A DNA stretch of 64,000 bases, taken from positions 1 to 64,000 of the forward strand of contig CACKIN010000001.1 of NCBI GenBank assembly GCA_902600205.1. The letters run 5' to 3'. This document shows, in pieces, positions 1 through 64,000 of the stretch (position 1 is its first letter; every line of letters begins with the position of its first letter). This DNA comes from an uncultured Pelagibacteraceae bacterium. GTDB lineage: Bacteria; Pseudomonadota; Alphaproteobacteria; Pelagibacterales; Pelagibacteraceae. Below the pieces are notes generated by a model. That model saw only the letters and a program-made list of their open reading frames with translations. It made no database searches and had not been told where the DNA came from. The translations under genes were made by a program, and so were the position numbers.

Positions 1-792
1 GCAACACCAATAGGAAATATGGGCGATATTTCTTTTAGAGCAATTGAAACCTTAAGAAAATCAGATTTAATTTTATGCGAAGATACAAGAGTTTCAAAAA
101 ATATTCTAAAAAAATTTGAAATTAAGAAAAAAATAATTTCTAATCATAAATTTAATGAGACTAAAAATTTAAATATTGTTTTAGAACTTCTTAAAAATAA
201 TAAAATAGTATCTTTAGTTTCTGATGCTGGAACGCCGGCAGTTTCTGATCCTGGAAAAATACTTGTAAAAGAATGTATAAAAAATGGAATTGATATTTTT
301 CCAATCCCTGGTCCATCTGCAGTAAGTGCAGCAATATCAATAAGTGGATTTTCAGATAATTTTTACTTTTCTGGATTTCTACCAGAAAAGCAAAACCAAA
401 TCAGAAAATTGTTTCAGGAATTATCAAATCTTGAATGTTCAATTGTATTTTTTATATCACCCAATAAATTCAGTAAAAGAATTAATGATATTAAAGAATT
501 CTTTTTGGAGAGAGAAATACTAATTTGTAGAGAAATTAGCAAGTATCATGAAGAATATATTAGAACATCAGTAAATGAATTATCAAAAATTAATTTTTCA
601 AGAAAAGGTGAAATAACTGTTGTTATTTCTGAGATGAAAAAAGAAAAATTAGGTTTTAAAGAACTAGGGGAATCAGATAAAAAAAAGATAAATAAATTAA
701 TTAAAAAAATGACTATTAATGTTGCTAGAAAAAAAAATATTTCAAAAAAAATTATTTACAAATATTGTATAAAAATTAAAAATGAAAATTAG
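1..792 (+). CDS. rsmI: 16S rRNA (cytidine-2'-O)-methyltransferase RsmI, 5' end cut by the window
   Basis: RsmI is the SAM-dependent enzyme that 2'-O-methylates C1402 of 16S rRNA in the ribosomal decoding centre. The reading frame is open from base 1, where it already encodes ATPIGNMGD, part of the family's N-terminal TPIGN motif, so the Met at base 19 is internal and the true start lies only a little upstream. Family motifs follow in order: CEDTR, SDAGTPAVSDPG, and FPIPGPSAVSAA in the cofactor-binding tetrapyrrole-methylase fold. The 3' end overlaps the next gene by 11 bases, so the two are probably co-transcribed. The identification is secure; only the first few residues are missing. Confidence 0.95.
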   Translation, partial: ATPIGNMGDISFRAIETLRKSDLILCEDTRVSKNILKKFEIKKKIISNHKFNETKNLNIVLELLKNNKIVSLVSDAGTPAVSDPGKILVKECIKNGIDIFPIPGPSAVSAAISISGFSDNFYFSGFLPEKQNQIRKLFQELSNLECSIVFFISPNKFSKRINDIKEFFLEREILICREISKYHEEYIRTSVNELSKINFSRKGEITVVISEMKKEKLGFKELGESDKKKINKLIKKMTINVARKKNISKKIIYKYCIKIKNEN

Positions 793-1375
793 AAAAATTC
801 TATTTTTAATAAGTTTTATAATTCTTTCAGGATGTGTTGGGTATTCTTCAACAGGTGTTTTAGGTACAGGTGTTTCGATTGCTTTAGACCCTAGGAGTTT
901 AGGAACACAGATAGATGACTCTATAATGCAGCAAAATTTGAGAGCAAAATTATTATCAGCAGACAAAAGTTATATTATTTCAGTAAAAACAAAAATTCTT
1001 GATGGAAGAATATTTCTTACAGGAAAAGTAAGCTCAGTTGAGGATAAATTAAAAATCACCAAACTAGCTTGGGAAATAAAAGGTGCAAGATCAGTTAAAA
1101 ATGATTTAAGAATAAAAGAAGAGTTTAATTTTAAAAGATCTGCTAAAGATTTACTTTTAACATCACAGCTTAGAGCAGCTTTAATAGCAAATAAAAAAGT
1201 AAAATCAGTTAACTATAATATAGATTCTTATAAAAAGAAAATTTACATTTATGGAATAGCTCAAAACGAAACTGAAAGAGATGAGGTGACTAGGGAAGCA
1301 AAACAAATATTGGATGTCGAAGATGTAATCACCAGTATATTTTTAGTTGATGATTTGAGGGTTATTAAAAATTAG
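782..1375 (+). CDS. BON-domain outer-membrane lipoprotein (DolP/YraP-like)
   Basis: This 197-residue protein starts with a lipoprotein signal peptide (basic MKIRK, hydrophobic core, lipobox LSGC with Cys near residue 18). Two BON domains follow at about residues 50-110 and 120-190; these bind phospholipid and are found in periplasmic envelope-integrity proteins. In E. coli the homologous dolP (yraP) sits in the same neighbourhood as rsmI, which supports the assignment. The start overlaps the rsmI end by 11 bases. The stop shares 4 bases with the stop of the convergent malic enzyme gene. The family is clear; an exact DolP role is inferred from domain order and synteny. Confidence 0.85.
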   Translation: MKIRKILFLISFIILSGCVGYSSTGVLGTGVSIALDPRSLGTQIDDSIMQQNLRAKLLSADKSYIISVKTKILDGRIFLTGKVSSVEDKLKITKLAWEIKGARSVKNDLRIKEEFNFKRSAKDLLLTSQLRAALIANKKVKSVNYNIDSYKKKIYIYGIAQNETERDEVTREAKQILDVEDVITSIFLVDDLRVIKN

Positions 1376-3669
1376 CTTTTATTCAAATTTTTTTTATAAT
1401 CAATTATTCCTGCTGAGTATGCAGCTACCGATGCCAAGTTCAAAATTTCAGATGTAGATGATCTCAAAGGAGCTATTTCGATTGGTTGAGCAAGACCTAT
1501 TAATAATGGACCAATTACTTTTGCGCCTCCTAATGTCTTCATAATTTTATAGGAAATTGCAGCACTATGTTGACCAGGCATGATTAAAATATTTGCTTTA
1601 CCTACTATTTCTGAAAATGGATATAAATCAGAATATTCATCATCAAGCGCCACATCTGGTTGCATATCTCCATCAAATTTAAAATCTACTTTTCTATCTT
1701 TTAATATTTCAACAGCCTCTCTTATATGTTTTGTTCTGCTAGTTATTGGTTGACCAAATGTTGAATGAGATAAAAAAGCAACTTTTGGATCAATTCCAAA
1801 TAATCTTACAACTCTTGCAGATGAAATTGCTATATCGGCTAATTCTTCGGATGAAGGATATTCGTTAACTGATGTATCTCCTATAAATATTGTTTTTCCT
1901 TTCCATACTATCATGTTTAACCCGAACATTATTTCTCCTGTACGAGCAGGTATAACTTTTTTTATCTTTTCAAGTGACTGTGAATATCTTCTTGTATTAC
2001 CTGTTACCATTGCATCTGCATCTCCACATTCAACCATACAAGACGCCCAAATAACTCTATCATTTCTAATCATCCTATCACAATCTCTTTCAAGTAAACC
2101 ATGATCTCTATGCATTTTCTTGAAAAGAAATTTTACATATTTATCTCTCAATTTTTTGTCAGTTGAATTAACAATTTTAATATTCAGATTTTCTCCATAA
2201 CCAATTTCTTTTAATCTTTGCTTAACGATGTTTTCTTTTGCAACAATTATAGGAGTTCCTAAACCACTATTTTTAAATGCAATTGCAGCTTTTAAAGTAT
2301 TTTCATCCTCACCATCTGCAAACACAACTATTTTCTGGTTCTTTTTAATTTTAGAATTAATTCCTTGAAGAATAGTAACCGATGGATCTAATCTTTGTTT
2401 TAACTGCTCAGAATATAAACTAAAATTTTCAATTTTTTTTCTTGCTACATCAGTTTTCATTGCTGCTTTTGCTACAGCTACTGGAATTACGCTTATCAGT
2501 CTTGGATCAAAAGTAGAGGGAATAATATAATCTTTTCCATATTTTGGTCGATCTCCTCCCATTGCTGCTGCAACTTCATCTGGAACTCTCTCTCTAGCTA
2601 ATTTTGCAATTGCATTAGCAGCAGCTATTTTCATTTCCTCATTTATCATTTTTGCTCTTACATCAAGAGCACCTCTGAATATGTATGGGAAACCAATTAA
2701 ATTATTTACTTGATTTGCATAATCTGATCTACCAGTTGCTATGATCGCGTCTTTTCTAATTTTATAGACATCTTCAGGTAAAATTTCTGGATCTGGATTA
2801 GCGCAAGCAAATATAATTGGATTTTTTGCCATTCGTTTAATCATTTCTTTTTTTAAAATACCAGCTGAAGATAAACCTAAAAAAACATCTGCATTTTGTA
2901 ATGCGTCATTCAAATTCTTATTTTTGGTTTTTTTTGCATATTTTAGTTTCCACTTATTCAATCCTTCTCTATTTGAACTTATTACACCCTTACTATCTAG
3001 CATAGTCAAATTTTCTTTTTTTACTCCCAATTTAATAAATAAATCTGAGCATGCCATTGCTGAGGCTCCTGCACCATTTACAACAACTTTAATTTTAGAA
3101 ATTTTTTTTTTTGTTATGTGTATTGAATTAATTAAAGCAGCGGATGTAATGATTGCTGTTCCATGTTGATCATCATGAAATACAGGTATGTCCAGTATTT
3201 CTTTTAGTTTTTCCTCAATTATGAAACATTCTGGAGCAGCGATATCCTCAAGATTAATACCTCCAAAACTTACTGCAAAGTTCTTTATACTACTGACTAT
3301 TTCTTTAGGATCTGCACAATCAATTTCTAAATCAATAGCATCTATATCTGCAAATCTTTTAAACAAAACTGCTTTTCCCTCCATCACAGGTTTTGATGCA
3401 ATTGCTCCAAGATTTCCCAATCCTAAAATTGCAGACCCATTACTTATTACAGCAACTAAATTTCCCTTAGTTGTATAATCGTAGGCTCGTTCCGGATTTT
3501 TATAAATTTCCTTAACTGGTGCTGCTACGCCAGGAGAATATGCTAAAGCAAGGTCCCTTTTTGATGTCATCGGTTTTGATGAATTGATCTCAATCTTGCC
3601 AGATTTATTTGAATTATGAAACTCAAGTGCTTCTTTATCAGAATAATGTTCAATTTTGTTTTTTTTCAT
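1372..3669 (-). CDS. maeB: NADP-dependent malic enzyme with C-terminal phosphotransacetylase-like domain
   Basis: This enzyme oxidatively decarboxylates malate to pyruvate and produces NADPH. The 765-residue protein has the MaeB architecture: a malic enzyme domain at about residues 1-420 (SPGVAAPVKEI, HDDQHGTAI, and a GAGASAMA dinucleotide-binding motif) and a C-terminal phosphotransacetylase-like domain at about 430-765 that is regulatory in characterised homologues. The start at 3669 (MKKNKIEHYSD) fits the family. An open frame continues upstream to 3867 but would run into murJ and has no homology to the family. The gene is divergent from murJ with a 49-base gap. With pyruvate dehydrogenase farther along the window it links C4 acids to acetyl-CoA. 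Confidence 0.95.
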   Translation of the reverse strand: MKKNKIEHYSDKEALEFHNSNKSGKIEINSSKPMTSKRDLALAYSPGVAAPVKEIYKNPERAYDYTTKGNLVAVISNGSAILGLGNLGAIASKPVMEGKAVLFKRFADIDAIDLEIDCADPKEIVSSIKNFAVSFGGINLEDIAAPECFIIEEKLKEILDIPVFHDDQHGTAIITSAALINSIHITKKKISKIKVVVNGAGASAMACSDLFIKLGVKKENLTMLDSKGVISSNREGLNKWKLKYAKKTKNKNLNDALQNADVFLGLSSAGILKKEMIKRMAKNPIIFACANPDPEILPEDVYKIRKDAIIATGRSDYANQVNNLIGFPYIFRGALDVRAKMINEEMKIAAANAIAKLARERVPDEVAAAMGGDRPKYGKDYIIPSTFDPRLISVIPVAVAKAAMKTDVARKKIENFSLYSEQLKQRLDPSVTILQGINSKIKKNQKIVVFADGEDENTLKAAIAFKNSGLGTPIIVAKENIVKQRLKEIGYGENLNIKIVNSTDKKLRDKYVKFLFKKMHRDHGLLERDCDRMIRNDRVIWASCMVECGDADAMVTGNTRRYSQSLEKIKKVIPARTGEIMFGLNMIVWKGKTIFIGDTSVNEYPSSEELADIAISSARVVRLFGIDPKVAFLSHSTFGQPITSRTKHIREAVEILKDRKVDFKFDGDMQPDVALDDEYSDLYPFSEIVGKANILIMPGQHSAAISYKIMKTLGGAKVIGPLLIGLAQPIEIAPLRSSTSEILNLASVAAYSAGIIDYKKNLNKS

Positions 3670-3718
3670 TATGTAAATTAAATATACTATTAAGGTAAAT
3701 TTAAGACTAATATGATTT

Positions 3719-5248
3719 ATGAACCTCATTAAGTCAACAACCACATTCAGTCTATTCGTTTTATTAAGCAGAGTTCTTGGATATATCAGGGATTTTTTCA
3801 TAGCAATATACCTTGGGTCTGGGACTTTAGCAGATGCTTTTTTTGTAGCCTTTAGAATTCCAAACACTTTTAGAAGATTATTTTCTGAAGGAACATTTAA
3901 TGCGGCCTTTGTTCCATCTTATTCGTCTGAACTTATTAAAGGAAAAAAAAATTCAAACTCATTTGCAAACACAATTTTTAATTTGTTACTATTAGGATTA
4001 TTTTTCACAATTTTAATAATTGAAATATTTATGCCTACATTTATTAAAATTATTGCTCCAGGATTTACAAATAACTCAGAAAAATTTAATATCGCAATCG
4101 ATTTAACAAGAATTACTTTTCCATTTCTATTTTTTATAAGTCTTGCATCTTTTTTTTCAGCTATTTTAAACTCACATAATAGGTTTGCAGCTTCAGCTGC
4201 AGCACCAATAATTCTTAACATATTGTTGATAATTTGTTTGTTATATGCTGAAAATTTAAATGAAAATTTGGTTTATTATCTATCTTATACAGTTACTTTT
4301 GCTGGAGCGATTCAATTTATATTTTTATTATTATTTGTCAAAAAATACTTCGTAATAAATATTAATTTTAATTTAGCAATAAACAAAAAAGTTAAAAAAT
4401 TTTTTAGTAAACTTTTACCAAGTGTATTTTCATCAGGTGTAACTCAAATAAATATTTTAGTTGGAACCATCATTGCTTCTTTTCAGGCAAGCGCAGTATC
4501 TTATTTATATTATGCTGACAGAATCTATCAGATAAATTTAGCAGTAGCTGGCATTGCCATAGGTACAGTAATACTACCTAACTTAAGTCGACACATAAGA
4601 AATAACAAATCTCAAAAAACTATAGAACTTCAAAACAAAGCATTAGAACTAAGTTTATTTTTGAGTCTGCCAGCATCTTTTGCTCTTATAATTGGTTCAG
4701 AACAAATCACATCTGCTTTATTTGGATATGGTTCTTTCGACAATAAAAGTGTTTATAATTCAGCAAAAGCTTTGTTTTATTTTTCATTTGGACTACCTGC
4801 ATTTTCTTTAATAAAAATATTCTCAACTTTTTTATTTGCAAGAGATGATACAAAAACACCTTTCAAGTATTCATTGATTTCTGTGATTTTAAACATAATA
4901 ATAAGTTTAACTTTTTTTTCAAAAGTCGGATTTATTATAATTCCAATTGCTACAACAATTTCTTCATGGTTCAATGGAATTATTTTACTGATATTTGTAA
5001 TTAACAGAGAATATTTTAAATTTAGTTCTAATTTTGTAGTTCAAATAACAAAAATTATTTTTTCAAATATAATTGCAATTCTTATTTTTTATTTTTTAAT
5101 AAATTTTCTATCAAGTTATCTAGACTATGAGAATAATTATAAATTAATTTTAATCATTTTGATTGTTTTATTAACATTCATTTCATACATGGTGGTTTCA
5201 ATTATTATAAAAGCCTTTAAAATCTCTGATATTAATTTAAAGTATTAA
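3719..5248 (+). CDS. murJ: Lipid II flippase MurJ (MviN)
   Basis: MurJ moves the peptidoglycan precursor lipid II across the inner membrane. The 509-residue protein is almost entirely hydrophobic, with about 14 membrane segments. It opens with the family signature: SRVLGYIRDFFIA at about residues 17-29, then ADAFFVAFRIPNTFRRLFSEG. Length matches typical MurJ. It begins 49 bases from the divergent malic enzyme start and ends 3 bases before trpS, so murJ-trpS is probably one transcript, an order common in Alphaproteobacteria. Confidence 0.95.
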   Translation: MNLIKSTTTFSLFVLLSRVLGYIRDFFIAIYLGSGTLADAFFVAFRIPNTFRRLFSEGTFNAAFVPSYSSELIKGKKNSNSFANTIFNLLLLGLFFTILIIEIFMPTFIKIIAPGFTNNSEKFNIAIDLTRITFPFLFFISLASFFSAILNSHNRFAASAAAPIILNILLIICLLYAENLNENLVYYLSYTVTFAGAIQFIFLLLFVKKYFVININFNLAINKKVKKFFSKLLPSVFSSGVTQINILVGTIIASFQASAVSYLYYADRIYQINLAVAGIAIGTVILPNLSRHIRNNKSQKTIELQNKALELSLFLSLPASFALIIGSEQITSALFGYGSFDNKSVYNSAKALFYFSFGLPAFSLIKIFSTFLFARDDTKTPFKYSLISVILNIIISLTFFSKVGFIIIPIATTISSWFNGIILLIFVINREYFKFSSNFVVQITKIIFSNIIAILIFYFLINFLSSYLDYENNYKLILIILIVLLTFISYMVVSIIIKAFKISDINLKY

Positions 5249-5251
5249 TAC

Positions 5252-6253
5252 ATGTCCAAAAAAATATTTTCTGGTGTTCAACCAACAGGTAATCTTCACT
5301 TGGGTAATTACCTCGGAGCTATCAAAAATTTTGTTGAACTAAATAATGAAAAAGAAAACAATTGTATATTTTGTGTAGTAGATCTTCACGCAATAACTGT
5401 TAAGCAAGACAAAGATCAATTAAAGAAAAATATTTATGAAACCGCAGCAACTTTTATTGCTAGTGGCATCGATCCCTATAAAAGTATAATTTTCAATCAA
5501 TCAAAAGTAAGTGCGCATACAGAGTTTTCATGGATATTAAGTTGCATGACACCAATGGGTTGGTTGAATAGAATGACTCAATTTAAAGAAAAAGCAGGTA
5601 AAGATAAGGAAAAAGCATCAATTGGTTTATACATTTATCCAATATTGATGGCTAGCGATATATTATTGTATGACGCTACCCATGTTCCTGTTGGAGACGA
5701 TCAAAAACAGCATTTAGAGTTAACAAGAGATATAGCTCAAAAATTTAATAAAGATTTTAATTGTGAAGATTTTTTAAAAGTTCCAGAACCATTAATAAAA
5801 ACAAATTTTTCTAGAATAATGAGTTTAAAAGACGGTCAAAAAAAAATGAGTAAATCAGATCCATCTAATTTGAGTAGAATTAACTTAACAGATTCCAAAG
5901 ATGCAATTATAAATAAAATCAAAAAGGCAAAAACTGACTCTTTTCCAATACCAGATGAGGAGCAAAAATTGAAAGATAGACCTGAAGCTAAAAATCTTCT
6001 CGGGATTTATTCTAGTGTTTCAAATCAAACTTTAGGAAAAACTTTAAACGAATTTGATGGTAAAAACTTTTCAGATCTAAAGAGTCGATTAGCTGAAATT
6101 TTATCTGATAAAATTTCTCCCATATCAAACGAAATTAAAAAATTAATGGATGACCACAAATATATAGAGGATATATTGTTAGAAGGTGCAAATAAAGCTG
6201 ATGAAATCGCTGAAAAAAAAATGAAAGAAATAAAGAATATAATAGGTTTTTAA
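5252..6253 (+). CDS. trpS: Tryptophanyl-tRNA synthetase
   Basis: This class I aminoacyl-tRNA synthetase charges tRNA-Trp. The 333-residue protein shows the HIGH-equivalent motif PTGNLHLGNYLG at residues 11-22 and a perfect KMSKS loop at residues 198-202, the two ATP-binding signatures. Length is normal for bacterial TrpS. It lies 3 bases after murJ. The next gene, an Nfu-type protein, starts 39 bases later. Confidence 0.97.
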   Translation: MSKKIFSGVQPTGNLHLGNYLGAIKNFVELNNEKENNCIFCVVDLHAITVKQDKDQLKKNIYETAATFIASGIDPYKSIIFNQSKVSAHTEFSWILSCMTPMGWLNRMTQFKEKAGKDKEKASIGLYIYPILMASDILLYDATHVPVGDDQKQHLELTRDIAQKFNKDFNCEDFLKVPEPLIKTNFSRIMSLKDGQKKMSKSDPSNLSRINLTDSKDAIINKIKKAKTDSFPIPDEEQKLKDRPEAKNLLGIYSSVSNQTLGKTLNEFDGKNFSDLKSRLAEILSDKISPISNEIKKLMDDHKYIEDILLEGANKADEIAEKKMKEIKNIIGF

Positions 6254-6292
6254 AATTCTTTAAATTTCATTATTTATGATTATATAAATACT

Positions 6293-6835
6293 ATGTTTAT
6301 ACAAACCGAAGAAACTCCAAATCCAAATTCCCTTAAATTTTTACCGGGAAAAGGTGTATCAAATGATGGACCTTATGAATTTCTTAATAAAAACGAAACT
6401 GAAATTCCTATATTAAAAAATATTTTATCAATAAATGGTGTAACAGGAATTTTTTTAAGCGATGATTTTTTATCAATAAATAAATCACAAGATGAAAATT
6501 GGGAAAATATTAAACACATAGTTATTTCTCATCTTAATGAATTTTATGAAGATGGAAACAAATATATAATTGATAAAAATACTAAACTGGAAGATCTCAA
6601 AAACTATGGTGAAATTGAAAAAAAAATAATAAAGATTTTAGAGACTAAAATTAGACCTGCTGTTGCTAGAGATGGAGGAGATATAACTTTTAAAGAATTT
6701 AAAGATGGGAAAGTTATAGTTGTCTTGAAAGGAAGCTGTTCAGGATGTCCATCTTCAACTCTAACTTTAAAACAAGGGGTGCAAAACCTGCTTTGTCACT
6801 ATATTCCAGAAGTCAAAGAAGTTTTAGCTGTATAA
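6293..6835 (+). CDS. NifU/Nfu-type iron-sulfur cluster scaffold or carrier
   Basis: The 180-residue protein has an Nfu N-terminal domain (it begins MFIQTEETPNPNSLKFLPG, the family hallmark) and a C-terminal NifU-like domain at about residues 100-180. The cluster-binding CxxC is at Cys149-Cys152 in GSCSGCPSS. Such proteins assemble or hand over [4Fe-4S] clusters to apo-enzymes; plausible clients in this window are MiaB and the Fe-S protein at 26488. It resembles the alphaproteobacterial and mitochondrial Nfu1 form, which follows trpS in many Alphaproteobacteria. Confidence 0.92.
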   Translation: MFIQTEETPNPNSLKFLPGKGVSNDGPYEFLNKNETEIPILKNILSINGVTGIFLSDDFLSINKSQDENWENIKHIVISHLNEFYEDGNKYIIDKNTKLEDLKNYGEIEKKIIKILETKIRPAVARDGGDITFKEFKDGKVIVVLKGSCSGCPSSTLTLKQGVQNLLCHYIPEVKEVLAV

Positions 6836-6874
6836 TAATATTACAATCATTTATAAAGAATCATTGTCAAAATT

Positions 6875-7957
6875 ATGAATAAAAAAAAATCTAAAAAAAA
6901 ATTAAATGAAGGAAATCTAAATTTTATCAAAACTGCGTTAGCAAGTTTAATATTAATTTTGATATTTTCAGTATTTCCTGACACAATAAATTATATAAAA
7001 AATAATTTTAAATCAAATCAAGTTGTTTTTAATTCATCAAAACAAAATTTTGATGAGATTTTAGATAAACAAAAAAAAAATAATAAAGTTTTAGAGGACT
7101 CAGTCAAAGATAGATTTAGTTGGAATATCTTTGAAGATATTGACGTTTTTGGTAAAAATGAAAATAATGAGGATCCACAAAGATTAAGTGCTACAACTAT
7201 TGAGGAACTCTTTAACGAAAATGGCTATAGTCTCGATATTGTAAAAGAAACAAAATTAGTAAATGCAGGAAATCAATTAACTAGACTACCTAAGGAGCTT
7301 AAAAATATTGAAAGTCCAAAAAAAAGAAAAGAACTTTTTATTAAGATAGTTTTACCTTTAATTATTGAGGAAAATTTCAAAATAAGATTTGATAGAAAAA
7401 AACTTTTTCAAATACTTAATAAAAATAACACTACAAAACGTGACAAAGCTTGGCTAGATCTTAAATTTAAGCAGTATGGAATAAAAAATAATGATCTATC
7501 AAGACTTAAAATTAGGATGGATGAAATTCCAGTTTCATTAGCCATAGCCCAAGCTGCCAAAGAGACTGGATGGGGAAGCTCAAGATTTGCTCAGGAGGGA
7601 AATGCATTATTTGGTCAGTGGACTTGGTCAGGTGAGGGTATAAGGCCCCTTGATGTTGAAAAAAATGATACACATAAAGTTGCAAAATTTAAAATACTTA
7701 AAGCCTCAGTTAGAGCATATCAGAGAAATCTCAATACTCATTCAAGTTATAGAGAATTTAGAGTTGAACGTGCAATTCAAAGAGATAACAACAAAAAATT
7801 AAATAGTATAAAATTGGTTAACTTTCTAGACAAATATGCCGAAACAGGTAAAGAATATACAGAGGTTCTAAAAAAAATAATTTTGCAAAACAATTTGATT
7901 GATTTTGATGATGTTGAAATTCTACCTACAAGCTTAAAAATGAAAAATTTAATTTAA
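6875..7957 (+). CDS. Membrane-anchored Bax-like glucosaminidase-family protein
   Basis: The 360-residue protein has one membrane segment near residues 18-37 after a lysine-rich start, so it is probably an inner-membrane-anchored periplasmic enzyme. The C-terminal part at about residues 220-330 matches the Bax/FlgJ N-acetylglucosaminidase fold, with IAQAAKETGWGSSRFA carrying the likely catalytic Glu and then ALFGQWTW. The expected role is peptidoglycan trimming. The N-terminal linker is low-complexity and rich in Lys and Asn. Its stop shares 4 bases with the convergent deacetylase stop. The family is clear; the physiological substrate is inferred. Confidence 0.85.
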   Translation: MNKKKSKKKLNEGNLNFIKTALASLILILIFSVFPDTINYIKNNFKSNQVVFNSSKQNFDEILDKQKKNNKVLEDSVKDRFSWNIFEDIDVFGKNENNEDPQRLSATTIEELFNENGYSLDIVKETKLVNAGNQLTRLPKELKNIESPKKRKELFIKIVLPLIIEENFKIRFDRKKLFQILNKNNTTKRDKAWLDLKFKQYGIKNNDLSRLKIRMDEIPVSLAIAQAAKETGWGSSRFAQEGNALFGQWTWSGEGIRPLDVEKNDTHKVAKFKILKASVRAYQRNLNTHSSYREFRVERAIQRDNNKKLNSIKLVNFLDKYAETGKEYTEVLKKIILQNNLIDFDDVEILPTSLKMKNLI

Positions 7958-9006
7958 TTAAGCGTGAATTGAGTTCCAAACCATCTCCAGCCTTCATTAT
8001 CGTTCAAAGAGCAGTTTATTCTACCCCTTCTAGGTAAAAATTTTTCTGTAAAAACCACTTCAATTTTATTATCTACAAAGTTTAATTTTGTATCTTTCCA
8101 ATCGCCACCTTCATTTGAAAAACAATTTATTGATTTAATATTTTTTTGCTCTTTAAAAAATTCAACTACCATTGGGGGAGGATTATTTATATTTAGTAAA
8201 AATTTTTCTTCTGGTGTTAAAGCTTTATATTGAATTGGCAAAAGATTAATTAAAAAATTAAATCTTTCAAAATCTCCGTATTTTTCATTTATTGGAAATC
8301 TTGGTAACTCAAATTTATCTTTATTTAAATCTATTACACCTGAATGTTGACCAAATGCATAATCAAATTTATTAGAAATGTATTTTTTTTGTTCCAAACT
8401 ATATTCACCAAAAGGATAAGAAAAAAAATTAGGATTGTAATTTAATTTCCTTTTAAAAATTTCAATAGATTTATCTATATCTTTTTTAAAATCCTCAAAT
8501 TTATATTTTATTAAATATTCATGAGAGTGTGAGTGATTGCCAATAACTACAAAATCTTCTTTTGATAATCTAATAATTTCATCCCAACTCATATAACCCT
8601 TTTTACCTACTGTCTCAGTTGATACAAATAAAAGAAATGGAATTTTATTTTTTTTTAAAATTGGCCATGCATTAATATAAAATGATGAAAAAGCATCATC
8701 AATTGTAAGTAAAATTTTTTTTTTATCGCTTATTTTATTAAATTCGTAATCAAAATCTTTTGGATTTAAAAATTCTAGTTTATTAGTTTCAATTATATTT
8801 ATATGTTTTTTGAAAGCATTAATTCTTATATTAGTTGATGGATATTTATTTTCTTCAAATCTATGGTACATTAATGCCAATATCCCTTTCTCTTCTGGTT
8901 CATATTTTTTGTTTACAGTCTCAGCGTAAGCATTTAAAAAAAATGAAAAAAAAATGATAAATTTAATAATTAATGCAGCTAATGAAGAAATTATTTTTGT
9001 GATCAT
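7954..9006 (-). CDS. Secreted polysaccharide deacetylase (NodB fold)
   Basis: This is a carbohydrate esterase family 4-like protein. After a hydrophobic N terminus ending in NAYA (a signal peptidase-like site) come ALMYHRF, TIDDAFSS (the metal- and base-providing Asp pair), the metal-binding HSHSH, and SYPFGEYS. It probably deacetylates an envelope polysaccharide or peptidoglycan sugar in the periplasm. The ATG at 9006 gives a compact signal peptide; an alternative start at 9030 adds 8 residues. Either start lies inside the coding region of the divergent tsaB, giving a head-to-head overlap of at least 53 bases. The C-terminal 100 residues contain a conserved-looking Trp/Cys-rich module of unknown role. 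Confidence 0.85.
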   Translation of the reverse strand: MITKIISSLAALIIKFIIFFSFFLNAYAETVNKKYEPEEKGILALMYHRFEENKYPSTNIRINAFKKHINIIETNKLEFLNPKDFDYEFNKISDKKKILLTIDDAFSSFYINAWPILKKNKIPFLLFVSTETVGKKGYMSWDEIIRLSKEDFVVIGNHSHSHEYLIKYKFEDFKKDIDKSIEIFKRKLNYNPNFFSYPFGEYSLEQKKYISNKFDYAFGQHSGVIDLNKDKFELPRFPINEKYGDFERFNFLINLLPIQYKALTPEEKFLLNINNPPPMVVEFFKEQKNIKSINCFSNEGGDWKDTKLNFVDNKIEVVFTEKFLPRRGRINCSLNDNEGWRWFGTQFTLN

Positions 9007-9331
9007 CGTTAACAAACAATCATATACCACCAGTCATGTAAACAGTAGAGAAAACTTTGATAATTTTATGGAGTTGATTTTAAATTTTTTATATAAAAAA
9101 AAAATTAAATTGAGTGAAATCAATAGAATTTTTGTGAATTTGGGCCCAGGTAAATTTACAAGCCTAAGAATTTCTTTATCAATTGCAAAAGCAATATCTA
9201 TAGCAAATGATGCTGTTTTAGTTGGTTATAAATCTAAAGATTTAATAAATAAAAATTACAAAAATTTAGTAAAATTAAATAATAAAAAATCTTTAAATAA
9301 TAGTTTGATAAAACCTATATATTCGAGTTAA
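8954..9331 (+). CDS. tsaB: Short TsaB, partner in tRNA t6A synthesis
   Basis: TsaB pairs with TsaD to make the t6A37 modification in ANN-decoding tRNAs. The 125-residue product keeps the N-terminal actin-like domain: the start MINLIINAA aligns with the usual ILAIDTA strand, and VNLGPGKFTSLRISLSIAKAIS is the hallmark GPGSFTGLRIG helix region. Family members are usually about 200-230 residues, and most of the second subdomain is missing here. The last residues LIKPIYSS resemble the family C-terminal P-x-Y end, which suggests internal loss rather than simple truncation. The fur gene follows 8 bases later; the usual neighbour rimI is absent. Confidence 0.85.
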   Translation: MINLIINAANEEIIFVIIVNKQSYTTSHVNSRENFDNFMELILNFLYKKKIKLSEINRIFVNLGPGKFTSLRISLSIAKAISIANDAVLVGYKSKDLINKNYKNLVKLNNKKSLNNSLIKPIYSS

Positions 9332-9339
9332 AATAAAAT

Positions 9340-9765
9340 ATGACTGAAACAATAGAACAAATTTGCCAAAAGAAAGGTGTTAAACTTACTGATCAAAGAA
9401 AAATAATTGCTAAGGTTTTGTCCGAGTCAAAAGAGGTTTATGGTGAGTCAGATCATCCAGATGTTGACGAATTATATAAAAGAGTCACTAAATTGGACTC
9501 TAAAATAAGTATTGCAACTGTTTATAGAACTGTGAAGCTTTTTGAGGAAGCTGGAATTCTTACAAAGCATGATTTTAAAGGTGGAAAAGCAAGGTATGAA
9601 ACATTAGTTGAAAGTCATCATGACCACCTTATTGATATTAAGTCTGGAGAAATTATTGAATTTGTTGACGAAGAAATAGAAAAACTACAAAAAAAAGTTG
9701 CTGAAAAATTTGGGTATAATTTAGTTGATCACAAATTAGAGTTGTATGGGGTTAAAAAAAAATAA
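9340..9765 (+). CDS. fur: Fur-family metal-responsive repressor
   Basis: The 141-residue protein has a winged-helix DNA-binding domain (about residues 1-85; LTDQRKIIAKVL, ISIATVYRTVKLFEEAGI) and a dimerisation/metal domain with the HHDHLIDI signature near residue 90. The C-terminal Cys pairs of E. coli Fur are absent, as is usual for alphaproteobacterial Fur/Mur proteins. It could therefore sense Fe(II) or Mn(II). It is placed between tsaB and miaB, as in many Alphaproteobacteria. It is distinct from the Irr-type paralogue at 25476. The metal specificity cannot be read from the sequence. Confidence 0.9.
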   Translation: MTETIEQICQKKGVKLTDQRKIIAKVLSESKEVYGESDHPDVDELYKRVTKLDSKISIATVYRTVKLFEEAGILTKHDFKGGKARYETLVESHHDHLIDIKSGEIIEFVDEEIEKLQKKVAEKFGYNLVDHKLELYGVKKK

Positions 9766-9798
9766 GGGCGATTTCTTATTATTTTTTAAAAGTTAAAT

Positions 9799-11133
9799 AT
9801 GCAAAATAAAACAATCTTTATTAAAACATTTGGCTGTCAAATGAATGAGTACGATTCAAATAGGATTTATGATTCAGTGAGTAAGTTAGGTTTTATTAAA
9901 ACAAATAATCAATCAAGTGCAGATTGTTATATTTTAAACACTTGTCATATACGTGATAAAGCAAAAGAAAAAGTTTATCACGAGATAGGTAGAATTAAGA
10001 AATTATTTAGAAATAAAAAAAAACCAATAATGGTTGTGGCCGGATGTGTTGCACAAGCTGAAAATGAAGAAATGGTTAAGAGAGAGCCATTTATCGATAT
10101 TGTTTTAGGACCTCAATCATATCATAAAGTTAATGATTTGCTTAAAAAACATATTGAAAACTTAAAACAAGAGGAAACAGAATTTGATACTATATCAAAA
10201 TTTGGATATTTTGATCAAATCAAGAATAACAATAATAAAATATCAGCATTCTTAACTATTCAAGAAGGATGCGATAAATTTTGTAGTTTTTGTGTAGTTC
10301 CTTTTACAAGAGGACCTGAATACTCAAGGCCGTTTAAAAAAATTTTATTAGAGGCAGAACAGTTAATTCAAAATGGAGTAAAAGAGATAACTTTGCTTGG
10401 CCAGAATGTTAATGCTTACTCATATAAAGAAAACTCCAAGGAGTATAGAATTTCTGATTTAATCAATAGTTTAAATCAATATTCAGAATTAGAGAGAATA
10501 AGATATACAACTTCTCATCCTAGAGATATGACTGACGATTTAATTGATTGTTATTCTTTAAGTCATAAACTTATGCCATTTGTTCACTTACCTATTCAAA
10601 GTGGATCAAATAGAATTTTAGAATTAATGAATAGAAAACATACAGTTGAAGATTTTTTCAAAGTTTATGAGAGATTAAAAAAAATAAACAAAGAGATAGA
10701 ATTTTCAAGTGATTTTATTATTGGTTACCCGGGAGAAACAAAAAGGGATTTTGAGGAAACATTTAAATTAATTAAAAAAATTAAATTCATCAATTCATTC
10801 TCATTTATTTTTAGCCCCAGACCAGGTACTAAAGCATCTAAATTAGAAATGATTGATAAAAATATTGCAAAAGAGAGATTGATTTTAATTCAGGATGAAT
10901 TGTTCAAAAACCAAGTGGAAATAAATAAGTCTATGGAAAATACAAATATCAGTGTGCTTGTTGAAAATAAATTGGAAAAACAAAATAAATTATTTGGAAG
11001 AAACAAATATATTTCTCCTGTAATTTTTGATGGAAGTGTTAATCAAGTTGGTAAAACTGTAAAAGTAAAAATTCAAACTAGTAATCAAAATACGTTATTT
11101 GGTTTTGTGAATAAGAACATGAAAGCGGCTTGA
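9799..11133 (+). CDS. miaB: tRNA-2-methylthio-N6-isopentenyladenosine methylthiotransferase MiaB
   Basis: This radical-SAM enzyme adds a methylthio group to i6A37 of tRNAs. The 444-residue protein has the N-terminal UPF0004 domain with its three cluster Cys (FGCQMNEYDS, NTCHIRDKA, GCVAQ), the radical-SAM CDKFCSFC motif (CxxxCxxC), and a C-terminal TRAM domain ending near residue 440. All six cluster cysteines are present. The stop is directly followed by the TTG start of the phoH-like gene, so translation is probably coupled. Confidence 0.97.
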   Translation: MQNKTIFIKTFGCQMNEYDSNRIYDSVSKLGFIKTNNQSSADCYILNTCHIRDKAKEKVYHEIGRIKKLFRNKKKPIMVVAGCVAQAENEEMVKREPFIDIVLGPQSYHKVNDLLKKHIENLKQEETEFDTISKFGYFDQIKNNNNKISAFLTIQEGCDKFCSFCVVPFTRGPEYSRPFKKILLEAEQLIQNGVKEITLLGQNVNAYSYKENSKEYRISDLINSLNQYSELERIRYTTSHPRDMTDDLIDCYSLSHKLMPFVHLPIQSGSNRILELMNRKHTVEDFFKVYERLKKINKEIEFSSDFIIGYPGETKRDFEETFKLIKKIKFINSFSFIFSPRPGTKASKLEMIDKNIAKERLILIQDELFKNQVEINKSMENTNISVLVENKLEKQNKLFGRNKYISPVIFDGSVNQVGKTVKVKIQTSNQNTLFGFVNKNMKAA

Positions 11134-11134
11134 A

Positions 11135-12142
11135 TTGAATAGTTTGAATAAAAAAAATATTATCTCAGAATTAAAGTTTGTATATTCTGAAAATAATACA
11201 TTAAGTATTATATTTCAAAACAATGATTTATTACTTGGTGTAGCAGGTGAGTTTAATAATAATTTAAAAGAATTAGAAAAAATTACCAATACAAGTTTGT
11301 ATTCGAGAGGTAATTCTATTCTTGTAAAAAGTGATGTTGAAAAGAATAATATGGTTAAAAATGCTATTCAATTTTTGACTGAGCAGTATTTAAACAATGG
11401 AACAATAGAAAAAAAAGATATAATTTCTTCAGTAAACAAATTTATGATTAATGAAAAAAACAATACAGAAAAAACAGTAGAGTATATAATTAAGACTCCA
11501 AAAAAGTCTGTAATCCCAAGATCTGAGAGACAGAAAGATTATGTACATGCTTTAAAAGAGTCAGATATAATTATTTCTGCAGGACCTGCGGGAACTGGTA
11601 AAACCTTTTTAGCAGTTGCTGTTGGACTAACAATGTTGCTAGAAAAAAAAATAGAGAGAATAATTTTATCAAGACCCGCTGTAGAAGCTGGAGAAAGATT
11701 AGGATTTTTACCTGGTGATATGAGAGAGAAAGTTGACCCATATTTACGACCATTATATGATTCTTTGTATGACTTATTAGATTTTGAAAAAATACAAAAA
11801 AAAATTGAGGTTGGAGATATAGAAATAGCTCCCCTTGCATTTATGAGAGGAAGAACTCTAAAAAATTCATTTGCAATTCTTGATGAGGCGCAAAACGCAA
11901 CTGATACTCAAATCAAAATGTTTTTGACAAGAATAGGTGATAACTCAAAGATAGTCATTAATGGAGATCCTTCTCAAATTGATTTACCTAACAAATCAAT
12001 TTCAGGGTTAAACAGATCAAAAAAATTGCTAGGACACTTAAAAGAAATTTCAGTAGTTGATTTTGATCATAAAGATGTAGTTAGACATCCTCTAGTATCG
12101 AAAATTGTTAAAGCATATTCAGATAAAAGCACTGAGGAATGA
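11135..12142 (+). CDS. ybeZ: PhoH-like ATPase (YbeZ)
   Basis: The 335-residue protein has a PhoH ATPase domain from about residue 130, with Walker A GPAGTGKT and a DEAQN Walker B. YbeZ works with the neighbouring YbeY endoribonuclease in rRNA and RNA metabolism in studied bacteria. No ATG is present in the first 65 codons. The start is a TTG 1 base after the miaB stop, with another possible TTG three codons later. The end overlaps ybeY by 4 bases (ATGA). Confidence 0.93.
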   Translation: MNSLNKKNIISELKFVYSENNTLSIIFQNNDLLLGVAGEFNNNLKELEKITNTSLYSRGNSILVKSDVEKNNMVKNAIQFLTEQYLNNGTIEKKDIISSVNKFMINEKNNTEKTVEYIIKTPKKSVIPRSERQKDYVHALKESDIIISAGPAGTGKTFLAVAVGLTMLLEKKIERIILSRPAVEAGERLGFLPGDMREKVDPYLRPLYDSLYDLLDFEKIQKKIEVGDIEIAPLAFMRGRTLKNSFAILDEAQNATDTQIKMFLTRIGDNSKIVINGDPSQIDLPNKSISGLNRSKKLLGHLKEISVVDFDHKDVVRHPLVSKIVKAYSDKSTEE

Positions 12143-12585
12143 TAAAGGCCAATGTAATATCCGGTCATGTAAACTGGATAAAAAACATTAAAAATCCAAA
12201 CGATTACCTTAATAAAAGACTTCAAATTTTATCTAAAGCACCATTTTTTAAGAGGAAAAATCACGAATTTTCAGTGCTCCTTACTAATAACAAAAAAATG
12301 AGAAATTTAAATTTTAAATTTAGAAAAATAAATAAAACAACAGATGTTTTATCTTTCCCAAGTAGGATTAAAAGTAAAAGTATACTGTATGTGGGTGATA
12401 TAGCAATTTGTTATGAAATAATAAAAATTAGATCAAAAAAAACAAATTTTTTTTTAGAGTTTGATAAAATGTGGATACATGGTTATCTTCATCTAATTGG
12501 TTATGATCATAAAAGACTAGATGATTTCAATAAAATGTTTAGAAAAGAAAAATTAATTTTAAAATATTTTCATAAAGTAAATTGA
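12139..12585 (+). CDS. ybeY: Endoribonuclease YbeY (rRNA maturation factor)
   Basis: The 148-residue product is a zinc-dependent endoribonuclease for 16S rRNA 3'-end maturation and ribosome quality control. The three-His zinc motif HGYLHLIGYDH lies near residues 114-124. NKTTDVLSFP matches the conserved TDVLSFP. It overlaps both neighbours by 4 bases, which indicates tight translational coupling in the order miaB-ybeZ-ybeY-lnt. The corC/ybeX gene usually found after ybeY is absent. Confidence 0.95.
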   Translation: MIKANVISGHVNWIKNIKNPNDYLNKRLQILSKAPFFKRKNHEFSVLLTNNKKMRNLNFKFRKINKTTDVLSFPSRIKSKSILYVGDIAICYEIIKIRSKKTNFFLEFDKMWIHGYLHLIGYDHKRLDDFNKMFRKEKLILKYFHKVN

Positions 12586-14105
12586 CTTTAATTTATAAAA
12601 ATAAAATTTTACTATATTCATTTATATTTCTACTAGGTTTAATTTCTTCATATAGTCTTCCACCTTATAATTTATTTTTTTTGAACTTTTTTTCATATCC
12701 AGCTTTTTTATGGGTATTGTTAAATTATTCCAAAGACAAAATTAAATCTTTTAATATTGGATGGATGTTTGGTTTTGGTTATTTCATTTCCAATTTATAT
12801 TGGATAACAAATTCACTTACATTTGAGGATACATTTAAACCTCTAATACCGTTTGCTTTAATTTTAATACCTTTATTTTTAGGTTTATTTTATGGTTTAT
12901 CAACTTTAACTTTTTCATTTTTAAATCCTAAAAGAAACTTTTTATCAATTTTAATATTAGTTACTACGTTATCTATATTTGAATATATTAGAAGTTTTAT
13001 TTTTGGAGGTTTTCCTTGGAATTTAATTTCTTTTAGTTTTGTAAATCATTTAGAATTTATTCAAATCATTTCTATAATAGGGACTTATGCATTTAATACG
13101 GTAATCATATTATTATTTTTATTACCGGTAATTCTGTTTCTGGATTATACAAAAAATTTTAAAATAGGATTATTTTTTGTCTTTTCAATAATTTTCTTTA
13201 CAAATTATTTTTTTGGTTATTCAAACTTAAAGAATTATAAATTGACTGAGAAAAATGATTTAGGTTTTATTATTAAGGTAATTTCTCCAAATATTAATAT
13301 CGATAGATATTTTCAAAATGAAAATCCTAGTGATTTAATTTCAGAATTAATTAAAATTTCTGAACCAAATCCACAAAATGAAACATTATTTATTTTACCA
13401 GAAGGTATTCTTTCGAATGTTTATTTAGAGGATCTTAAAAAATTTAAACATTTATTTTTAAATAATTTTTCTAAAAAACATAAAATTATCTTAGGGATGA
13501 ATATTTATGAAAATCAAAAAATTTATAATTCTCTTTTGGTTTTAGATAATGAACTTAATGTATTAAAAAAATATTATAAAAATCAACTAGTACCATTTGG
13601 AGAATTTTTACCATTTGAAAAAACATTAGGTAATTTAGGTTTTAAAAAAATTACAAAAGGTTATCAGTCTTTTTCAGCTGATATGAAGAGAGAACCAATT
13701 AAGTTGAATGATTATAGTTTTATCCCACTTATATGTTACGAAATTATTTACTCCGGTAAAATTAATAAAAGTAAAAAATATTTTGATTTTATTTTAAATA
13801 TATCAGAGGATGGGTGGTTTGGAAATTCTATCGGTCCTTATCAGCACTTCTCTCACTCTATCTTTAGATCGATTGAGGAGGGTAAAACTCTTATACGATC
13901 CTCAAACAACGGAATTTCAGCTTTTGTAAATCCTAAAGGTCAAGTAATAGATAAAAATTTAACAACCGACAAGGGATTTATTGAAATTAGTTCATTTAAA
14001 AAGTCCGATAAAACTATCTTTAGTTCTCAAGGCAATAAGATCTTCTTTTATTTTCTATTCATTTATATTAGTTTAATTTTTTTTTTTAAAATACGGGGGA
14101 ATTAA
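12582..14105 (+). CDS. lnt: Apolipoprotein N-acyltransferase
   Basis: Lnt is an inner-membrane enzyme that adds the third acyl chain to lipoproteins. The 507-residue protein has about seven N-terminal membrane segments, a periplasmic nitrilase-type domain at about residues 220-480, and a final membrane segment. Catalytic triad candidates are Glu in LPEGIL, Lys in [14 protein letters not shown], and Cys in [10 protein letters not shown]. The start is TTG, overlapping the ybeY stop by 4 bases. The stop overlaps the metK start by 1 base (TAATG). Likely substrates include the lipoproteins at 782 and 39406. Confidence 0.94.
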
Positions 14106-15268
14106 TGAAAAAAAATTTTTTATTTACTAGTGAGTCAGTGTCAGAAGGACACCCAGATAAAGTTTGTGATAGAATTTCAGATATGGTTGTAGATACTTTT
14201 TTAACTGCAGAGCCACAAGCAAGGGTTGCTTGCGAAACTTTAACAACAACAAATAAAGTTGTGTTAGCCGGAGAAGTAAGAGGACCAGAGCTTAAACAAG
14301 ATGAATTAATTTCAAAAGTAAGGGATTGCATAAAGGATATTGGTTATGACCAAGATGGCTTTTCTTGGAAAGAACAAACTAAAATTGAAACACATTTACA
14401 TTCTCAATCAGCAGATATTGCTATGGGAGTAGACTCAGCTGGAAATAAAGATGAAGGTGCTGGAGATCAGGGAATTATGTTTGGTTATGCTTGTAATGAA
14501 ACAGACGTTTTAATGCCAGCCCCGATACATTATTCTCATAAAATTTTGCGATTAATGGCTGAGGATAGAAAATCAGGAAAACTAAAAGGTATAGAACCAG
14601 ACTCAAAAAGTCAAATTACAATACAATATAAAGATGGTATGCCTGCTGCTGTAACATCAGTTGTTATTTCTACACAACATTCCAAAGATGTTAACTTGGA
14701 TCAAGTTAAAAAACTTTGTATGCCTTACATAGAAAGATCTGTACCAAAAAACTTATTAGGAAGTCTTGATGAAAAAGAGATTTATATAAATCCTACTGGA
14801 AATTTTGTAATTGGAGGTCCAGATGGAGATAGTGGTTTAACAGGAAGAAAAATAATTGTTGATACTTATGGTGGAGCTGCACCACATGGAGGGGGTGCAT
14901 TTTCTGGTAAAGATCCAACAAAAGTCGATAGATCTGCAGCGTATGCATCTAGATATTTAGCAAAGAATGTTGTTGCCTCTAAGATTGCAGATAAATGCTT
15001 AATACAATTGGCTTATGCAATTGGAGTATCCAAACCACTATCAATCTATGTAGACTTATTTGACAATGATGAGGAAAAAAACATGCATGTTGAAAAACTG
15101 ATAAAAGAAAATTTTGACTTAAGCCCAAGAGGTATCAGGGAAATGCTTGGTTTAAACAAACCCATATATGAAAAAACGGCAGCTTATGGTCACTTTGGAA
15201 GAATACCCGAGAGTGATGGTTCATTTTCTTGGGAAAAAACTGACAAATCTGATGTTTTTAGTAAGTAA
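14105..15268 (+). CDS. metK: S-adenosylmethionine synthetase
   Basis: MetK makes SAM from methionine and ATP and so supplies RsmI, MiaB, UbiE and others in this window. The 387-residue protein carries [14 protein letters not shown] at the N terminus, [12 protein letters not shown], and the phosphate-binding loop [16 protein letters not shown]. Length matches the family. It overlaps lnt by 1 base, so no leader or riboswitch is possible directly ahead of it. The XRE-type regulator often found between lnt and metK is absent. A terminator-like hairpin follows at 15325. Confidence 0.97.
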
Positions 15269-15274
15269 ATATTG

Positions 15275-15302
15275 TTGAAAACCAATAAAAAATAACTATA
15301 TT
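15275..15302 (+). promoter_or_regulatory. Candidate sigma-70 promoter for nusA operon
   Basis: A TTGAAA (15275-15280) and TATATT (15297-15302) are separated by 16 bases, between the metK stop and the hairpin at 15325. A start near 15309 would place that hairpin in the nusA leader. The region is AT-rich, so chance matches are likely; this is inference. Confidence 0.4.
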
Positions 15303-15324
15303 TCATTAACATTGTTGAAATTTC

Positions 15325-15350
15325 AAAATGGGCTTAGGCCCATTTTTTTT
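15325..15350 (+). terminator. Terminator-like hairpin between metK and nusA
   Basis: A perfect 9-base-pair stem, AAAATGGGC (15325-15333) with GCCCATTTT (15338-15346), a TTAG loop and a run of T to 15350, has the form of a rho-independent terminator. It could end the metK transcript, attenuate the nusA operon, or both. nusA begins 13 bases after the T run. Confidence 0.8.
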
Positions 15351-15363
15351 TGGGATAAAAAAT

Positions 15364-16917
15364 ATGTTAAATAGAAGAGCTGATAAACTAGAGCTATTAA
15401 GAATTGCTGAAGCTGTGGCTTTGGAAAAATCTATTGATAAAGAACTTATAATTGGATCTATGGAAACTGGTATTGCAAAAGCCGCAAAATCTAAATTTGG
15501 ATCTGATAATGAAATAAAAGTAGAGATCAACAGAGACAATGGAGATATAGGAATATTTAGAAAATTAACGATTGTTGAAAAACCCGAGAATTCAAATTTA
15601 GAAATAACACTAGATGAAGCAACTAAGTTAAATAATTTGAATAAAAATAAACAAATTGGCGATGTGGTACTTCAGCCTTTACCATCATTTGACTTCGGGA
15701 GAATTGCAGCACAAACGGCAAAACAAGTTATAAGTTTTAATGTACGAGAGGCAGAAAGAGAAAGACAGTATAATGATTTTATTGATAAAAAAGATACAAT
15801 TTTAAGTGGAATAGTCAAAAGACTTGAATTTGGAAACGTAATTGTTGACCTTGGAAGAACTGAAGCGATCATTCAAAAGAATGAAATGATACCGCGTGAA
15901 AATATTAAAGCAGGAGATAGAATTAAAGCTTATTGTTTGGACGTAAGGAGAGAGCCAAGAGGTCAACAAATATTTTTGTCAAGAGCTCATCCAAAATTTA
16001 TGGATAAATTATTTATTCAAGAAGTCCCAGAAATTTATGATGGTTTGATAGAAATCAAATCTTCGTCAAGAGACCCTGGGAGTAGAGCAAAAATTTGTGT
16101 TAAAGCTATAGATACATCTTTAGATCCTGTTGGCGCTTGCGTTGGAATGAGGGGCAGTAGAGTACAGGCAGTAGTTAATGAATTACAAGGAGAAAAAATT
16201 GATATTGTCAATTGGTCTGAGGACCCCGCAATTGTTGTAGCTAATGCTTTATCTCCTGCAGAAGTTCAAAGGGTTAATGTTGATAATGAAGCAAAGAAAC
16301 TTGATGTAATATTAACCGAAGAAAACTTGAGTAAGGCAATTGGACGAAGAGGTCAAAACGTTAGACTTGCTACAAAATTATTGAAATACGAGATAAATAT
16401 AATGACAGAACAAGAGGATTCCGAAAGAAGACAAATGGAGTTTAAAGAAAAAACAGAAAATATAGTAAAAAATTTAGAGCTTGATGAGACATTAGGACAA
16501 CTTTTGGTAGCCGAAGGCTTCTCTTCTATTGATGATATTAAGGACAGTTCTAAAGAAGCTCTTTTGAAAATTGAAGGTATTGAAGAAGACACTGCGAAAG
16601 AATTAATTGAAAGAGCAAAAGAGTTTCATGAAAAGGATCAAGAAGAAATTTCAAATAGAATAAAAAAACTTGGTCTTGAAAATGACCTTATAGAACATGA
16701 AGGGCTTACACCGGGAATGCTTGTAACATTGGGAGAACAAAAAATTTTAAATTTAACTGATTTGGCTGATTTAGCTTCAGATGAGCTTACAGGAACTTAC
16801 GATGTTATCAAAGGTGAGAGAGTAAAAATTAGAGGATATTTAGAGGATTTTGCTTTATCAAAAAATGAAGCTGATAATTTAATTATGACAGCAAGAGATA
16901 AAGTTTATAAAGATTGA
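15364..16917 (+). CDS. nusA: Transcription termination/antitermination factor NusA
   Basis: NusA binds RNA polymerase and modulates pausing, termination and antitermination. The 517-residue protein has the N-terminal polymerase-binding domain (1-125), an S1 domain (LSGIVKRLEFGNVIVDLG at about residue 140), two KH domains (including SKAIGRRGQNVRLA), and two C-terminal helix-hairpin-helix acidic repeats at about 360-515. The start at 15364 (MLNRRADKLELL) fits the family; an in-frame ATG at 15328 would lie within the terminator-like hairpin. The usual upstream genes trmB and rimP are missing. Confidence 0.95.
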   Translation: MLNRRADKLELLRIAEAVALEKSIDKELIIGSMETGIAKAAKSKFGSDNEIKVEINRDNGDIGIFRKLTIVEKPENSNLEITLDEATKLNNLNKNKQIGDVVLQPLPSFDFGRIAAQTAKQVISFNVREAERERQYNDFIDKKDTILSGIVKRLEFGNVIVDLGRTEAIIQKNEMIPRENIKAGDRIKAYCLDVRREPRGQQIFLSRAHPKFMDKLFIQEVPEIYDGLIEIKSSSRDPGSRAKICVKAIDTSLDPVGACVGMRGSRVQAVVNELQGEKIDIVNWSEDPAIVVANALSPAEVQRVNVDNEAKKLDVILTEENLSKAIGRRGQNVRLATKLLKYEINIMTEQEDSERRQMEFKEKTENIVKNLELDETLGQLLVAEGFSSIDDIKDSSKEALLKIEGIEEDTAKELIERAKEFHEKDQEEISNRIKKLGLENDLIEHEGLTPGMLVTLGEQKILNLTDLADLASDELTGTYDVIKGERVKIRGYLEDFALSKNEADNLIMTARDKVYKD

Positions 16918-16927
16918 GAGATGCAAA

Positions 16928-19147
16928 ATGGAAAAAAAGAAATTAAAGTTATCAATTTCAGGAAGTTCAAAAAGAACACTAAGTAGTATAGAGCAAGCCA
17001 AATCAAAATCAAAAAATTCTGTAGTAATAGAGAAAAAAAATACAAAGTTTACAACAAAACATCAATTTTCTAGACAAAACAATAATAACCTTCGACCAAA
17101 CAATTCTAGTTTTTCAAAACCAACTACTAATTTTACTAGATCAAATAATCAACCTTCTTCGGATTTTGAAAAAAGAAAACTAGCTGAGCAAAGAGCAACA
17201 AGAAGATTGAAAGGTGAGGCACCACAAAAAGAGAACAAATCAAGTAAAATTAACAGTAAAAGGAGAGAATTAAAATTGACTATTTCTAGAGCTTTAAGTG
17301 ATGATCATGCTGAAACTAAGGCTAGAAGTTTAGCATCTCTTAAAAGAGCTAAACAAAAAGAAAATAGAAGCCTAAATCAAAATGATGAAAAGGATAATTA
17401 CAAGCAAATAAAGAGAGAAGTAAATTTGCCAGAGGTAATAACTATTAGAGAACTTGCAAATAGAATGGCAGAACAATCAAGTAGTATCATAAAGCATTTA
17501 CTTGGAATGGGGGTCACAGTAACGATAAATCATACTATTGATGCAGATACAGCAGAATATTTAGTTAAAGAGTTTGGTCATAATCCTGTTAGAGAAAAAA
17601 GAGCTGAGGAGATAGTAAAAAAAATAAAAGAAGTAAAATCTGAAAACCTTAAAAATCGACCACCAATAGTTACTGTAATGGGACATGTTGATCATGGAAA
17701 AACCTCAGTTCTTGATGTTTTAAGACAAGCAAATGTTGTTTCAGGTGAGTTTGGAGGTATTACCCAACATATAGGAGCTTATCAAATTAATCATCAAAAT
17801 AATAAAATCACTTTTATTGATACTCCAGGCCATGCAGCTTTTACAGAAATGAGAGCTAGAGGTTCAAAGTTAACTGATATTGTTGTATTGGTTGTAGCAG
17901 CAGACGATGGAGTTAAACCACAAACAATTGAATCAATTAAACACGCAAAAGCAGCAAAAGTTCCAATAGTTGTAGCGATTAATAAATGTGATTTACCAGA
18001 AGCGGATCCACAAAAAATAAAAAATCAATTATTAGAGTATGAACTTATTGCAGAAGATTTATCTGGTGATACTTTGATGGTAGAGATATCAACCAAAACT
18101 AAGAAGAATCTAGATAAGCTTGTAGAAGCTATTACATTACAATCAGAATTATTGGATTTAAAAACTGACTTTGAGACAAATGCTAGAGGAATTGTTTTAG
18201 AGTCAAAGATAGATATTGGTAGAGGCCCTGTAGCTAATATTATTGTAACTGCTGGTACTTTAAAAAAAGGTGACTATTTCGTTAGTGGTCTTAAATGGGG
18301 AAAAATTCGAGCAATAATTAACGATCACGGAAAAAATATCGAGATTGCTGAGCCAGCTACTCCAATTGAAATTATTGGAATAAATGGAGCAGCCAAATCT
18401 GGAGATGACTTTATAGTTTTACCTAATGAAAAAGAGGCAAAATCGTTGAGTGAGGTTAGAGTTCAAGAATTTAAAGATGATAGAATACCAGTTAATTTTG
18501 TTACCCAAGACTCAGCTTTTCAAAATTCAGTATCTGAGGAATTGAATATTATTATTAAATCTGATGTTCATGGTTCTTCAGAAGCAATTAAAAATGCAAT
18601 AGATCAAATCAAACACGATGAAGTTAAACCAAAAATACTTCTGTCAGATATAGGTATGGTTACAGAAACAGATGTAACTTTAGCAAAAGCATCAAATGCA
18701 GTCATAATTGCATTTAACGTTAAACCAAGTAAAGAGGCAAAAAAAAGAGCAGAGCAAGAAAAAATTTCAATTTCAACCTTCAATATAATTTATGAGGTTT
18801 TAGATTTTATAAAAGGTAAGATGGCAGGTTTGCTATCTCCGGACATAGAAGAAAAAATAATTGGAAGTGCTGAGATACTTGAAATATTCAAGGTTTCAAA
18901 AGTTGGCAAAGTAGCTGGGTCTAAAGTAGTAGAGGGAGAAATAACCCAAAATTCTAACGCGAGAGTCATTAGAGATGGCACGATAATATTTAACGGAAAA
19001 ATTGGTTCAATATATAGAGAAAAAGATCAAACAAAACAGGTTTCAGCGGGTTTAGAATGTGGAATTACTTTAAAAGACTTCGCTGATTATCAAAAAAAAG
19101 ATATTATAGAAGTTTATAATTCAACTGTAACTGAGAGAACTATTTAG
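16928..19147 (+). CDS. infB: Translation initiation factor IF-2
   Basis: This GTPase delivers initiator tRNA to the 30S subunit. The 739-residue protein has a Lys/Ser/Asn-rich disordered N terminus (1-150), an IF2-N domain, and G motifs [14 protein letters not shown] and NKCD at about residues 250-370, followed by domains II-IV. It is shorter than most proteobacterial IF-2 proteins because of a reduced N terminus. It begins 10 bases after nusA; the ylxR gene usually in this gap is missing. rbfA starts directly after its stop. Confidence 0.97.
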
Positions 19148-19513
19148 ATGAAAAATTTAGGAAAACCTATTTCACAACGCCAGTTGAGAGTTGGCGAAAT
19201 GATAAAACAAGCACTAGGAACCCTTTTTATAAGAGATGAAGCTAAAATACCAAATTTATCAACTAGAGAAATTACTGTTACAGAGGTTAGAATGTCTCCA
19301 GATTTAAAAACAGCAAAAATATTTGTGATGCCATTAGGTGGAAAAAATACTGAGGAAATTATTGAAAAATTGAAAATATCATCATTTATGATTAGAAAAG
19401 TATTATCTAAAAAAATAATAATGAAGTTTTTACCTAAACTTTTCTTCGTAAAAGATGATTCTTTTGATTATGCAGAAAAAATTGAAAATTTAATTAAACA
19501 AACAAATAAATAA
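19148..19513 (+). CDS. rbfA: Ribosome-binding factor A
   Basis: RbfA is a 121-residue KH-like protein needed for late 30S maturation and 16S 5'-end processing. Family features include SQRQLRVGEMIKQAL at the N terminus and ITVTEVRMSPDLKTAKIFVMPLG in the core strands. It abuts infB with no gap and precedes rpsO by 12 bases. truB, the pseudouridine synthase normally between rbfA and rpsO, is not present. Confidence 0.95.
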   Translation: MKNLGKPISQRQLRVGEMIKQALGTLFIRDEAKIPNLSTREITVTEVRMSPDLKTAKIFVMPLGGKNTEEIIEKLKISSFMIRKVLSKKIIMKFLPKLFFVKDDSFDYAEKIENLIKQTNK

Positions 19514-19525
19514 ATAAGGAAAAAA

Positions 19526-19774
19526 ATGAAAGAAAAAGTAAACGAGCTAAAAGTCCATGAGAAAGATACGGGATCTTCCGAAGTTCAAATTGCTCAATTA
19601 ACAGGAAAGATTGAGAGTTTGTCAAAACATATGAAGCAATTTAAAAAAGATAAACACTCTTCTGTTGGTCTTTTGAGAGCTGTCAATAGAAGAAAAAAAT
19701 TATTAGATTATTTAAAAAGAAACAACATGGAAGCTTATAAAGCAATATTAACAAAATTAAATTTAAGGAAGTAA
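19526..19774 (+). CDS. rpsO: 30S ribosomal protein S15
   Basis: S15 is a primary 16S rRNA-binding protein. The 82-residue product has DTGSSEVQIAQLT and the S15 signature KHSSVGLLRAVNRRKKLLDYLKR-like region. It is about 7 residues shorter than typical S15 at the N terminus; no upstream in-frame start is available before the rbfA end. AAGGA lies just ahead of the ATG. pnp begins immediately after the stop, as in most Proteobacteria. Confidence 0.97.
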   Translation: MKEKVNELKVHEKDTGSSEVQIAQLTGKIESLSKHMKQFKKDKHSSVGLLRAVNRRKKLLDYLKRNNMEAYKAILTKLNLRK

Positions 19775-21847
19775 ATGTTTAAAGTAATTAAAAAAGAAAT
19801 AGAAATTAGTGGAAAAAAAGTAAGTTTAGAAACAGGTAAGATAGCAAGACAAGCAGATGGAGCAATCATAGCTCAGTGTGGAGAAACAGTTGTTTTAGCA
19901 ACGGTAGTTGGTGCAAAAAAAGTAAATCCAGAAATGGATTATTTTCCTCTATCAGTAAACTATCAAGAAAAATATTATGCGGCTGGTAAAATTCCAGGTG
20001 GTTATTTTAAAAGAGAGGCAAGACCAACCGAGAGTGAAACTCTTATCTCAAGATTAATTGATAGACCAATTAGGCCATTGTTTCCTGATGAATTTAAAAA
20101 TGAAGTGCAGCTGTTACCAACTGTAATATCTTATGATAAAGAAAATGAACCAGACATCTTATCTATCATAGCATCATCAGCAGCTTTAGCCATATCAGGT
20201 ATGCCTTTTATGGGTCCTGTGGGAGCTTCTAGAGTTGGCTTTATTAAAGGAGAATATGTACTTAACCCATCAAAGAAAGAATTAGAGGAATCCAAATTAG
20301 ATTTAGTGGTTGCTGGTACTAAAGATGCAGTTTTAATGGTTGAATCAGAAGCAAATGGTTTAACAGAGGAAGAAATGTTAAATGCTGTAAAATTTGGTCA
20401 TGAAGGTTTTATTCCAATAATTCAAATGATAGAAGATCTTGCAAAAGAATGCAGAAAACCAGAATGGGTTGTTGAAAAAAAAGATCTTTCAGAAATAAAA
20501 AAGAAATTAGAGGAAGAATTTACTGAAGATCTGAAGAAAGCATTCTCTACTAGAGATAAACAGGATAGATCAAATCAAATTTCTGAAATAACTGAGAAAG
20601 CAAAAAAACTTTATGAGGAAAACGAGGATTACACAGATTTAGATGTTAACTCTCAACTCAAAAATTTAGAGAAATCTATAGTAAGGACTGACATACTAAA
20701 AAATAAAAATCGTATTGATGGAAGAGGTCTTGCAGATGTCAGACCAATATTGTGTGAAGTAGGTATTTTACCTAGAGTTCATGGTTCTGCATTATTTACA
20801 AGAGGTGAAACTCAAGCAATTGTTACAACTACTTTAGGTACTTCAGATGATGAACAAAGAATTGAAAGTCTAGATGGTCTTCAAAAAGAAAGATTTATGT
20901 TGCATTATAATTTTCCTCCATTCTCAGTTGGTGAAACTGGTAGAATTGGAACAGGTCGAAGAGAGATAGGTCATGGAAAATTAGCGTGGAGAGCAATTAA
21001 CTCCTCACTACCATCAAAAGAAAGTTTTCCTTATACATTTAGGATTGTATCAGAAATAACCGAGTCAAATGGTTCATCTTCAATGGCAACTGTTTGTGGA
21101 ACTTCTCTAGCTCTAATGGATGCAGGTGTTCCTATAAAAGAGCCAGTTGCAGGAATTGCAATGGGTTTAATAAAAGAAGGTGATGATTTTACAGTATTAT
21201 CGGATATTCTTGGTGATGAAGATCATCTTGGAGATATGGACTTTAAAGTTGCTGGAACCAAAGATGGGATCACATCATTACAAATGGATATTAAAATCAC
21301 TGGAATTACATTTGAGATCATGGAGCAAGCATTGAAACAAGCTAAAGACGGGAGAGTCCATATCCTAGGTGAGATGAATAAAGCACTTTCTAAATCAAGA
21401 GATAATGTTGGAAAACATACACCAAAAATGGAAAAAATTACTGTAGACAAAAAAGATATTGCTGCTGTAATAGGAAAAGGTGGTGCAACTATTAGAGAAA
21501 TAGTAGAAAAATCAGGAGCAAAAGTTGATGTTAATGACGAAGGTGATGTAACTGTAGCAGCTCCAGATGAAGAGTCTAGAAATAAAGCAATGCAAATGAT
21601 TAAGGATATAACTGCAAAAGCTGAATTAAATAAAATTTATAATGGAAAAGTTATGAAAATTATGGAATTTGGTGCTTTTGTAAATTTTTTAGGAAAACAA
21701 GATGGATTAGTCCATATTTCAGAACTTGCAGACAAAAGAGTTGCTAAAGTAACAGATATTGTCAAAGAAGGTGACGAAGTTAAAGTAAAAGTTATTGGAT
21801 TTGATAGAGGAAAAGTTAAATTATCTATAAAGCAGGCTGCTATATAG
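19775..21847 (+). CDS. pnp: Polynucleotide phosphorylase
   Basis: PNPase is the phosphorolytic 3'-5' exoribonuclease and a degradosome component. The 690-residue protein contains two RNase PH domains (about 1-230 and 310-540), with the second-domain catalytic region around [15 protein letters not shown]-like and [19 protein letters not shown], then a KH domain ([14 protein letters not shown]) and an S1 domain ending close to the C terminus. It follows rpsO with no gap and ends 4 bases before the next gene. Confidence 0.97.
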
Positions 21848-21851
21848 ATAA

Positions 21852-22232
21852 ATGTCCAACCCATTTATTTTAATTGCAAGAATACGCGTTAAAGAGGGTA
21901 AGGTTGAAGAGTATCTCAGGATAGCAAAAGAAGCTGATGAGGCTGTTAACGCATCAGAGCCAGACATGCTTATTCATACTTTCGATCAAGATCCAACTGA
22001 TCCTTTAGAATTTACTTGGAGTGAAGTTTACCGAAATAGTGAAGCTATGCTGCATCATCTTAATAATGCCCCAGTCCAAGCTTATGTTGAAAAGCACAAC
22101 AAAATTGCGGATAGATTCGAAATAGAGGTCTATGGAAATATTACTGAAGAGACTATCAAGGCAATAAAAGATACAAATATCCCTTTCAAGCATTTTAAAA
22201 CTACTAATGTTGGTTATATCAGAAAAATATAA
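21852..22232 (+). CDS. Antibiotic-biosynthesis-monooxygenase (ABM) domain protein
   Basis: The 126-residue protein is a single ferredoxin-like ABM domain: FILIARIRVKEGKVEEYLRIAKEA, then DPLEFTWSEVYRNSEAMLHHL. Such domains act as small quinol monooxygenases or heme- or quinone-related enzymes in homologues, but no substrate can be read here. It starts 4 bases after pnp and may be carried on that transcript. It converges on msrB with a 3-base gap. Confidence 0.75.
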   Translation: MSNPFILIARIRVKEGKVEEYLRIAKEADEAVNASEPDMLIHTFDQDPTDPLEFTWSEVYRNSEAMLHHLNNAPVQAYVEKHNKIADRFEIEVYGNITEETIKAIKDTNIPFKHFKTTNVGYIRKI

Positions 22233-22235
22233 TTA

Positions 22236-22727
22236 CTAACTCTCTGGGACGAAAAGCAAGCAAAGACCATTGCTACAATATCTTTTTCCACCATCTGGAC
22301 CATCATTGAATACATGGCCGTGATGAGCGCCACAATTTGCACAGCTATATTCAGTCCTCTTCATGCCAAAAGAATAATCAGTTTTTGTTACAAACGCGCC
22401 TGGTATTGCCTCAGTGAATGATGGCCACCCAGTTCCACTATCAAATTTTGCAGTGGACTCAAATAATTTCACACCACAATTAGCACAATGATAAGATCCT
22501 TTTCTTTTCTCATAGTTTAATTCACTAGTTCCAGCACGTTCAGTGCCCTCCTCAAACATTATTATTTTTTGTTCATTTGTAAGATCAGGATTAATTATAT
22601 TATACTCACTCTCATCTTTTTTTAATTTTTTTTTAAATCCAACTAAATTACTAGCTAATGTGTGTAATGGATAAAATAAAAAACCCAATATTGAAGCCCC
22701 AGCGATTTTTAAAAAATTTCTTCTCAT
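22236..22727 (-). CDS. msrB: Peptide-methionine (R)-S-oxide reductase with Tat-like signal
   Basis: MsrB reduces the R form of methionine sulfoxide in proteins. The 163-residue product has an N-terminal twin-arginine-like signal (MRRNFLKIAG, hydrophobic stretch, ending near TLAS), then the MsrB domain: two zinc CxxC pairs (CANCG twice), GTGWPSF, HHGHVFNDGP, and the catalytic RYCSNG. This points to repair of oxidised proteins in the periplasm, where TlpA- or DsbB-linked thiol chemistry would be needed for recycling. Export is inferred from the signal only. Confidence 0.92.
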   Translation of the reverse strand: MRRNFLKIAGASILGFLFYPLHTLASNLVGFKKKLKKDESEYNIINPDLTNEQKIIMFEEGTERAGTSELNYEKRKGSYHCANCGVKLFESTAKFDSGTGWPSFTEAIPGAFVTKTDYSFGMKRTEYSCANCGAHHGHVFNDGPDGGKRYCSNGLCLLFVPES

Positions 22728-22740
22728 AATAGATTATTAT

Positions 22741-22890
22741 TTAATTTTTCTTTTTACCTAATCTATTTATCAAGAATAAAGCTATTGCGGTCAATAGGGC
22801 AAAAACTTCCAGTGCATGACCAGAACCTTCAAGGATTAATTGTACTATAAAAAATATAATACAAACTACAAACCAAACTAAAATTAGCAT
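22741..22890 (-). CDS. Small hydrophobic membrane protein, unknown
   Basis: This is a 49-codon frame from an ATG at 22890 to a TAA at 22741, filling the gap between fabI and msrB. The product reads MLILVWFVVCIIFF then a short EGSGH turn and a second hydrophobic stretch (VFALLTAIALFLI), ending in positive RLGKKKN. This predicts a two-helix hairpin with both ends cytoplasmic under the positive-inside rule. No family is recognised. Support comes from an intact frame, clear membrane topology and a fit in an otherwise unexplained gap on the strand of both neighbours. Confidence 0.55.
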   Translation of the reverse strand: MLILVWFVVCIIFFIVQLILEGSGHALEVFALLTAIALFLINRLGKKKN

Positions 22891-22902
22891 AATGATAAAC
22901 CT

Positions 22903-23688
22903 TTAAGATATATTTTTTGGATCTGGCATACCTACTTTATTATAGCCAGCATCTACATAGTGAATTTCACCTGTCACACCACCTGCCATATCACTTAGAA
23001 GATATAGTGCAGAGTTTCCAACATCTAAATTATCTACATTTCTTTTTAAAAATGAGTGATCAGCATTCCATTTATATAAAAATTTTGCATCTCCAATTGC
23101 TGATGCTGCTAAAGTTTTAATTGGACCAGCACTTATTGCGTTAACTCTAATTCCTTTAGATCCTAGATCACGTGCTAAATATTTTACACTAGACTCCAAT
23201 GCCGCTTTACAAACACCCATGACATTATAATTTGGTATAGCTTTATTAGCCTCATAACTTAGAGTGATCATGCTACCACCCAATTTCATGACTTTGGAAG
23301 CTTCCCTTGCAACTTCTGTGAACGAAAAGCATGAAATAAGCATACTTCTTTGAAAATTTTCTCTAGTAGTATTTAAATATTCTCCAGATAATTCAGATTT
23401 ATCTGAAAATGCGATTGCATGGACAACAAAGTCTATCTCGCCCCATTGGGATTTAATATCTTCAAAAAGTTTTACTACTTCCTCTTTTTTTTCAACGTCA
23501 CAACTAAAAGTAATATTAGAATTGAGTTTTTCTGCTAAAGGTACCACTCTTTTTTTAAGAGCATCACCCAAATAAGTAAAAGCTAATTCTGCACCTGCTT
23601 CAGCAAGTTTTTGCGAAATACCCCACGCAATAGACCGTTCATTCGCGACACCCATTATCAGTCCTTTTTTTCCCTTCATTAAAGACAT
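22903..23688 (-). CDS. fabI: Enoyl-ACP reductase (NADH), FabI
   Basis: FabI performs the last reduction in each fatty-acid elongation cycle. The 261-residue short-chain dehydrogenase has the FabI-specific nucleotide motif GVANERSIAWGI and the catalytic Y-x6-K (YNVMGVCK) preceded by SYEANKAIPN. It is last in the fabA-fabB-fabI operon, 3 bases after fabB. This arrangement next to irr is typical of Alphaproteobacteria. Confidence 0.96.
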   Translation of the reverse strand: MSLMKGKKGLIMGVANERSIAWGISQKLAEAGAELAFTYLGDALKKRVVPLAEKLNSNITFSCDVEKKEEVVKLFEDIKSQWGEIDFVVHAIAFSDKSELSGEYLNTTRENFQRSMLISCFSFTEVAREASKVMKLGGSMITLSYEANKAIPNYNVMGVCKAALESSVKYLARDLGSKGIRVNAISAGPIKTLAASAIGDAKFLYKWNADHSFLKRNVDNLDVGNSALYLLSDMAGGVTGEIHYVDAGYNKVGMPDPKNIS

Positions 23689-23691
23689 TAA

Positions 23692-24903
23692 TTAAACTTT
23701 CTCAAAAATTAGTGTTGCATTTGTTCCACCAAAACCAAAACTATTTGACATAACTGTATTTAAAGTTGCCTCTGTTTCTGTTTTAGCAACGATTGGAAAT
23801 TTTTTAGCCTCTTCATCCATTTCACTGATGTTGGCTGATCCAGCAATAAAATTGTTTTTCATCATAATTAAACAATATATAGCTTCGTGAACTGAAGCAG
23901 CTCCTAGTGGATGACCTGACAAAGATTTGGTTGAACTTATTTTTGGAATTTCATTTCCAAAAGTATCTTTTACTGCATTCAATTCTGTAATATCTCCTAC
24001 AGGAGTAGATGTTCCATGAGTATTTATATAATCTATTTCATTTTTAGAAGTTGACATTGCCATTTTCATACATCTTACCGCTCCTTCACCTGATGGGGCT
24101 ACCATATCGTATCCATCTGAAGTTGCTCCATAACCAGTTAATTCTGCGTAAATTTTAGATCCCCTTGCTTTTGCATGTTCGTACTCTTCAAGGACTAGAA
24201 CCCCTGCACCTCCTGCAATTACAAAACCATCTCTTGTTTTATCATATGCCCTTGAAGCTTTTTCAGGAGTATCATTATATTTTGATGAAAGCGCAGTCAT
24301 TGCATCAAACATTGCTGTCATTGCCCAATGAATTTCTTCACTTCCACCAGCAAAAACAATATCTTGTTTTCCCATTTGAATTAATTCCATAGAATTTCCA
24401 ATGCAGTGGCCACTAGTTGCACAAGCTGAACTCATTGTATAATTCGTACCTTTAATTTTAAAAGGCACAGCAAGTGTAGCTGAAGCTGTACTTGCCATTG
24501 TTCTTGGAACTATAAATGGTCCCATTAATTTAGGAGTTTTAGCTCTAGTTTTATCTGCTGCTAAAATAACATTTTCTATTGAAGGTCCACCTGAACCCAT
24601 AACAATTCCAGTTTTAAAATTACTTACTTCACTTTCTTCTAGTCCAGAATCTTCAATTGCTTCTTTCATTGCAATATAATTATAAGCTGATCCTGAGCCC
24701 ATAAATCTAATTGTTTTTCTATCTATGTGATCTTCAAGTTTTATATTTGGCTTTCCATGGATATGACTTTTTAAATTGTGTTCTTTATATTCTTCGCAAA
24801 AAGAAATACCTGACTTAGAATTCAATAAAGATTGATGAACTTCTTCCTGATTATTACCTAAACAAGAAACAATTCCTAAACCTGTAACTACTACTCTTCT
24901 CAT
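23692..24903 (-). CDS. fabB: 3-oxoacyl-ACP synthase I
   Basis: This condensing enzyme extends unsaturated acyl chains after FabA isomerisation. The 403-residue protein has the active-site Cys in [12 protein letters not shown], the first His in [11 protein letters not shown], and the second in [12 protein letters not shown], giving the full C-H-H triad. It shares 1 base with fabA and lies 3 bases before fabI. With fabA it provides the anaerobic route to unsaturated fatty acids. Confidence 0.95.
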
Positions 24904-25403
24904 TATTTAAATAATCCTACTTTTAGACCATCAGCTGAGTAAATCTTTTTATCATCTGCCAGAAGAATTCCATTTGCTAAGCCAACAGTTGTCTCACCTT
25001 TAATTAATATTCTTTTCATATCAATTATATATGTTGCCATTTTGACATTCTTTAAAACTTCTCCAGTAAATTTTACTGTACTTACCCCTAAAGCTCTTCC
25101 TCTTCCTGGGTTTCCAAGCCAACCTAAGTAAAATCCAACTAACTGCCACATTGCATCTAGACCTAAACATCCTGGCATAACTGGATCTTCTTTAAAGTGA
25201 CAATCAAAAAACCATAAATCATCTTTAATATCAAGTTCAGCTTTCATCAATCCTTTGCCAAAAGCACCCTTATTTTCATCAATATCAGTAATTCTGTCAA
25301 ACATAAGCATTGGAGGAGATGGTAATTTTGCGTTACCAGGGCCAAAAAGCTCACCATTTGCACAATCTATTAATTCGTCATAATTAAAGGAATTTTTTTT
25401 CAT
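24903..25403 (-). CDS. fabA: 3-hydroxydecanoyl-ACP dehydratase/isomerase
   Basis: FabA dehydrates 3-hydroxydecanoyl-ACP and isomerises the double bond, starting unsaturated fatty-acid synthesis. The 166-residue hot-dog protein shows the active-site His in [21 protein letters not shown], with the paired Asp in the same segment. It is first in the fabA-fabB-fabI operon and divergent from irr, sharing a 72-base intergenic region. Confidence 0.96.
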
Positions 25404-25437
25404 AAATTTGTAATCTTATTACTTGATTTACCAACAT

Positions 25438-25443
25438 TATAAT
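25438..25443 (+). promoter_or_regulatory. Candidate -10 element for irr
   Basis: A perfect TATAAT lies 32 bases ahead of the irr ATG in the fabA/irr intergenic region. No good -35 is visible at the right distance. A start about 7 bases downstream would place the Irr-box-like site at 25454 at the transcription start. This is inferred. Confidence 0.4.
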
Positions 25444-25453
25444 ATAGATATTC

Positions 25454-25470
25454 TTTAGAATAATTATAAT
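25454..25470 (+). promoter_or_regulatory. Irr-box (iron control element)-like site at irr
   Basis: TTTAGAATAATTATAAT is an imperfect palindrome of the TTTAGAA-N3-TTCTAAA type described for rhizobial Irr. It ends 5 bases before the irr ATG. Two close copies flank the rubrerythrin promoter at 25934 and 25988. Self-regulation of irr is inferred. Confidence 0.55.
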
Positions 25471-25475
25471 TAGTA

Positions 25476-25904
25476 ATGGCTTACGCTGAGCAATACATAA
25501 ATAAATTAAGAAAATCAGGTCTAAGACCCACAAAACAAAGAATTAAAATTTGTGAAGTTTTGTTTGATTCTGAAAAGACTTTTCACTTTACAATTAAGGA
25601 ATTGGTTAAAATCATTGAAAATCAAGCAAAAATTAAGGTTTCACTGGCGACAGTTTATAATACTGTTCATGCATTTATGAAGAAGGGTTATTTAAAAGAG
25701 ATTCCACTAAATGCTTCACAAAGTTATTTCGACACAAATGTTACTCATCACCACCATTTCTTTGATGAAGAAGAAAATAGATTAATTGATATTCATGAAG
25801 ATGATGTTGATGAAGTTAATATTAAAAGAACAATCCCAGGAAAAAAAATAAAATCAGTAGAAGTTATCGCTAAAATTGTGAGTGATAATCAATCTCAAAA
25901 ATAA
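25476..25904 (+). CDS. irr: Irr-type iron/heme-responsive regulator of the Fur superfamily
   Basis: The 142-residue protein has a winged-helix DNA-binding domain (LRPTKQRIKICEVLF, VSLATVYNTVHAFMKKGY) and the His-rich THHHHFF segment near residue 90 that marks Irr, where the His cluster binds heme or metal. Irr represses or activates iron genes according to heme status in rhizobia. Here it sits beside fabA as in many Alphaproteobacteria. Irr-box-like sites occur at its own start and at the following rubrerythrin operon. The assignment as Irr rather than plain Fur rests on the His motif and synteny. Confidence 0.88.
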   Translation: MAYAEQYINKLRKSGLRPTKQRIKICEVLFDSEKTFHFTIKELVKIIENQAKIKVSLATVYNTVHAFMKKGYLKEIPLNASQSYFDTNVTHHHHFFDEEENRLIDIHEDDVDEVNIKRTIPGKKIKSVEVIAKIVSDNQSQK

Positions 25905-25933
25905 AATAATAATATCAATAGTTTAAATAATAC

Positions 25934-25950
25934 ATTATATTTATTCTAAA
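25934..25950 (-). promoter_or_regulatory. Irr-box-like site upstream of the rubrerythrin -35
   Basis: Read on the reverse strand this is TTTAGAATAAATATAAT, differing by one base from the site at irr. It ends 3 bases before the TTGACA at 25954. Binding here could block or assist RNA polymerase. The function is inferred from similarity to the other two sites. Confidence 0.5.
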
Positions 25951-25953
25951 CTG

Positions 25954-25983
25954 TTGACATATTATAATTCCTCTATATATAAA
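25954..25983 (+). promoter_or_regulatory. Sigma-70 promoter for the rubrerythrin operon
   Basis: A consensus TTGACA (25954-25959) is followed by TATAAA (25978-25983) after 18 bases, with an overlapping TATATA at 16 bases. The predicted start falls within the Irr-box-like site at 25988. It is one of the best promoter matches in the window. Confidence 0.65.
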
Positions 25984-25987
25984 CCAC

Positions 25988-26004
25988 TTTAGAATCATTA
26001 TTAA
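25988..26004 (+). promoter_or_regulatory. Irr-box-like site at the rubrerythrin transcription start
   Basis: TTTAGAATCATTATTAA lies immediately after the -10 element and just ahead of the AGGAG ribosome binding site at 26009. Its position at the expected start site is that of a repressor operator. The regulator is inferred to be Irr. Confidence 0.55.
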
Positions 26005-26018
26005 TAGTAGGAGTAAAT

Positions 26019-26435
26019 ATGTCATTAAAAGGTAGTAAAACAGAGGAAAATTTAAAAGAAGCATTTGCTGGGGAAAGCCAAGCAAATAGAAGATATCTTT
26101 ATTTTGCTCAAAAAGCCGATGTTGAAGGCTTTAACGATGTAGCAGCGGTATTTAGATCAACTGCAGAAGGTGAAACTGGACATGCTCATGGTCACTTAGA
26201 ATATTTAGAAGAAGTAGGTGATCCAGCAACTGGTAAGCCAATCGGTGAAACAAAAGCAAATCTTGAGTCTGCAATTCAAGGTGAAACACATGAGTATACA
26301 GATATGTACCCGGGAATGGCTAAAACAGCTAGAGATGAAGGCTTTGATGAAATAGCTGACTGGTTTGAGACTTTGGCAAAAGCTGAAAAATCTCATGCTG
26401 GAAAGTTTCAAAAAACTTTAGAAAGTATTTCTTAA
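26019..26435 (+). CDS. Rubrerythrin-type diiron peroxidase lacking the rubredoxin domain
   Basis: The 138-residue ferritin-like four-helix protein contains the diiron ligands in [21 protein letters not shown] (helix 1), [13 protein letters not shown] (helix 2), [14 protein letters not shown] (helix 3) and [11 protein letters not shown] (helix 4). It has no C-terminal CxxC rubredoxin module and no cysteine at all, so electrons must come from another protein. It probably reduces peroxide. It is first in an operon with a GlpC-like Fe-S protein and a DUF3501 protein, which may supply the electrons. Strong promoter and AGGAG ribosome binding site. Confidence 0.92.
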
Positions 26436-26441
26436 ACAAAA

Positions 26442-26470
26442 TTTGTGGACGAACCCCTCTCGTCCACAAA
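26442..26470 (+). promoter_or_regulatory. Perfect hairpin after the rubrerythrin gene
   Basis: TTTGTGGACGA (26442-26452) pairs without mismatch with TCGTCCACAAA (26460-26470) across a 7-base loop. No T run follows, so it is unlikely to be a full rho-independent terminator. It could protect the rubrerythrin mRNA 3' end or set its level above the downstream genes. It lies 6 bases after the stop and 17 before the next ATG. Confidence 0.7.
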
Positions 26471-26487
26471 CACTACAATTAAATTAT

Positions 26488-27813
26488 ATGAATAAAGAAG
26501 GTAGTACACAAGCACCTACAAGACACCCATTAAAATTTAGAGACCCAGATTTTATAAACCCTGAGAAAATTGATCAGGAAATGAGAAGAGTATTTGATAT
26601 CTGTCATGGATGCAGAAGATGTTTTAACTTGTGTGATAGTTTTCCAAAATTATTTGACTTTATCGATGAAACCGAGGGTGGCGAAGTATCAGATCTTTCA
26701 AGTGAAAAGTTTAAACCTGTTGTAGATGCTTGCACTTTATGTGATATGTGTTTTATGACTAAATGTCCGTATGTTCCACCACACGAATTTGATTTAGATT
26801 TTCCACATTTGATGTTGAGATATAGAACGGCTCAAAGAAAAAATGGAGATATATCAAAAACTGCTAATCAATTAACTCAAATTGATCGAAATTCAAAAAT
26901 AGGAATATTTTTTAGCTTTTTTATAAATTGGATTACTAATGTAAAAAATAAATTTGCTAGAAAAGTTTTAGAATTTTTTACTGGAATAGACAAAAGAGTT
27001 ATTTTACCAAAATATAATAAAGAAACATTCGCAAATTATTTTCAAAAATTTAAAAAAAATATTTTACCAAAATATAAAGAAAGAAAAGTCGTAATATATT
27101 CGACATGTTTTGTTAACTTTAACAAGAAAAAAACTGGAGAAGCAGCTTTGAAAGTACTTCATCATAATAATGTAGAAGTAGAACACTCTTATGCGGGCTG
27201 TTGTGGTATGCCTTATCTGGAACAAGCAGATCTAGATCAAGTTACAAAGCAAGCAGAGTTAGTTTCGAGAGAATTAATCAAATATGTCTATAATGGTTAT
27301 AAAGTAGTAACCTTAACAGCAAGTTGTGGATTGATGTTAAAGTTTGAATGGCCTTTATTGATGCCAAATGATGGGATAATTAAAAAACTTTCTCAAAACA
27401 CTCTCGATATTGATGAGTATGTTATGGATATTGCAAATAAAGAGGGTTTAGTTGATGGTTTGAAAGAAATTGATGGAGGAGTAACAGTCCATAATGCTTG
27501 TCATGCTAGAGCACAGAATATGGGTAACAAGGCAAGAGATATGTTGAAATTAATTCCAAATATTAAATTAGATGTTGTTGAAAGGTGTGCAGGTCATGGA
27601 GGAACTTTTGGTATTATGAAAGAAACTCATGATATAGCAAACAAGGTGGGCAAAACTACCGCAAGTACTGTTAAAAGAAAAAATAATAAATATATGGCAT
27701 CTGACTGTCCATTGGCTGGTAAACATATTAAGCAGTTAGCTGATGATACAAACATCGTAAGTGATGAAGCTGTGCATCCAATTGAGATAGTCTCAAAAAG
27801 TTATGGATTATAG
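26488..27813 (+). CDS. GlpC/heterodisulfide-reductase-like Fe-S oxidoreductase
   Basis: The 441-residue protein starts at ATG 26488 (MNKEGSTQAPTRHP). Two [4Fe-4S] motifs lie at about residues 35-115 (CHGCRRCFNLC, CTLCDMCFMTKCP), followed by two cysteine-rich CCG-type domains. The first has GCCGMPYLEQ; the second reads ERCAGHGG, with Ala in place of the usual second Cys. Proteins of this kind pass electrons between carriers and thiols or quinones. The neighbours suggest it reduces the rubrerythrin. It ends 1 base before the DUF3501 gene. Confidence 0.85.
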   Translation: MNKEGSTQAPTRHPLKFRDPDFINPEKIDQEMRRVFDICHGCRRCFNLCDSFPKLFDFIDETEGGEVSDLSSEKFKPVVDACTLCDMCFMTKCPYVPPHEFDLDFPHLMLRYRTAQRKNGDISKTANQLTQIDRNSKIGIFFSFFINWITNVKNKFARKVLEFFTGIDKRVILPKYNKETFANYFQKFKKNILPKYKERKVVIYSTCFVNFNKKKTGEAALKVLHHNNVEVEHSYAGCCGMPYLEQADLDQVTKQAELVSRELIKYVYNGYKVVTLTASCGLMLKFEWPLLMPNDGIIKKLSQNTLDIDEYVMDIANKEGLVDGLKEIDGGVTVHNACHARAQNMGNKARDMLKLIPNIKLDVVERCAGHGGTFGIMKETHDIANKVGKTTASTVKRKNNKYMASDCPLAGKHIKQLADDTNIVSDEAVHPIEIVSKSYGL

Positions 27814-27814
27814 A

Positions 27815-28408
27815 ATGTCAAAAGAACAAAAAATTATTACAAAAGAAGATCTTCTTCCTTTAGATGCATACTCAAAGGTTAGAAGACAAATGAGAAAAGA
27901 ATTAGTTGAGTTTAAAAAAAATAGAAGAATTCTTTTAGGGCCTTATGCAACATTTTATTTTGAATGTTATGAAACAATGATAGCTCAGGTACAAGAAATG
28001 CTTTACATCGAAAAGGGTGGAGATGAACAAGTTGCAGATGAACTTGCTGCATACAATCCTTTAATCCCTAATGGAAAAGAATTAGTTGCCACTTTAATGT
28101 TTGAGATAGACAATCCTATAATAAGAGCAGAATTTCTTGGAAAGTTAGGTGGTGTTGAAAATAACATATTTATTAAAGTTGGAGATGAAAAAATTTATGC
28201 AGTTCCAGAAATGGATGTTGATAGAACCTCAGATGATGGAAAAGCATCTTCAGTTCAGTTTATACATTTTAAATTTTCAGATGATCAAGTAAATAAGTTT
28301 AAAGACCAAAACAATTTAATTGAAGTAGGTATTGATCATAAGGAGTATTCACATACAACTAAATTTTCTGAAGATAACATTAAAGCTTTATCATCAGATT
28401 TTAATTAA
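27815..28408 (+). CDS. DUF3501 protein of the rubrerythrin operon
   Basis: The 197-residue soluble protein begins MSKEQKIITKEDLLPLDAY, followed by RILLGPYATFYFECYETMIAQVQEML, characteristic of the DUF3501 family that regularly accompanies rubrerythrin and GlpC-like Fe-S proteins. No catalytic motif or cofactor ligand set is evident. The start at 27815 is 1 base after the upstream stop. An in-frame ATG at 27803 overlaps the upstream gene and is less likely. The role in peroxide defence is by association only. Confidence 0.82.
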   Translation: MSKEQKIITKEDLLPLDAYSKVRRQMRKELVEFKKNRRILLGPYATFYFECYETMIAQVQEMLYIEKGGDEQVADELAAYNPLIPNGKELVATLMFEIDNPIIRAEFLGKLGGVENNIFIKVGDEKIYAVPEMDVDRTSDDGKASSVQFIHFKFSDDQVNKFKDQNNLIEVGIDHKEYSHTTKFSEDNIKALSSDFN

Positions 28409-28850
28409 TTTTTCCCCAAAGATTATCATCTTTCAATATCCAACCTTCATAATCCTCAGTTTTGATGTTGCACCATTTATCCTGGCATTTAATAACAACC
28501 AAAAGCCTGCCTTCACCTAATTTAGCTAAAGGCTCTGAAAATTTTGTTGGTTTCTTAAAGAGAATTTTTTCTGATGTAGTGATTAATGATATATTATTTT
28601 CTAATTGTGTCCAATGTACCCAGCCACTATTGTTTTTATGATCAATTATTTTTCTAAAATTTTCCTTCCTATCTATCACTTTTAAGGGGTAGCCAGCTTT
28701 TCTATAAATATATTTAATTTGGTAGTCCATACTAGGCCCATATCTAACATGCACTTTATTATGTTTTAAAGTAACATAATAATTTATTTTCTCAGCGAAT
28801 GATGTAATTGGAAAAAATAAAATAATAAAAAGTATTAAATATTTTCGCAT
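28401..28850 (-). CDS. Secreted bacterial SH3-domain protein
   Basis: The protein of about 149 residues has a signal peptide (MRKYLILFIILFF ending SFAE) and two SH3b-like repeats. The first has VTLKHNKVHVRYGPSMDY and GWVHWTQL; the second has CQDKWCNIKTEDYEGWIL. This is the alphaproteobacterial periplasmic SH3 type (DUF1058). It may bind peptidoglycan or envelope partners. It overlaps the 3' end of the ThiF-family gene by 16 bases and the convergent DUF3501 gene by 8. An ATG two codons upstream (28856) is also possible. Confidence 0.82.
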   Translation of the reverse strand: MRKYLILFIILFFPITSFAEKINYYVTLKHNKVHVRYGPSMDYQIKYIYRKAGYPLKVIDRKENFRKIIDHKNNSGWVHWTQLENNISLITTSEKILFKKPTKFSEPLAKLGEGRLLVVIKCQDKWCNIKTEDYEGWILKDDNLWGKIN

Positions 28851-29584
28851 ATACATCCTTTTCTTTTTTTAAATAACACTTTTCTAAATTTAAGATTTAA
28901 TAAATCTATAATTAAAATATGTGAACTTAAATTCTTACCAACATTTAAAATTGCCTTCAAAACCTCATTAGCTTGTAGGCTTCCAGTAACAACTGCGGTT
29001 GATCCTAATATACCGTCTGTTTCACAATCCAAAACTCCTTCTGCTGGTTCACCTTGGTAAAAGCATTTCAAACAGGGACTTTTCTTTAAATTAAAATCAA
29101 ATGTAAAAATATGTCCCTCAAATTTGCTTATAGCTCCAATAATAAATTTTTTCTTATATTTTAATGAAAATTTATTTAAAAGAAATTTTGTTTTAAAATT
29201 ATCAGTACCATCAACAATAACATCATATTGTTTCAGAATTTTTCCTAAATTTTTATCTTCTGCTTTAGCCCTATATGTTTTTACTTTTACGTTTTTATTA
29301 ATTTTATGAATTTTTTTTTTTAAGATATTAACTTTATAATTTCCAACATCATCAGCAGTGAACATAACTTGTCGATGTAAATTTGATATACTCACTTTAT
29401 CATGGTCCATCATACCAATTTCACCAATACCTGCTCGACAAAGTAAATCAATAACTGGTGTACCTAAGCCACCACACCCAACAACTAAAACTTTAGCATT
29501 TTGAATTTTCTTTTGACCTAAAACTCCAACTTTTTTTAAAATAATCTGTCTCGAATATCGCTCTAGGTCTTTGTTACTAAACAT
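28835..29584 (-). CDS. ThiF/MoeB/HesA-family adenylyltransferase
   Basis: The 249-residue E1-like enzyme adenylates the C terminus of a ubiquitin-like sulfur carrier such as ThiS or MoaD. It shows GCGGLGTPVIDLLCRAGIG (nucleotide loop), DHDKVSISNLHRQVMF, the DGTDNF motif, and four zinc ligands (CLKCF and the C-terminal CIC pair). The candidate catalytic Cys is in LDCETDGILGS. Sequence alone does not separate the ThiF from the MoeB role. It is in an operon-like reverse run with dut and coaBC, 3 bases after dut. Confidence 0.88.
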   Translation of the reverse strand: MFSNKDLERYSRQIILKKVGVLGQKKIQNAKVLVVGCGGLGTPVIDLLCRAGIGEIGMMDHDKVSISNLHRQVMFTADDVGNYKVNILKKKIHKINKNVKVKTYRAKAEDKNLGKILKQYDVIVDGTDNFKTKFLLNKFSLKYKKKFIIGAISKFEGHIFTFDFNLKKSPCLKCFYQGEPAEGVLDCETDGILGSTAVVTGSLQANEVLKAILNVGKNLSSHILIIDLLNLKFRKVLFKKRKGCICENI

Positions 29585-29587
29585 TTA

Positions 29588-30025
29588 CTATTTACCAGTA
29601 GATCCAAATCCTCCAGACCCTCTGATTGTCTCTGGTAATTCATTTGTCTCTTCAATTTCTACTTTTAAAATAGGCATTAAAACTATTTGAGCAACTCTAT
29701 CTTCATCATTGACAGTAAATTTATCTTTACCATGGTTAAATAAAATAATTTTTAGCTCTCCTCTATAATCACTATCAATTGTACCCGGTGTATTTAGTAC
29801 GCTAATACTTGATTTTGCGGCAAGACCAGATCTTGGTCTAATTTGGATCTCTGTATCTTCAGGAATTGCAATTGCGATACCTGTTGGTATCAATTGCGAC
29901 TCATTTGGTTTGATAGTTATAGGTTTATCTAAACATGCCATCAAATCCATACCTGAAGATCCACTAGTTTTATAACTTGGAAGCTTTGCTTTTTGGTTAA
30001 GTCTCTTAAATAAAACTTTCACCAT
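29588..30025 (-). CDS. dut: dUTP pyrophosphatase
   Basis: Dut hydrolyses dUTP to dUMP, which keeps uracil out of DNA and supplies thymidylate synthesis. The 145-residue trimeric-type enzyme has all five motifs: SGSSGMDLMA, PRSGLAAKSS, NTPGTIDSDYRGEL, DRVAQIVLMP, and the C-terminal GSGGFGSTGK. It lies 3 bases after coaBC, an order common in Proteobacteria. Confidence 0.97.
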   Translation of the reverse strand: MVKVLFKRLNQKAKLPSYKTSGSSGMDLMACLDKPITIKPNESQLIPTGIAIAIPEDTEIQIRPRSGLAAKSSISVLNTPGTIDSDYRGELKIILFNHGKDKFTVNDEDRVAQIVLMPILKVEIEETNELPETIRGSGGFGSTGK

Positions 30026-30028
30026 TAC

Positions 30029-31219
30029 TTAATTTAGCTCAGAGATAACTCTATCCACTATCTCAGATGCTATTAAAGATTTTTTTTTCTTTAATAACTT
30101 TTCACTTTCTTTATTTTTATAAAATATTGAAACTTCATTATCATCAGAGTCAAAACCTATTGTTTTATCAGAAATATCATTTGCAATAATCCAATCACAA
30201 TTTTTTTGGTCTAATTTTCTCTTTGAATTTATTTCAAGGTTTTGGGTTTCAGCTGCAAATCCAATTGTAATTTTTGGTCTTAGTGAATTATGATTTGATA
30301 TGTTTGATAAAATATCAATATTTTTTTCTAACTTAAGATCTAAATTTTCACTTTTTTTAATTTTTTCACTATTAATCTCTTTAACTTTAAAATCAGCTAC
30401 TGCTGCATTAAAAATAGCTACATCAGTTGGTAAGTTGTTAAGAGTTTCCCTAAACATTTCTTCTGCAGTTTTAACAGAAATAAATTTTACTCCTTCAACG
30501 GGGTCTAAATTTGTTTCTCCAGAAATAAGCGTAGTTTCAAAACCATTATCCCTCAATGATTTTGCAATCTCATAACCTTGTTTGCCACTTGATTTATTAG
30601 TTATGAATCTCACGGGATCTATAAACTCTTTAGTGGGTCCCGCTGTGACTAATGCCTTAAATTTTTTATTTTTTTCGATATTCTTAAAATAATTTTCTAT
30701 AGATTCTAATATATACGAAGGTTCTGACATTTTTCCTTTGCCATACTCTCCACAAGCCATATCTCCAATTTCAGGTCCAATTATCTTATAACCATAGCTT
30801 TTCAATTTTGATAAATTATCTTTTGTTGATTTGTGTTCCCACATTCTGACATTCATTGCAGGCGCTAAAAATACTTGTTTATCTGAAGCTAAAACAACAG
30901 TACTAGCTAGATCGTCAGTTAAACCATAACTTAATTTTGAAATTGTATTTGCTGTTGCAGGCACAATCAGAATTAAATCTGCCCACCTAGAAAGTGAAAT
31001 ATGATCCATTTCAGCTTCATTTTCTGCACTGAATATGTCTTCATATACTTTTTCTTGCGAAAGTGAAGAAATAGACAGAGGTGTTACAAAGTTTTTTCCA
31101 CTCTTTGTAAGTATTGTTTTAATACTTACATCTCTTTTTTTTAAACCTCTTATAACTTCTAAGCTTTTGTAAGCAGATATTCCACCACATATGATTAGAA
31201 GTATTTTTTTATTTTTCAT
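30029..31219 (-). CDS. coaBC: Bifunctional CoaBC (phosphopantothenoylcysteine synthetase/decarboxylase)
   Basis: CoaBC carries out two steps of coenzyme A synthesis. The 396-residue protein has the N-terminal flavin decarboxylase domain (CGGISAYKSLEV, the PAMNVRMW motif, catalytic-region Cys in DMACGEYGKGKM) and the C-terminal synthetase domain (VTAGPTKEFIDPVRFITNKSSGKQG, FNAAVADF). Both domains are complete. It is in the reverse run ubiE-ubiB-coaBC-dut. Confidence 0.96.
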   Translation of the reverse strand: MKNKKILLIICGGISAYKSLEVIRGLKKRDVSIKTILTKSGKNFVTPLSISSLSQEKVYEDIFSAENEAEMDHISLSRWADLILIVPATANTISKLSYGLTDDLASTVVLASDKQVFLAPAMNVRMWEHKSTKDNLSKLKSYGYKIIGPEIGDMACGEYGKGKMSEPSYILESIENYFKNIEKNKKFKALVTAGPTKEFIDPVRFITNKSSGKQGYEIAKSLRDNGFETTLISGETNLDPVEGVKFISVKTAEEMFRETLNNLPTDVAIFNAAVADFKVKEINSEKIKKSENLDLKLEKNIDILSNISNHNSLRPKITIGFAAETQNLEINSKRKLDQKNCDWIIANDISDKTIGFDSDDNEVSIFYKNKESEKLLKKKKSLIASEIVDRVISELN

Positions 31220-31227
31220 GAAGAGAA

Positions 31228-32796
31228 TTAAAATACCAATAGGGTTAAAATTACAAGAGATAATAAGCCAATAATAGATTGGTTTCTAAATGATTTCATT
31301 TCTTCTTTTTTAGTATTCAATTCATTATATGAGTTTGAATTCTGAGGTATTTGACCACTTGCAAGGTAATTAAGCGCTTGGTTTGCTTTATCCATTACCT
31401 CAGGTAAATTTGGAAGACGTTTTAATACTTCCACAGAGTCTTTTAATGTCTCATTGATTGAATTTATAGGATCTTTAGTTTCTTTTAACCATTTTTCTAG
31501 AACAGGCTTTGATGTCTCCCATATATTTGTTTCTGGGTTTAATCTTCTTGCAACTCCTTCAACTACTACCATTGTTTTCTGCAACATAAGTAGCTGAGGT
31601 TGAGTTTGCATATTAAATTTTTCTGTAACATCAAAAAGTTGTTTTAGTAACTTACCACCAGAAATATTTTTTATAGAGTGTCCAAAAATTGGCTCACCAA
31701 TAGATCTCAGTGCTTGAGCAAGATCATTTACAGGTACGTTGTTTGGAACTAATCCTGCTGCAAGATGTACTTCAGCAACTTTTTTATAATCTCTTTGTAT
31801 AAAACCGAATAAAATCTCAGCTAAAAATCTTTTACTAACGTTATCTAACCTTCCCATAATACCAAAATCTATGGGAACAATTTGACCACTCTCATTTATA
31901 AAAATATTTCCTTGGTGCATATCTGCATGAAAAAAACCATCTCTCACAGCATGTCTTAAGAAATGTTGTATTATATCAGTGGCAATTTTTTTTGTATCAA
32001 TTGATCTTTTCTCTAACTCCTCTGTCTCTCTAATAGATACACCATCAATCCAGTCAAGCGTCATTATATTTTCGCTTGTATAATCCCAATAGATCTTAGG
32101 GACTTCAAAACCCACGTCATTTTTGGTATTTTCTGCATATTCGTTAGCGGCAGCGGCTTCAAATCTTAAATCCATCTCAAGGCTAGTGATTTCTTTTAAT
32201 AAAAAAACTACTTCAACAAGCTTTAATCTTTTAGTTTTTTTAATTAATGACTCAATTATAAAGGCGAAGAGCATTAAAGCATCTACTTCTTCATTGAAAA
32301 TTTTTTTAATATCAGGTCTCAATATTTTTATAGCCACATCTTTAATAACTCCATTATCATCAATTTGAGCTTTGTGTACTTGAGCAATAGAAGCTGCTGC
32401 AACTGGCTCACTAATATTAATTATTGAATTATAAACTTCATCACCTAAATCGTTTTTAATCATTTCTTTTGCTTTGTCTTGTGAAAAAGGTGGAAGTTTA
32501 TCTTGTAAATTTTCCAATTCTTTCGATAATGCATCTCCTATTATATCGGGCCTTGTTGCTAGGAACTGGCCTAGTTTAATGAATGTTGTACCCATTGATG
32601 CTAGTGAATTAGATAATTTTTCGCCTTCACTTAAATTATCAAATGTTAAATCCTTTTTAGTAAATGATAAAGAAAGTAATTTAAATATTACAGTTACTAA
32701 TAAAGGTGGTTTGTTAAATTTTGATACAATAGTTAAAGCATCAGATTTTGCCAGTTTTCTTCCAAGTTTAAATAAAGTAATTAATCTTTTGAACAT
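31228..32796 (-). CDS. ubiB: Ubiquinone biosynthesis ATPase/kinase-like protein UbiB
   Basis: UbiB is an ABC1/ADCK atypical kinase-like protein that supports membrane steps of ubiquinone synthesis. The protein of about 522 residues has the KxGQ motif (FIKLGQFLATRPDI), AAASIAQVHKA in place of a P-loop, FFHADMHQGNIF, VPIDFGIMG, and a hydrophobic C-terminal anchor (IIGLLSLVILTLLVF). The start at 32796 shares 1 base with the ubiE stop; an in-frame ATG at 32808 lies inside ubiE. ubiE-ubiB is a standard alphaproteobacterial pair. Confidence 0.95.
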   Translation of the reverse strand: MFKRLITLFKLGRKLAKSDALTIVSKFNKPPLLVTVIFKLLSLSFTKKDLTFDNLSEGEKLSNSLASMGTTFIKLGQFLATRPDIIGDALSKELENLQDKLPPFSQDKAKEMIKNDLGDEVYNSIINISEPVAAASIAQVHKAQIDDNGVIKDVAIKILRPDIKKIFNEEVDALMLFAFIIESLIKKTKRLKLVEVVFLLKEITSLEMDLRFEAAAANEYAENTKNDVGFEVPKIYWDYTSENIMTLDWIDGVSIRETEELEKRSIDTKKIATDIIQHFLRHAVRDGFFHADMHQGNIFINESGQIVPIDFGIMGRLDNVSKRFLAEILFGFIQRDYKKVAEVHLAAGLVPNNVPVNDLAQALRSIGEPIFGHSIKNISGGKLLKQLFDVTEKFNMQTQPQLLMLQKTMVVVEGVARRLNPETNIWETSKPVLEKWLKETKDPINSINETLKDSVEVLKRLPNLPEVMDKANQALNYLASGQIPQNSNSYNELNTKKEEMKSFRNQSIIGLLSLVILTLLVF

Positions 32797-33500
32797 TATA
32801 TTTTCCAACCAGAATGAATAGCTACTATTCCTCCTGACAAATTTCTATATGAACAATTATTAAAACTATTTTCTTTCATTAAATCGATTAATTCCTCTTG
32901 ATTAACAAATTCTTCTATACTTTTGGTCAAATATTCATAAGGTTCTTTATCACCAACAACAGCTTTTCCGATGTGAGGAATTAATTTTGAGTAATTTTTG
33001 TATAAAAAGTCTAAATTAGAGTTTTGAATTTTTGAAAATTCTAAACACATATACCTTCCACCAGGTTTAAGGACTCTATATGCTTCTGATAAAGATTTAT
33101 CTAAATTTTTAGTATTTCGTAAACCAAAACTTATTGTATAAAAATCAAAAGTATCATTTTCGAATGGTAACTTTTCTGCTTCTGCCACAACCCATTTTAT
33201 ATTTTTATACTTTCTCAATCTTTTTTTACCTTTTTCGATCATTTTCTTGTTCGAATCTGAAGATGTAATTTCTCCATTCTTGTCTGTGTAGTCTAAAAAT
33301 AATTTTCCGAGGTCACCAGTACCGCAAGCAACATCTAAATACTTTTTATTTTCAGCTGGATTCATCCAATTCATAAGGTTTTTTTTCCAAATTCTATGAA
33401 TTCCAAATGACATAAAATCATTCATCAAATCATATTTATCGTAAACTTTATTAAATACGCCCTCGACGAGACCTGCTTTATTTTGAAGATTTTGTTGCAT
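32796..33500 (-). CDS. ubiE: Ubiquinone/menaquinone C-methyltransferase UbiE
   Basis: This SAM-dependent enzyme methylates the quinone ring. The 234-residue protein has the UbiE signatures YDLMNDFMSFGIHRIWKK, the SAM-binding LDVACGTGDLG, and SFGLRNTKNLDKSLSEAYRVLKPGG. It is divergent from mutM across 33 bases, as in many Alphaproteobacteria. With ubiB and coq7 in this window it covers three ubiquinone steps. Confidence 0.96.
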   Translation of the reverse strand: MQQNLQNKAGLVEGVFNKVYDKYDLMNDFMSFGIHRIWKKNLMNWMNPAENKKYLDVACGTGDLGKLFLDYTDKNGEITSSDSNKKMIEKGKKRLRKYKNIKWVVAEAEKLPFENDTFDFYTISFGLRNTKNLDKSLSEAYRVLKPGGRYMCLEFSKIQNSNLDFLYKNYSKLIPHIGKAVVGDKEPYEYLTKSIEEFVNQEELIDLMKENSFNNCSYRNLSGGIVAIHSGWKI

Positions 33501-33533
33501 ATAAATTATATTAAAACACTAATATAGTATGAA

Positions 33534-34400
33534 ATGCCCGAATTACCAGAAGTAGAAATCGTTAAACAATCTTTGAATAAGAGTATTACAGGAAAGATTA
33601 TCAAAGACATATTTATAAAAAATAGGAATTTACGGTTTAAGATCCCAAAAAATTTTGAAAAAAATATATTAAAAAAAAAAATAACTAAAGTAGATAGATT
33701 TTCAAAACATTTAATACTAAAATTTGAGGATAGTTCTAATTTAATGATTCATCTTGGGATGTCGGGAACTATTCATTTAATTAGTAAATCCAGAAAAAAA
33801 AATTCAATAACAAATACGAGTTTTTATCATTCTCCGTTGTTACCCAAAAAGCATAATCATGTAGAAATGAAAATTGATAACTTTAAATTGATTTATAATG
33901 ATCCAAGAAGATTTGGCTATTTTACTTATTTTAAAAGTGATGAGCAAATTAAAAATAACTTTAAAAAATATGGGCCAGAGCCCTTTGACCCATTATTTAA
34001 TAAGAACTATATTTTTAATTATTTTAAAAATAAAAAAAAAAATATTAAAAATTTTTTAATTGATCAGAATTTTGTTTCTGGAATTGGTAATATTTATGCT
34101 AGTGAAATATTATTCTTATGTAAGATTTTACCATCAAAGCAAGTAAGTTTGCTTAGTTTAAATGATTGCCAAAAGATTTCTTATTTTTCAAAATTAGTTT
34201 TAAAAAAAGCAATAGATAAAGGTGGTTCTAGCATAAGAGATTTTAAAAATATAAGTGGAAATCAGGGCTCTTTTCAAAAAAATTTTAATGTATATCAAAG
34301 AGAAAATAAAAAATGTTTAAAATATAGTTGCAAGGGGACAATAAATAAAAAATTTATTTCAAATAGGTCAAGTTTTTTTTGTAATTTATGTCAAAAATAA
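33534..34400 (+). CDS. mutM: Formamidopyrimidine-DNA glycosylase
   Basis: MutM removes 8-oxoguanine and related lesions. The 288-residue protein begins MPELPEVEIVKQSL, giving the catalytic Pro and Glu, and has the conserved Lys in FSKHLILKF, SGIGNIYASEILF, and a C-terminal zinc finger (NKKCLKYSC and FFCNLCQK). An out-of-frame ATG lies 6 bases upstream and is not the start. All motifs are intact. Confidence 0.96.
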   Translation: MPELPEVEIVKQSLNKSITGKIIKDIFIKNRNLRFKIPKNFEKNILKKKITKVDRFSKHLILKFEDSSNLMIHLGMSGTIHLISKSRKKNSITNTSFYHSPLLPKKHNHVEMKIDNFKLIYNDPRRFGYFTYFKSDEQIKNNFKKYGPEPFDPLFNKNYIFNYFKNKKKNIKNFLIDQNFVSGIGNIYASEILFLCKILPSKQVSLLSLNDCQKISYFSKLVLKKAIDKGGSSIRDFKNISGNQGSFQKNFNVYQRENKKCLKYSCKGTINKKFISNRSSFFCNLCQK

Positions 34401-34412
34401 ACAAATATTGTA

Positions 34413-34441
34413 TTGACCCAATCATTATCTGAAGATATACA
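34413..34441 (+). promoter_or_regulatory. Candidate promoter for rpsT
   Basis: TTGACC (34413-34418) and TATACA (34436-34441) are spaced by 17 bases after the mutM stop. A start about 7 bases downstream would leave almost no leader before the rpsT ATG at 34451. Confidence 0.45.
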
Positions 34442-34450
34442 CTCACGCTT

Positions 34451-34711
34451 ATGGCAAATACTAAATCAGCAATTAAACGTACTAGAAAAATTAAAAGGCA
34501 AACAGCTGTTAATAGATCCAGAAAGAGTCGTTATAGAAGTGCATTGAAAACAATGAACTCTATAATAGAAAAAAAAGATAAAAAAGAAGCTTTAGCCTTT
34601 TTACCCAAGTTAAATTCAGAATTGATGTCTATAGCAAAGACTGGTGTTATTAAAAAACAAAACGCCTCAAGGAATGTTTCAAGAATTACAAAAAAAATTA
34701 ATTCTCTTTAA
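34451..34711 (+). CDS. rpsT: 30S ribosomal protein S20
   Basis: S20 is an 86-residue basic 16S rRNA-binding protein. It begins MANTKSAIKRTRKIKRQTAVNR, the S20 signature, and ends in a Lys/Arg-rich helix. It precedes dnaA, an order common in Alphaproteobacteria. No clear Shine-Dalgarno sequence is seen ahead of the ATG. Confidence 0.97.
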   Translation: MANTKSAIKRTRKIKRQTAVNRSRKSRYRSALKTMNSIIEKKDKKEALAFLPKLNSELMSIAKTGVIKKQNASRNVSRITKKINSL

Positions 34712-34979
34712 CAACCTACAATAAGTAAAAAATTTTTTCGTATACAACTTAAGCGTACAATTTACCAATAATTTACTACATCTTAAAGATTAATTTAAAA
34801 AGTTACTAGATATAGATTTATTAAAATTTTAATTTTTAATTCTTTACCCCATTAGGTTGCAATAATAATTTTAAAAAAATTCAATCAGAAATTTATTCAA
34901 TCATAAATTTTATTTTTTTTTATTATTACAAATAAATTTATTGCAAAAATTTTTGAGAGGTCTTAAGTGGAACTCCCTC
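34712..34979. other. AT-rich spacer between rpsT and dnaA
   Basis: This 268-base stretch is the longest gene-free region in the window and is strongly AT-rich. It has a direct repeat ATTCAATCA at 34879-34887 and 34895-34903. No match to the DnaA box TTATNCACA is visible on either strand, so an origin cannot be claimed. It must contain the dnaA promoter. Confidence 0.5.
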
Positions 34980-36395
34980 ATGAAAAATAATTTACAAAAC
35001 AATAAAGCACTTGAAAAGAAAATTGACTGGGAAAATATCAAAAAACAAATGAGAGAAAAATTTGGAAACGATATTTATGAAAGTTGGATAAAAAAAATTG
35101 AATTAGTTGAGGAATTTCATAATTATATATTATTTTCAGTTTCAACCAGATTTATCAGAGATTGGATAGTGTCAAGATATTTAGACCAAATATTGCAGAC
35201 AATTAAACAATACAAAAAAGACTTAGTAAGGATTGAATTCACAATAAAAAACAATAAAGAGACCGAAATTGGTGAAACATATATTTCATCACAAAATTCT
35301 ATTGAAACCAATAATGATAACGTATCGTTCATAAAAGATTCTTATCTACAATATAATAGAATAGATCCTAATAAAAATTTCGAAAATTTTATAACTGGAG
35401 GAAGTAACAAACTAGCTTTTGAAGCCTCTAAAAAAGTTTCAGAGGATATAGCACATTATAATCCTTTATATTTGTATGGTGGTGTAGGAATGGGCAAAAC
35501 ACACTTATTAAACGCTATTGGTTTAGAATTAAAAGAAAAGAATAAAGTAATGTTTATATCAGCAGAAAGATTTATGTACCAATTTGTAAAGTCTATAAAA
35601 TCAAATGAAATGGTAAAGTTTAAAGAGTACTTTAGAAATACTGATGTTTTATTAATTGATGATATTCAGTTCATGAATGGCAAAGAAGCAATGCAAGAAG
35701 AATTTTTTCATACCTTCAATGCATTATTAGATAAAAACTCACAAATAATAATTTCAGCAGATAGACCACCGAACAAACTAACTAGAATTCAAGAAAGAAT
35801 AAAATCAAGATTTTCAGGAGGATTGGTTGTTGATATTCAAAACCCCGATTATGAACTTAGATATAAAATTATTAAATCTAAAACAGAGGAGTTAAAATTA
35901 TCTTATTCTGACCAGGTTAGAATATCTGAAGAAATTCTAAAATTTTTGAGTTTGGAAATTAAAACTAGTATTAGAGAATTAGTTGGAGCACTAAATAGAA
36001 TTGTTTCATTCACAAGGATTTATAATAAAGTTCCAAATTTGTCGGAGGTTAAAATAGTTTTAAAAGATTTACTAAATCACACTGAAAATAAGGTTGATAT
36101 CGATAGAATTCAGACAATAGTTTGTAAATTTTATAAGATAAGTAAAAATGAAATGCTTTCACCAAGAAGATCAAGATATCTTGTTAGACCGAGGCAGACT
36201 GCAATTTATCTTGCAAAAATGCTAACATCTAAATCATTGCCAGAGATAGGTAGGTCTTTTGCCAATAGAGACCACACAACAGTGATCCACTCGGTTAAAA
36301 CTATCGAGAGATTAAGAAAAGAAGACAGCGAATTAAGTATTAATATTGATAGTTTAAAAAATAAGATTTTATATAATAAGGAAAATGAAGTTTAG
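34980..36395 (+). CDS. dnaA: Chromosomal replication initiator DnaA
   Basis: DnaA binds the origin and opens the duplex. The 471-residue protein starts at ATG 34980 (MKNNLQNNKALEKKIDWENI); a TTG at 34941 adds 13 residues with no family match. Domain I covers about 12-90 and a short variable linker follows. The AAA+ domain has YGGVGMGKTHLLNAIG (Walker A), LLIDDIQFM (Walker B) and RIKSRFSGGLVVDI (Arg finger region). Domain IV ends with the DNA-binding RDHTTVIHSVK. It overlaps dnaN by 11 bases. Confidence 0.97.
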   Translation: MKNNLQNNKALEKKIDWENIKKQMREKFGNDIYESWIKKIELVEEFHNYILFSVSTRFIRDWIVSRYLDQILQTIKQYKKDLVRIEFTIKNNKETEIGETYISSQNSIETNNDNVSFIKDSYLQYNRIDPNKNFENFITGGSNKLAFEASKKVSEDIAHYNPLYLYGGVGMGKTHLLNAIGLELKEKNKVMFISAERFMYQFVKSIKSNEMVKFKEYFRNTDVLLIDDIQFMNGKEAMQEEFFHTFNALLDKNSQIIISADRPPNKLTRIQERIKSRFSGGLVVDIQNPDYELRYKIIKSKTEELKLSYSDQVRISEEILKFLSLEIKTSIRELVGALNRIVSFTRIYNKVPNLSEVKIVLKDLLNHTENKVDIDRIQTIVCKFYKISKNEMLSPRRSRYLVRPRQTAIYLAKMLTSKSLPEIGRSFANRDHTTVIHSVKTIERLRKEDSELSINIDSLKNKILYNKENEV

Positions 36396-37497
36396 CGTAA
36401 ATCAACAAGATCTTCAAAAATCTTTAAGCTATTGTCAGGGAGTGATTGAAAAAAGAAGTACTTTGCCAATACTTTCAAATGTACTGCTTGATGCAAGTAA
36501 TTCAAAATTAATAATTACAGCAACAGATCTTGATCTTATTTTCATACATCAAATTCCAAATGTTGAAATATTAGAGGAAGGTAAAACAACTTCATCATCG
36601 TCTATAATGTATGATATTGTAAGAAAGTTTTCTTCTGGAAGTAAAATAAATTTTTCTAATCCAAGTGAAAATAAATTGCATTTAGAAACTGATAATTCAG
36701 TTTTTAATTTAAATTGTATAAGTGCATCAGAATTCCCATTAACTGATGAAAATTTTAATGAAAATGAATTTACAATTACATCAAAAGATTTACTTAAACT
36801 GTTAAATAAGTGTAAATTTTCAGTATCTAACGATGAGACTAGGCACTATCTAAGTGGGATTTTTATACATCAAACAGAAGTTGATGACAAAAATTTCTTA
36901 ACAGCGGTAGCCACGGACAGTCATAGAATGTCTATATCAAAAATAAGACTTGAGAAGAAAGTCGAATTTGATCAAATAATCTTGCCAAAAAAGACTATAT
37001 TTCAATTATGTTCTTTACTAGAGGATTATGAGGGTGAAGTAAAAATATCGAATATTAAATCAAAAATTAAGTTTGAAATGAATAACAGTATTTTAATATC
37101 TAAACTTATTGATGGAAAATTTCCAAATTATGTTCAGGTTATTCCAAAAGAAAATCAAAAAAAATTAGAAGTAGATCTTAAATCATTCTTGAATTCAGTG
37201 GACAGAGTCGCATCAATTTCATTAGATAAAAAAGATGGAGTTAAATTTAATCTATCAAAAAATAATCTTAACCTATCAGTTAATAATACAAACAGTGGTG
37301 ATGGTAAAGAGAGTTTAAGCGTAAAGTTTGATCATGAATTAGATATTAGTTTCAATTCAAGATATTTAATTGATGTTGCATCTCAACTTGATGGAGATAA
37401 TATTGAGATTTATCTTAAGGATACGGGTTCACCAGCTTTAATAAGAGACCCAGCTGATTTTGATAGTATTTATGTTGTAATGCCAATGAAGGGTTAA
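36385..37497 (+). CDS. dnaN: DNA polymerase III beta sliding clamp
   Basis: The 370-residue protein has three repeated clamp domains and ends in the typical VMPMKG (family V-MPMR/K). Recognisable segments include LPILSNVLLDA, NDETRHYLSGIFI and ATDSHRMSISK. It overlaps dnaA by 11 bases, so initiator and clamp are co-expressed. Its stop shares 4 bases with the convergent plsC stop. Confidence 0.96.
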   Translation: MKFSVNQQDLQKSLSYCQGVIEKRSTLPILSNVLLDASNSKLIITATDLDLIFIHQIPNVEILEEGKTTSSSSIMYDIVRKFSSGSKINFSNPSENKLHLETDNSVFNLNCISASEFPLTDENFNENEFTITSKDLLKLLNKCKFSVSNDETRHYLSGIFIHQTEVDDKNFLTAVATDSHRMSISKIRLEKKVEFDQIILPKKTIFQLCSLLEDYEGEVKISNIKSKIKFEMNNSILISKLIDGKFPNYVQVIPKENQKKLEVDLKSFLNSVDRVASISLDKKDGVKFNLSKNNLNLSVNNTNSGDGKESLSVKFDHELDISFNSRYLIDVASQLDGDNIEIYLKDTGSPALIRDPADFDSIYVVMPMKG

Positions 37498-38195
37498 TTC
37501 ATCGACTTTAATTCCTTATATATTTTTCCTTCTATATAATTTGTAAATTCAGCAGGAGCCATTCCAGGTCCTACTATAGGAAGAATAGATATCGTTATAG
37601 TTTTGTTTAAAAATAACCTGCCATTCTTAGTCCAAACATTTCCAGAGTTTATTGCTACAGGCTGGCAATTTATTTTTAACTCATCATAAATTCTTCCTAC
37701 TCCCTTTTTAAAGGGTACAATTTCGTTGGGTAATACCCTTGTTCCTTGTGGAAATATAATTAAAGGTCTATTAGAATTTTTTACAGAATTTTTTATTTTA
37801 TCAATTAAGCCCAGGTTATCTTTACTAATTTTATTTCTGTTAACTGATAATGAACCAATCTTTTTTAAATACCAACCAAATATTGGTATTTTAATTAGTT
37901 CGTATTTTAAAATAAAAATTGGTGAATTAAAAATTGTTTGTAAGTAAAAAGTTTCAAACATTGATTGATGTGAACAAGCTATAAAAAATTTTTCATCATT
38001 GATAATATTTTCTCTCCCTTTAATAATAATTTTTGTATGTAAAAAAATCTGCAAGCAGACACTAGACCATTTACCCATTATTCTTCCACCAAATAAAACT
38101 ATTTTAGTTGGCATTAAGAGTGAGGGTAAAAAAAATAAAGATATTAATGAAATACCAAAAAAGAAAAAGAATAAAAATAAAAATTTCCTTATCAT
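37494..38195 (-). CDS. plsC: 1-acyl-sn-glycerol-3-phosphate acyltransferase (PlsC family)
   Basis: This membrane enzyme adds the second acyl chain during phosphatidic acid synthesis. The 233-residue protein has a strongly hydrophobic N terminus (residues 1-30), an acyltransferase motif ACSHQSMFE, in which the usual HX4D is HX4E, and the glycerol-phosphate-binding FPQGTR. The HX4E variant occurs in other alphaproteobacterial PlsC proteins. It is in a reverse block 12 bases after lysA. Confidence 0.9.
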   Translation of the reverse strand: MIRKFLFLFFFFFGISLISLFFLPSLLMPTKIVLFGGRIMGKWSSVCLQIFLHTKIIIKGRENIINDEKFFIACSHQSMFETFYLQTIFNSPIFILKYELIKIPIFGWYLKKIGSLSVNRNKISKDNLGLIDKIKNSVKNSNRPLIIFPQGTRVLPNEIVPFKKGVGRIYDELKINCQPVAINSGNVWTKNGRLFLNKTITISILPIVGPGMAPAEFTNYIEGKIYKELKSMN

Positions 38196-38207
38196 TATTA
38201 TAAAAAA

Positions 38208-39422
38208 CTAAATTAAATCTTTTAGTTTTTGTCTTTTTTTTATTAGATTAATCTTAGATCCTTTGATTAATATTTCTGCTAGCTTTGGTCTAATGTTATA
38301 ATTTGAACTCAAAGACGAGCCATAAGCACCAACGTCGCAAATAATAACATATTCTTTCTCATACAATTTTTGAAATTTTTTAGTAGTTAAGAATTTATCT
38401 GTACTTTCACAAATAGGTCCAACAAAATCGTAGATTTTATTAGTTTTTTTGTATTTTTTCACTAATGGAATGATCTTATGTTGTGCCCCATACAACGCAG
38501 GTCTCATAAAATCATTCATCGCAGCATCAACAATAATAAAATCTTTTTTCGAATTCTCTTTTATGTAAATTATCCTAGAAATTAATACTGCAGTATCACC
38601 AATTATTGATCTTCCAGGTTCAAATATAATTTTACTTTTATGCTTGGTTAAAAATTTTTCAATAATTCGACAATATTTCTTATAGTCGAATTTTTTATTA
38701 TTTTTATTATAGTCAATCCCCATACCACCACCAAGATCGATATATTCAAAGCTAAAACTAGTTTTTCGTATTAATTTGTCTAAAACATTTAGCATTTTTT
38801 TATAAGGTTTATGATCAAGTATTTGACTTCCAATGTGAACACTTAAGCATTTCAAATTCAAATGTTTTGAATATTTTATATGATTCGAAACCTCAATAAA
38901 TGTTTTTTCATTAACTCCAAATTTATTTTCTTTTTTACCAGTTGAAATTTGTTTAAGTGTTTTTGCATCTGTATTTGGGTTCAATCTTATACCAATATCA
39001 ACTCTTTTATTTTTAGATTTTGCAATATTTTCGATTTCCAATACTTCACTTTTTGACTCACAATTTATTAATAAAATTTTTTTATCAATAGCAAAAATAA
39101 GTTCCGATCTAGTTTTGCCAACACCAGAAAAAACTATTTTTTTTGGACTAATTCCTGCCTTTAGAGCAAGCATTAATTCACCTTTTGAAACCACATCTGC
39201 ACCTAGTCCATTTTTTTTTATGTATTTAAGGAGTTCTAGATTAGAGTTTGATTTTGTTGAAAAACATATAATTGGAGAAATAGCTTTAAAGCTATTTTTA
39301 AAGTTATTTATATTTTCCTCAATTTTTTTTTCAGAATAACAGAAAATTGGTGTCTCAAATTTTTTTGTTACTTTGTCTAGTCTACAATTTTCTATTGTAA
39401 AAATATTATTGATATACTTCAT
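38208..39422 (-). CDS. lysA: Diaminopimelate decarboxylase
   Basis: LysA performs the last step of lysine synthesis. The 404-residue PLP enzyme has the likely cofactor Lys in CFSTKSNSN, SVHIGSQI, the phosphate-binding EPGRSI, and the active-site GPICESTDKF. Its start lies within the end of the small lipoprotein gene (17-base overlap), so argH, the lipoprotein and lysA appear translationally coupled. Confidence 0.94.
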   Translation of the reverse strand: MKYINNIFTIENCRLDKVTKKFETPIFCYSEKKIEENINNFKNSFKAISPIICFSTKSNSNLELLKYIKKNGLGADVVSKGELMLALKAGISPKKIVFSGVGKTRSELIFAIDKKILLINCESKSEVLEIENIAKSKNKRVDIGIRLNPNTDAKTLKQISTGKKENKFGVNEKTFIEVSNHIKYSKHLNLKCLSVHIGSQILDHKPYKKMLNVLDKLIRKTSFSFEYIDLGGGMGIDYNKNNKKFDYKKYCRIIEKFLTKHKSKIIFEPGRSIIGDTAVLISRIIYIKENSKKDFIIVDAAMNDFMRPALYGAQHKIIPLVKKYKKTNKIYDFVGPICESTDKFLTTKKFQKLYEKEYVIICDVGAYGSSLSSNYNIRPKLAEILIKGSKINLIKKRQKLKDLI

Positions 39423-39576
39423 TCTTTTTTGGCATTTTAAAAATGTTATTTTCTATTTGTAAAGGTTTGAGGCTGTTATTTAATGATGCCTCATATTTTG
39501 GATCATTTTTTCTGCCACATGATATTAATAAAACAAGGCACATCAAAATTATAATAAATTTATTAAATATATTCAT
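39406..39576 (-). CDS. Small LptM-like lipoprotein between argH and lysA
   Basis: This is a 56-codon frame from ATG 39576 to TAA 39406. The product has a signal peptide MNIFNKFIIILMCLVLL with lipobox LISC (Cys20), followed by GRKNDPKYEAS. A very short lipoprotein with a CGxKxxP-like start in this position matches the LptM/YifL type, which helps LptD disulfide maturation in E. coli and often sits between argH and lysA. The ATG overlaps the argH stop (ATGA) and the end overlaps the lysA start by 17 bases, strong support for a real gene. The exact LptM role is inferred. Confidence 0.75.
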   Translation of the reverse strand: MNIFNKFIIILMCLVLLISCGRKNDPKYEASLNNSLKPLQIENNIFKMPKKNEVYQ

Positions 39577-40961
39577 TTTTTTTTATAACTTAATATCATC
39601 TTCTTAATATTGTCGAAAGAAGTTCCTCCGTATGAAACTTTAGAATTTACGGATTTTTTTAATTCGAAAACTTTGAACACATCAGATGTCAAACCTTTTT
39701 CAATTTTATTTATATCTCTTAGCGATAGTTCTGATAATTTCTTTTTGTTTTTTTCTGCAAAATTTATGATTTTAGCAGTTTGCAAGTAAGCTTTTCTAAA
39801 TGGATAATTTAATTCTCTTACTAGGTAATCTGCTAAATCAGTTGCAGTGATGAAACCATTTTCTGCAAGATCAAGCATTCTTTTTTTATCTGGCGAAAAA
39901 TTTTTAAAAACGTCGTTTAATATTATTAAGGAATTTTTTAATTGATCAAATGATTTAAAAACAATTTCCTTATCATCTTGTAAGTCTTTAAAGTATGATA
40001 GAGGTAATCCTTTTAATGTTGTTAACATTGAAAAAAGATTCCCAAACATAAAACCTGTCTTGCCTCTTAGATACTCCAATGGGTCAGGATTTTTTTTCTG
40101 GGGCATAATGGATGAGCCAGTAACTATTTTATCATTTAAATTTATAAGTTTAAAAGCATCTGAATTCCAAATTATAAATTCCTCTGCTATCCTAGAAATA
40201 TGAACTGCACAGGTAGAACAAGAATAAAGAAAATCAATTACAAAATCTCTGTCAGAAACAGTATCAATCGAGTTTTTTGTGGGATTTTTAAAACCCAATT
40301 TTTTTGAAGTATAGAATCTATCAATTTTAAATGAGGTTCCAGTTAAAGCAGCAACACCTAGTGGACTTTCATTAAGACTTTCTAAATTATTTTCAAATCT
40401 TTTTTTATCTCTATTGAACATTTCTAAATATGCCATCAAGTAGTGTGCAAAAGAGACTGGTTGTGCATTTTTAAGATGTGTAAAACCTGGCATAATTGTC
40501 TCAATATTTTTCTCAGCTTTTTTTAAAATATTTTGAATAGTTAAATCTATATTTTTAATTATTTCTTTATTTGCTTTTCTTAACCAAATTTTGAAATCTG
40601 TCACTACTTGATCATTTCTAGATCTTGCAGTGTGAATATATCCAGCATCCTCTCCTATAAGTTCAAAAAGTCTGTTCTCTATATTCATATGAATGTCTTC
40701 AAGTTTCTCATTGAAAATAAATTTTTTTTTTATAATTTCATTTTTAATTCTATTTAAGCCCCAAACTATTTTATTTTTAATTTTAAAGTTTATAATTTTT
40801 TGTTTAAAAAGCATCTCAACATGAACAATTGATGCTTCTATATCTTCTCTGAATAGTCTTTTATCAATTGATAATGATCCACCAACCTTTTTGAATAGAT
40901 TTGTTGAATTTTTTTTAATTCTAGTATTCCAAATTGGCAGATTGTTTTTATTTTTTCCCAT
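39573..40961 (-). CDS. argH: Argininosuccinate lyase
   Basis: ArgH splits argininosuccinate into arginine and fumarate. The 462-residue protein has the superfamily signature GSSIMPQKKNPDPLEY, HTARSRNDQVVTDFK and TGTSFKIDR. It begins MGKNKNNLPIWNTRIKK and is divergent from the tlpA-like gene across 23 bases, a frequent alphaproteobacterial arrangement. It ends by overlapping the small lipoprotein gene by 4 bases. Confidence 0.96.
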   Translation of the reverse strand: MGKNKNNLPIWNTRIKKNSTNLFKKVGGSLSIDKRLFREDIEASIVHVEMLFKQKIINFKIKNKIVWGLNRIKNEIIKKKFIFNEKLEDIHMNIENRLFELIGEDAGYIHTARSRNDQVVTDFKIWLRKANKEIIKNIDLTIQNILKKAEKNIETIMPGFTHLKNAQPVSFAHYLMAYLEMFNRDKKRFENNLESLNESPLGVAALTGTSFKIDRFYTSKKLGFKNPTKNSIDTVSDRDFVIDFLYSCSTCAVHISRIAEEFIIWNSDAFKLINLNDKIVTGSSIMPQKKNPDPLEYLRGKTGFMFGNLFSMLTTLKGLPLSYFKDLQDDKEIVFKSFDQLKNSLIILNDVFKNFSPDKKRMLDLAENGFITATDLADYLVRELNYPFRKAYLQTAKIINFAEKNKKKLSELSLRDINKIEKGLTSDVFKVFELKKSVNSKVSYGGTSFDNIKKMILSYKKK

Positions 40962-40984
40962 GATATTTAATTATCTTAATTTTT

Positions 40985-41515
40985 ATGAAAATCATTTTTT
41001 TTAATTTTCTTATAATAATATTTTACTTAATATCACCTAGTGTCTCATATTCAATAGAGCGTCCAGAAATAAAGAATCTTATAGTACATAAAGATAAGAA
41101 AAAAATTGAAAATATAGAATTTATCAAATCAAAAGGTCAAAAAGTAAGTTTAAATAATTATGAATCTTACCCAATAATAATAAATTTCTGGGCCACTTGG
41201 TGTGCTCCTTGTAAAAAAGAAATGCCATCTTTAGACAAACTAAAGACTTTAAGTGATTTTAAAGATACTATTATAATCCCAATTAATATCGGTGGTGATA
41301 GCTATGAAAAATCCAAAGAATTTTTTGATAAACTAAAAATTAAAAATTTAGAAATTTTTACAGGATCTGGCCCTGAATTTTCCCAATTATTTAAAATTAG
41401 AGGATTACCAACAACAATATTAATTGACAGGAATGGTTTTGAGATTGGAAGAATAGTTGGTTATATTGATTTTGATGATCAATCTTTACTGAATTGGTTA
41501 TCAAAAAACCTATGA
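40985..41515 (+). CDS. TlpA-like periplasmic thioredoxin
   Basis: The 176-residue protein has a signal peptide or anchor at residues 1-22 (ending near SVSYS) and a thioredoxin fold with active site FWATWCAPCKKEMP at about residues 70-83 and a cis-Pro segment RGLPTTILID. Proteins of this family reduce periplasmic disulfides or help cytochrome or copper-centre assembly. It might feed the exported MsrB at 22236. It overlaps the next gene by 4 bases. Confidence 0.9.
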   Translation: MKIIFFNFLIIIFYLISPSVSYSIERPEIKNLIVHKDKKKIENIEFIKSKGQKVSLNNYESYPIIINFWATWCAPCKKEMPSLDKLKTLSDFKDTIIIPINIGGDSYEKSKEFFDKLKIKNLEIFTGSGPEFSQLFKIRGLPTTILIDRNGFEIGRIVGYIDFDDQSLLNWLSKNL

Positions 41516-42168
41516 AATTTTTATTAAATTCTACAATCATAAACCCAGAAAATAATGAAGAAATTAAAAATGCAATAATTTTACTTCATGGATATGGAGG
41601 TGATGGCAAAGATATAAGTATGCTCACTTTAAATTGGAAAAGATTTTTAAAAAATACTGTTTTTTTGTGTCCAGATGCTCATGAAGTATGTGCTTTAAAT
41701 CCTAGTGGATACCAATGGTTTGACTTAAATAAAGATGATCCAGAATATATTCTTGAAGAAACTAAAAAGGCTGAAAATATTCTTAATGATTATATATTAG
41801 AGGTAAGAAATTTTTATAATTTAAATAATTCAAAAATATGTATATCTGGATTTAGCCAAGGATGTATGATGTCATTAAATGTTGGTCTTACATCTGATAA
41901 AGAATTTAATTGTATTGTTGGATTTTCAGGAAAAATAATAAATATGAGAGATCTAACCGATAGAATTAAAAATAAAACTGAAATTTTAATGATTCACGGA
42001 GAAAATGATCCAATAGTACCACCAAACAATTTACTAGAAGCTAAAGATTTTTTCATGAGAAATAAAATAAAAATTGAAACTTTAATGATCAAAAATTGTG
42101 ATCATCATATCCCAATAGAAGCATCAAGTGCGGCATTAAACTTCATTAGAAAAAAATTAAATAATTAA
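41512..42168 (+). CDS. Alpha/beta-hydrolase, phospholipase/carboxylesterase family
   Basis: The 218-residue protein starts at ATG 41512, overlapping the tlpA-like stop (ATGA). Serine hydrolase elements are LHGYGGDGKD (oxyanion region), nucleophile GFSQGCMM, Asp in HGENDPIVP and His in CDHHIPIEA. This is the short cytosolic esterase/acyl-protein thioesterase type; no signal peptide is present. The substrate is unknown. Confidence 0.88.
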   Translation: MKFLLNSTIINPENNEEIKNAIILLHGYGGDGKDISMLTLNWKRFLKNTVFLCPDAHEVCALNPSGYQWFDLNKDDPEYILEETKKAENILNDYILEVRNFYNLNNSKICISGFSQGCMMSLNVGLTSDKEFNCIVGFSGKIINMRDLTDRIKNKTEILMIHGENDPIVPPNNLLEAKDFFMRNKIKIETLMIKNCDHHIPIEASSAALNFIRKKLNN

Positions 42169-42229
42169 TGAATCTATAATGTAAGATTAGTAGTGTTGAA
42201 TTAAATTTTATTTAATGTATGTTTAAATT

Positions 42230-42799
42230 ATGATTGAGCACTCTGATAAAACAATTTCTTTGGAAAAATGTCCTGCATTAGTTTTAAATGCCGATTATAG
42301 ACCTTTAAGTTACTATCCGTTGTCTTTATGGAGTTGGCAAGATTCAATCAAATCTGTTTTTTTAGATAGAGTGTCAATTGTTAGTTACTATGATAGGCAA
42401 ATACGTAGTCCCTCATTTAGTATGAAACTTCCAAGTGTTATTGCACTTAAATCTTACATAAGGCCACAATCTAATCCAAACTTTACTAGGTTTAATGTAT
42501 TTTTAAGAGATAAGTTTAGCTGTCAGTATTGTGGTAGTAAAAACGAATTAACATTTGATCATTTATTACCAAGGTCAAAAGGTGGAAAAACAGATTGGGA
42601 TAATGTTGTAACAGCTTGTTCATCATGCAATGTTAAAAAAGGTGGCAGATTAATCAAAGATTCTGGTATGACACTTAACCAATGGCCTTTTCAACCAACC
42701 ACTGAGGACCTGCATAAAAACGGTAAAAATTTTCCTCCAAACTTTTTACATAAAAGTTGGATGGATTATTTGTACTGGGATGTTGAGCTTGAGCCTTAA
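42230..42799 (+). CDS. HNH endonuclease-family protein
   Basis: The 189-residue protein carries an HNH domain at about residues 90-145: CQYCG, FDHLLPRSKGG with the metal/catalytic His, WDNVV, and CSSCN as the second zinc knuckle. The N-terminal part (ALVLNADYRPLSYYPLSLWSWQDSIKSVF) is the conserved segment of a widespread chromosomal HNH family common in marine Alphaproteobacteria, next to coq7. No mobile element surrounds it, so a housekeeping DNA or RNA processing role is more likely than homing, though no function is established. Confidence 0.88.
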   Translation: MIEHSDKTISLEKCPALVLNADYRPLSYYPLSLWSWQDSIKSVFLDRVSIVSYYDRQIRSPSFSMKLPSVIALKSYIRPQSNPNFTRFNVFLRDKFSCQYCGSKNELTFDHLLPRSKGGKTDWDNVVTACSSCNVKKGGRLIKDSGMTLNQWPFQPTTEDLHKNGKNFPPNFLHKSWMDYLYWDVELEP

Positions 42800-43333
42800 C
42801 TAAATTTTTTCAGAAATTTTTATTGCAATTTTAGATCCAGTTTTGATTACTTTGTCCATAATTGAATAGATACCTTTTTTTGTTGCTCCCTCTTCGTAAG
42901 CTATATCTTTATGATCCAATTCATCTTGTCTAAACTTAATTATTTTTTCTCTTAAATCTTTTTCATCCACTTCTATTTGATCAATTTGACTTTTGTAATG
43001 TTCATCAATCACCTCTTCAACAGAGGCTGTACATAACATTGCGGCTTTTTTTCCAAGGATTGTTGAACTAAACCCAAGACCCAATCCAAGTAAATCCCAT
43101 AATGGTAATAATTTAGTTGGTTTGATATTTCTTTTTTCTATTTCATCTTCAAAAAAATTCGAGTGCTCCTGCTCATGCTTTTTCATTTCACCAATAGTTT
43201 TTTTTAATTCATCATTTCTTACAACAGTATTTAATGCAAGCAATTGACCTTCATAAATTTTAATCGCACCTCTTTCTCCAGCATGATCTACCCTAATAAA
43301 TTCCTCTAATTTTTTTTTGTTAGTTTTTTTCAT
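42800..43333 (-). CDS. coq7: Demethoxyubiquinone hydroxylase Coq7
   Basis: Coq7 is a diiron monooxygenase that hydroxylates the ubiquinone ring. The 177-residue protein has the carboxylate-bridged ligand pattern across four helices: DHAGERGAIKIYEGQ, MKKHEQEHSNFF, ASVEEVIDEHY and DELDHKDIAYEEGA. It abuts the HNH gene and overlaps dsbB by 14 bases. With ubiE and ubiB it indicates aerobic ubiquinone synthesis. Confidence 0.95.
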   Translation of the reverse strand: MKKTNKKKLEEFIRVDHAGERGAIKIYEGQLLALNTVVRNDELKKTIGEMKKHEQEHSNFFEDEIEKRNIKPTKLLPLWDLLGLGLGFSSTILGKKAAMLCTASVEEVIDEHYKSQIDQIEVDEKDLREKIIKFRQDELDHKDIAYEEGATKKGIYSIMDKVIKTGSKIAIKISEKI

Positions 43334-43799
43334 AAACTAGTGTTTTAATTGAAATAATAATTATTAAAATTGATAAAATAGTATTAATTGCCGCTAGTGA
43401 AACTCCCAAAATCTTAAATGTAGCATCTTTGCAGTCAATTGGTATAGTTTTGTTAAGAGTTTCTAATAGTTGAGATTTATCTGATATCTCAGTAGAGTTA
43501 TTGGAACAACTGACAATCTCATTAATAAAATTGTTTTCAATTCCAAAATGATATCCAGCAATTATAGAACTCAAAACAAATATTATTATTAGTAAAATTA
43601 AAATGTTATCATTTTTAGAATAATTGTATCCTATAAAACTTACAAAAATCGCAACGACGTAAGGTAATCGCTGGTAGACGCATAACTTACATGGTTTATA
43701 TTGAAGTATATATTCGATATATAAAGCAGAAAAAATTGATGCTAGTGAAATTAATAAAATAATAAAGTAAAAATTTTTTCTATTTGGAAAGAAATTCAT
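43320..43799 (-). CDS. dsbB: Disulfide bond formation protein B
   Basis: DsbB reoxidises DsbA and passes electrons to quinone. The 159-residue protein has four membrane segments. The first periplasmic loop has the CKLC active site (after YKPCKLCVYQR) and the second carries the interacting Cys pair (VSCSNN and IDCKDA). The coq7-dsbB overlap of 14 bases links a quinone-synthesis gene with a quinone-using enzyme. Confidence 0.92.
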   Translation of the reverse strand: MNFFPNRKNFYFIILLISLASIFSALYIEYILQYKPCKLCVYQRLPYVVAIFVSFIGYNYSKNDNILILLIIIFVLSSIIAGYHFGIENNFINEIVSCSNNSTEISDKSQLLETLNKTIPIDCKDATFKILGVSLAAINTILSILIIIISIKTLVYEKN

Positions 43800-43801
43800 A
43801 T

Positions 43802-44410
43802 TTAAGTAATAAAATTGTCTAAGAATTTATAAATAAAATATGCAAAACCAATAATAATTATAGACAAAATAATAGAAAATTTTAATAATTTTTTTTCTAT
43901 AATCTTTTTCATTGTTGATCCAAAATTTCCTATTAGGAAAGCAATTAAAAAAAAACGTGAACCTCTAGTTAAGAGGCTTATAATTATAAAGTAAAATAAA
44001 TTGAAATGAATAAAACCACTCGTTATTGTTAAAAGTTTGAAAGGAACAGGCGAAAATCCAGCAATTGCCAAAAGAGTAATCCAAGCAATTACTCCTCCAT
44101 CAGATGAAACTTTATCTTTTAGAAAGGATGTATTATCTACTCCATAAATCTCAAATATTTTTAGACCAATTTCATTAAAAAATACGTACCCTATAAAATA
44201 TCCAAGACATGCTCCTAAAACAGATCCTACTGTTGCAATGAAGGCAATTCTAATCCATTCTCGCTTTCGAGCAATTGTCATAGGAATTATCAAAACATCA
44301 GGAGGTATAGGAAATATAAAACTTTCAATAAAAGAAATTAATCCTAAAATGGATTTTGATCTTTTATGACCCGCAAGTTTAATTGTTTTATTATATAGCT
44401 CTTTAAACAT
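43802..44410 (-). CDS. yqaA: DedA/YqaA-family membrane protein
   Basis: The 202-residue integral membrane protein has the VTT/DedA fold features ESFIFPIPPDVLIIPM and ATVGSVLGACLGYFIGY, then GFSPVPFKLLTITSGF. YqaA-type members are thought to act in membrane lipid or proton-linked homeostasis; the exact substrate is unknown. It is first in the yqaA-dsbB-coq7 reverse run, 2 bases before dsbB. Confidence 0.88.
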   Translation of the reverse strand: MFKELYNKTIKLAGHKRSKSILGLISFIESFIFPIPPDVLIIPMTIARKREWIRIAFIATVGSVLGACLGYFIGYVFFNEIGLKIFEIYGVDNTSFLKDKVSSDGGVIAWITLLAIAGFSPVPFKLLTITSGFIHFNLFYFIIISLLTRGSRFFLIAFLIGNFGSTMKKIIEKKLLKFSIILSIIIIGFAYFIYKFLDNFIT

Positions 44411-44451
44411 ATTTTCTTTTAATATAAATAACTCTCATTTACTATTATATT

Positions 44452-45510
44452 GTGAAAAATTTTTATTTATTATTAATTATTTACTTAATTGTTTTAATAT
44501 TTTTAAATTATTATCTCTATTTATTTTTAAAAAAAATTAAATTTGTAAAATATATAAAAAACTTTTTTATTTATTTTTTTTCCTCAATTCTTCTAATAAT
44601 TTTTCTCGATTTCTATATTTTAAAATTATTAGGTCATGGTTTTCCAACATCAATTATTCAAGAAAAGTACCAAAGGGCACCATCCCCTTATGATACATTT
44701 ACTGGAGCTCCATACTACAAAGATCATAATTCATTGGGATTTAGAGGAAAAGAATTTAAGAATTATGACAAAAATACTATTCAAATAGCATTTTTTGGTG
44801 GATCAACTGGTTATAATGGAAATCCACCAATAATCAAAATTGTTGAAAGATTATTAACTGAAAAAAATAAAAAAGTTGAAACATATAATTTTTCATCTGT
44901 TTCATCAAACCATAACCAACACATCCACAGACTAATAAAATATTCTGATTTAAATTTTGATTTAGTAATATTTTATGGAGGTTTTAACGAAACCCTGCAA
45001 ACATATTTTTATGATCCAAGACCAGGTTATCCATTCAATTTTTGGGTTCGAAATGAATTGGATAATTTAAAATATTTTTTATTAAAATATTCTTCAATAT
45101 TTTCTGAATATGAGTCTTACACTGGTAATTTTTCAGGAATAAACCAAATTAAAGAGGATATTGATTTCATGAGTGATGAATGGCTGAATAATTTAATTGA
45201 AAATTATTATTCAACATTAATCAAAGGAAAAAAAATATCTGAAAAAATATTGAGTAGAAACGCATGTGATGAGACAAAATTTTTTGCTTTTTACCAACCA
45301 ATATCATTACAAAAATCAGAAGAATTCACAAAAAAAATTATTAAAAGCACTAAATCTTTTTTTAAAAATAAGGAAATTTTAATTGATTTATCACAACACA
45401 TTAGTGAAGATAATTTTACTGATTTAACTCATATCAATCAAAAAGCCAAAAATGTTATGGGTAAACAAATTTTTCATAACATTTATCCATTTATAAGAGA
45501 TAGATGTTAG
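44452..45510 (+). CDS. Membrane-anchored SGNH-hydrolase-like protein, unknown role
   Basis: The 352-residue protein begins with GTG and has two hydrophobic segments in the first 65 residues, very rich in Phe, Ile and Leu. A globular part follows with weak SGNH features: AFFGGSTGYNG (block I Ser), YGGFNE (block III-like) and DLTHINQ (block V Asp/His). It could modify or remove acyl groups on envelope sugars, but no family is named with confidence. It is a single gene between yqaA and tRNA-Leu, with unusually low GC even for this window. Confidence 0.6.
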   Translation: MKNFYLLLIIYLIVLIFLNYYLYLFLKKIKFVKYIKNFFIYFFSSILLIIFLDFYILKLLGHGFPTSIIQEKYQRAPSPYDTFTGAPYYKDHNSLGFRGKEFKNYDKNTIQIAFFGGSTGYNGNPPIIKIVERLLTEKNKKVETYNFSSVSSNHNQHIHRLIKYSDLNFDLVIFYGGFNETLQTYFYDPRPGYPFNFWVRNELDNLKYFLLKYSSIFSEYESYTGNFSGINQIKEDIDFMSDEWLNNLIENYYSTLIKGKKISEKILSRNACDETKFFAFYQPISLQKSEEFTKKIIKSTKSFFKNKEILIDLSQHISEDNFTDLTHINQKAKNVMGKQIFHNIYPFIRDRC

Positions 45511-45585
45511 CAAAATAAAATTAATTTAGTTGAGAAATTTTAAATTTAAAACATAATAACAATTTAACTAAGTTAATTAAGTATC

Positions 45586-45672
45586 GGGCGAATGGCGGAA
45601 CTGGTAGACGCGTTGGACTCAAAATCCAATAGTAGCAATACTGTGAGAGTTCGATTCTCTCTTTGCCCACCA
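45586..45672 (+). tRNA. tRNA-Leu (anticodon CAA)
   Basis: This 87-base tRNA has acceptor GGGCGAA paired with TTTGCCC, then discriminator A and an encoded CCA. The anticodon stem TTGGA/TCCAA encloses loop CTCAAAA, giving anticodon CAA. A long variable arm (class II) and T-loop GTTCGATTC confirm Leu. It ends 7 bases before the ATG of the next gene. A weak promoter (TTGAGA at 45530, TAATAA at 45554) lies upstream. Confidence 0.97.
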
Positions 45673-45679
45673 TAAATTT

Positions 45680-47380
45680 ATGAATACAGAAAAAGTTAAT
45701 AATCTTGTAGAATTATTTTTTAAAAATTATCAAAAACAAAATAAAAATAATAAACTTCTCATATCTCTAAAAGATCAAAATAATCAATTTACTTGGGAAG
45801 AAACTTTTCATTCTATAAAAAAAGTTTCATCTGAAATAAAAAAATATATAAATAAAGGTGATAGATGTTTGTTAATATCTGAAAATAGGCCAGAATGGTT
45901 TATTGCTGATCTTTCTATAATGTTATCAGCTGGAATAACTGTTCCAGCATATACTACTTATGCAGAACGTGATTACGAGTATATTATTAATGATTGTGCT
46001 CCAAAATTAATTTTTGTTTCTAACCAAGAACAATTTAACAAAGTAAAAAATATAATAATTAAAAACAAATTTATAGAAAAAATATTTTCATTTGAAGAAT
46101 TGGATATAGATAAAAATAAATATGTAAATTTAAAAGAGATACTTTTAACTTTAGATCATAATGATGAAAGTTTTCCAAAGTTAGATTTAAAAAGAATAAA
46201 TCCAGCATGCATTATTTATACCTCTGGTACACAAGGTAATCCTAAAGGAGTGATTCTAAGTCATGGTGGTATTTTAAATAACTGCGAAGGTGCTTTAGAT
46301 ATTTTGAAACCTTTAATTACAAATCAAACTAGATTCTTAACTTGGCTACCTCTTTCACATTCTTATGAACATACTGTACAATTTGTACAAATTAGCATCG
46401 GAGCTAAAATATTTTATGCTGAAAGTATTGAAAAGTTAATTAAAAATATGAATGATTGTAAGCCTCAACTGATGACAGCTGTCCCTCGTTTTTATCAAAA
46501 CCTATATCAAAAAATAAATGCAAGTTTTAATAAAGCAACTGGGCTTAGAAAAAAATTGATCTATAATATGCTAGAACTTGGAAGGAAGAAAATATTAAAA
46601 CAAGATTTATCATTTTTAGAAAAAATAATCGATAACCTGCTAGACAAGATTGTGAGGAAAAAAATAAAATCTCAGTTTGGAGGTGAACTCAAAACATTTG
46701 TTTCAGGTGGTGGGGCGCTTGATAAAGATGTTGGAGTTTTCCTGAATGCAATAGGCTTGCCTACTTTACAAGGATATGGATTGACCGAGACGTCACCAGT
46801 TGTTAGTTGTAATCCAATAAATGATATTAGAGTTGAGACCGTAGGCCCACCTTTTAAAGGTAATGAGGTAAAAATTGCTGAGGATGGAGAGATTTTAGTC
46901 AAAGGTGAAAACGTCATGTTAGGCTATTGGAATAATGATGAGGAGACAAAAAAAGTACTTAAAAATGGTTGGTTACATACAGGAGATATAGGTGTTTATG
47001 AAAATGGATATTTAAAAATAACAGATAGAAAAAAAGACATTTTGATTACCCCTGGAGGAGATAATATTTCTCCAGTGAAAATAGAAAATGAACTAACAAA
47101 TTCAAAATTTATTGATCAATCTATTGTTTATGGAGATAACAAACCATATTTAGTAGCTTTATTAGTTTTGTCTGAAGAAAAGAATATAACTGAAGAAGAA
47201 TTACAGAAAGAAATTGATTATATAAATAATAATCTTTCAAAAATAGAAAATATAAAAAAATTTTTTATTGTTAAAGAAAAATTTTCAATTGAAAATGGAA
47301 TGTTAACTCCAACTTTAAAACTTAAAAGATATAAAATAGTTCAAAAATACAAAAATGATTTTGAAAAACTTTATAAATAA
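45680..47380 (+). CDS. AMP-forming long-chain acyl-CoA synthetase
   Basis: This enzyme activates fatty acids with ATP and CoA. The 566-residue protein has the ATP/AMP signature YTSGTQGNPKGVILSHGG at about residues 178-195, GYGLTETSPVVSCNP, WLHTGDIGVYENGYL and ITDRKKDILITPGGDNISP. Overall it resembles FadD15-type long-chain ligases. Its ATG is 7 bases after tRNA-Leu, so it has no room for a promoter of its own. Chain-length preference cannot be read. Confidence 0.9.
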   Translation: MNTEKVNNLVELFFKNYQKQNKNNKLLISLKDQNNQFTWEETFHSIKKVSSEIKKYINKGDRCLLISENRPEWFIADLSIMLSAGITVPAYTTYAERDYEYIINDCAPKLIFVSNQEQFNKVKNIIIKNKFIEKIFSFEELDIDKNKYVNLKEILLTLDHNDESFPKLDLKRINPACIIYTSGTQGNPKGVILSHGGILNNCEGALDILKPLITNQTRFLTWLPLSHSYEHTVQFVQISIGAKIFYAESIEKLIKNMNDCKPQLMTAVPRFYQNLYQKINASFNKATGLRKKLIYNMLELGRKKILKQDLSFLEKIIDNLLDKIVRKKIKSQFGGELKTFVSGGGALDKDVGVFLNAIGLPTLQGYGLTETSPVVSCNPINDIRVETVGPPFKGNEVKIAEDGEILVKGENVMLGYWNNDEETKKVLKNGWLHTGDIGVYENGYLKITDRKKDILITPGGDNISPVKIENELTNSKFIDQSIVYGDNKPYLVALLVLSEEKNITEEELQKEIDYINNNLSKIENIKKFFIVKEKFSIENGMLTPTLKLKRYKIVQKYKNDFEKLYK

Positions 47381-47489
47381 ATTTTTTTATAAAAGTGTTT
47401 ATTAATAGCGATTTATTTAACTTTTTTAAAAATTTTAAAAAATAAATAAAAATTATTTTTTTTAAAATTATTTTTCAAAAATTATATGT

Positions 47490-47518
47490 TTGACATAACT
47501 ATTCAAAAAAAATAAAAA
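47490..47518 (+). promoter_or_regulatory. Candidate promoter for the 27-residue peptide gene
   Basis: A perfect TTGACA (47490-47495) is followed after 17 bases by TAAAAA (47513-47518). A start near 47525 would put the hairpin at 47528 at the extreme 5' end of the RNA. The -10 match is weak and the region AT-rich. Confidence 0.5.
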
Positions 47519-47527
47519 TTACTTATT

Positions 47528-47548
47528 AACGAATCATAAAGATTCGTT
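47528..47548 (+). promoter_or_regulatory. 5' leader hairpin of the basic-peptide gene
   Basis: AACGAATC (47528-47535) pairs perfectly with GATTCGTT (47541-47548) around an ATAAA loop, 22 bases before the ATG. A stable stem at an mRNA 5' end usually protects the transcript. Function is inferred. Confidence 0.6.
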
Positions 47549-47570
47549 TATAAAAAAAAGGGAGCTAAAG

Positions 47571-47654
47571 ATGGCTAAAAGAAGAAAAAAAGCTGCTAAA
47601 AAGAAAACTAAGAAAAAAGCTAAGAAAAAAGCTAAGAAGAAAAAAAGAAGATAG
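47571..47654 (+). CDS. 27-residue Lys/Arg-rich peptide
   Basis: The frame runs from ATG 47571 to TAG 47652-47654 and encodes 27 residues: 16 Lys, 4 Arg, 5 Ala, one Thr and the Met. It begins MAKRRKKAAKKKTKK and ends KKKKRR, with a repeated AKKK unit. A strong GGGAG ribosome binding site lies at 47560-47564, 6 bases before the ATG. A promoter-like sequence and leader hairpin precede it and a clear terminator follows, so it is a complete single-gene unit. Composition resembles histone H1-like tails, suggesting nucleic-acid binding. No specific family is recognised. Confidence 0.7.
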   Translation: MAKRRKKAAKKKTKKKAKKKAKKKKRR

Positions 47655-47676
47655 TTTAGTATTCTTTTTAACTGAT

Positions 47677-47716
47677 AACGCTTCTCATGGCGCTTGCGTG
47701 GGGAGCGTTTTTTTTT
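47677..47716 (+). terminator. Rho-independent terminator after the basic-peptide gene
   Basis: AACGCTTCTC (47677-47686) pairs with GGGGAGCGTT (47700-47709), including G-U pairs, with GC-rich inner sequence and a T run to 47716. It is the clearest terminator in the window. Its T run touches the carD stop on the other strand. Confidence 0.85.
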
Positions 47717-48551
47717 ACTCTGATATTTCTTGGTTTATCTCTTCTTCAGCAACTGTTTTTTCTTCAATTTTTTGAGCCTGTTTTTCTAAATTACGTTTTA
47801 AAGCTTTATCAAGTTTTTTTTGTGCATCTTCTAAATTTGACCCCATAACTATTTGAAACTCTGCTAATATTCTTTCATATGCTTTTTCGAACAATTGTCT
47901 TTCACTGTAGGATTGATCAATCATTATGTCGTCACCTTTGTTAAGATCTCTCACAACTTCTGCTAATTCATAAATTTTACCAGATGAAATTTTAGCTTCA
48001 TATTCTTGAGCTCTTCTGCTCCACATTGATCTTTTTATTTTTGGCTTACTTTTTAGAATACTTACACATTTATTTATTTGATTTATTGTAGCAAGTGGTC
48101 TTAAATGAGACTGCTTATTTACTGGCACCATTCCATTTGCCTTATCTTTTTCAAATTTTAAAACATATGTCTCAACATCTATTCCACCTATATTAATTTT
48201 TTTTGTTTCAGTAATTTGACCTACACCATGTTTTGGGTAAACAACATAATCTTTTACTTTAAAAATTTTTTTCTCTGTTTCCTGTTTTTTTACTTTTTTA
48301 ATTTCAGGTTTTTGCTCGTTATTCTTAGGTATTCTTAGTGGATCAGATTTTGTATCAACTTTATCTTGTTTTTTTTGATCTTTAATTATTTTTTTTTTAA
48401 TTGGTTCTTTAGAAATTTTTTTGGCTTTTATAACTTTTGTAACTTTTACTTTTTTTTTAACTTTGGAAACTTTTTTTATGGTTTTAGTTTTTTTTTTAAC
48501 ATTTTTTTTGGTTTTCTTTTTACTCAAGATTTTCTTTAAAATACTTTTCAT
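47715..48551 (-). CDS. carD: CarD-family transcription regulator with Lys-rich N-terminal extension
   Basis: CarD binds RNA polymerase beta and stabilises open promoter complexes. The conserved part starts near residue 97 ([19 protein letters not shown]) with the RNA polymerase-interacting Tudor-like domain, then a helical DNA-contact domain ([34 protein letters not shown]). The first 96 residues are not part of the usual family and are strongly basic: 31 of the first 64 are Lys. The start lies 32 bases inside fdxA; no internal Met is available near the domain start, so the extension seems real unless a non-ATG start is used. fdxA-carD is the usual alphaproteobacterial order. Confidence 0.9.
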
Positions 48552-48849
48552 ATTTATTTTCTACATCTTTAAATTGTTCATGATCCGTTGGAGGATCTTT
48601 TTTTTCATTTATGTTCGGCCATATATCAGCGTATTTTTTATTAACCTCTAACCATTTACCACCACTATCTTCATTGTCTGATATTATGGCGTCCACCGGA
48701 CATTCTGGCTCACAAACGCCACAATCTATACACTCATCAGGTTTAATTACAAGCATATTCTTTCCTTCATAAAAGCAATCCACCGGACATACTTCTACAC
48801 AATCCATCAATTTACATTTGATGCATTTATCATTTACCAAATATGTCAT
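48520..48849 (-). CDS. fdxA: Ferredoxin FdxA (7Fe type)
   Basis: The 109-residue ferredoxin has N-terminal cluster ligands [18 protein letters not shown] and a second set [16 protein letters not shown], followed by the long C-terminal segment typical of FdxA. It carries electrons for unknown partners. It overlaps carD by 32 bases and the TerB-like gene by 4. Confidence 0.95.
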
Positions 48850-49271
48850 GTTTTTTTTTGACTAACTTTCTTTTTAATATCTCCTACAATTTTTGGATCT
48901 AGATATAGCAAACCAGACAACCTCCTCATAAGGTTGGTTTCATACATATCGGCATCTTCATCTGAATATATTATATCCCATAAAGCTTCTATGATTATTT
49001 TCTTGTTTTCGTCACTAATATTTTTTATCTCTCTTGTAAAATCAAGTATTTGATTAGAGTCTTTCTCTTTTTCCTCAGCTTCTTGTATCACGCTATCAAT
49101 TTCTCTAACATTTGCACCCATCTCAATAATCGCATCCTTTATTATTTTTTTTTCCTTATCTGTATAATTCTCATCTATTTTTGCAGAGTGAATTAATAAA
49201 CATGTTACAGCTATTATGGAGGGATTCTGACTTTCTTCTTTAATTTTTTCTTTTTTAAATATATTAAACAT
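48846..49271 (-). CDS. TerB-like protein
   Basis: The 141-residue helical protein matches the TerB/tellurite-resistance fold: [29 protein letters not shown] and [33 protein letters not shown], with acidic residues that may bind metal. It links the helicase gene (1-base overlap) with fdxA (4-base overlap). In many Alphaproteobacteria an S4-domain gene takes this place. The biochemical role is unknown. Confidence 0.85.
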
Positions 49272-51754
49272 TATTTTAAATTAAGTTGTGAGAGAACCTT
49301 AAAGGGGTTATCCTTAATATTTTTATTGTTATTCTTTTTAATAATTTTTTTTATTGGAATATACTTAAAGTGTAAATTATTATTTATTTCATAAGTTTTA
49401 TAATTCATTTTTTTTATTAATTTCACAAAATTTTCTTTATTACAACCTAACAAATTCAACATTTCAGGTATTAATTTAATATCTCTAATTTTATCATCTG
49501 ATTTAGTGTTTAAAATCATTAGAAACAGTCTTTCTAAAATATCAATTCTAACATATAAATTTTCAAATTTTTCAAAACCACATATAAGCATTAAACTTTT
49601 ACTTAAATTTTTCTTTTCTTCTAAAAAGTTCAATCCAAAGGTGGGGGGTAAAAAATCATAATTTTCTTCATTGTAGTTTTTCCATAATAAAATTCTTAAC
49701 GATACAGAACTTGGTTTAAATAATTTGAACAAAAATACATGATATCTTCCAAACTTTACCCCTAAATTCCTTAATTTTTTTCTTTCATCCTGACTAAGCT
49801 TATTCAAATATACCAAAACCTCTTCTCTTTTGACCACTCCGTTATTCTCGTAAAGATGATATGCTAGAGCTCTTAATTCTGAATTTTTATCCCTTACATT
49901 TTTTAAATCTATTAAACTCTTTAATTCTGTTTCAATTTTATTTTTTATCCATCTTTCTAGAAAAGAATTAAGTTTTGATTTTTCGTTGTTCTCTATCATT
50001 TCATCAATAATTAACTGAATTTGTGGATTAAGGTAATCAGATCCAGGAATTAATTTAGCTATCTGATTTTCATTCCAATAAATTTTAAAATCATTCTTCA
50101 ATTCTATTAAACCAGTATTAATTATTTGATTAATTCTTTTAATAATTTCTGGACTTACGTTTTGTCTTGCAGCTTTTTTTAGTGATTTTAGATCTGCATC
50201 TAATGTATCAACTTTTAAATCTAATTCTAATCTAAGACCTTTTAAACGACCAATATATTGTTTGTTAATCATGACTTTCTCATCATCAATAATTTCTGTT
50301 TCAAACATAATGTCTTGTTTTAAACCTCTTGCCAATACACTTGCTCTTTTGTCAATAAATGTTTTAGTTAACTCCCCATGTAGTCTGTCTGATAATTTAT
50401 CCTCAAGATTTTTTGTTCTTTCTATCCAATAATCCTGATTTTCTACCCAGTTGGATTTATTAGAAACATAAGCCCATGTTCTCACATTTGCGATCCTATT
50501 GGATAAGGAGTCTACATTACCATCTAATTTGTCTAGTAAGGATAGTTGTTCCTTCATGTAGTGATTTGGAATTTTTTTATTTTTACTTGTTAAAAAACTA
50601 AAAATTTTACTTACAATTTCAAAGTGATGACCATAAGTTTTCTTTACAAAGTCAGGTATTTGACAACATTCCCAAAGGGTTTGCAAAATTTCAGAATTAT
50701 CTTGAATTTCAAAATTTGTAGCCTCTTTTAAAAAATATTTTAATACTTTTTCATCTTGGCATTCGTTGACTCTTCTAAGCCAGTCTTTATGTGGTTTTTC
50801 TTCCAAAGATTTTAATAATGAAATTTTGTTTCGAAAATTCAGTTTTGAATTTCTCCAAAAAATTGTTTGTATATCTGGAAAGTTATGAGTTTCTAGCGCT
50901 TCAATTTCATCTGAACTAATCTCTTTGCATTGACCAGTTGTTCCGAAAATACCATTATTTAAATATCTTCCAGCTCTTCCTGCAATCTGTCCAATTTCAG
51001 AAATATTTAAATTTCTCAATTTTTTACCATCAAACTTTTTTAAATTAGAAAAGTATACATTATCCAGATCCATATTTATTCCCATTCCAATTGCATCTGT
51101 TGCAACCAAATAATCTACATCACCAGATTGATATAGACTTACCTGTGCGTTTCTAGTTTTAGGACTCAGAGAACCCATTACAATTGCAGCTCCACCCTTT
51201 TGGCGTCTAATTAATTCTGCAATTGCATAAACCTCTTCTGTAGAAAAAGCTATGACAGTACTCTTTCTCTCGATTCTTGAAATTTTTTTATGTCCTCCAA
51301 ATGATAGTTTAGAAAGTCGATCCTTATTTTTAAATTCAATATCATCATCAAGTTTTTGGATAATTTTTTTAATTGAATTTGAACCCATTAACATAGTGAG
51401 TTTTTCACCTCTCATGTTCAATAGTCTATCTGTAAAAATATGACCTCGTTCATTATCATTGCACATCTGAATTTCATCGATGCCTACAAATTCTAAACTT
51501 TTATCTAATGGCATTGACTCAACAGTGCAAAGAAAATACTTTGCATTTATTGGAATAATTTTTTCCTCTCCAGTGATTAAAGCTACTTTTGATATATGAA
51601 TTTTTTTTATAATTTTGTCATAAACTTCTCTTGCTAAAAGTCTTAATGGAAATCCAATCATTCCCGAGTCGAAAGAAAGCATAGTTTCAATTGCTAAGAA
51701 GGTTTTTCCAGTATTTGTAGGACCAAGAACTGCTGTAATTTTATTTTTTGTCAT
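49271..51754 (-). CDS. Suv3/MgpS-like superfamily 2 RNA helicase
   Basis: The 827-residue protein has Walker A GPTNTGKT at residues 11-18, a DEIQ box (GIDEIQMCND), AFSTEEVYAIAELIRR, and motif VI region IGQIAGRAGRY. The following region matches the Suv3-type helicase C-terminal part. Mitochondrial Suv3 pairs with PNPase in RNA decay, and pnp is present here at 19775, but a partnership is only suggested. The C-terminal 350 residues are poorly conserved and Lys/Asn-rich. It is first in the helicase-terB-fdxA-carD run. Confidence 0.9.
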   Translation of the reverse strand: MTKNKITAVLGPTNTGKTFLAIETMLSFDSGMIGFPLRLLAREVYDKIIKKIHISKVALITGEEKIIPINAKYFLCTVESMPLDKSLEFVGIDEIQMCNDNERGHIFTDRLLNMRGEKLTMLMGSNSIKKIIQKLDDDIEFKNKDRLSKLSFGGHKKISRIERKSTVIAFSTEEVYAIAELIRRQKGGAAIVMGSLSPKTRNAQVSLYQSGDVDYLVATDAIGMGINMDLDNVYFSNLKKFDGKKLRNLNISEIGQIAGRAGRYLNNGIFGTTGQCKEISSDEIEALETHNFPDIQTIFWRNSKLNFRNKISLLKSLEEKPHKDWLRRVNECQDEKVLKYFLKEATNFEIQDNSEILQTLWECCQIPDFVKKTYGHHFEIVSKIFSFLTSKNKKIPNHYMKEQLSLLDKLDGNVDSLSNRIANVRTWAYVSNKSNWVENQDYWIERTKNLEDKLSDRLHGELTKTFIDKRASVLARGLKQDIMFETEIIDDEKVMINKQYIGRLKGLRLELDLKVDTLDADLKSLKKAARQNVSPEIIKRINQIINTGLIELKNDFKIYWNENQIAKLIPGSDYLNPQIQLIIDEMIENNEKSKLNSFLERWIKNKIETELKSLIDLKNVRDKNSELRALAYHLYENNGVVKREEVLVYLNKLSQDERKKLRNLGVKFGRYHVFLFKLFKPSSVSLRILLWKNYNEENYDFLPPTFGLNFLEEKKNLSKSLMLICGFEKFENLYVRIDILERLFLMILNTKSDDKIRDIKLIPEMLNLLGCNKENFVKLIKKMNYKTYEINNNLHFKYIPIKKIIKKNNNKNIKDNPFKVLSQLNLK

Positions 51755-51916
51755 TTCTAGCTTTGGTATGAATTTTTTTACAAATACTATATATTGTTAC
51801 CTCTAAAGAACAAAAATAGGTTAAAACTAGTCCGAATCATTGAGGAAAAAGTTCTCATTTTTATTATTTAATGTTTTAAGGTTATCATAATTTCAAAAAA
51901 TTAAATATATTTTTTT

Positions 51917-53875
51917 ATGTCTCAGAAAATGTGGGAAGCAAATTCCAAAATAAAAGCAAAATCAAATTTATTTGAATTTGAAAATTTTTTAGCAAAAAAA
52001 TTTAATTATTCACCTACGAAAAATTACAAAAAATTATTTAATTGGACAATTAATAATCCAAAGGTTTTTTGGTCTTCAATTTGGGACTATTCAAATATAA
52101 AGGGTATTAAAAATTATAAATTTCATTTTCCTAAAGAAATCATTAAAAGTAAATTTTTAGTAAAATCCAAATTAAATTATGCAGAGAATTTATTATCAAA
52201 AAATGACAATTCAAAAGCTGTAACTTTTATAAGTGAAAATGGATACAGAGAAGAGAAGTCATGGAAAGAATTAAATAATAATACATTAAAATTGATTAAT
52301 TTTTTTAAAGAAAATAAAATAAAAGAAAAAGATAGAATTGCAGCTTATACAGTAAATCAAATAGAGACAGTTGAAGGTTTTTTAGCAACAAGTGCAATAG
52401 GAGCGATATGGTCATCATGTTCTCCAGACTTTGGAACACTGGGAGTTATAGAAAGATTTTCTCAAATTAAACCAAAACTTTTAATTATTACTGATAGATA
52501 CTATTACAATGGAAAAGAAATAAATGTTATTGAAAGGTTACCTGCTATCATAAAAAAAATAAAATCAATTAAATGTGTACTAATTGCTAATTATCCAGGT
52601 AAAAAAAATTTAAAGCCAAAAAAGATAAAAGGAGTCAAAATTTTTTATTACAACAGGTTAAAAAAACAAAAAGAAAGAAATTTTTTATTCAAAAAATTTG
52701 ATTTTGATAAAGAATTAGCAATTTTATATTCAAGTGGAACTACTGGCAAACCAAAATGTATATGTCATAGAGCAGGTGGAGTTTTGCTACAACATTTAAA
52801 AGAACACAAACTTCACTGTAACGTTAAACCAGGTGATAACGTATTCTATTTCACTACCTGCGGATGGATGATGTGGAACTGGTTAATGACATTTTTGGCA
52901 TCTAAGGCCTCAATAGTACTTTTTGATGGTTTTCCTATGCACAAAAGAAATGATTTACTTTTTAAAATAGCTGAAAGTGAAAAAATTTCTTTATTTGGAA
53001 TCAGCGCAAAATACATTGATCAGCTCAAAAAATTAAATTTAAAAATAAAGATTAAGTATAAACTAAAATATCTTAGAACTATTTGCTCAACTGGATCACC
53101 ATTATCCTCTGATGGTTTTGATTATGTGTATAAAAATATAAAAAAAAATGTCCATTTAGCATCAATTGCAGGAGGGACAGACCTTGTTTCATGCTTTGTA
53201 TTAGGAAATATTTACTCTCCAGTTTTTAGAGGGCAAATTCAAAATAATGGATTGGGAATGAATACAGATGTTTTTTCTGAAAAAGGAAACTCGTTAGTTA
53301 ATAAAAAAGGAGAATTAGTTTGTAAATCACCATTTCCATCGATGCCCATTTATTTTTGGAATGATAAAAATAATAAAAAATACAAGTCTGCATATTTTAA
53401 AAAATATAAAAATGTTTGGCATCATGGAGATTATGCAGAGAGAAAATCTAATGGTGGATATGTTATTTATGGAAGGTCAGATGCAACACTTAATCCTGGG
53501 GGTGCTAGACTAGGTACTGCAGAGATATACTCTATTATTGATAAATTCAAGGAAGTAAAAGAGTCAATAGTAATCGGACAACAATGGGATAATGATGTGA
53601 GAATTATTTTGTTTATAGTTCTCAAAAAACCTAAAACATTAAGTGAAAATTTATCTCAAAAATTTAAAAATGCTATTCGTCAAAATGCATCCCCACGCCA
53701 TGTGCCAAAAAAAATAATTGAGGTTTCCGACATTCCTAGAACAAAAAACGGAAAAATAGTTGAGCTTGCAGTTAAAAATATTGTTGAGGGAAATAAAATA
53801 AAAAATATTCAAGCATTAATAAATCCTTCAATTTTACAAGAGTATAAAAACATAGAAGAGCTTAAGAAACCATAA
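51917..53875 (+). CDS. Acetoacetyl-CoA synthetase
   Basis: This AMP-forming ligase activates acetoacetate. The 652-residue protein has the length and N-terminal layout of AacS (MWEANSKIKAKSNLFEF, WSSIWDY), YSSGTTGKPKCICHRAGG as the ATP-binding loop, TTCGWMMWNW, and the C-terminal catalytic Lys context IPRTKNGKIVELAVKN. A 162-base divergent spacer separates it from the helicase. It would let the cell use ketone-type carbon or recycle acetoacetate. Confidence 0.92.
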   Translation: MSQKMWEANSKIKAKSNLFEFENFLAKKFNYSPTKNYKKLFNWTINNPKVFWSSIWDYSNIKGIKNYKFHFPKEIIKSKFLVKSKLNYAENLLSKNDNSKAVTFISENGYREEKSWKELNNNTLKLINFFKENKIKEKDRIAAYTVNQIETVEGFLATSAIGAIWSSCSPDFGTLGVIERFSQIKPKLLIITDRYYYNGKEINVIERLPAIIKKIKSIKCVLIANYPGKKNLKPKKIKGVKIFYYNRLKKQKERNFLFKKFDFDKELAILYSSGTTGKPKCICHRAGGVLLQHLKEHKLHCNVKPGDNVFYFTTCGWMMWNWLMTFLASKASIVLFDGFPMHKRNDLLFKIAESEKISLFGISAKYIDQLKKLNLKIKIKYKLKYLRTICSTGSPLSSDGFDYVYKNIKKNVHLASIAGGTDLVSCFVLGNIYSPVFRGQIQNNGLGMNTDVFSEKGNSLVNKKGELVCKSPFPSMPIYFWNDKNNKKYKSAYFKKYKNVWHHGDYAERKSNGGYVIYGRSDATLNPGGARLGTAEIYSIIDKFKEVKESIVIGQQWDNDVRIILFIVLKKPKTLSENLSQKFKNAIRQNASPRHVPKKIIEVSDIPRTKNGKIVELAVKNIVEGNKIKNIQALINPSILQEYKNIEELKKP

Positions 53876-53911
53876 TTATAATTAAATTTATATAGACAAT
53901 AATATTTGATT

Positions 53912-53933
53912 GTTATTAAATAGTAATAATAAC
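53912..53933. repeat. Inverted repeat upstream of the TRAP receptor gene
   Basis: GTTATTA (53912-53918) and TAATAAC (53927-53933) form an inverted repeat with an 8-base spacer, 18 bases before the ATG. It could be an operator. The sequence is very AT-rich, so chance is a real alternative. Confidence 0.3.
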
Positions 53934-53951
53934 TAATAGATTGGAGAAAAT

Positions 53952-54959
53952 ATGTTTAAAAATTTATTTAAAAGTTCTTTAATGATTCTATTTTTGATGA
54001 TTGGTTTGTCAGGAAAATCATTTGCGCAAGAACTTAAATTTTTTACGATTGGTACAGGGGGTACTGCTTACACTTACTATCCAGTTGGAGGTATGATTGC
54101 TAATGCAATTTCAAAACCACCAGGATCTAGAGAGTGTGGTAAAGGTGGAAGCTGCGGAGTACCAAATCTGATAGCATCAGCTGTTTCATCCAGAGGATCA
54201 GTTGATAATGTAAATGCAATAATCTCAGGATTAAGAAATTCAGGTTTTGCGCAATCAGATGTTGCTTATTGGGCATATACTGGTACTGGAACAATGGAAG
54301 GAAAAGAACCTGCAAAAGATTTAAGAACTATTGCAGCTCTTTTTCAAGAACACATACATTTAGTAGCGCTTAAAAAAAGTAATATTAATTCAGTAAAAGA
54401 CTTAAAAGGAAAAAGAGTTTCACTTGATGAACCTGGATCTGGAACATATGTTGATGCTAAATTAATATTAGAGTCTAATGGATTAAGCACTAGCGATGTA
54501 AAAGCTGAAGCATTGAAAGGTAAAGCTGCAACAGATGCTTTAAGAAATGGTAAAGTTGATGCAATTTTTGTTGTTGCGGGTTACCCAACTGGTGCAATCG
54601 TAGAACTAGCATCTGCAGTTGATATAAAACTAGTTCCAATCGATGGTGCAGGAGCTAAAGCGTTGACCTCAAAATATGGTTTTTTCTCAGAAAGCCCAAT
54701 TCCTTCAGGAACATATGAAGGTGTTGATCAAGTTAACACTGTAGCAGTAGGCGCTCAATGGTTTACATCAGCTAAAGAAGATAGTGAATTAATTTACCAA
54801 ATTACTAAAGCTTTGTGGAATAAAGAGTCTAGAAAGCTTATGGATGTTGGTCACGCTAAGGGAAAAACTATAACACCCGACACAGCTCTTTCCGGAGTAG
54901 GTGTGCCACTACACCCTGGTGCCGAAAAGTTCTATAAAGAAGCAGGACTTTTAAATTAA
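53952..54959 (+). CDS. TRAP transporter TAXI-family solute receptor
   Basis: The 335-residue periplasmic binding protein has a signal peptide (ending SGKSFA) and the TAXI signature region IGTGGTAYTYYPVGGMIANAI. Later segments include KRVSLDEPGSGTYVDAKLIL and GKVDAIFVVAGYPTGAI. TAXI receptors usually bind organic acids such as glutamate or 2-oxoglutarate, but the ligand here cannot be read. The fused permease follows after a strong hairpin. Confidence 0.95.
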   Translation: MFKNLFKSSLMILFLMIGLSGKSFAQELKFFTIGTGGTAYTYYPVGGMIANAISKPPGSRECGKGGSCGVPNLIASAVSSRGSVDNVNAIISGLRNSGFAQSDVAYWAYTGTGTMEGKEPAKDLRTIAALFQEHIHLVALKKSNINSVKDLKGKRVSLDEPGSGTYVDAKLILESNGLSTSDVKAEALKGKAATDALRNGKVDAIFVVAGYPTGAIVELASAVDIKLVPIDGAGAKALTSKYGFFSESPIPSGTYEGVDQVNTVAVGAQWFTSAKEDSELIYQITKALWNKESRKLMDVGHAKGKTITPDTALSGVGVPLHPGAEKFYKEAGLLN

Positions 54960-54974
54960 ATCTTAAAATAAATT

Positions 54975-55001
54975 TGCCCTAGATCTAATCGATCTAGGGC
55001 A
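54975..55001 (+). promoter_or_regulatory. Perfect hairpin between TRAP receptor and permease genes
   Basis: TGCCCTAGATC (54975-54985) pairs perfectly with GATCTAGGGCA (54991-55001) across a TAATC loop. There is no T run, so termination is not predicted. The AGGG at 54996-54999, 7 bases before the permease ATG, is inside the stem, so the hairpin may both protect the receptor mRNA and limit permease translation. Confidence 0.7.
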
Positions 55002-55006
55002 TTATT

Positions 55007-56992
55007 ATGTCCCAATTTAATATTTCACCTGATGAAGTTGCAAAACTTGAAGACAAATTTGAGATAAAAAGTAACGAAAGAAAGTTAAAAAATTTCTTAA
55101 AAATATTGACTTTTGTTGCTTTGGTTACAATGTCAATTTACCATTTTTATGCCTCAGGATTTGGAACTATAAGAGATATTCTCCATAGAGGTATTCATAT
55201 TTCTTTTGTCGTAGGTCTTGTATTTTTATTTTATGGATGGAAAAATTTTGGGGTCAAACAGTCTAAAAACAAAGTTCCATACTTAGATATTTTCTTTTCA
55301 ATTTTAGTAGTTGTAACTGCACTTTATTTACCATTATTGCCTCCAGAAATATTAGCTAGCAGAGTTGGAAATCCATCAAATACTGAAGTTATTATGGGTT
55401 CAATTTTAGTTGTTTTAACTCTAGAGGCTGCAAGAAGATCTATAGGATACACGTTACCATTAATATGTATAATATTTATGATTTTTGCACTATATGGCCC
55501 TATTTTTCCTGGTGCTTTAAAACATGGTGGAAGTAGTTGGGCTGGTTTTGTTAATCATATTTATATAACTAACCAAGGAATTTATGGAATTGCAGTGGGT
55601 GTTATGGCCCAATATGTATTCTTATTCATTCTATTTGGAGTGCTTGCAACAAGAATAGGTTTGGGTCAATTATTTATTGATTTAGCAATGGTTATAGCTG
55701 GAAGATATTCTGGAGGACCAGCGAAAGTTGCAATTTTTTCCTCAGCTTTTTTAGGAACCATATCTGGATCTTCAATTGCAAATACAGTTACAACTGGTTC
55801 TCTCACAATTCCAGCAATGAAAAAAGTTGGGTACCCTCCACATTTTTCTGGTGCTGTTGAAGCCACAGCTTCTACTGGAGGGCAAATTACTCCACCTATT
55901 TTAGGAGCTGCAGCTTTTATTATGGTTGAATATTTAGAACTACCTTTAAGAGATATTTTGGCAGCAGCATTAATTCCTGCTCTACTTCATTATTTTGGTA
56001 TTTTTGTAATGGTTCATTTAGAGGCAAAAAAATTAGGTCTTAGAGGTTTAAATGAAAGTGAAGTTCCAAAATTTATAAAAATAATAAGGGATAATTGGTT
56101 AGCTATAGTCCCTTTATTTTTACTAGTATATTTAATACTGATTGGTCGTACACCAGATTATGCTGCAGTAAATGGAATCATTGCTTGTGTATTTATAGGA
56201 TTTATAAGGAAAAAAAATAGACTTACCTTTAATGATTTACTTGAGTGTCTAGCAAGAGGTGCAAAAAATACTTTAGCAGTTGGAGCAGCCGCTACTTCAA
56301 TAGGTATAATAGTTGGTGTAGTTACATTAACTGGGGTAGGATTTAGATTAGGTTATGTAGTAATTCAAACAGCCGGAGATATTGGTGGTTTCTTCTTGAA
56401 TTTTTTACCATTTAATTATTTCACACTTCAAGATCTGACGTTATTTTTTTCTTTAATATTAATTGCAATATCATGCATATTCATGGGCACAGGAGTTCCA
56501 ACCACTGCAACTTACATAATTCTTGTTGCCGTTGCTGCCCCTGCTCTCACTCAATTACAAATTGAACCAATAGTTTCACATTTTTTTGTTTTTTATTATG
56601 GTGTTTTAGCAGATATAACTCCACCAGTTGCCCTTGCAGCATATGCTGCAGCCGGTATTGCTGGATCAAACCCATTCACTACTGGTAACACAGCTTTTAG
56701 ATTAGGTATTGCAAAAGCACTTGTGCCCTTTGTATTTGTTTATTCACCATCATTATTGTTGGTTGCGCAAGGATTCAATTTCTATGATTTCTTTATTACT
56801 TTAATATCTGCAATGATTGGAATTGGATTAATTGGAATTGGTTTCACAGGATATTTATATAAATCAGTATCTACGTTTCAGAGATGGTATCTTGGAATTA
56901 TTTCATTATTATTTATTGCACCAGGTTTAAGTTCATCAATTATAGGCTTAGTTTTAGTATTACCAGTGTTTGTGCTTCAATTAAGAAAATAA
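55007..56992 (+). CDS. TRAP transporter fused permease (small plus large subunit)
   Basis: The 661-residue inner-membrane protein joins the DctQ-like four-helix part (residues about 30-170) to the DctM-like part (about 170-650), the normal arrangement for TAXI-type systems (4TM/12TM fusion). Conserved large-subunit segments include ASTGGQITPPILGAAAFIM, MGTGVPTTATYI and ADITPPVALAAYAAAGIAG. It imports the ligand of the upstream receptor using an ion gradient, presumably sodium. Only 47 bases separate the two genes. Confidence 0.95.
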   Translation: MSQFNISPDEVAKLEDKFEIKSNERKLKNFLKILTFVALVTMSIYHFYASGFGTIRDILHRGIHISFVVGLVFLFYGWKNFGVKQSKNKVPYLDIFFSILVVVTALYLPLLPPEILASRVGNPSNTEVIMGSILVVLTLEAARRSIGYTLPLICIIFMIFALYGPIFPGALKHGGSSWAGFVNHIYITNQGIYGIAVGVMAQYVFLFILFGVLATRIGLGQLFIDLAMVIAGRYSGGPAKVAIFSSAFLGTISGSSIANTVTTGSLTIPAMKKVGYPPHFSGAVEATASTGGQITPPILGAAAFIMVEYLELPLRDILAAALIPALLHYFGIFVMVHLEAKKLGLRGLNESEVPKFIKIIRDNWLAIVPLFLLVYLILIGRTPDYAAVNGIIACVFIGFIRKKNRLTFNDLLECLARGAKNTLAVGAAATSIGIIVGVVTLTGVGFRLGYVVIQTAGDIGGFFLNFLPFNYFTLQDLTLFFSLILIAISCIFMGTGVPTTATYIILVAVAAPALTQLQIEPIVSHFFVFYYGVLADITPPVALAAYAAAGIAGSNPFTTGNTAFRLGIAKALVPFVFVYSPSLLLVAQGFNFYDFFITLISAMIGIGLIGIGFTGYLYKSVSTFQRWYLGIISLLFIAPGLSSSIIGLVLVLPVFVLQLRK

Positions 56993-56995
56993 AAT

Positions 56996-57418
56996 TTATC
57001 CACCTAAGCCAGCATTTGGAAGTGGTCTTCTTAAAATTTTCCAAATTCCAACAGCACTAGCAACAAGTTTACTTTTGCATTTTAATTTACAATTTACAAA
57101 TACCATTGATTTTGTAACTTTTTGAATTTCAACTGTTCCTAATAATTCATCTCCCAAGTTAGAGGGAGCTATAAACTTAATATCTAACGAGATAGTTACA
57201 CAGGGTTTGTTGCCACTTGCTTTGTGGCAAGCAGTTCCTGCCCCAGCGTCAATAATTGTACATATATAACCACCATGGGTTATCCCAGCTTTATTTAAAT
57301 GTGTTTTTTTGATTTTTGTTTTAAACTCAAATTTTTTTTTGGTTAAAGATCTAAATAGCAAACCACCATTATGTTTCATATAACTTGGTTTACTACTTAG
57401 TTGTTCAAATTTTCTCAT
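56996..57418 (-). CDS. PaaI-type hot-dog thioesterase
   Basis: The protein of about 140 residues (start MRKFEQLSSKP at 57418; an upstream in-frame Met at 57463 is less likely) has the hot-dog segment THLNKAGITHGGYICTIIDAGAGTA, with the HGG motif of PaaI-like acyl-CoA thioesterases, and SLDIKFIAPSNLGDEL. It probably hydrolyses a small or aromatic acyl-CoA; the substrate is unknown. It converges on the TRAP permease gene with a 3-base gap. Confidence 0.85.
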   Translation of the reverse strand: MRKFEQLSSKPSYMKHNGGLLFRSLTKKKFEFKTKIKKTHLNKAGITHGGYICTIIDAGAGTACHKASGNKPCVTISLDIKFIAPSNLGDELLGTVEIQKVTKSMVFVNCKLKCKSKLVASAVGIWKILRRPLPNAGLGG

Positions 57419-57515
57419 TAGAGGATTATTGTCATAATTAATATAAATAACAAAACTAAACAAAAGAAATATATAACAGATTTTTCAAGTGATATTTTCA
57501 TTTATCCTTTCGTTT

Positions 57516-57592
57516 TGGTGCGCCTGCTAGGAGTTGAACCCAGAACCTCCTGGTCCGTAGCCAAGCGCTCTATCCAATTGAGCTACAGGCGC
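57516..57592 (-). tRNA. tRNA-Arg (anticodon ACG)
   Basis: Read on the reverse strand this 77-base tRNA has acceptor GCGCCTG paired with CAGGCGC, an A discriminator and encoded CCA. The D arm is GCTC/GAGC and the anticodon stem CTTGG/CCAGG encloses CTACGGA, giving anticodon ACG (normally modified to ICG by TadA). T arm CTGGGTTCAACTCCTAG. A TATAAA lies 13 bases upstream. Confidence 0.97.
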
Positions 57593-57609
57593 AATTTGTA
57601 CAGTTTTTA

Positions 57610-57627
57610 TACATTATTAATAATGTA
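57610..57627. promoter_or_regulatory. 18-base perfect palindrome upstream of pyruvate dehydrogenase
   Basis: TACATTATTAATAATGTA is a perfect 18-base palindrome in the 77-base region between tRNA-Arg (reverse) and the aceE-like gene (forward), 42 bases before its ATG. It has the size and symmetry of a dimeric repressor operator. A TATAAT at 57658-57663 close to the ATG may be the -10 of the dehydrogenase gene. The regulator is unknown. Confidence 0.5.
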
Positions 57628-57669
57628 AATTATTTTTTTAGCAAATATTGATATATATATAATAAAAAA

Positions 57670-60600
57670 ATGAATTTAGATTTGTTAGTTCCAGACATTG
57701 GAGATTTTGAAAATGTTGAAATAATTGAAGTACTTGTAAAAAAGGGCGATAAAATTAACAAAAATGACCCTGTCGTAACATTGGAGAGTGATAAGTCGAG
57801 CGTTGAAGTACCATCTGATTATGAAGGTACTGTAGAAAATGTTAAGGTAAAAATTGGTGACAAAGTTTCAAAAGGCGATTTGATATTAACATTATCCTCA
57901 GACAAAAAATATAAGAATGAAGAAATTAGTAAAACTTTAAATGAAAAAATCCCACCTTCAACTGAGAATTTAATTAAGGAAGCTGAAAATGCTACAAAAC
58001 CTGATAACCAAGTTGAAACAAAAGTTATTGAGCCAAAACATATCAAACAAACTAGACTGATAAATGAAGTTAAGATGGTTAGTAGTAATGATGATATTGA
58101 TCCTGTTGAAACAAAAGAATGGCTAGACTCCTTAAGTGCGGTCCTACAAAATGATGGTTCAGAAAGAGCTCACTTTTTAATTAAACAATTAATTGATCAA
58201 TCCTACAAAGCTGGATCAAAAATTCCTCATACCCAAACTACTCCATACGTAAATACTGTACCTCCTGAGGAAGAAAAAAGATCTCCAGGAGATCAAAATA
58301 TAGAACGTAAGTTAAGATCATTAATAAGATGGAATGCTGCTGCAATGGTAGTTCGAGCAAATAAAAAATATCCTGAACTTGGTGGGCACATAGGAACATT
58401 TGCATCTGCAGCAACATTATATGATGTAGGAATGAATCATTTTTGGAGAGCAAAAAATAATAAATTCGGAGGTGATCTAGTATATTTTCAAGGTCATAGT
58501 GCACCTGGTATGTATGCAAGAGCCTTTCTTGAGGGAAGATTAAATGAAAAACAACTAGATAGATTTAGACAAGAGGTAAAAACAGGTGGTCTTTCTTCGT
58601 ACCCTCATCCTTGGCTAATGCCTAATTTTTGGCAGTTCCCAACTGTTTCAATGGGTATTGGTCCAATGTTAGCAATATATCAAGCAAGATTTATGAAATA
58701 TCTTATTAATAGAGGATTAATTAAAGACGAAGGAAGAAAAGTCTGGGCATTTCTTGGTGATGGAGAAATGGACGAGCCCGAGTCTCTTGGTGCAATAGGG
58801 TTAGCAGCTCGAGAAAATTTAGATAATTTAATATTTGTTGTTAATTGCAACTTACAAAGATTAGACGGTCCAGTTAGAGGAAATGGAAAAATAATTCAAG
58901 AATTAGAAGGAATTTTCAGAGGCGCAGGGTGGAATGTTTTAAAAGTCATTTGGGGTTCTTATTGGGATACTCTTTTAGCAAATGATAAGACAGGACATTT
59001 AGTAAAAATTATGAATGAGACCGTGGATGGTGAATATCAAGCTTTTAAAGCAAGAAATGGACTTTATGTTAGAGAAAAGTTTTTTGGTAAATATCCTGAA
59101 ACAACTGAATTAGTCTCATCGATGTCCGATACTGATATTTGGCGATTAAATAGAGGGGGTCATGATCCTCATAAAGTTTATGCTGCTTATGATAAAGCGG
59201 TCAATCACAAAGGAAGTCCCACAGTTATAATAGCTAAAACGATCAAAGGTTACGGTATGGGAAAAAGTGGAGAAAGTGTAAATACTACTCACCAGCAAAA
59301 AAAATTAGATATAGATGATTTGATGTATTACAGGGATAGATTTGATGTTCCTTTAACAGATGCCCAAGTCAAAAACATTGAATATTTCAAACCAGATGAA
59401 AATTCAGAAGAAATAAAATATTTAAAAAAGAGAAGGATAGAATTGGGTGGTTTTATTCCAGAAAGAACATCGTACTCAAAACCAATTAAAGCTCCAAGTA
59501 AAGATATTTTTGATTTTATGAAGACTTCAACTGGTGAAAAAGAAATGTCTACAACAATGGCTCTAGTAAGAATGCTAACTAATCTTTTAAGAGATAAAAA
59601 TGTTGCTCCTAAATTAGTTCCAATTATTCCTGATGAAGCTAGAACTTTTGGAATGGAAGGTTTCTTTCAAAAAATAGGAATTTATGCTCATGAAGGTCAA
59701 AAGTATGAGCCCGAAGACTCTGCACAACTTTCTTCTTACAGAGAAGAAAGAAGTGGTCAAGTATTAGAGGAAGGGATTACGGAGGCAGGATCCATATCAT
59801 CCTGGATTGCTGCAGGTACTGCTTACACTAATCATGACATTGAAATGATTCCAATTTATCTTTTCTATTCTATGTTTGGCTTTCAAAGAATAGGAGATTT
59901 TGCATGGGCAGCTGGAGACAGTCAAGCAAGGGGTTTTTTAATTGGTGCAACAGCTGGAAGAACAACCCTTGCAGGAGAAGGGCTTCAGCACCAAGATGGG
60001 CATAGTCATTTACTCGCATCTACAATTCCAAACTGTATATCTTACGATCCTACGTTCCATTATGAATTAGCCGTTATTTTTAGAGAGGGTTTAAGAAGAA
60101 TGCATGAAAAAAATGAAAATATTTTTTATTATATTACTACAATGAATGAAAATTATTCTCATCCTGAAATGCCAAAAGATTGTGAAGATGGGATTCTAAA
60201 GGGAATGTATAAAATAAAAGAGTCATCAAGTTCAAAAGAAGCTAAGATTCAATTATTGGGATCTGGAACAATACTTAGAGAAATGATGGCTGCATCAGAT
60301 ATACTCAAAAAAGAATATCAGGTAGACAGTGAAGTTTGGAGTGTTACAAGTTTTAACGAGTTAAGAAAAAATGGAATGGAAGTTGAGAGACAAAACTTAT
60401 TAAACCCCTCAGAAACAAACAAAAAATCGTATATAGAGGAGTGCTTGGGAAAACAGCAAGGACCTATCCTTGCAGCTACTGATTATATGAGAATTAATGC
60501 AGATCAAATAAGATCTTTTACGAAAAAAAGCTTTTATTCTCTTGGTACAGACGGATATGGAAGAAGCGACACAAGAAAAAATTTAAGAAGTTTTTTTGAA

Positions 60601-60735
60601 GTAGATAAAAAACATATAGTTGCTTACAGCCTTAGTGTTTTAGCAAAAGAGCAACTCATTACTTCAAAGTATGCTGAAGATGCAATAAAAAAGTATAATA
60701 TTGATAAAAATAAACCCATGCCAACAAAGATGTAA
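57670..60735 (+). CDS. aceE: Pyruvate dehydrogenase E1 (homodimeric AceE type) with N-terminal lipoyl domain
   Basis: E1 decarboxylates pyruvate with thiamine diphosphate and reductively acetylates lipoyl groups. Residues 1-78 of this 1021-residue protein are a biotinyl/lipoyl domain (VPDIGDFENVEIIEVLV, then ESDKSSVEVPS with the likely lipoyl Lys42). A low-complexity linker covers about 79-140. From about residue 141 it is a full AceE: WLDSLSAVLQNDG, WRAKNNKFGGDLVYFQGH, the ThDP motif GDGEMDEPE (GDG at 363-365), and AGEGLQHQDGHSHLLA. Lipoyl domains normally sit on E2. The E2 gene directly follows with no gap and lacks one. Confidence 0.95.
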   Translation: MNLDLLVPDIGDFENVEIIEVLVKKGDKINKNDPVVTLESDKSSVEVPSDYEGTVENVKVKIGDKVSKGDLILTLSSDKKYKNEEISKTLNEKIPPSTENLIKEAENATKPDNQVETKVIEPKHIKQTRLINEVKMVSSNDDIDPVETKEWLDSLSAVLQNDGSERAHFLIKQLIDQSYKAGSKIPHTQTTPYVNTVPPEEEKRSPGDQNIERKLRSLIRWNAAAMVVRANKKYPELGGHIGTFASAATLYDVGMNHFWRAKNNKFGGDLVYFQGHSAPGMYARAFLEGRLNEKQLDRFRQEVKTGGLSSYPHPWLMPNFWQFPTVSMGIGPMLAIYQARFMKYLINRGLIKDEGRKVWAFLGDGEMDEPESLGAIGLAARENLDNLIFVVNCNLQRLDGPVRGNGKIIQELEGIFRGAGWNVLKVIWGSYWDTLLANDKTGHLVKIMNETVDGEYQAFKARNGLYVREKFFGKYPETTELVSSMSDTDIWRLNRGGHDPHKVYAAYDKAVNHKGSPTVIIAKTIKGYGMGKSGESVNTTHQQKKLDIDDLMYYRDRFDVPLTDAQVKNIEYFKPDENSEEIKYLKKRRIELGGFIPERTSYSKPIKAPSKDIFDFMKTSTGEKEMSTTMALVRMLTNLLRDKNVAPKLVPIIPDEARTFGMEGFFQKIGIYAHEGQKYEPEDSAQLSSYREERSGQVLEEGITEAGSISSWIAAGTAYTNHDIEMIPIYLFYSMFGFQRIGDFAWAAGDSQARGFLIGATAGRTTLAGEGLQHQDGHSHLLASTIPNCISYDPTFHYELAVIFREGLRRMHEKNENIFYYITTMNENYSHPEMPKDCEDGILKGMYKIKESSSSKEAKIQLLGSGTILREMMAASDILKKEYQVDSEVWSVTSFNELRKNGMEVERQNLLNPSETNKKSYIEECLGKQQGPILAATDYMRINADQIRSFTKKSFYSLGTDGYGRSDTRKNLRSFFEVDKKHIVAYSLSVLAKEQLITSKYAEDAIKKYNIDKNKPMPTKM

Positions 60736-61662
60736 ATGTCTGATCAATCCATCAAAACATCTGCAAGTCCAAAAGTAAGGAAGTTTGCTAGAGAATTAGG
60801 TGTTGATATAAGTAATGTTAAAGGTTCGGAAAGATTAGGTAGGGTTGTAGAAAAGGATTTAAAAGAATATGTTTCTTCTAACATAAACCAAACATATGAT
60901 GTAAAAGAAGTTAAAAATGAAAAAGAAATCAAAAGTGAATATCAACATTCAGATTTTGGCGAAGTTGAAATTAAAGACATTCCTAGAGTAAAAAAAATTG
61001 CCGCTCCTCATCTAGTCAACTCTTGGACTAATATTCCACATGTAACAAATCATGATGAAGCTGATATTACTGAGATGGAAGAGTTTAGAAGTTCACTTAA
61101 AGATAATTATAGTGGAGAAAAAATAAAAATTACCCCACTAGCATTTATTATAAAAGCATTGGTAGTATCACTAAAAAAATTTCCATCTTTTAATTCATCA
61201 ATTGATGATATTGAAAATGGTAAAATTACATTTAAAAAGTATTTTCACATCGGCATCGCAGTTGACACCCAACATGGACTTATGGTTCCCAAGATTAGGG
61301 ATGCTAATCAAAAAGATATCAACGAGTTAAGTAAGGACTTGAAAAAAGTAAGTGATGATTGCAGAAATCTAAAAATTGATAAAAAAGAATTCTTTGGGGG
61401 ATCGATGACTATTACCAGTTTGGGTGGAATTGGAGGATCGTTCTTTACTCCAATAATTAATTTTCCTGAAGTTGCTATCCTTGGAATAGGCAGAAGCTAC
61501 AAAAAACAGTTATTCATAGATGGAAAATTTGTTCCAAGAACTATTTTACCTTTATCACTCTCATATGACCATCGAATTATAGATGGAGCAGAGGCTGCTA
61601 AATTTAATAATGAATTAAAAGATAATTTAGGAGCAAATTTTGCTTACAACCTAAGTAAATGA
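60736..61662 (+). CDS. aceF: Pyruvate dehydrogenase E2 (dihydrolipoamide acetyltransferase) without lipoyl domain
   Basis: The 308-residue protein begins directly with the peripheral subunit-binding domain (ASPKVRKFARELGVDISNVKGSERLGRVVEKDL, about residues 10-48). A short linker and the acetyltransferase core follow: IPHVTNHDEADITEMEEFR, TITSLGGIGGSFFTPIINFPEVAILGIGR, and the catalytic SYDHRIIDG with His279. Usual E2 proteins carry one to three lipoyl domains ahead of the binding domain; there is none here. The core catalytic residues are intact, so it should accept acetyl groups from the lipoyl domain carried on E1. No E3 gene is adjacent. Confidence 0.95.
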   Translation: MSDQSIKTSASPKVRKFARELGVDISNVKGSERLGRVVEKDLKEYVSSNINQTYDVKEVKNEKEIKSEYQHSDFGEVEIKDIPRVKKIAAPHLVNSWTNIPHVTNHDEADITEMEEFRSSLKDNYSGEKIKITPLAFIIKALVVSLKKFPSFNSSIDDIENGKITFKKYFHIGIAVDTQHGLMVPKIRDANQKDINELSKDLKKVSDDCRNLKIDKKEFFGGSMTITSLGGIGGSFFTPIINFPEVAILGIGRSYKKQLFIDGKFVPRTILPLSLSYDHRIIDGAEAAKFNNELKDNLGANFAYNLSK

Positions 61663-62759
61663 TTACAAAATTTGAAATATTAACCGATGATCTTCAAGTC
61701 CATTTTAGTGGAGAAAACTCGGAAATTTTTCCAAATATTTGGTTGAGAGATCATGCAAAAGATGAGCAAAATTGGGATAAAAGGTCTAGTCAAAGAAAGA
61801 CTTTTACAGCATCTTTAGATCTAAATTTAAAAATAAAAAATGCAGAAATATTAGAAAATGGCAAATATTTGAGTATTTCCTGGCCTGATTTAGAGAAGCC
61901 AGTCAAATATTCATCTGAATTTCTAATTAATAACAAGATAAATAAAAAAAGAGAAACAAAATCAAATTTAAAAATCTGGAAGTCAAAAGAAATTCATCGG
62001 GAGATATTTGTAGACTATAAATCTATCTTAACAAATGATGGATTTAAAAACTTTTTAAAAAGTCTACATACTTATGGTTTCTTAGTAATTAGAAATTGCG
62101 AAACAAATTTAAAATGTGTTGAAAAAATTGCTAATAAAATTGGATATGTAAGAAACTCTATATTTGGAGGACTATGGAGTTTTGAGTCTGACGAAAATAA
62201 AGCTGATAGCGCTTATACTCAAGAAGAGTTAAGACCACATACAGACTCAACATATAGTAATGATGCTCCAGGATTGCAATTACTATTGTGTTGCGATTAT
62301 AATGCTAAGGGTGGTGACTCAATAATGGTTGACGGACTAAAGATTGCTGAAACAATCAAAAAAGAAGACCAGCAAATGTATGAGTTGCTTACAAAAATAA
62401 ATGTAAAGGGTAATTACATTGGTGATGGAGTTTTTCTAGAAGCGGAAAGACCAATATTTAAATTAAATAAAAATAATGAAATTATTCAAGTAAGTTTTAA
62501 TAATTACGATCGAGCACCGTTTAGATTTGAAAAGGATTTAACTTTAAAGTTTTATGAAGCAATCAAAGAATTTGATCTACTTGCTAATAATAAAGATTAC
62601 CAATGGAGACATGTACTTAAACCCGGAGAGCTTTTAATATTTAATAATTGGCGAATACTTCATGGAAGAGGATCATTTAGTGGAGTAAGAAAAATGTCCG
62701 GATGTTATATAAACAAAGAGGATTTTGATAGTTCTTGTAAGATGAACGGAATAAATTAA
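61659..62759 (+). CDS. Gamma-butyrobetaine hydroxylase-like Fe(II)/2-oxoglutarate dioxygenase
   Basis: The 366-residue protein has an N-terminal DUF971/GBBH-like domain (NIWLRDHAKDE) and a TauD-type dioxygenase domain with iron ligands His194-x-Asp196 (RPHTDSTY) and distal His335 (RILHGRGSF). The Cys residues that bind zinc in the N-terminal domain of gamma-butyrobetaine hydroxylase are absent. The substrate may be a trimethylammonium compound, but this is inference. It overlaps the E2 gene by 4 bases, which suggests co-expression with pyruvate dehydrogenase. Confidence 0.82.
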   Translation: MITKFEILTDDLQVHFSGENSEIFPNIWLRDHAKDEQNWDKRSSQRKTFTASLDLNLKIKNAEILENGKYLSISWPDLEKPVKYSSEFLINNKINKKRETKSNLKIWKSKEIHREIFVDYKSILTNDGFKNFLKSLHTYGFLVIRNCETNLKCVEKIANKIGYVRNSIFGGLWSFESDENKADSAYTQEELRPHTDSTYSNDAPGLQLLLCCDYNAKGGDSIMVDGLKIAETIKKEDQQMYELLTKINVKGNYIGDGVFLEAERPIFKLNKNNEIIQVSFNNYDRAPFRFEKDLTLKFYEAIKEFDLLANNKDYQWRHVLKPGELLIFNNWRILHGRGSFSGVRKMSGCYINKEDFDSSCKMNGIN

Positions 62760-62781
62760 TTTAATAATTTAATTTAGTAAA

Positions 62782-63666
62782 ATGACAAAATCTCTTTCAA
62801 TGATCTGCGCATTACTTACAACTTTTATTTGGGGTACAGCTTTTATTGCACAAGATACCGGTATGGACAACATCGGTCCTTTAACATTCAATTCAGCAAG
62901 ATTTGTTATAGGATTTTTCACTATTTTACCACTTGCGTTACTCTTTGAAAGGAAGAAAATCAAACTAGAGATACTCTCAAAATCAAAACTATTTATAAAG
63001 TATTTAGTTTTTATGGGAGTTTCGCTTTTCTTCGGAACCTTTTTACAACAAACCGCCCTTCAATACACAAATATTGCAAATGCTGCATTTTTTACAGTAT
63101 TTTACGTACCTATAGTTCCAATTTTATTATTTTTTATTTATTCAAAAAAAGTCCATTGGAGTATATGGCCGGCAATTGGTCTTTGTGTTTTAGGTGTATA
63201 TCTACTAAGTGATTTTTCTAATTCAGAAATAATGTTAGGAGATGGTTTGGTTATTTTATGTTCTGTATTTTGGGCATTGCATATAATATTTGCAGGTAAA
63301 TTCATGGAAGAATTCGATATTCCCATGTTTTATGCAGCATTACAGGCTTTATTTGTGGCAACACTCTCAATAATTTTTTCATATGCTTTTGAGGAAATTG
63401 ATATTTCTAAAATTTTAATGGAAAGTAGTTCAATACTTTATGCTGGTGCATTATCAGGTGGAATTGCCTTTACATTACAGATGTTTGCTCAAAAAAATAT
63501 AGAAGAAGCACCTGCCGCAATTATTTATTCGTTAGAGGGGGTGTTTGCTGCAATTGCTGGATGGATAATTCTTAATCAGTTTTTAACTACGAATAATATG
63601 ATTGGATGTTTTTTAATATTGGTTGCTGTAATTTCTTCTCAAATTTCTCCAAGTACTAAAACTTAA
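62782..63666 (+). CDS. EamA/DMT-superfamily transporter
   Basis: The 294-residue protein has ten predicted membrane segments in two EamA repeats; the first starts LLTTFIWGTAFIAQDTGMDNIGPLTFNSARF and the second follows DGLVILCSVFWALHIIFAG. DMT proteins usually export or import small metabolites or amino acids. The substrate is unknown. Its stop shares 4 bases with the convergent uppP stop. Confidence 0.88.
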   Translation: MTKSLSMICALLTTFIWGTAFIAQDTGMDNIGPLTFNSARFVIGFFTILPLALLFERKKIKLEILSKSKLFIKYLVFMGVSLFFGTFLQQTALQYTNIANAAFFTVFYVPIVPILLFFIYSKKVHWSIWPAIGLCVLGVYLLSDFSNSEIMLGDGLVILCSVFWALHIIFAGKFMEEFDIPMFYAALQALFVATLSIIFSYAFEEIDISKILMESSSILYAGALSGGIAFTLQMFAQKNIEEAPAAIIYSLEGVFAAIAGWIILNQFLTTNNMIGCFLILVAVISSQISPSTKT

Positions 63667-64000
63667 GAATATGCAATTACAAAAAGGATTAATGCAAGAA
63701 ATGTTCTGTAATAAACAAAAAGGTTTAAATTAAAATTTCTTACATAAATCAAAAAATATTTTATTGTTAAATAAGAAAAAACAAATGATAAAAAGACTGC
63801 AAATATAAACAAAAAATTCATATTTATATTTGTATTAACAATATCTTTCATGCTTAGTACACTTGCTCCAGCTAATGCTGGAATGGATAAGTAAAAGGAT
63901 ATTTTAGAAGAGTCTACTCTATCAAAATTTAAAAATCTTGATGTAGTAATTATAATTCCAGATCTACTAACTCCAGGTATAATAGCCAATATTTGAAAAA
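63663..64000 (-). CDS. uppP: Undecaprenyl-diphosphatase UppP, 5' end cut by the window
   Basis: UppP removes a phosphate from undecaprenyl diphosphate to recycle the peptidoglycan lipid carrier. The frame remains open to base 64000, encoding FQILAIIPGVSRSGIIITTSRFL, which contains the family active-site motif PGxSRSG, then membrane segments to the C terminus. About 110 C-terminal residues are present; the rest of the gene lies beyond the window. Confidence 0.92.
   Translation of the reverse strand, partial: FQILAIIPGVSRSGIIITTSRFLNFDRVDSSKISFYLSIPALAGASVLSMKDIVNTNINMNFLFIFAVFLSFVFSYLTIKYFLIYVRNFNLNLFVYYRTFLALILFVIAYS

Follow-up and report, generated by a model that had tools for sequence, protein, structure and literature searches.

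The pyruvate dehydrogenase complex (PDH) is the textbook swinging-arm machine, in which the arm is carried by the E2 core; the AceF-type E2p (TIGR01348, PRK11854) bears one to three N-terminal lipoyl domains (LDs), and in E. coli the gene for E3 lies behind that for E2. The PDH of Zymomonas mobilis is said to contain an E1 of the alpha/beta type and an E2 that keeps its LD, so the LD on its E1 is reportedly an additional one. The fusion of an LD to the E1 subunit of Zymomonas is cited in PMC7873978, the available part of which also describes the LD on E3 in the PDHs of Mycoplasma hyopneumoniae, Neisseria meningitidis and Alcaligenes eutrophus, with lipoate shown by LC-MS/MS on Lys42 of the M. 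hyopneumoniae PdhD. In the actinobacterial PDH-ODH hybrid (OdhA and AceF), as far as the accessible text of PMC10415282 and PMC10581250 goes, an E2 catalytic domain without an LD of its own borrows that of another chain, and the actinobacterial E2p is characterized by a C-terminal insertion of three residues that includes a key Phe, described as specific to actinobacteria, and by a trimeric core in place of a 24-mer. Neither an LD on AceE nor an LD-less E2 was described for SAR11, which outnumbers all other heterotrophs of the marine bacterioplankton (according to the available part of PMC10030771), in the titles and shown abstracts of the open-licence PubMed Central literature searched, and the combination of an LD-bearing AceE with an LD-less E2 appears not to be described there.

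Such a combination is encoded in an uncultured Pelagibacteraceae bacterium (SAR11; GCA_902600205.1), on contig CACKIN010000001.1, within the window, i.e., the whole stretch of 64,000 nt that was analysed; all features below lie on its forward strand. The E1 ORF (57670-60735) encodes 1021 aa, in which an LD and a flexible linker precede the whole of an AceE. The LD (residues 1-78, 57670..57903) matches Pfam Biotin_lipoyl at residues 6-75 with 70.0 bits against a cut-off of 22.1, beside matches of the protein to E1/transketolase-type domains, and is modelled by AF2 as a beta-strand domain with pLDDT means of 77-88 per block of 10 residues. The predicted lipoylation site is Lys42 in LESDKSSVEV (codon 57793..57795), and the ESDKSSVE motif is present in the SAR11 E1 proteins, the neighbouring GDK having been read out instead for some rows. 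The linker (residues 79-138, 57904..58083), with pLDDT below 50 at residues 80-140, is followed by the AceE-type region (residues 139-1021, 58084..60732), which is assigned to the AceE equivalog by TIGR00759 over residues 139-1019 (1440 bits, cut-off 859.9). The alignment of residues 141-1018 with the pyruvate dehydrogenase E1 in PDB 1l8a has few gaps and shows GDGEMDEPES and NCNLQRLDGPV to be kept, and both this alignment and the invariant alignment columns find the catalytic and cofactor stretches of AceE conserved.

The E2 ORF (60736-61662, 308 aa) starts with an ATG directly behind the E1 stop, and the Pfam search of its 308-aa product found no Biotin_lipoyl domain. The protein contains a peripheral subunit-binding domain (PSBD; residues 10-42, 60763..60861; Pfam E3_binding, with a match to PDB 9h1n chain A) and a catalytic acetyltransferase domain (residues 78-298, 60967..61629; Pfam 2-oxoacid_dh), whose fold matches E2p cores and whose motif DHRIIDG corresponds to DHRVIDG in 7b9k. 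The profile TIGR01348 is matched at positions 283-580 of 587, i.e., over an AceF-type core with PSBD and without the N-terminal LD of the AceF type, and the whole protein scores 328.5 bits against a cut-off of 552.1, so that an LD-less E2 falls below the AceF threshold in annotation. Thus, the complete LD on E1 and the abutting LD-less E2 reported in a preliminary description of the locus were borne out by the ORFs, Pfam and TIGR00759.

Compared with the canonical AceE/AceF/Lpd system (TIGR00759, TIGR01348; E. coli type), the locus shares the AceE-type E1, the PSBD and acetyltransferase core of E2, the adjacency of the genes and an LD of the same family, whereas the LD stands on E1 with none on E2, the C-terminal tail of E2 differs, and the E3 gene, unlike that of E. 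coli, adjoins a SucB-like gene. The LD on an E1 subunit is shared with Zymomonas; however, the Zymomonas one is reportedly additional, while the E2 here is LD-less, and the AceE-type E1 places the complex outside the Zymomonas type, an LD-bearing alpha/beta E1 as it is commonly described. The PDHs with the LD on E3 likewise have an LD on a non-E2 subunit, which here is E1. The actinobacterial hybrid also involves an E2 catalytic domain that lacks an LD of its own and draws on another chain, as the E2 here would; according to the accessible text of PMC10415282 and PMC10581250, the LD on AceF serves the fused E1o-E2o there, whereas in SAR11 it is AceE that bears the LD.

The survey of SAR11 AceE covered 130 loci, some being one genome present in two collections, and all of them were accounted for: 123 carry the LD on E1, four are cut by contig ends (L057, L063, L161, L201), two are interrupted, their LD lying in a frame of its own (L033, L160), and one, L035, is a second, diverged AceE-type paralog (about 53% identical), which is the only SAR11 AceE read with an intact N-terminus and without an LD. 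The fusion is therefore not absent from relatives, as the preliminary description had allowed for, and the cluster of the window alone includes 22 distinct E1 sequences of 1021 aa each. The draft genome of the window is fragmented into 44 contigs and 77.6% complete, so that what is missing from it has to be judged with the help of relatives of higher completeness; nevertheless, an artefact of assembly or gene calling has a negligible probability, since the same architecture recurs in dozens of other genomes, and the LD-AceE in several single-contig ones. Outside SAR11, the LD was found on none of the 65 AceE read as DNA (47 + 6 + 12), of which 47 were drawn from the best 80 of at least 589 matches and 12 were chosen for long open frames from a phylum table (397 genomes, 169 with a match among the matches listed, where the limit of 1e-60 could hide a separate LD row), nearly all sampled genomes being Pseudomonadota and other phyla hardly represented. 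The adjacent E2 carries an LD in all 51 non-SAR11 cases read where E1 has none.

Many SAR11 relatives carry the LD on E2 as well as on E1, and the LD numbers per E1-E2 pair in related genomes are 1-1, 1-0, 2-1 and 1-2. The state counts leave out six loci at which no adjacent E2 was called (L016, L033, L034, L035, L197, L214) and are not prevalences, because L145-L171 are the best matches to the window E1 and thus its close relatives, and L172-L185 owe their selection to having only one match reported. Given the relatives with both LDs, a single translocation from E2 to E1 is ruled out. The claim that the LD had moved from E2 to E1 thus stands for the net state, which is an outcome and not one event: the partner of an LD-bearing AceE is LD-less in several lineages and retains its LD in many relatives. 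The LD-less E2 requires about seven changes on the tree by parsimony, at least six of them forced by supported branches, with loss and gain not told apart by such counts alone, and grouping all LD-less E2 in one clade is rejected by the E1 tree (p-AU 2.0e-7) and the E2 tree (2.5e-6) separately.

The E1 LD is very probably the swinging arm of PDH in this SAR11 lineage, whose E2 would have lost its LD as redundant. In the ancestor of the family, an LD would have been added to the N-terminal end of AceE while E2 retained its own, and in the lineage of the window, as in several others, the redundant E2 LD would then have been lost together with its linker, leaving the frame intact; the E2 arm appears to be repeatedly discarded in SAR11 once redundant. 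The source of the E1 LD would most likely be a copy of the LD of its own E2. In the LD tree (77 columns), a starred branch (99/97) places the E1 and E2 LDs of SAR11 on one side and those of SucB and of the outgroup AceF and E3 on the other, which is consistent with an E2 origin. Against this, the E1 LDs are not recovered as a single clade there, such a clade not being rejected (p 0.22), 28 of them are interspersed with E2 LDs at weak support, and three second E1 LDs stand closer to the outgroup (80/48). Frequent recombination is characteristic of SAR11, and an LD-less E2 allele might have arisen once and spread by recombination, or LDs might have been regained, with the same mechanism at present. 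A recombinant tract covering only the start of E2 would be invisible in the E1 or E2-core trees, and the neutrality of the change counts between gain and loss also leaves room for this history; however, it is unlikely, as the remaining E2 N-termini differ between lineages and the one-clade topology fails on both subunits.

The E1 LD is constrained almost as strongly as AceE itself, the median dN/dS over the 22 sequences of the window cluster being 0.028 for the LD, 0.156 for the linker and 0.024 for AceE. The preliminary description had read the locus as a functional relocation and not as decay, and the purifying selection on the LD agrees with this. The opposite reading, a regulatory or lipoate-storing appendage on a PDH that is decaying throughout the clade, could point to a few interrupted copies (E1 of L160 and L033, E2 of L016) and to the 37 of 398 family genomes, many incomplete, without an E1 match; it is nonetheless highly improbable, since the LD, AceE and the E2 core are all strongly constrained and the catalytic stretches of both subunits are intact.

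Other lipoyl proteins that might supply the arm were sought in 22 genomes with an LD-less E2, where Biotin_lipoyl matches the E1 in 22, a frame of SucB length in 21 and a frame of AccB length in 22, with an extra partial match near the cut-off in two. These two frames are called SucB-like and AccB-like on the basis of their length, motif and gene neighbourhood in the window genome only. That genome contains two 2-oxoacid_dh proteins and no third was found; apart from the SucB-like protein, whose gene adjoins the only E3 gene above the cut-off, no LD-bearing acetyltransferase was found, so another LD-bearing E2, envisaged at first as a possible partner of this E1, is narrowed to this one. E3 as an alternative lipoylated subunit of PDH was rejected, since it lacks an LD. 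LipA was found in seven of the eight genomes tested, the window genome among them. The SucB-like E2 of 2-oxoglutarate dehydrogenase, with its LD, could serve both complexes in trans and leave the E1 LD an accessory, as may be suggested by its place beside the sole E3 gene and by the hybrid use of one LD in the available text of PMC10415282. This sharing is very unlikely, given the near-AceE constraint on the E1 LD, its retention in the SAR11 AceE that were read, the diverged paralog apart, and the LD tree, in which it is not grouped with the SucB LD, though the SucB row is a very long branch.

For the E1-borne arm, the available part of PMC6270654 reports that the N-terminal region of E1p binds the PSBD of E2. 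PDB entries 9h1n and 4qoy each have chains matching both the E1 and the E2 pieces; in 9h1n, chain C corresponds to E1 residues 141-182 (58090..58215), its E1 N-terminal peptide, and chain A to E2 residues 8-52. The E1 N-terminal segment may thus dock on the PSBD of E2, and, because of this binding, the LD just before the segment would be anchored beside the PSBD, near the former place of the E2 LD. The disordered linker of about 60 residues would then allow the predicted lipoyl group on Lys42 to reach the catalytic centre of E1, the acetyltransferase of E2 and any E3 that occupies other PSBDs, with acetyl transfer presumably by the E1-borne arm. That an LD of another subunit works is known from actinobacteria, where OdhA uses the LD of E2p (PMC10415282, in its accessible text). 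Accordingly, of the altered geometry and stoichiometry claimed earlier, the geometry probably changes less, and the stoichiometry should change, each bound E1 chain contributing a single LD where the usual E2 chain carries one to three. With its natural series of LD numbers, SAR11 makes it possible to test whether the position and number of the arms and the assembly of a cage affect substrate channelling.

The C-terminal tail of the E2, LGANFAYNLSK (61627..61659), is longer than usual, and Phe is present in every SAR11 tail read. In 119 of 119 loci, the SAR11 tail contains LGx[ND]FA and measures 31-32 residues, while 47 of 50 non-SAR11 tails have 29 residues, the three longer ones (32-33 residues) lack the motif, and by eye it occurs in 0 of 50. 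The tail may resemble the Phe-containing insertion in the available actinobacterial descriptions, but is mostly two residues longer, not three. It is possible, although rather doubtful, that this extension parallels the actinobacterial one and reduces the E2 core to trimers, with the arm on E1. If so, PDH would be a small and perhaps network-like complex in which PSBDs link E1 dimers with E2 trimers and E1 occupancy determines how many swinging arms there are, in place of a 24-mer cage with the arms on its core. In the tail comparison, Corynebacterium 6zzm was first (E 3.6e-6), barely ahead of Azotobacter 1dpc (5.3e-6), whereas the best single stretch favoured 1dpc (27.3 bits vs 23.7 for 6zzm), and the match to the M. 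tuberculosis E2p (9y6t, 9y7v) ends ahead of the tail Phe. The fold search with the E2 model, in which the top match reached a Z of 25.5 at an rmsd of 2.2 over 199 residues, placed the cage-forming E2p 8eqn (25.5) and 4n72 (25.4) above 6zzi (23.9); the position of the C-terminal helix was not revealed by it, and the ranking gives the trimer idea no support.

The E1 linker includes a motif of 13 residues, IPPSTENLIKEAE (residues 94-106, 57949..57987), found in 104 of the 123 loci with an LD on E1, with a pN/pS of 0.045 vs 0.284 for the remaining linker; the AF2 models of E1 and E2 are monomers, and that of E1 has a low-confidence helix at residues 96-108, overlapping the motif. The median distance from the lysine to AceE is 97.5 residues with an LD-less E2 vs 88 otherwise, which is not significant over independent pairs (p 0.25), and a longer E1 linker as compensation for the LD-less E2 is suggestive only.

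The open reading frames of E1 (57670-60735) and E2 (60736-61662) were borne out as placed in the preliminary description, together with its claim that the lipoyl domain (LD) of this pyruvate dehydrogenase complex (PDH) is carried by the AceE-type E1 and not by the E2: Pfam Biotin_lipoyl matched at E1 residues 6-75 and was absent from the E2, which consists of E3_binding and 2-oxoacid_dh. The AceE match begins at residue 139 (NCBIfam), and in the AlphaFold2 model the first 78 residues form a beta domain, followed by residues 80-140 with pLDDT <50 and, C-terminal to them, by the folded AceE. The window genome is a 1.07 Mb draft with a completeness of 77.6%; it belongs to SAR11, its closest named relatives being genomes of uncultured Pelagibacteraceae.

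At least one N-terminal LD was found on AceE in 123 of the 130 SAR11 (Pelagibacteraceae) loci, the other seven being cut by contig ends (4), interrupted (2), with the LD sitting in a separate frame, or a paralog (1). None of the 65 non-SAR11 AceE proteins read carried an LD, and at least one LD was present on the E2 in 51/51 non-SAR11 cases with a readable adjacent E2. A class-level search of 385 genomes revealed AceE in six genomes outside the family (57-61% identity), none matching before query residue 134, and in a phylum-level search those of the matches listed that lie outside the family begin at residue 99 or later. An AceE match was absent in 37 of the 398 family genomes (search at 1e-12); the SAR11 genomes G526, G564, G588 and G009, with stated completeness of 92-97%, gave no AceE match. 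The interrupted E1 or E2 of loci L160, L033 and L016, each from a single draft genome, may reflect decay or sequencing error. The paralog (locus L035, 1492-4143, minus strand) is a second AceE-type protein, ~53% identical, with neither LD nor adjacent E2, scoring 1279 bits with aceE (above cut-off) and 1282 bits with 'AKGDH_not_PDH' (below cut-off); matches were also found in genomes G011, G013, G018, G027, G158 and G475.

The LD of E1 should be functional, as predicted from the sequence. Among the 22 distinct E1 sequences of the window's own cluster, the median dN/dS values were 0.028 (LD), 0.156 (linker) and 0.024 (AceE). A Biotin_lipoyl survey covered 22 genomes with an LD-less E2 (20 of them ≥90% complete), with matches in E1 (22/22), a SucB-length frame (21/22) and an AccB-length frame (22/22), and an extra partial match near the cut-off in a 447-aa frame (2/22). 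In the window genome, the larger frame, of SucB length, adjoins the sole E3 gene above the cut-off, and the small one carries the motif EAMKT and is followed by another frame; we take this motif to be of the biotin type and the downstream frame to be AccC-like. LipA was present in 7 of the 8 genomes tested, including that of the window.

LDs were counted in the 115 distinct E1 sequences that have an E2 next to them. Written as E1-E2, the counts were 1-1 (n=53), 1-0 (n=50), 2-1 (n=4) and 1-2 (n=3), with an incomplete E1 in the remaining five; the locus sampling was biased. Two N-terminal LDs on E1 with a one-LD E2 occur at L118, L119, L198 and L200 (also L197/L214), and at the 1-2 loci L194, L195 and L196 the second LD of E2 has diverged and lost its lysine. 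In the tree of catalytic regions from 44 SAR11 representatives and 8 outgroup pairs, SAR11 formed a single clade (100/100), and the 18 LD-less E2 require seven changes, at least six on supported branches, a count that by itself does not separate gain from loss. Loss is the least-change direction, because the E2 LD occurs in the 51 non-SAR11 E2 and in the deepest SAR11 clade (7/7 representatives). A single clade of LD-less E2 was rejected (p-AU 2.0e-7 by E1 alone, 2.5e-6 by E2 alone); their remaining N-termini vary among lineages. The LD tree sets the outgroup and SucB LDs apart at a starred branch and places those of SAR11 E1 and E2 near each other. This points to an origin of the E1 LD by copying from E2 within the family, the 77 columns not settling the matter; the three second E1 LDs were placed, with weak support, closer to the outgroup.

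In the E. coli-type PDH, the peripheral subunit-binding domain (PSBD) of E2 is bound by the N-terminal region of E1, according to PMC6270654, and the LD directly precedes the corresponding E1 segment. Chains of both partners in PDB 9h1n and 4qoy match the window E1 and E2 in sequence. With E1 docked on the PSBD, the arm would hang beside it, and the E2 LD may have become dispensable because this position is close to where it had hung. The arm number would be set by how many E1 chains are bound, and an E3 sitting on another PSBD would have to be reached from a neighbouring E1. The lysine-to-AceE distance among the 44 representatives was longer with an LD-less E2 (median 97.5 residues, n=18, vs 88, n=26, with an LD-bearing one; Mann-Whitney p 2e-4), with phylogenetically independent pairs following the same direction in ~3/6 and the opposite in none (p 0.25, not significant). 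The otherwise fast-evolving linker contains a conserved 13-residue motif, IPPSTENLIKEAE (57949-57987, window E1 residues 94-106), found in 104 of the 123 LD-E1 loci and not found in 9 of the 44 representatives (L058, L060, L061, L062, L118, L186, L198, L199 and L200). Non-SAR11 frames scanned with a comparable pattern gave no occurrence. Its pN/pS is 0.045 vs 0.284 in the remainder of the linker, and AlphaFold2 places a low-confidence helix at residues 96-108; the motif may be a docking helix.

PMC7873978 records LDs on E3 in Alcaligenes eutrophus, Neisseria meningitidis and Mycoplasma hyopneumoniae, and in Zymomonas on a subunit of E1. Both aceEF and the presence of several aceE copies are mentioned in a paper about SAR11 subclade IIIa, the word 'lipoyl' being absent from its main text. 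In the literature searched, neither an LD on AceE nor an LD-less E2 linked to AceE was found described. Thus, LD-AceE with an LD-less E2 is apparently new, and the SAR11 PDH offers an unusually clear evolutionary series of LD placement.

The E2 ends in a C-terminal extension (61627-61659): all 119 complete SAR11 E2 tails (119/119) finish with such an extension, which contains the pattern LGx[ND]FA and keeps the Phe throughout, and the tail counted from the DHR motif has 31-32 residues in SAR11 and 29 in 47 of the 50 non-SAR11 sequences. It shows some resemblance to the three-residue Phe-containing C-terminal insertion of actinobacterial E2, which keeps trimers from cage assembly according to PMC10415282 and PMC10581250. 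The top PDB match of the SAR11 tail was Corynebacterium E2p 6zzm (E 3.6e-6), barely above Azotobacter 1dpc (5.3e-6), the best single stretch scoring higher in the latter; among the five tail alignments printed, only the two Corynebacterium ones reach the Phe, those of M. tuberculosis E2p ending before it. A trimeric SAR11 E2 is a possible but less likely reading; in a fold search with the E2 model, cage-forming E2p ranked first, and the search did not place the helix.

The genes upstream of E1 differ among relatives (in the window, 56996-57463, minus strand, and 55007-56992), and in many of them the preceding gene is presumably thiolase-like. A transporter-like gene lies upstream of E1 in the window and in locus L009, and the window also has a minus-strand thioesterase-like frame. 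A 366-aa frame (61659-62759), which we take by its appearance to be a butyrobetaine-hydroxylase-type dioxygenase, overlaps the E2 end by 4 bases and follows E2 in loci L007-L009 too.
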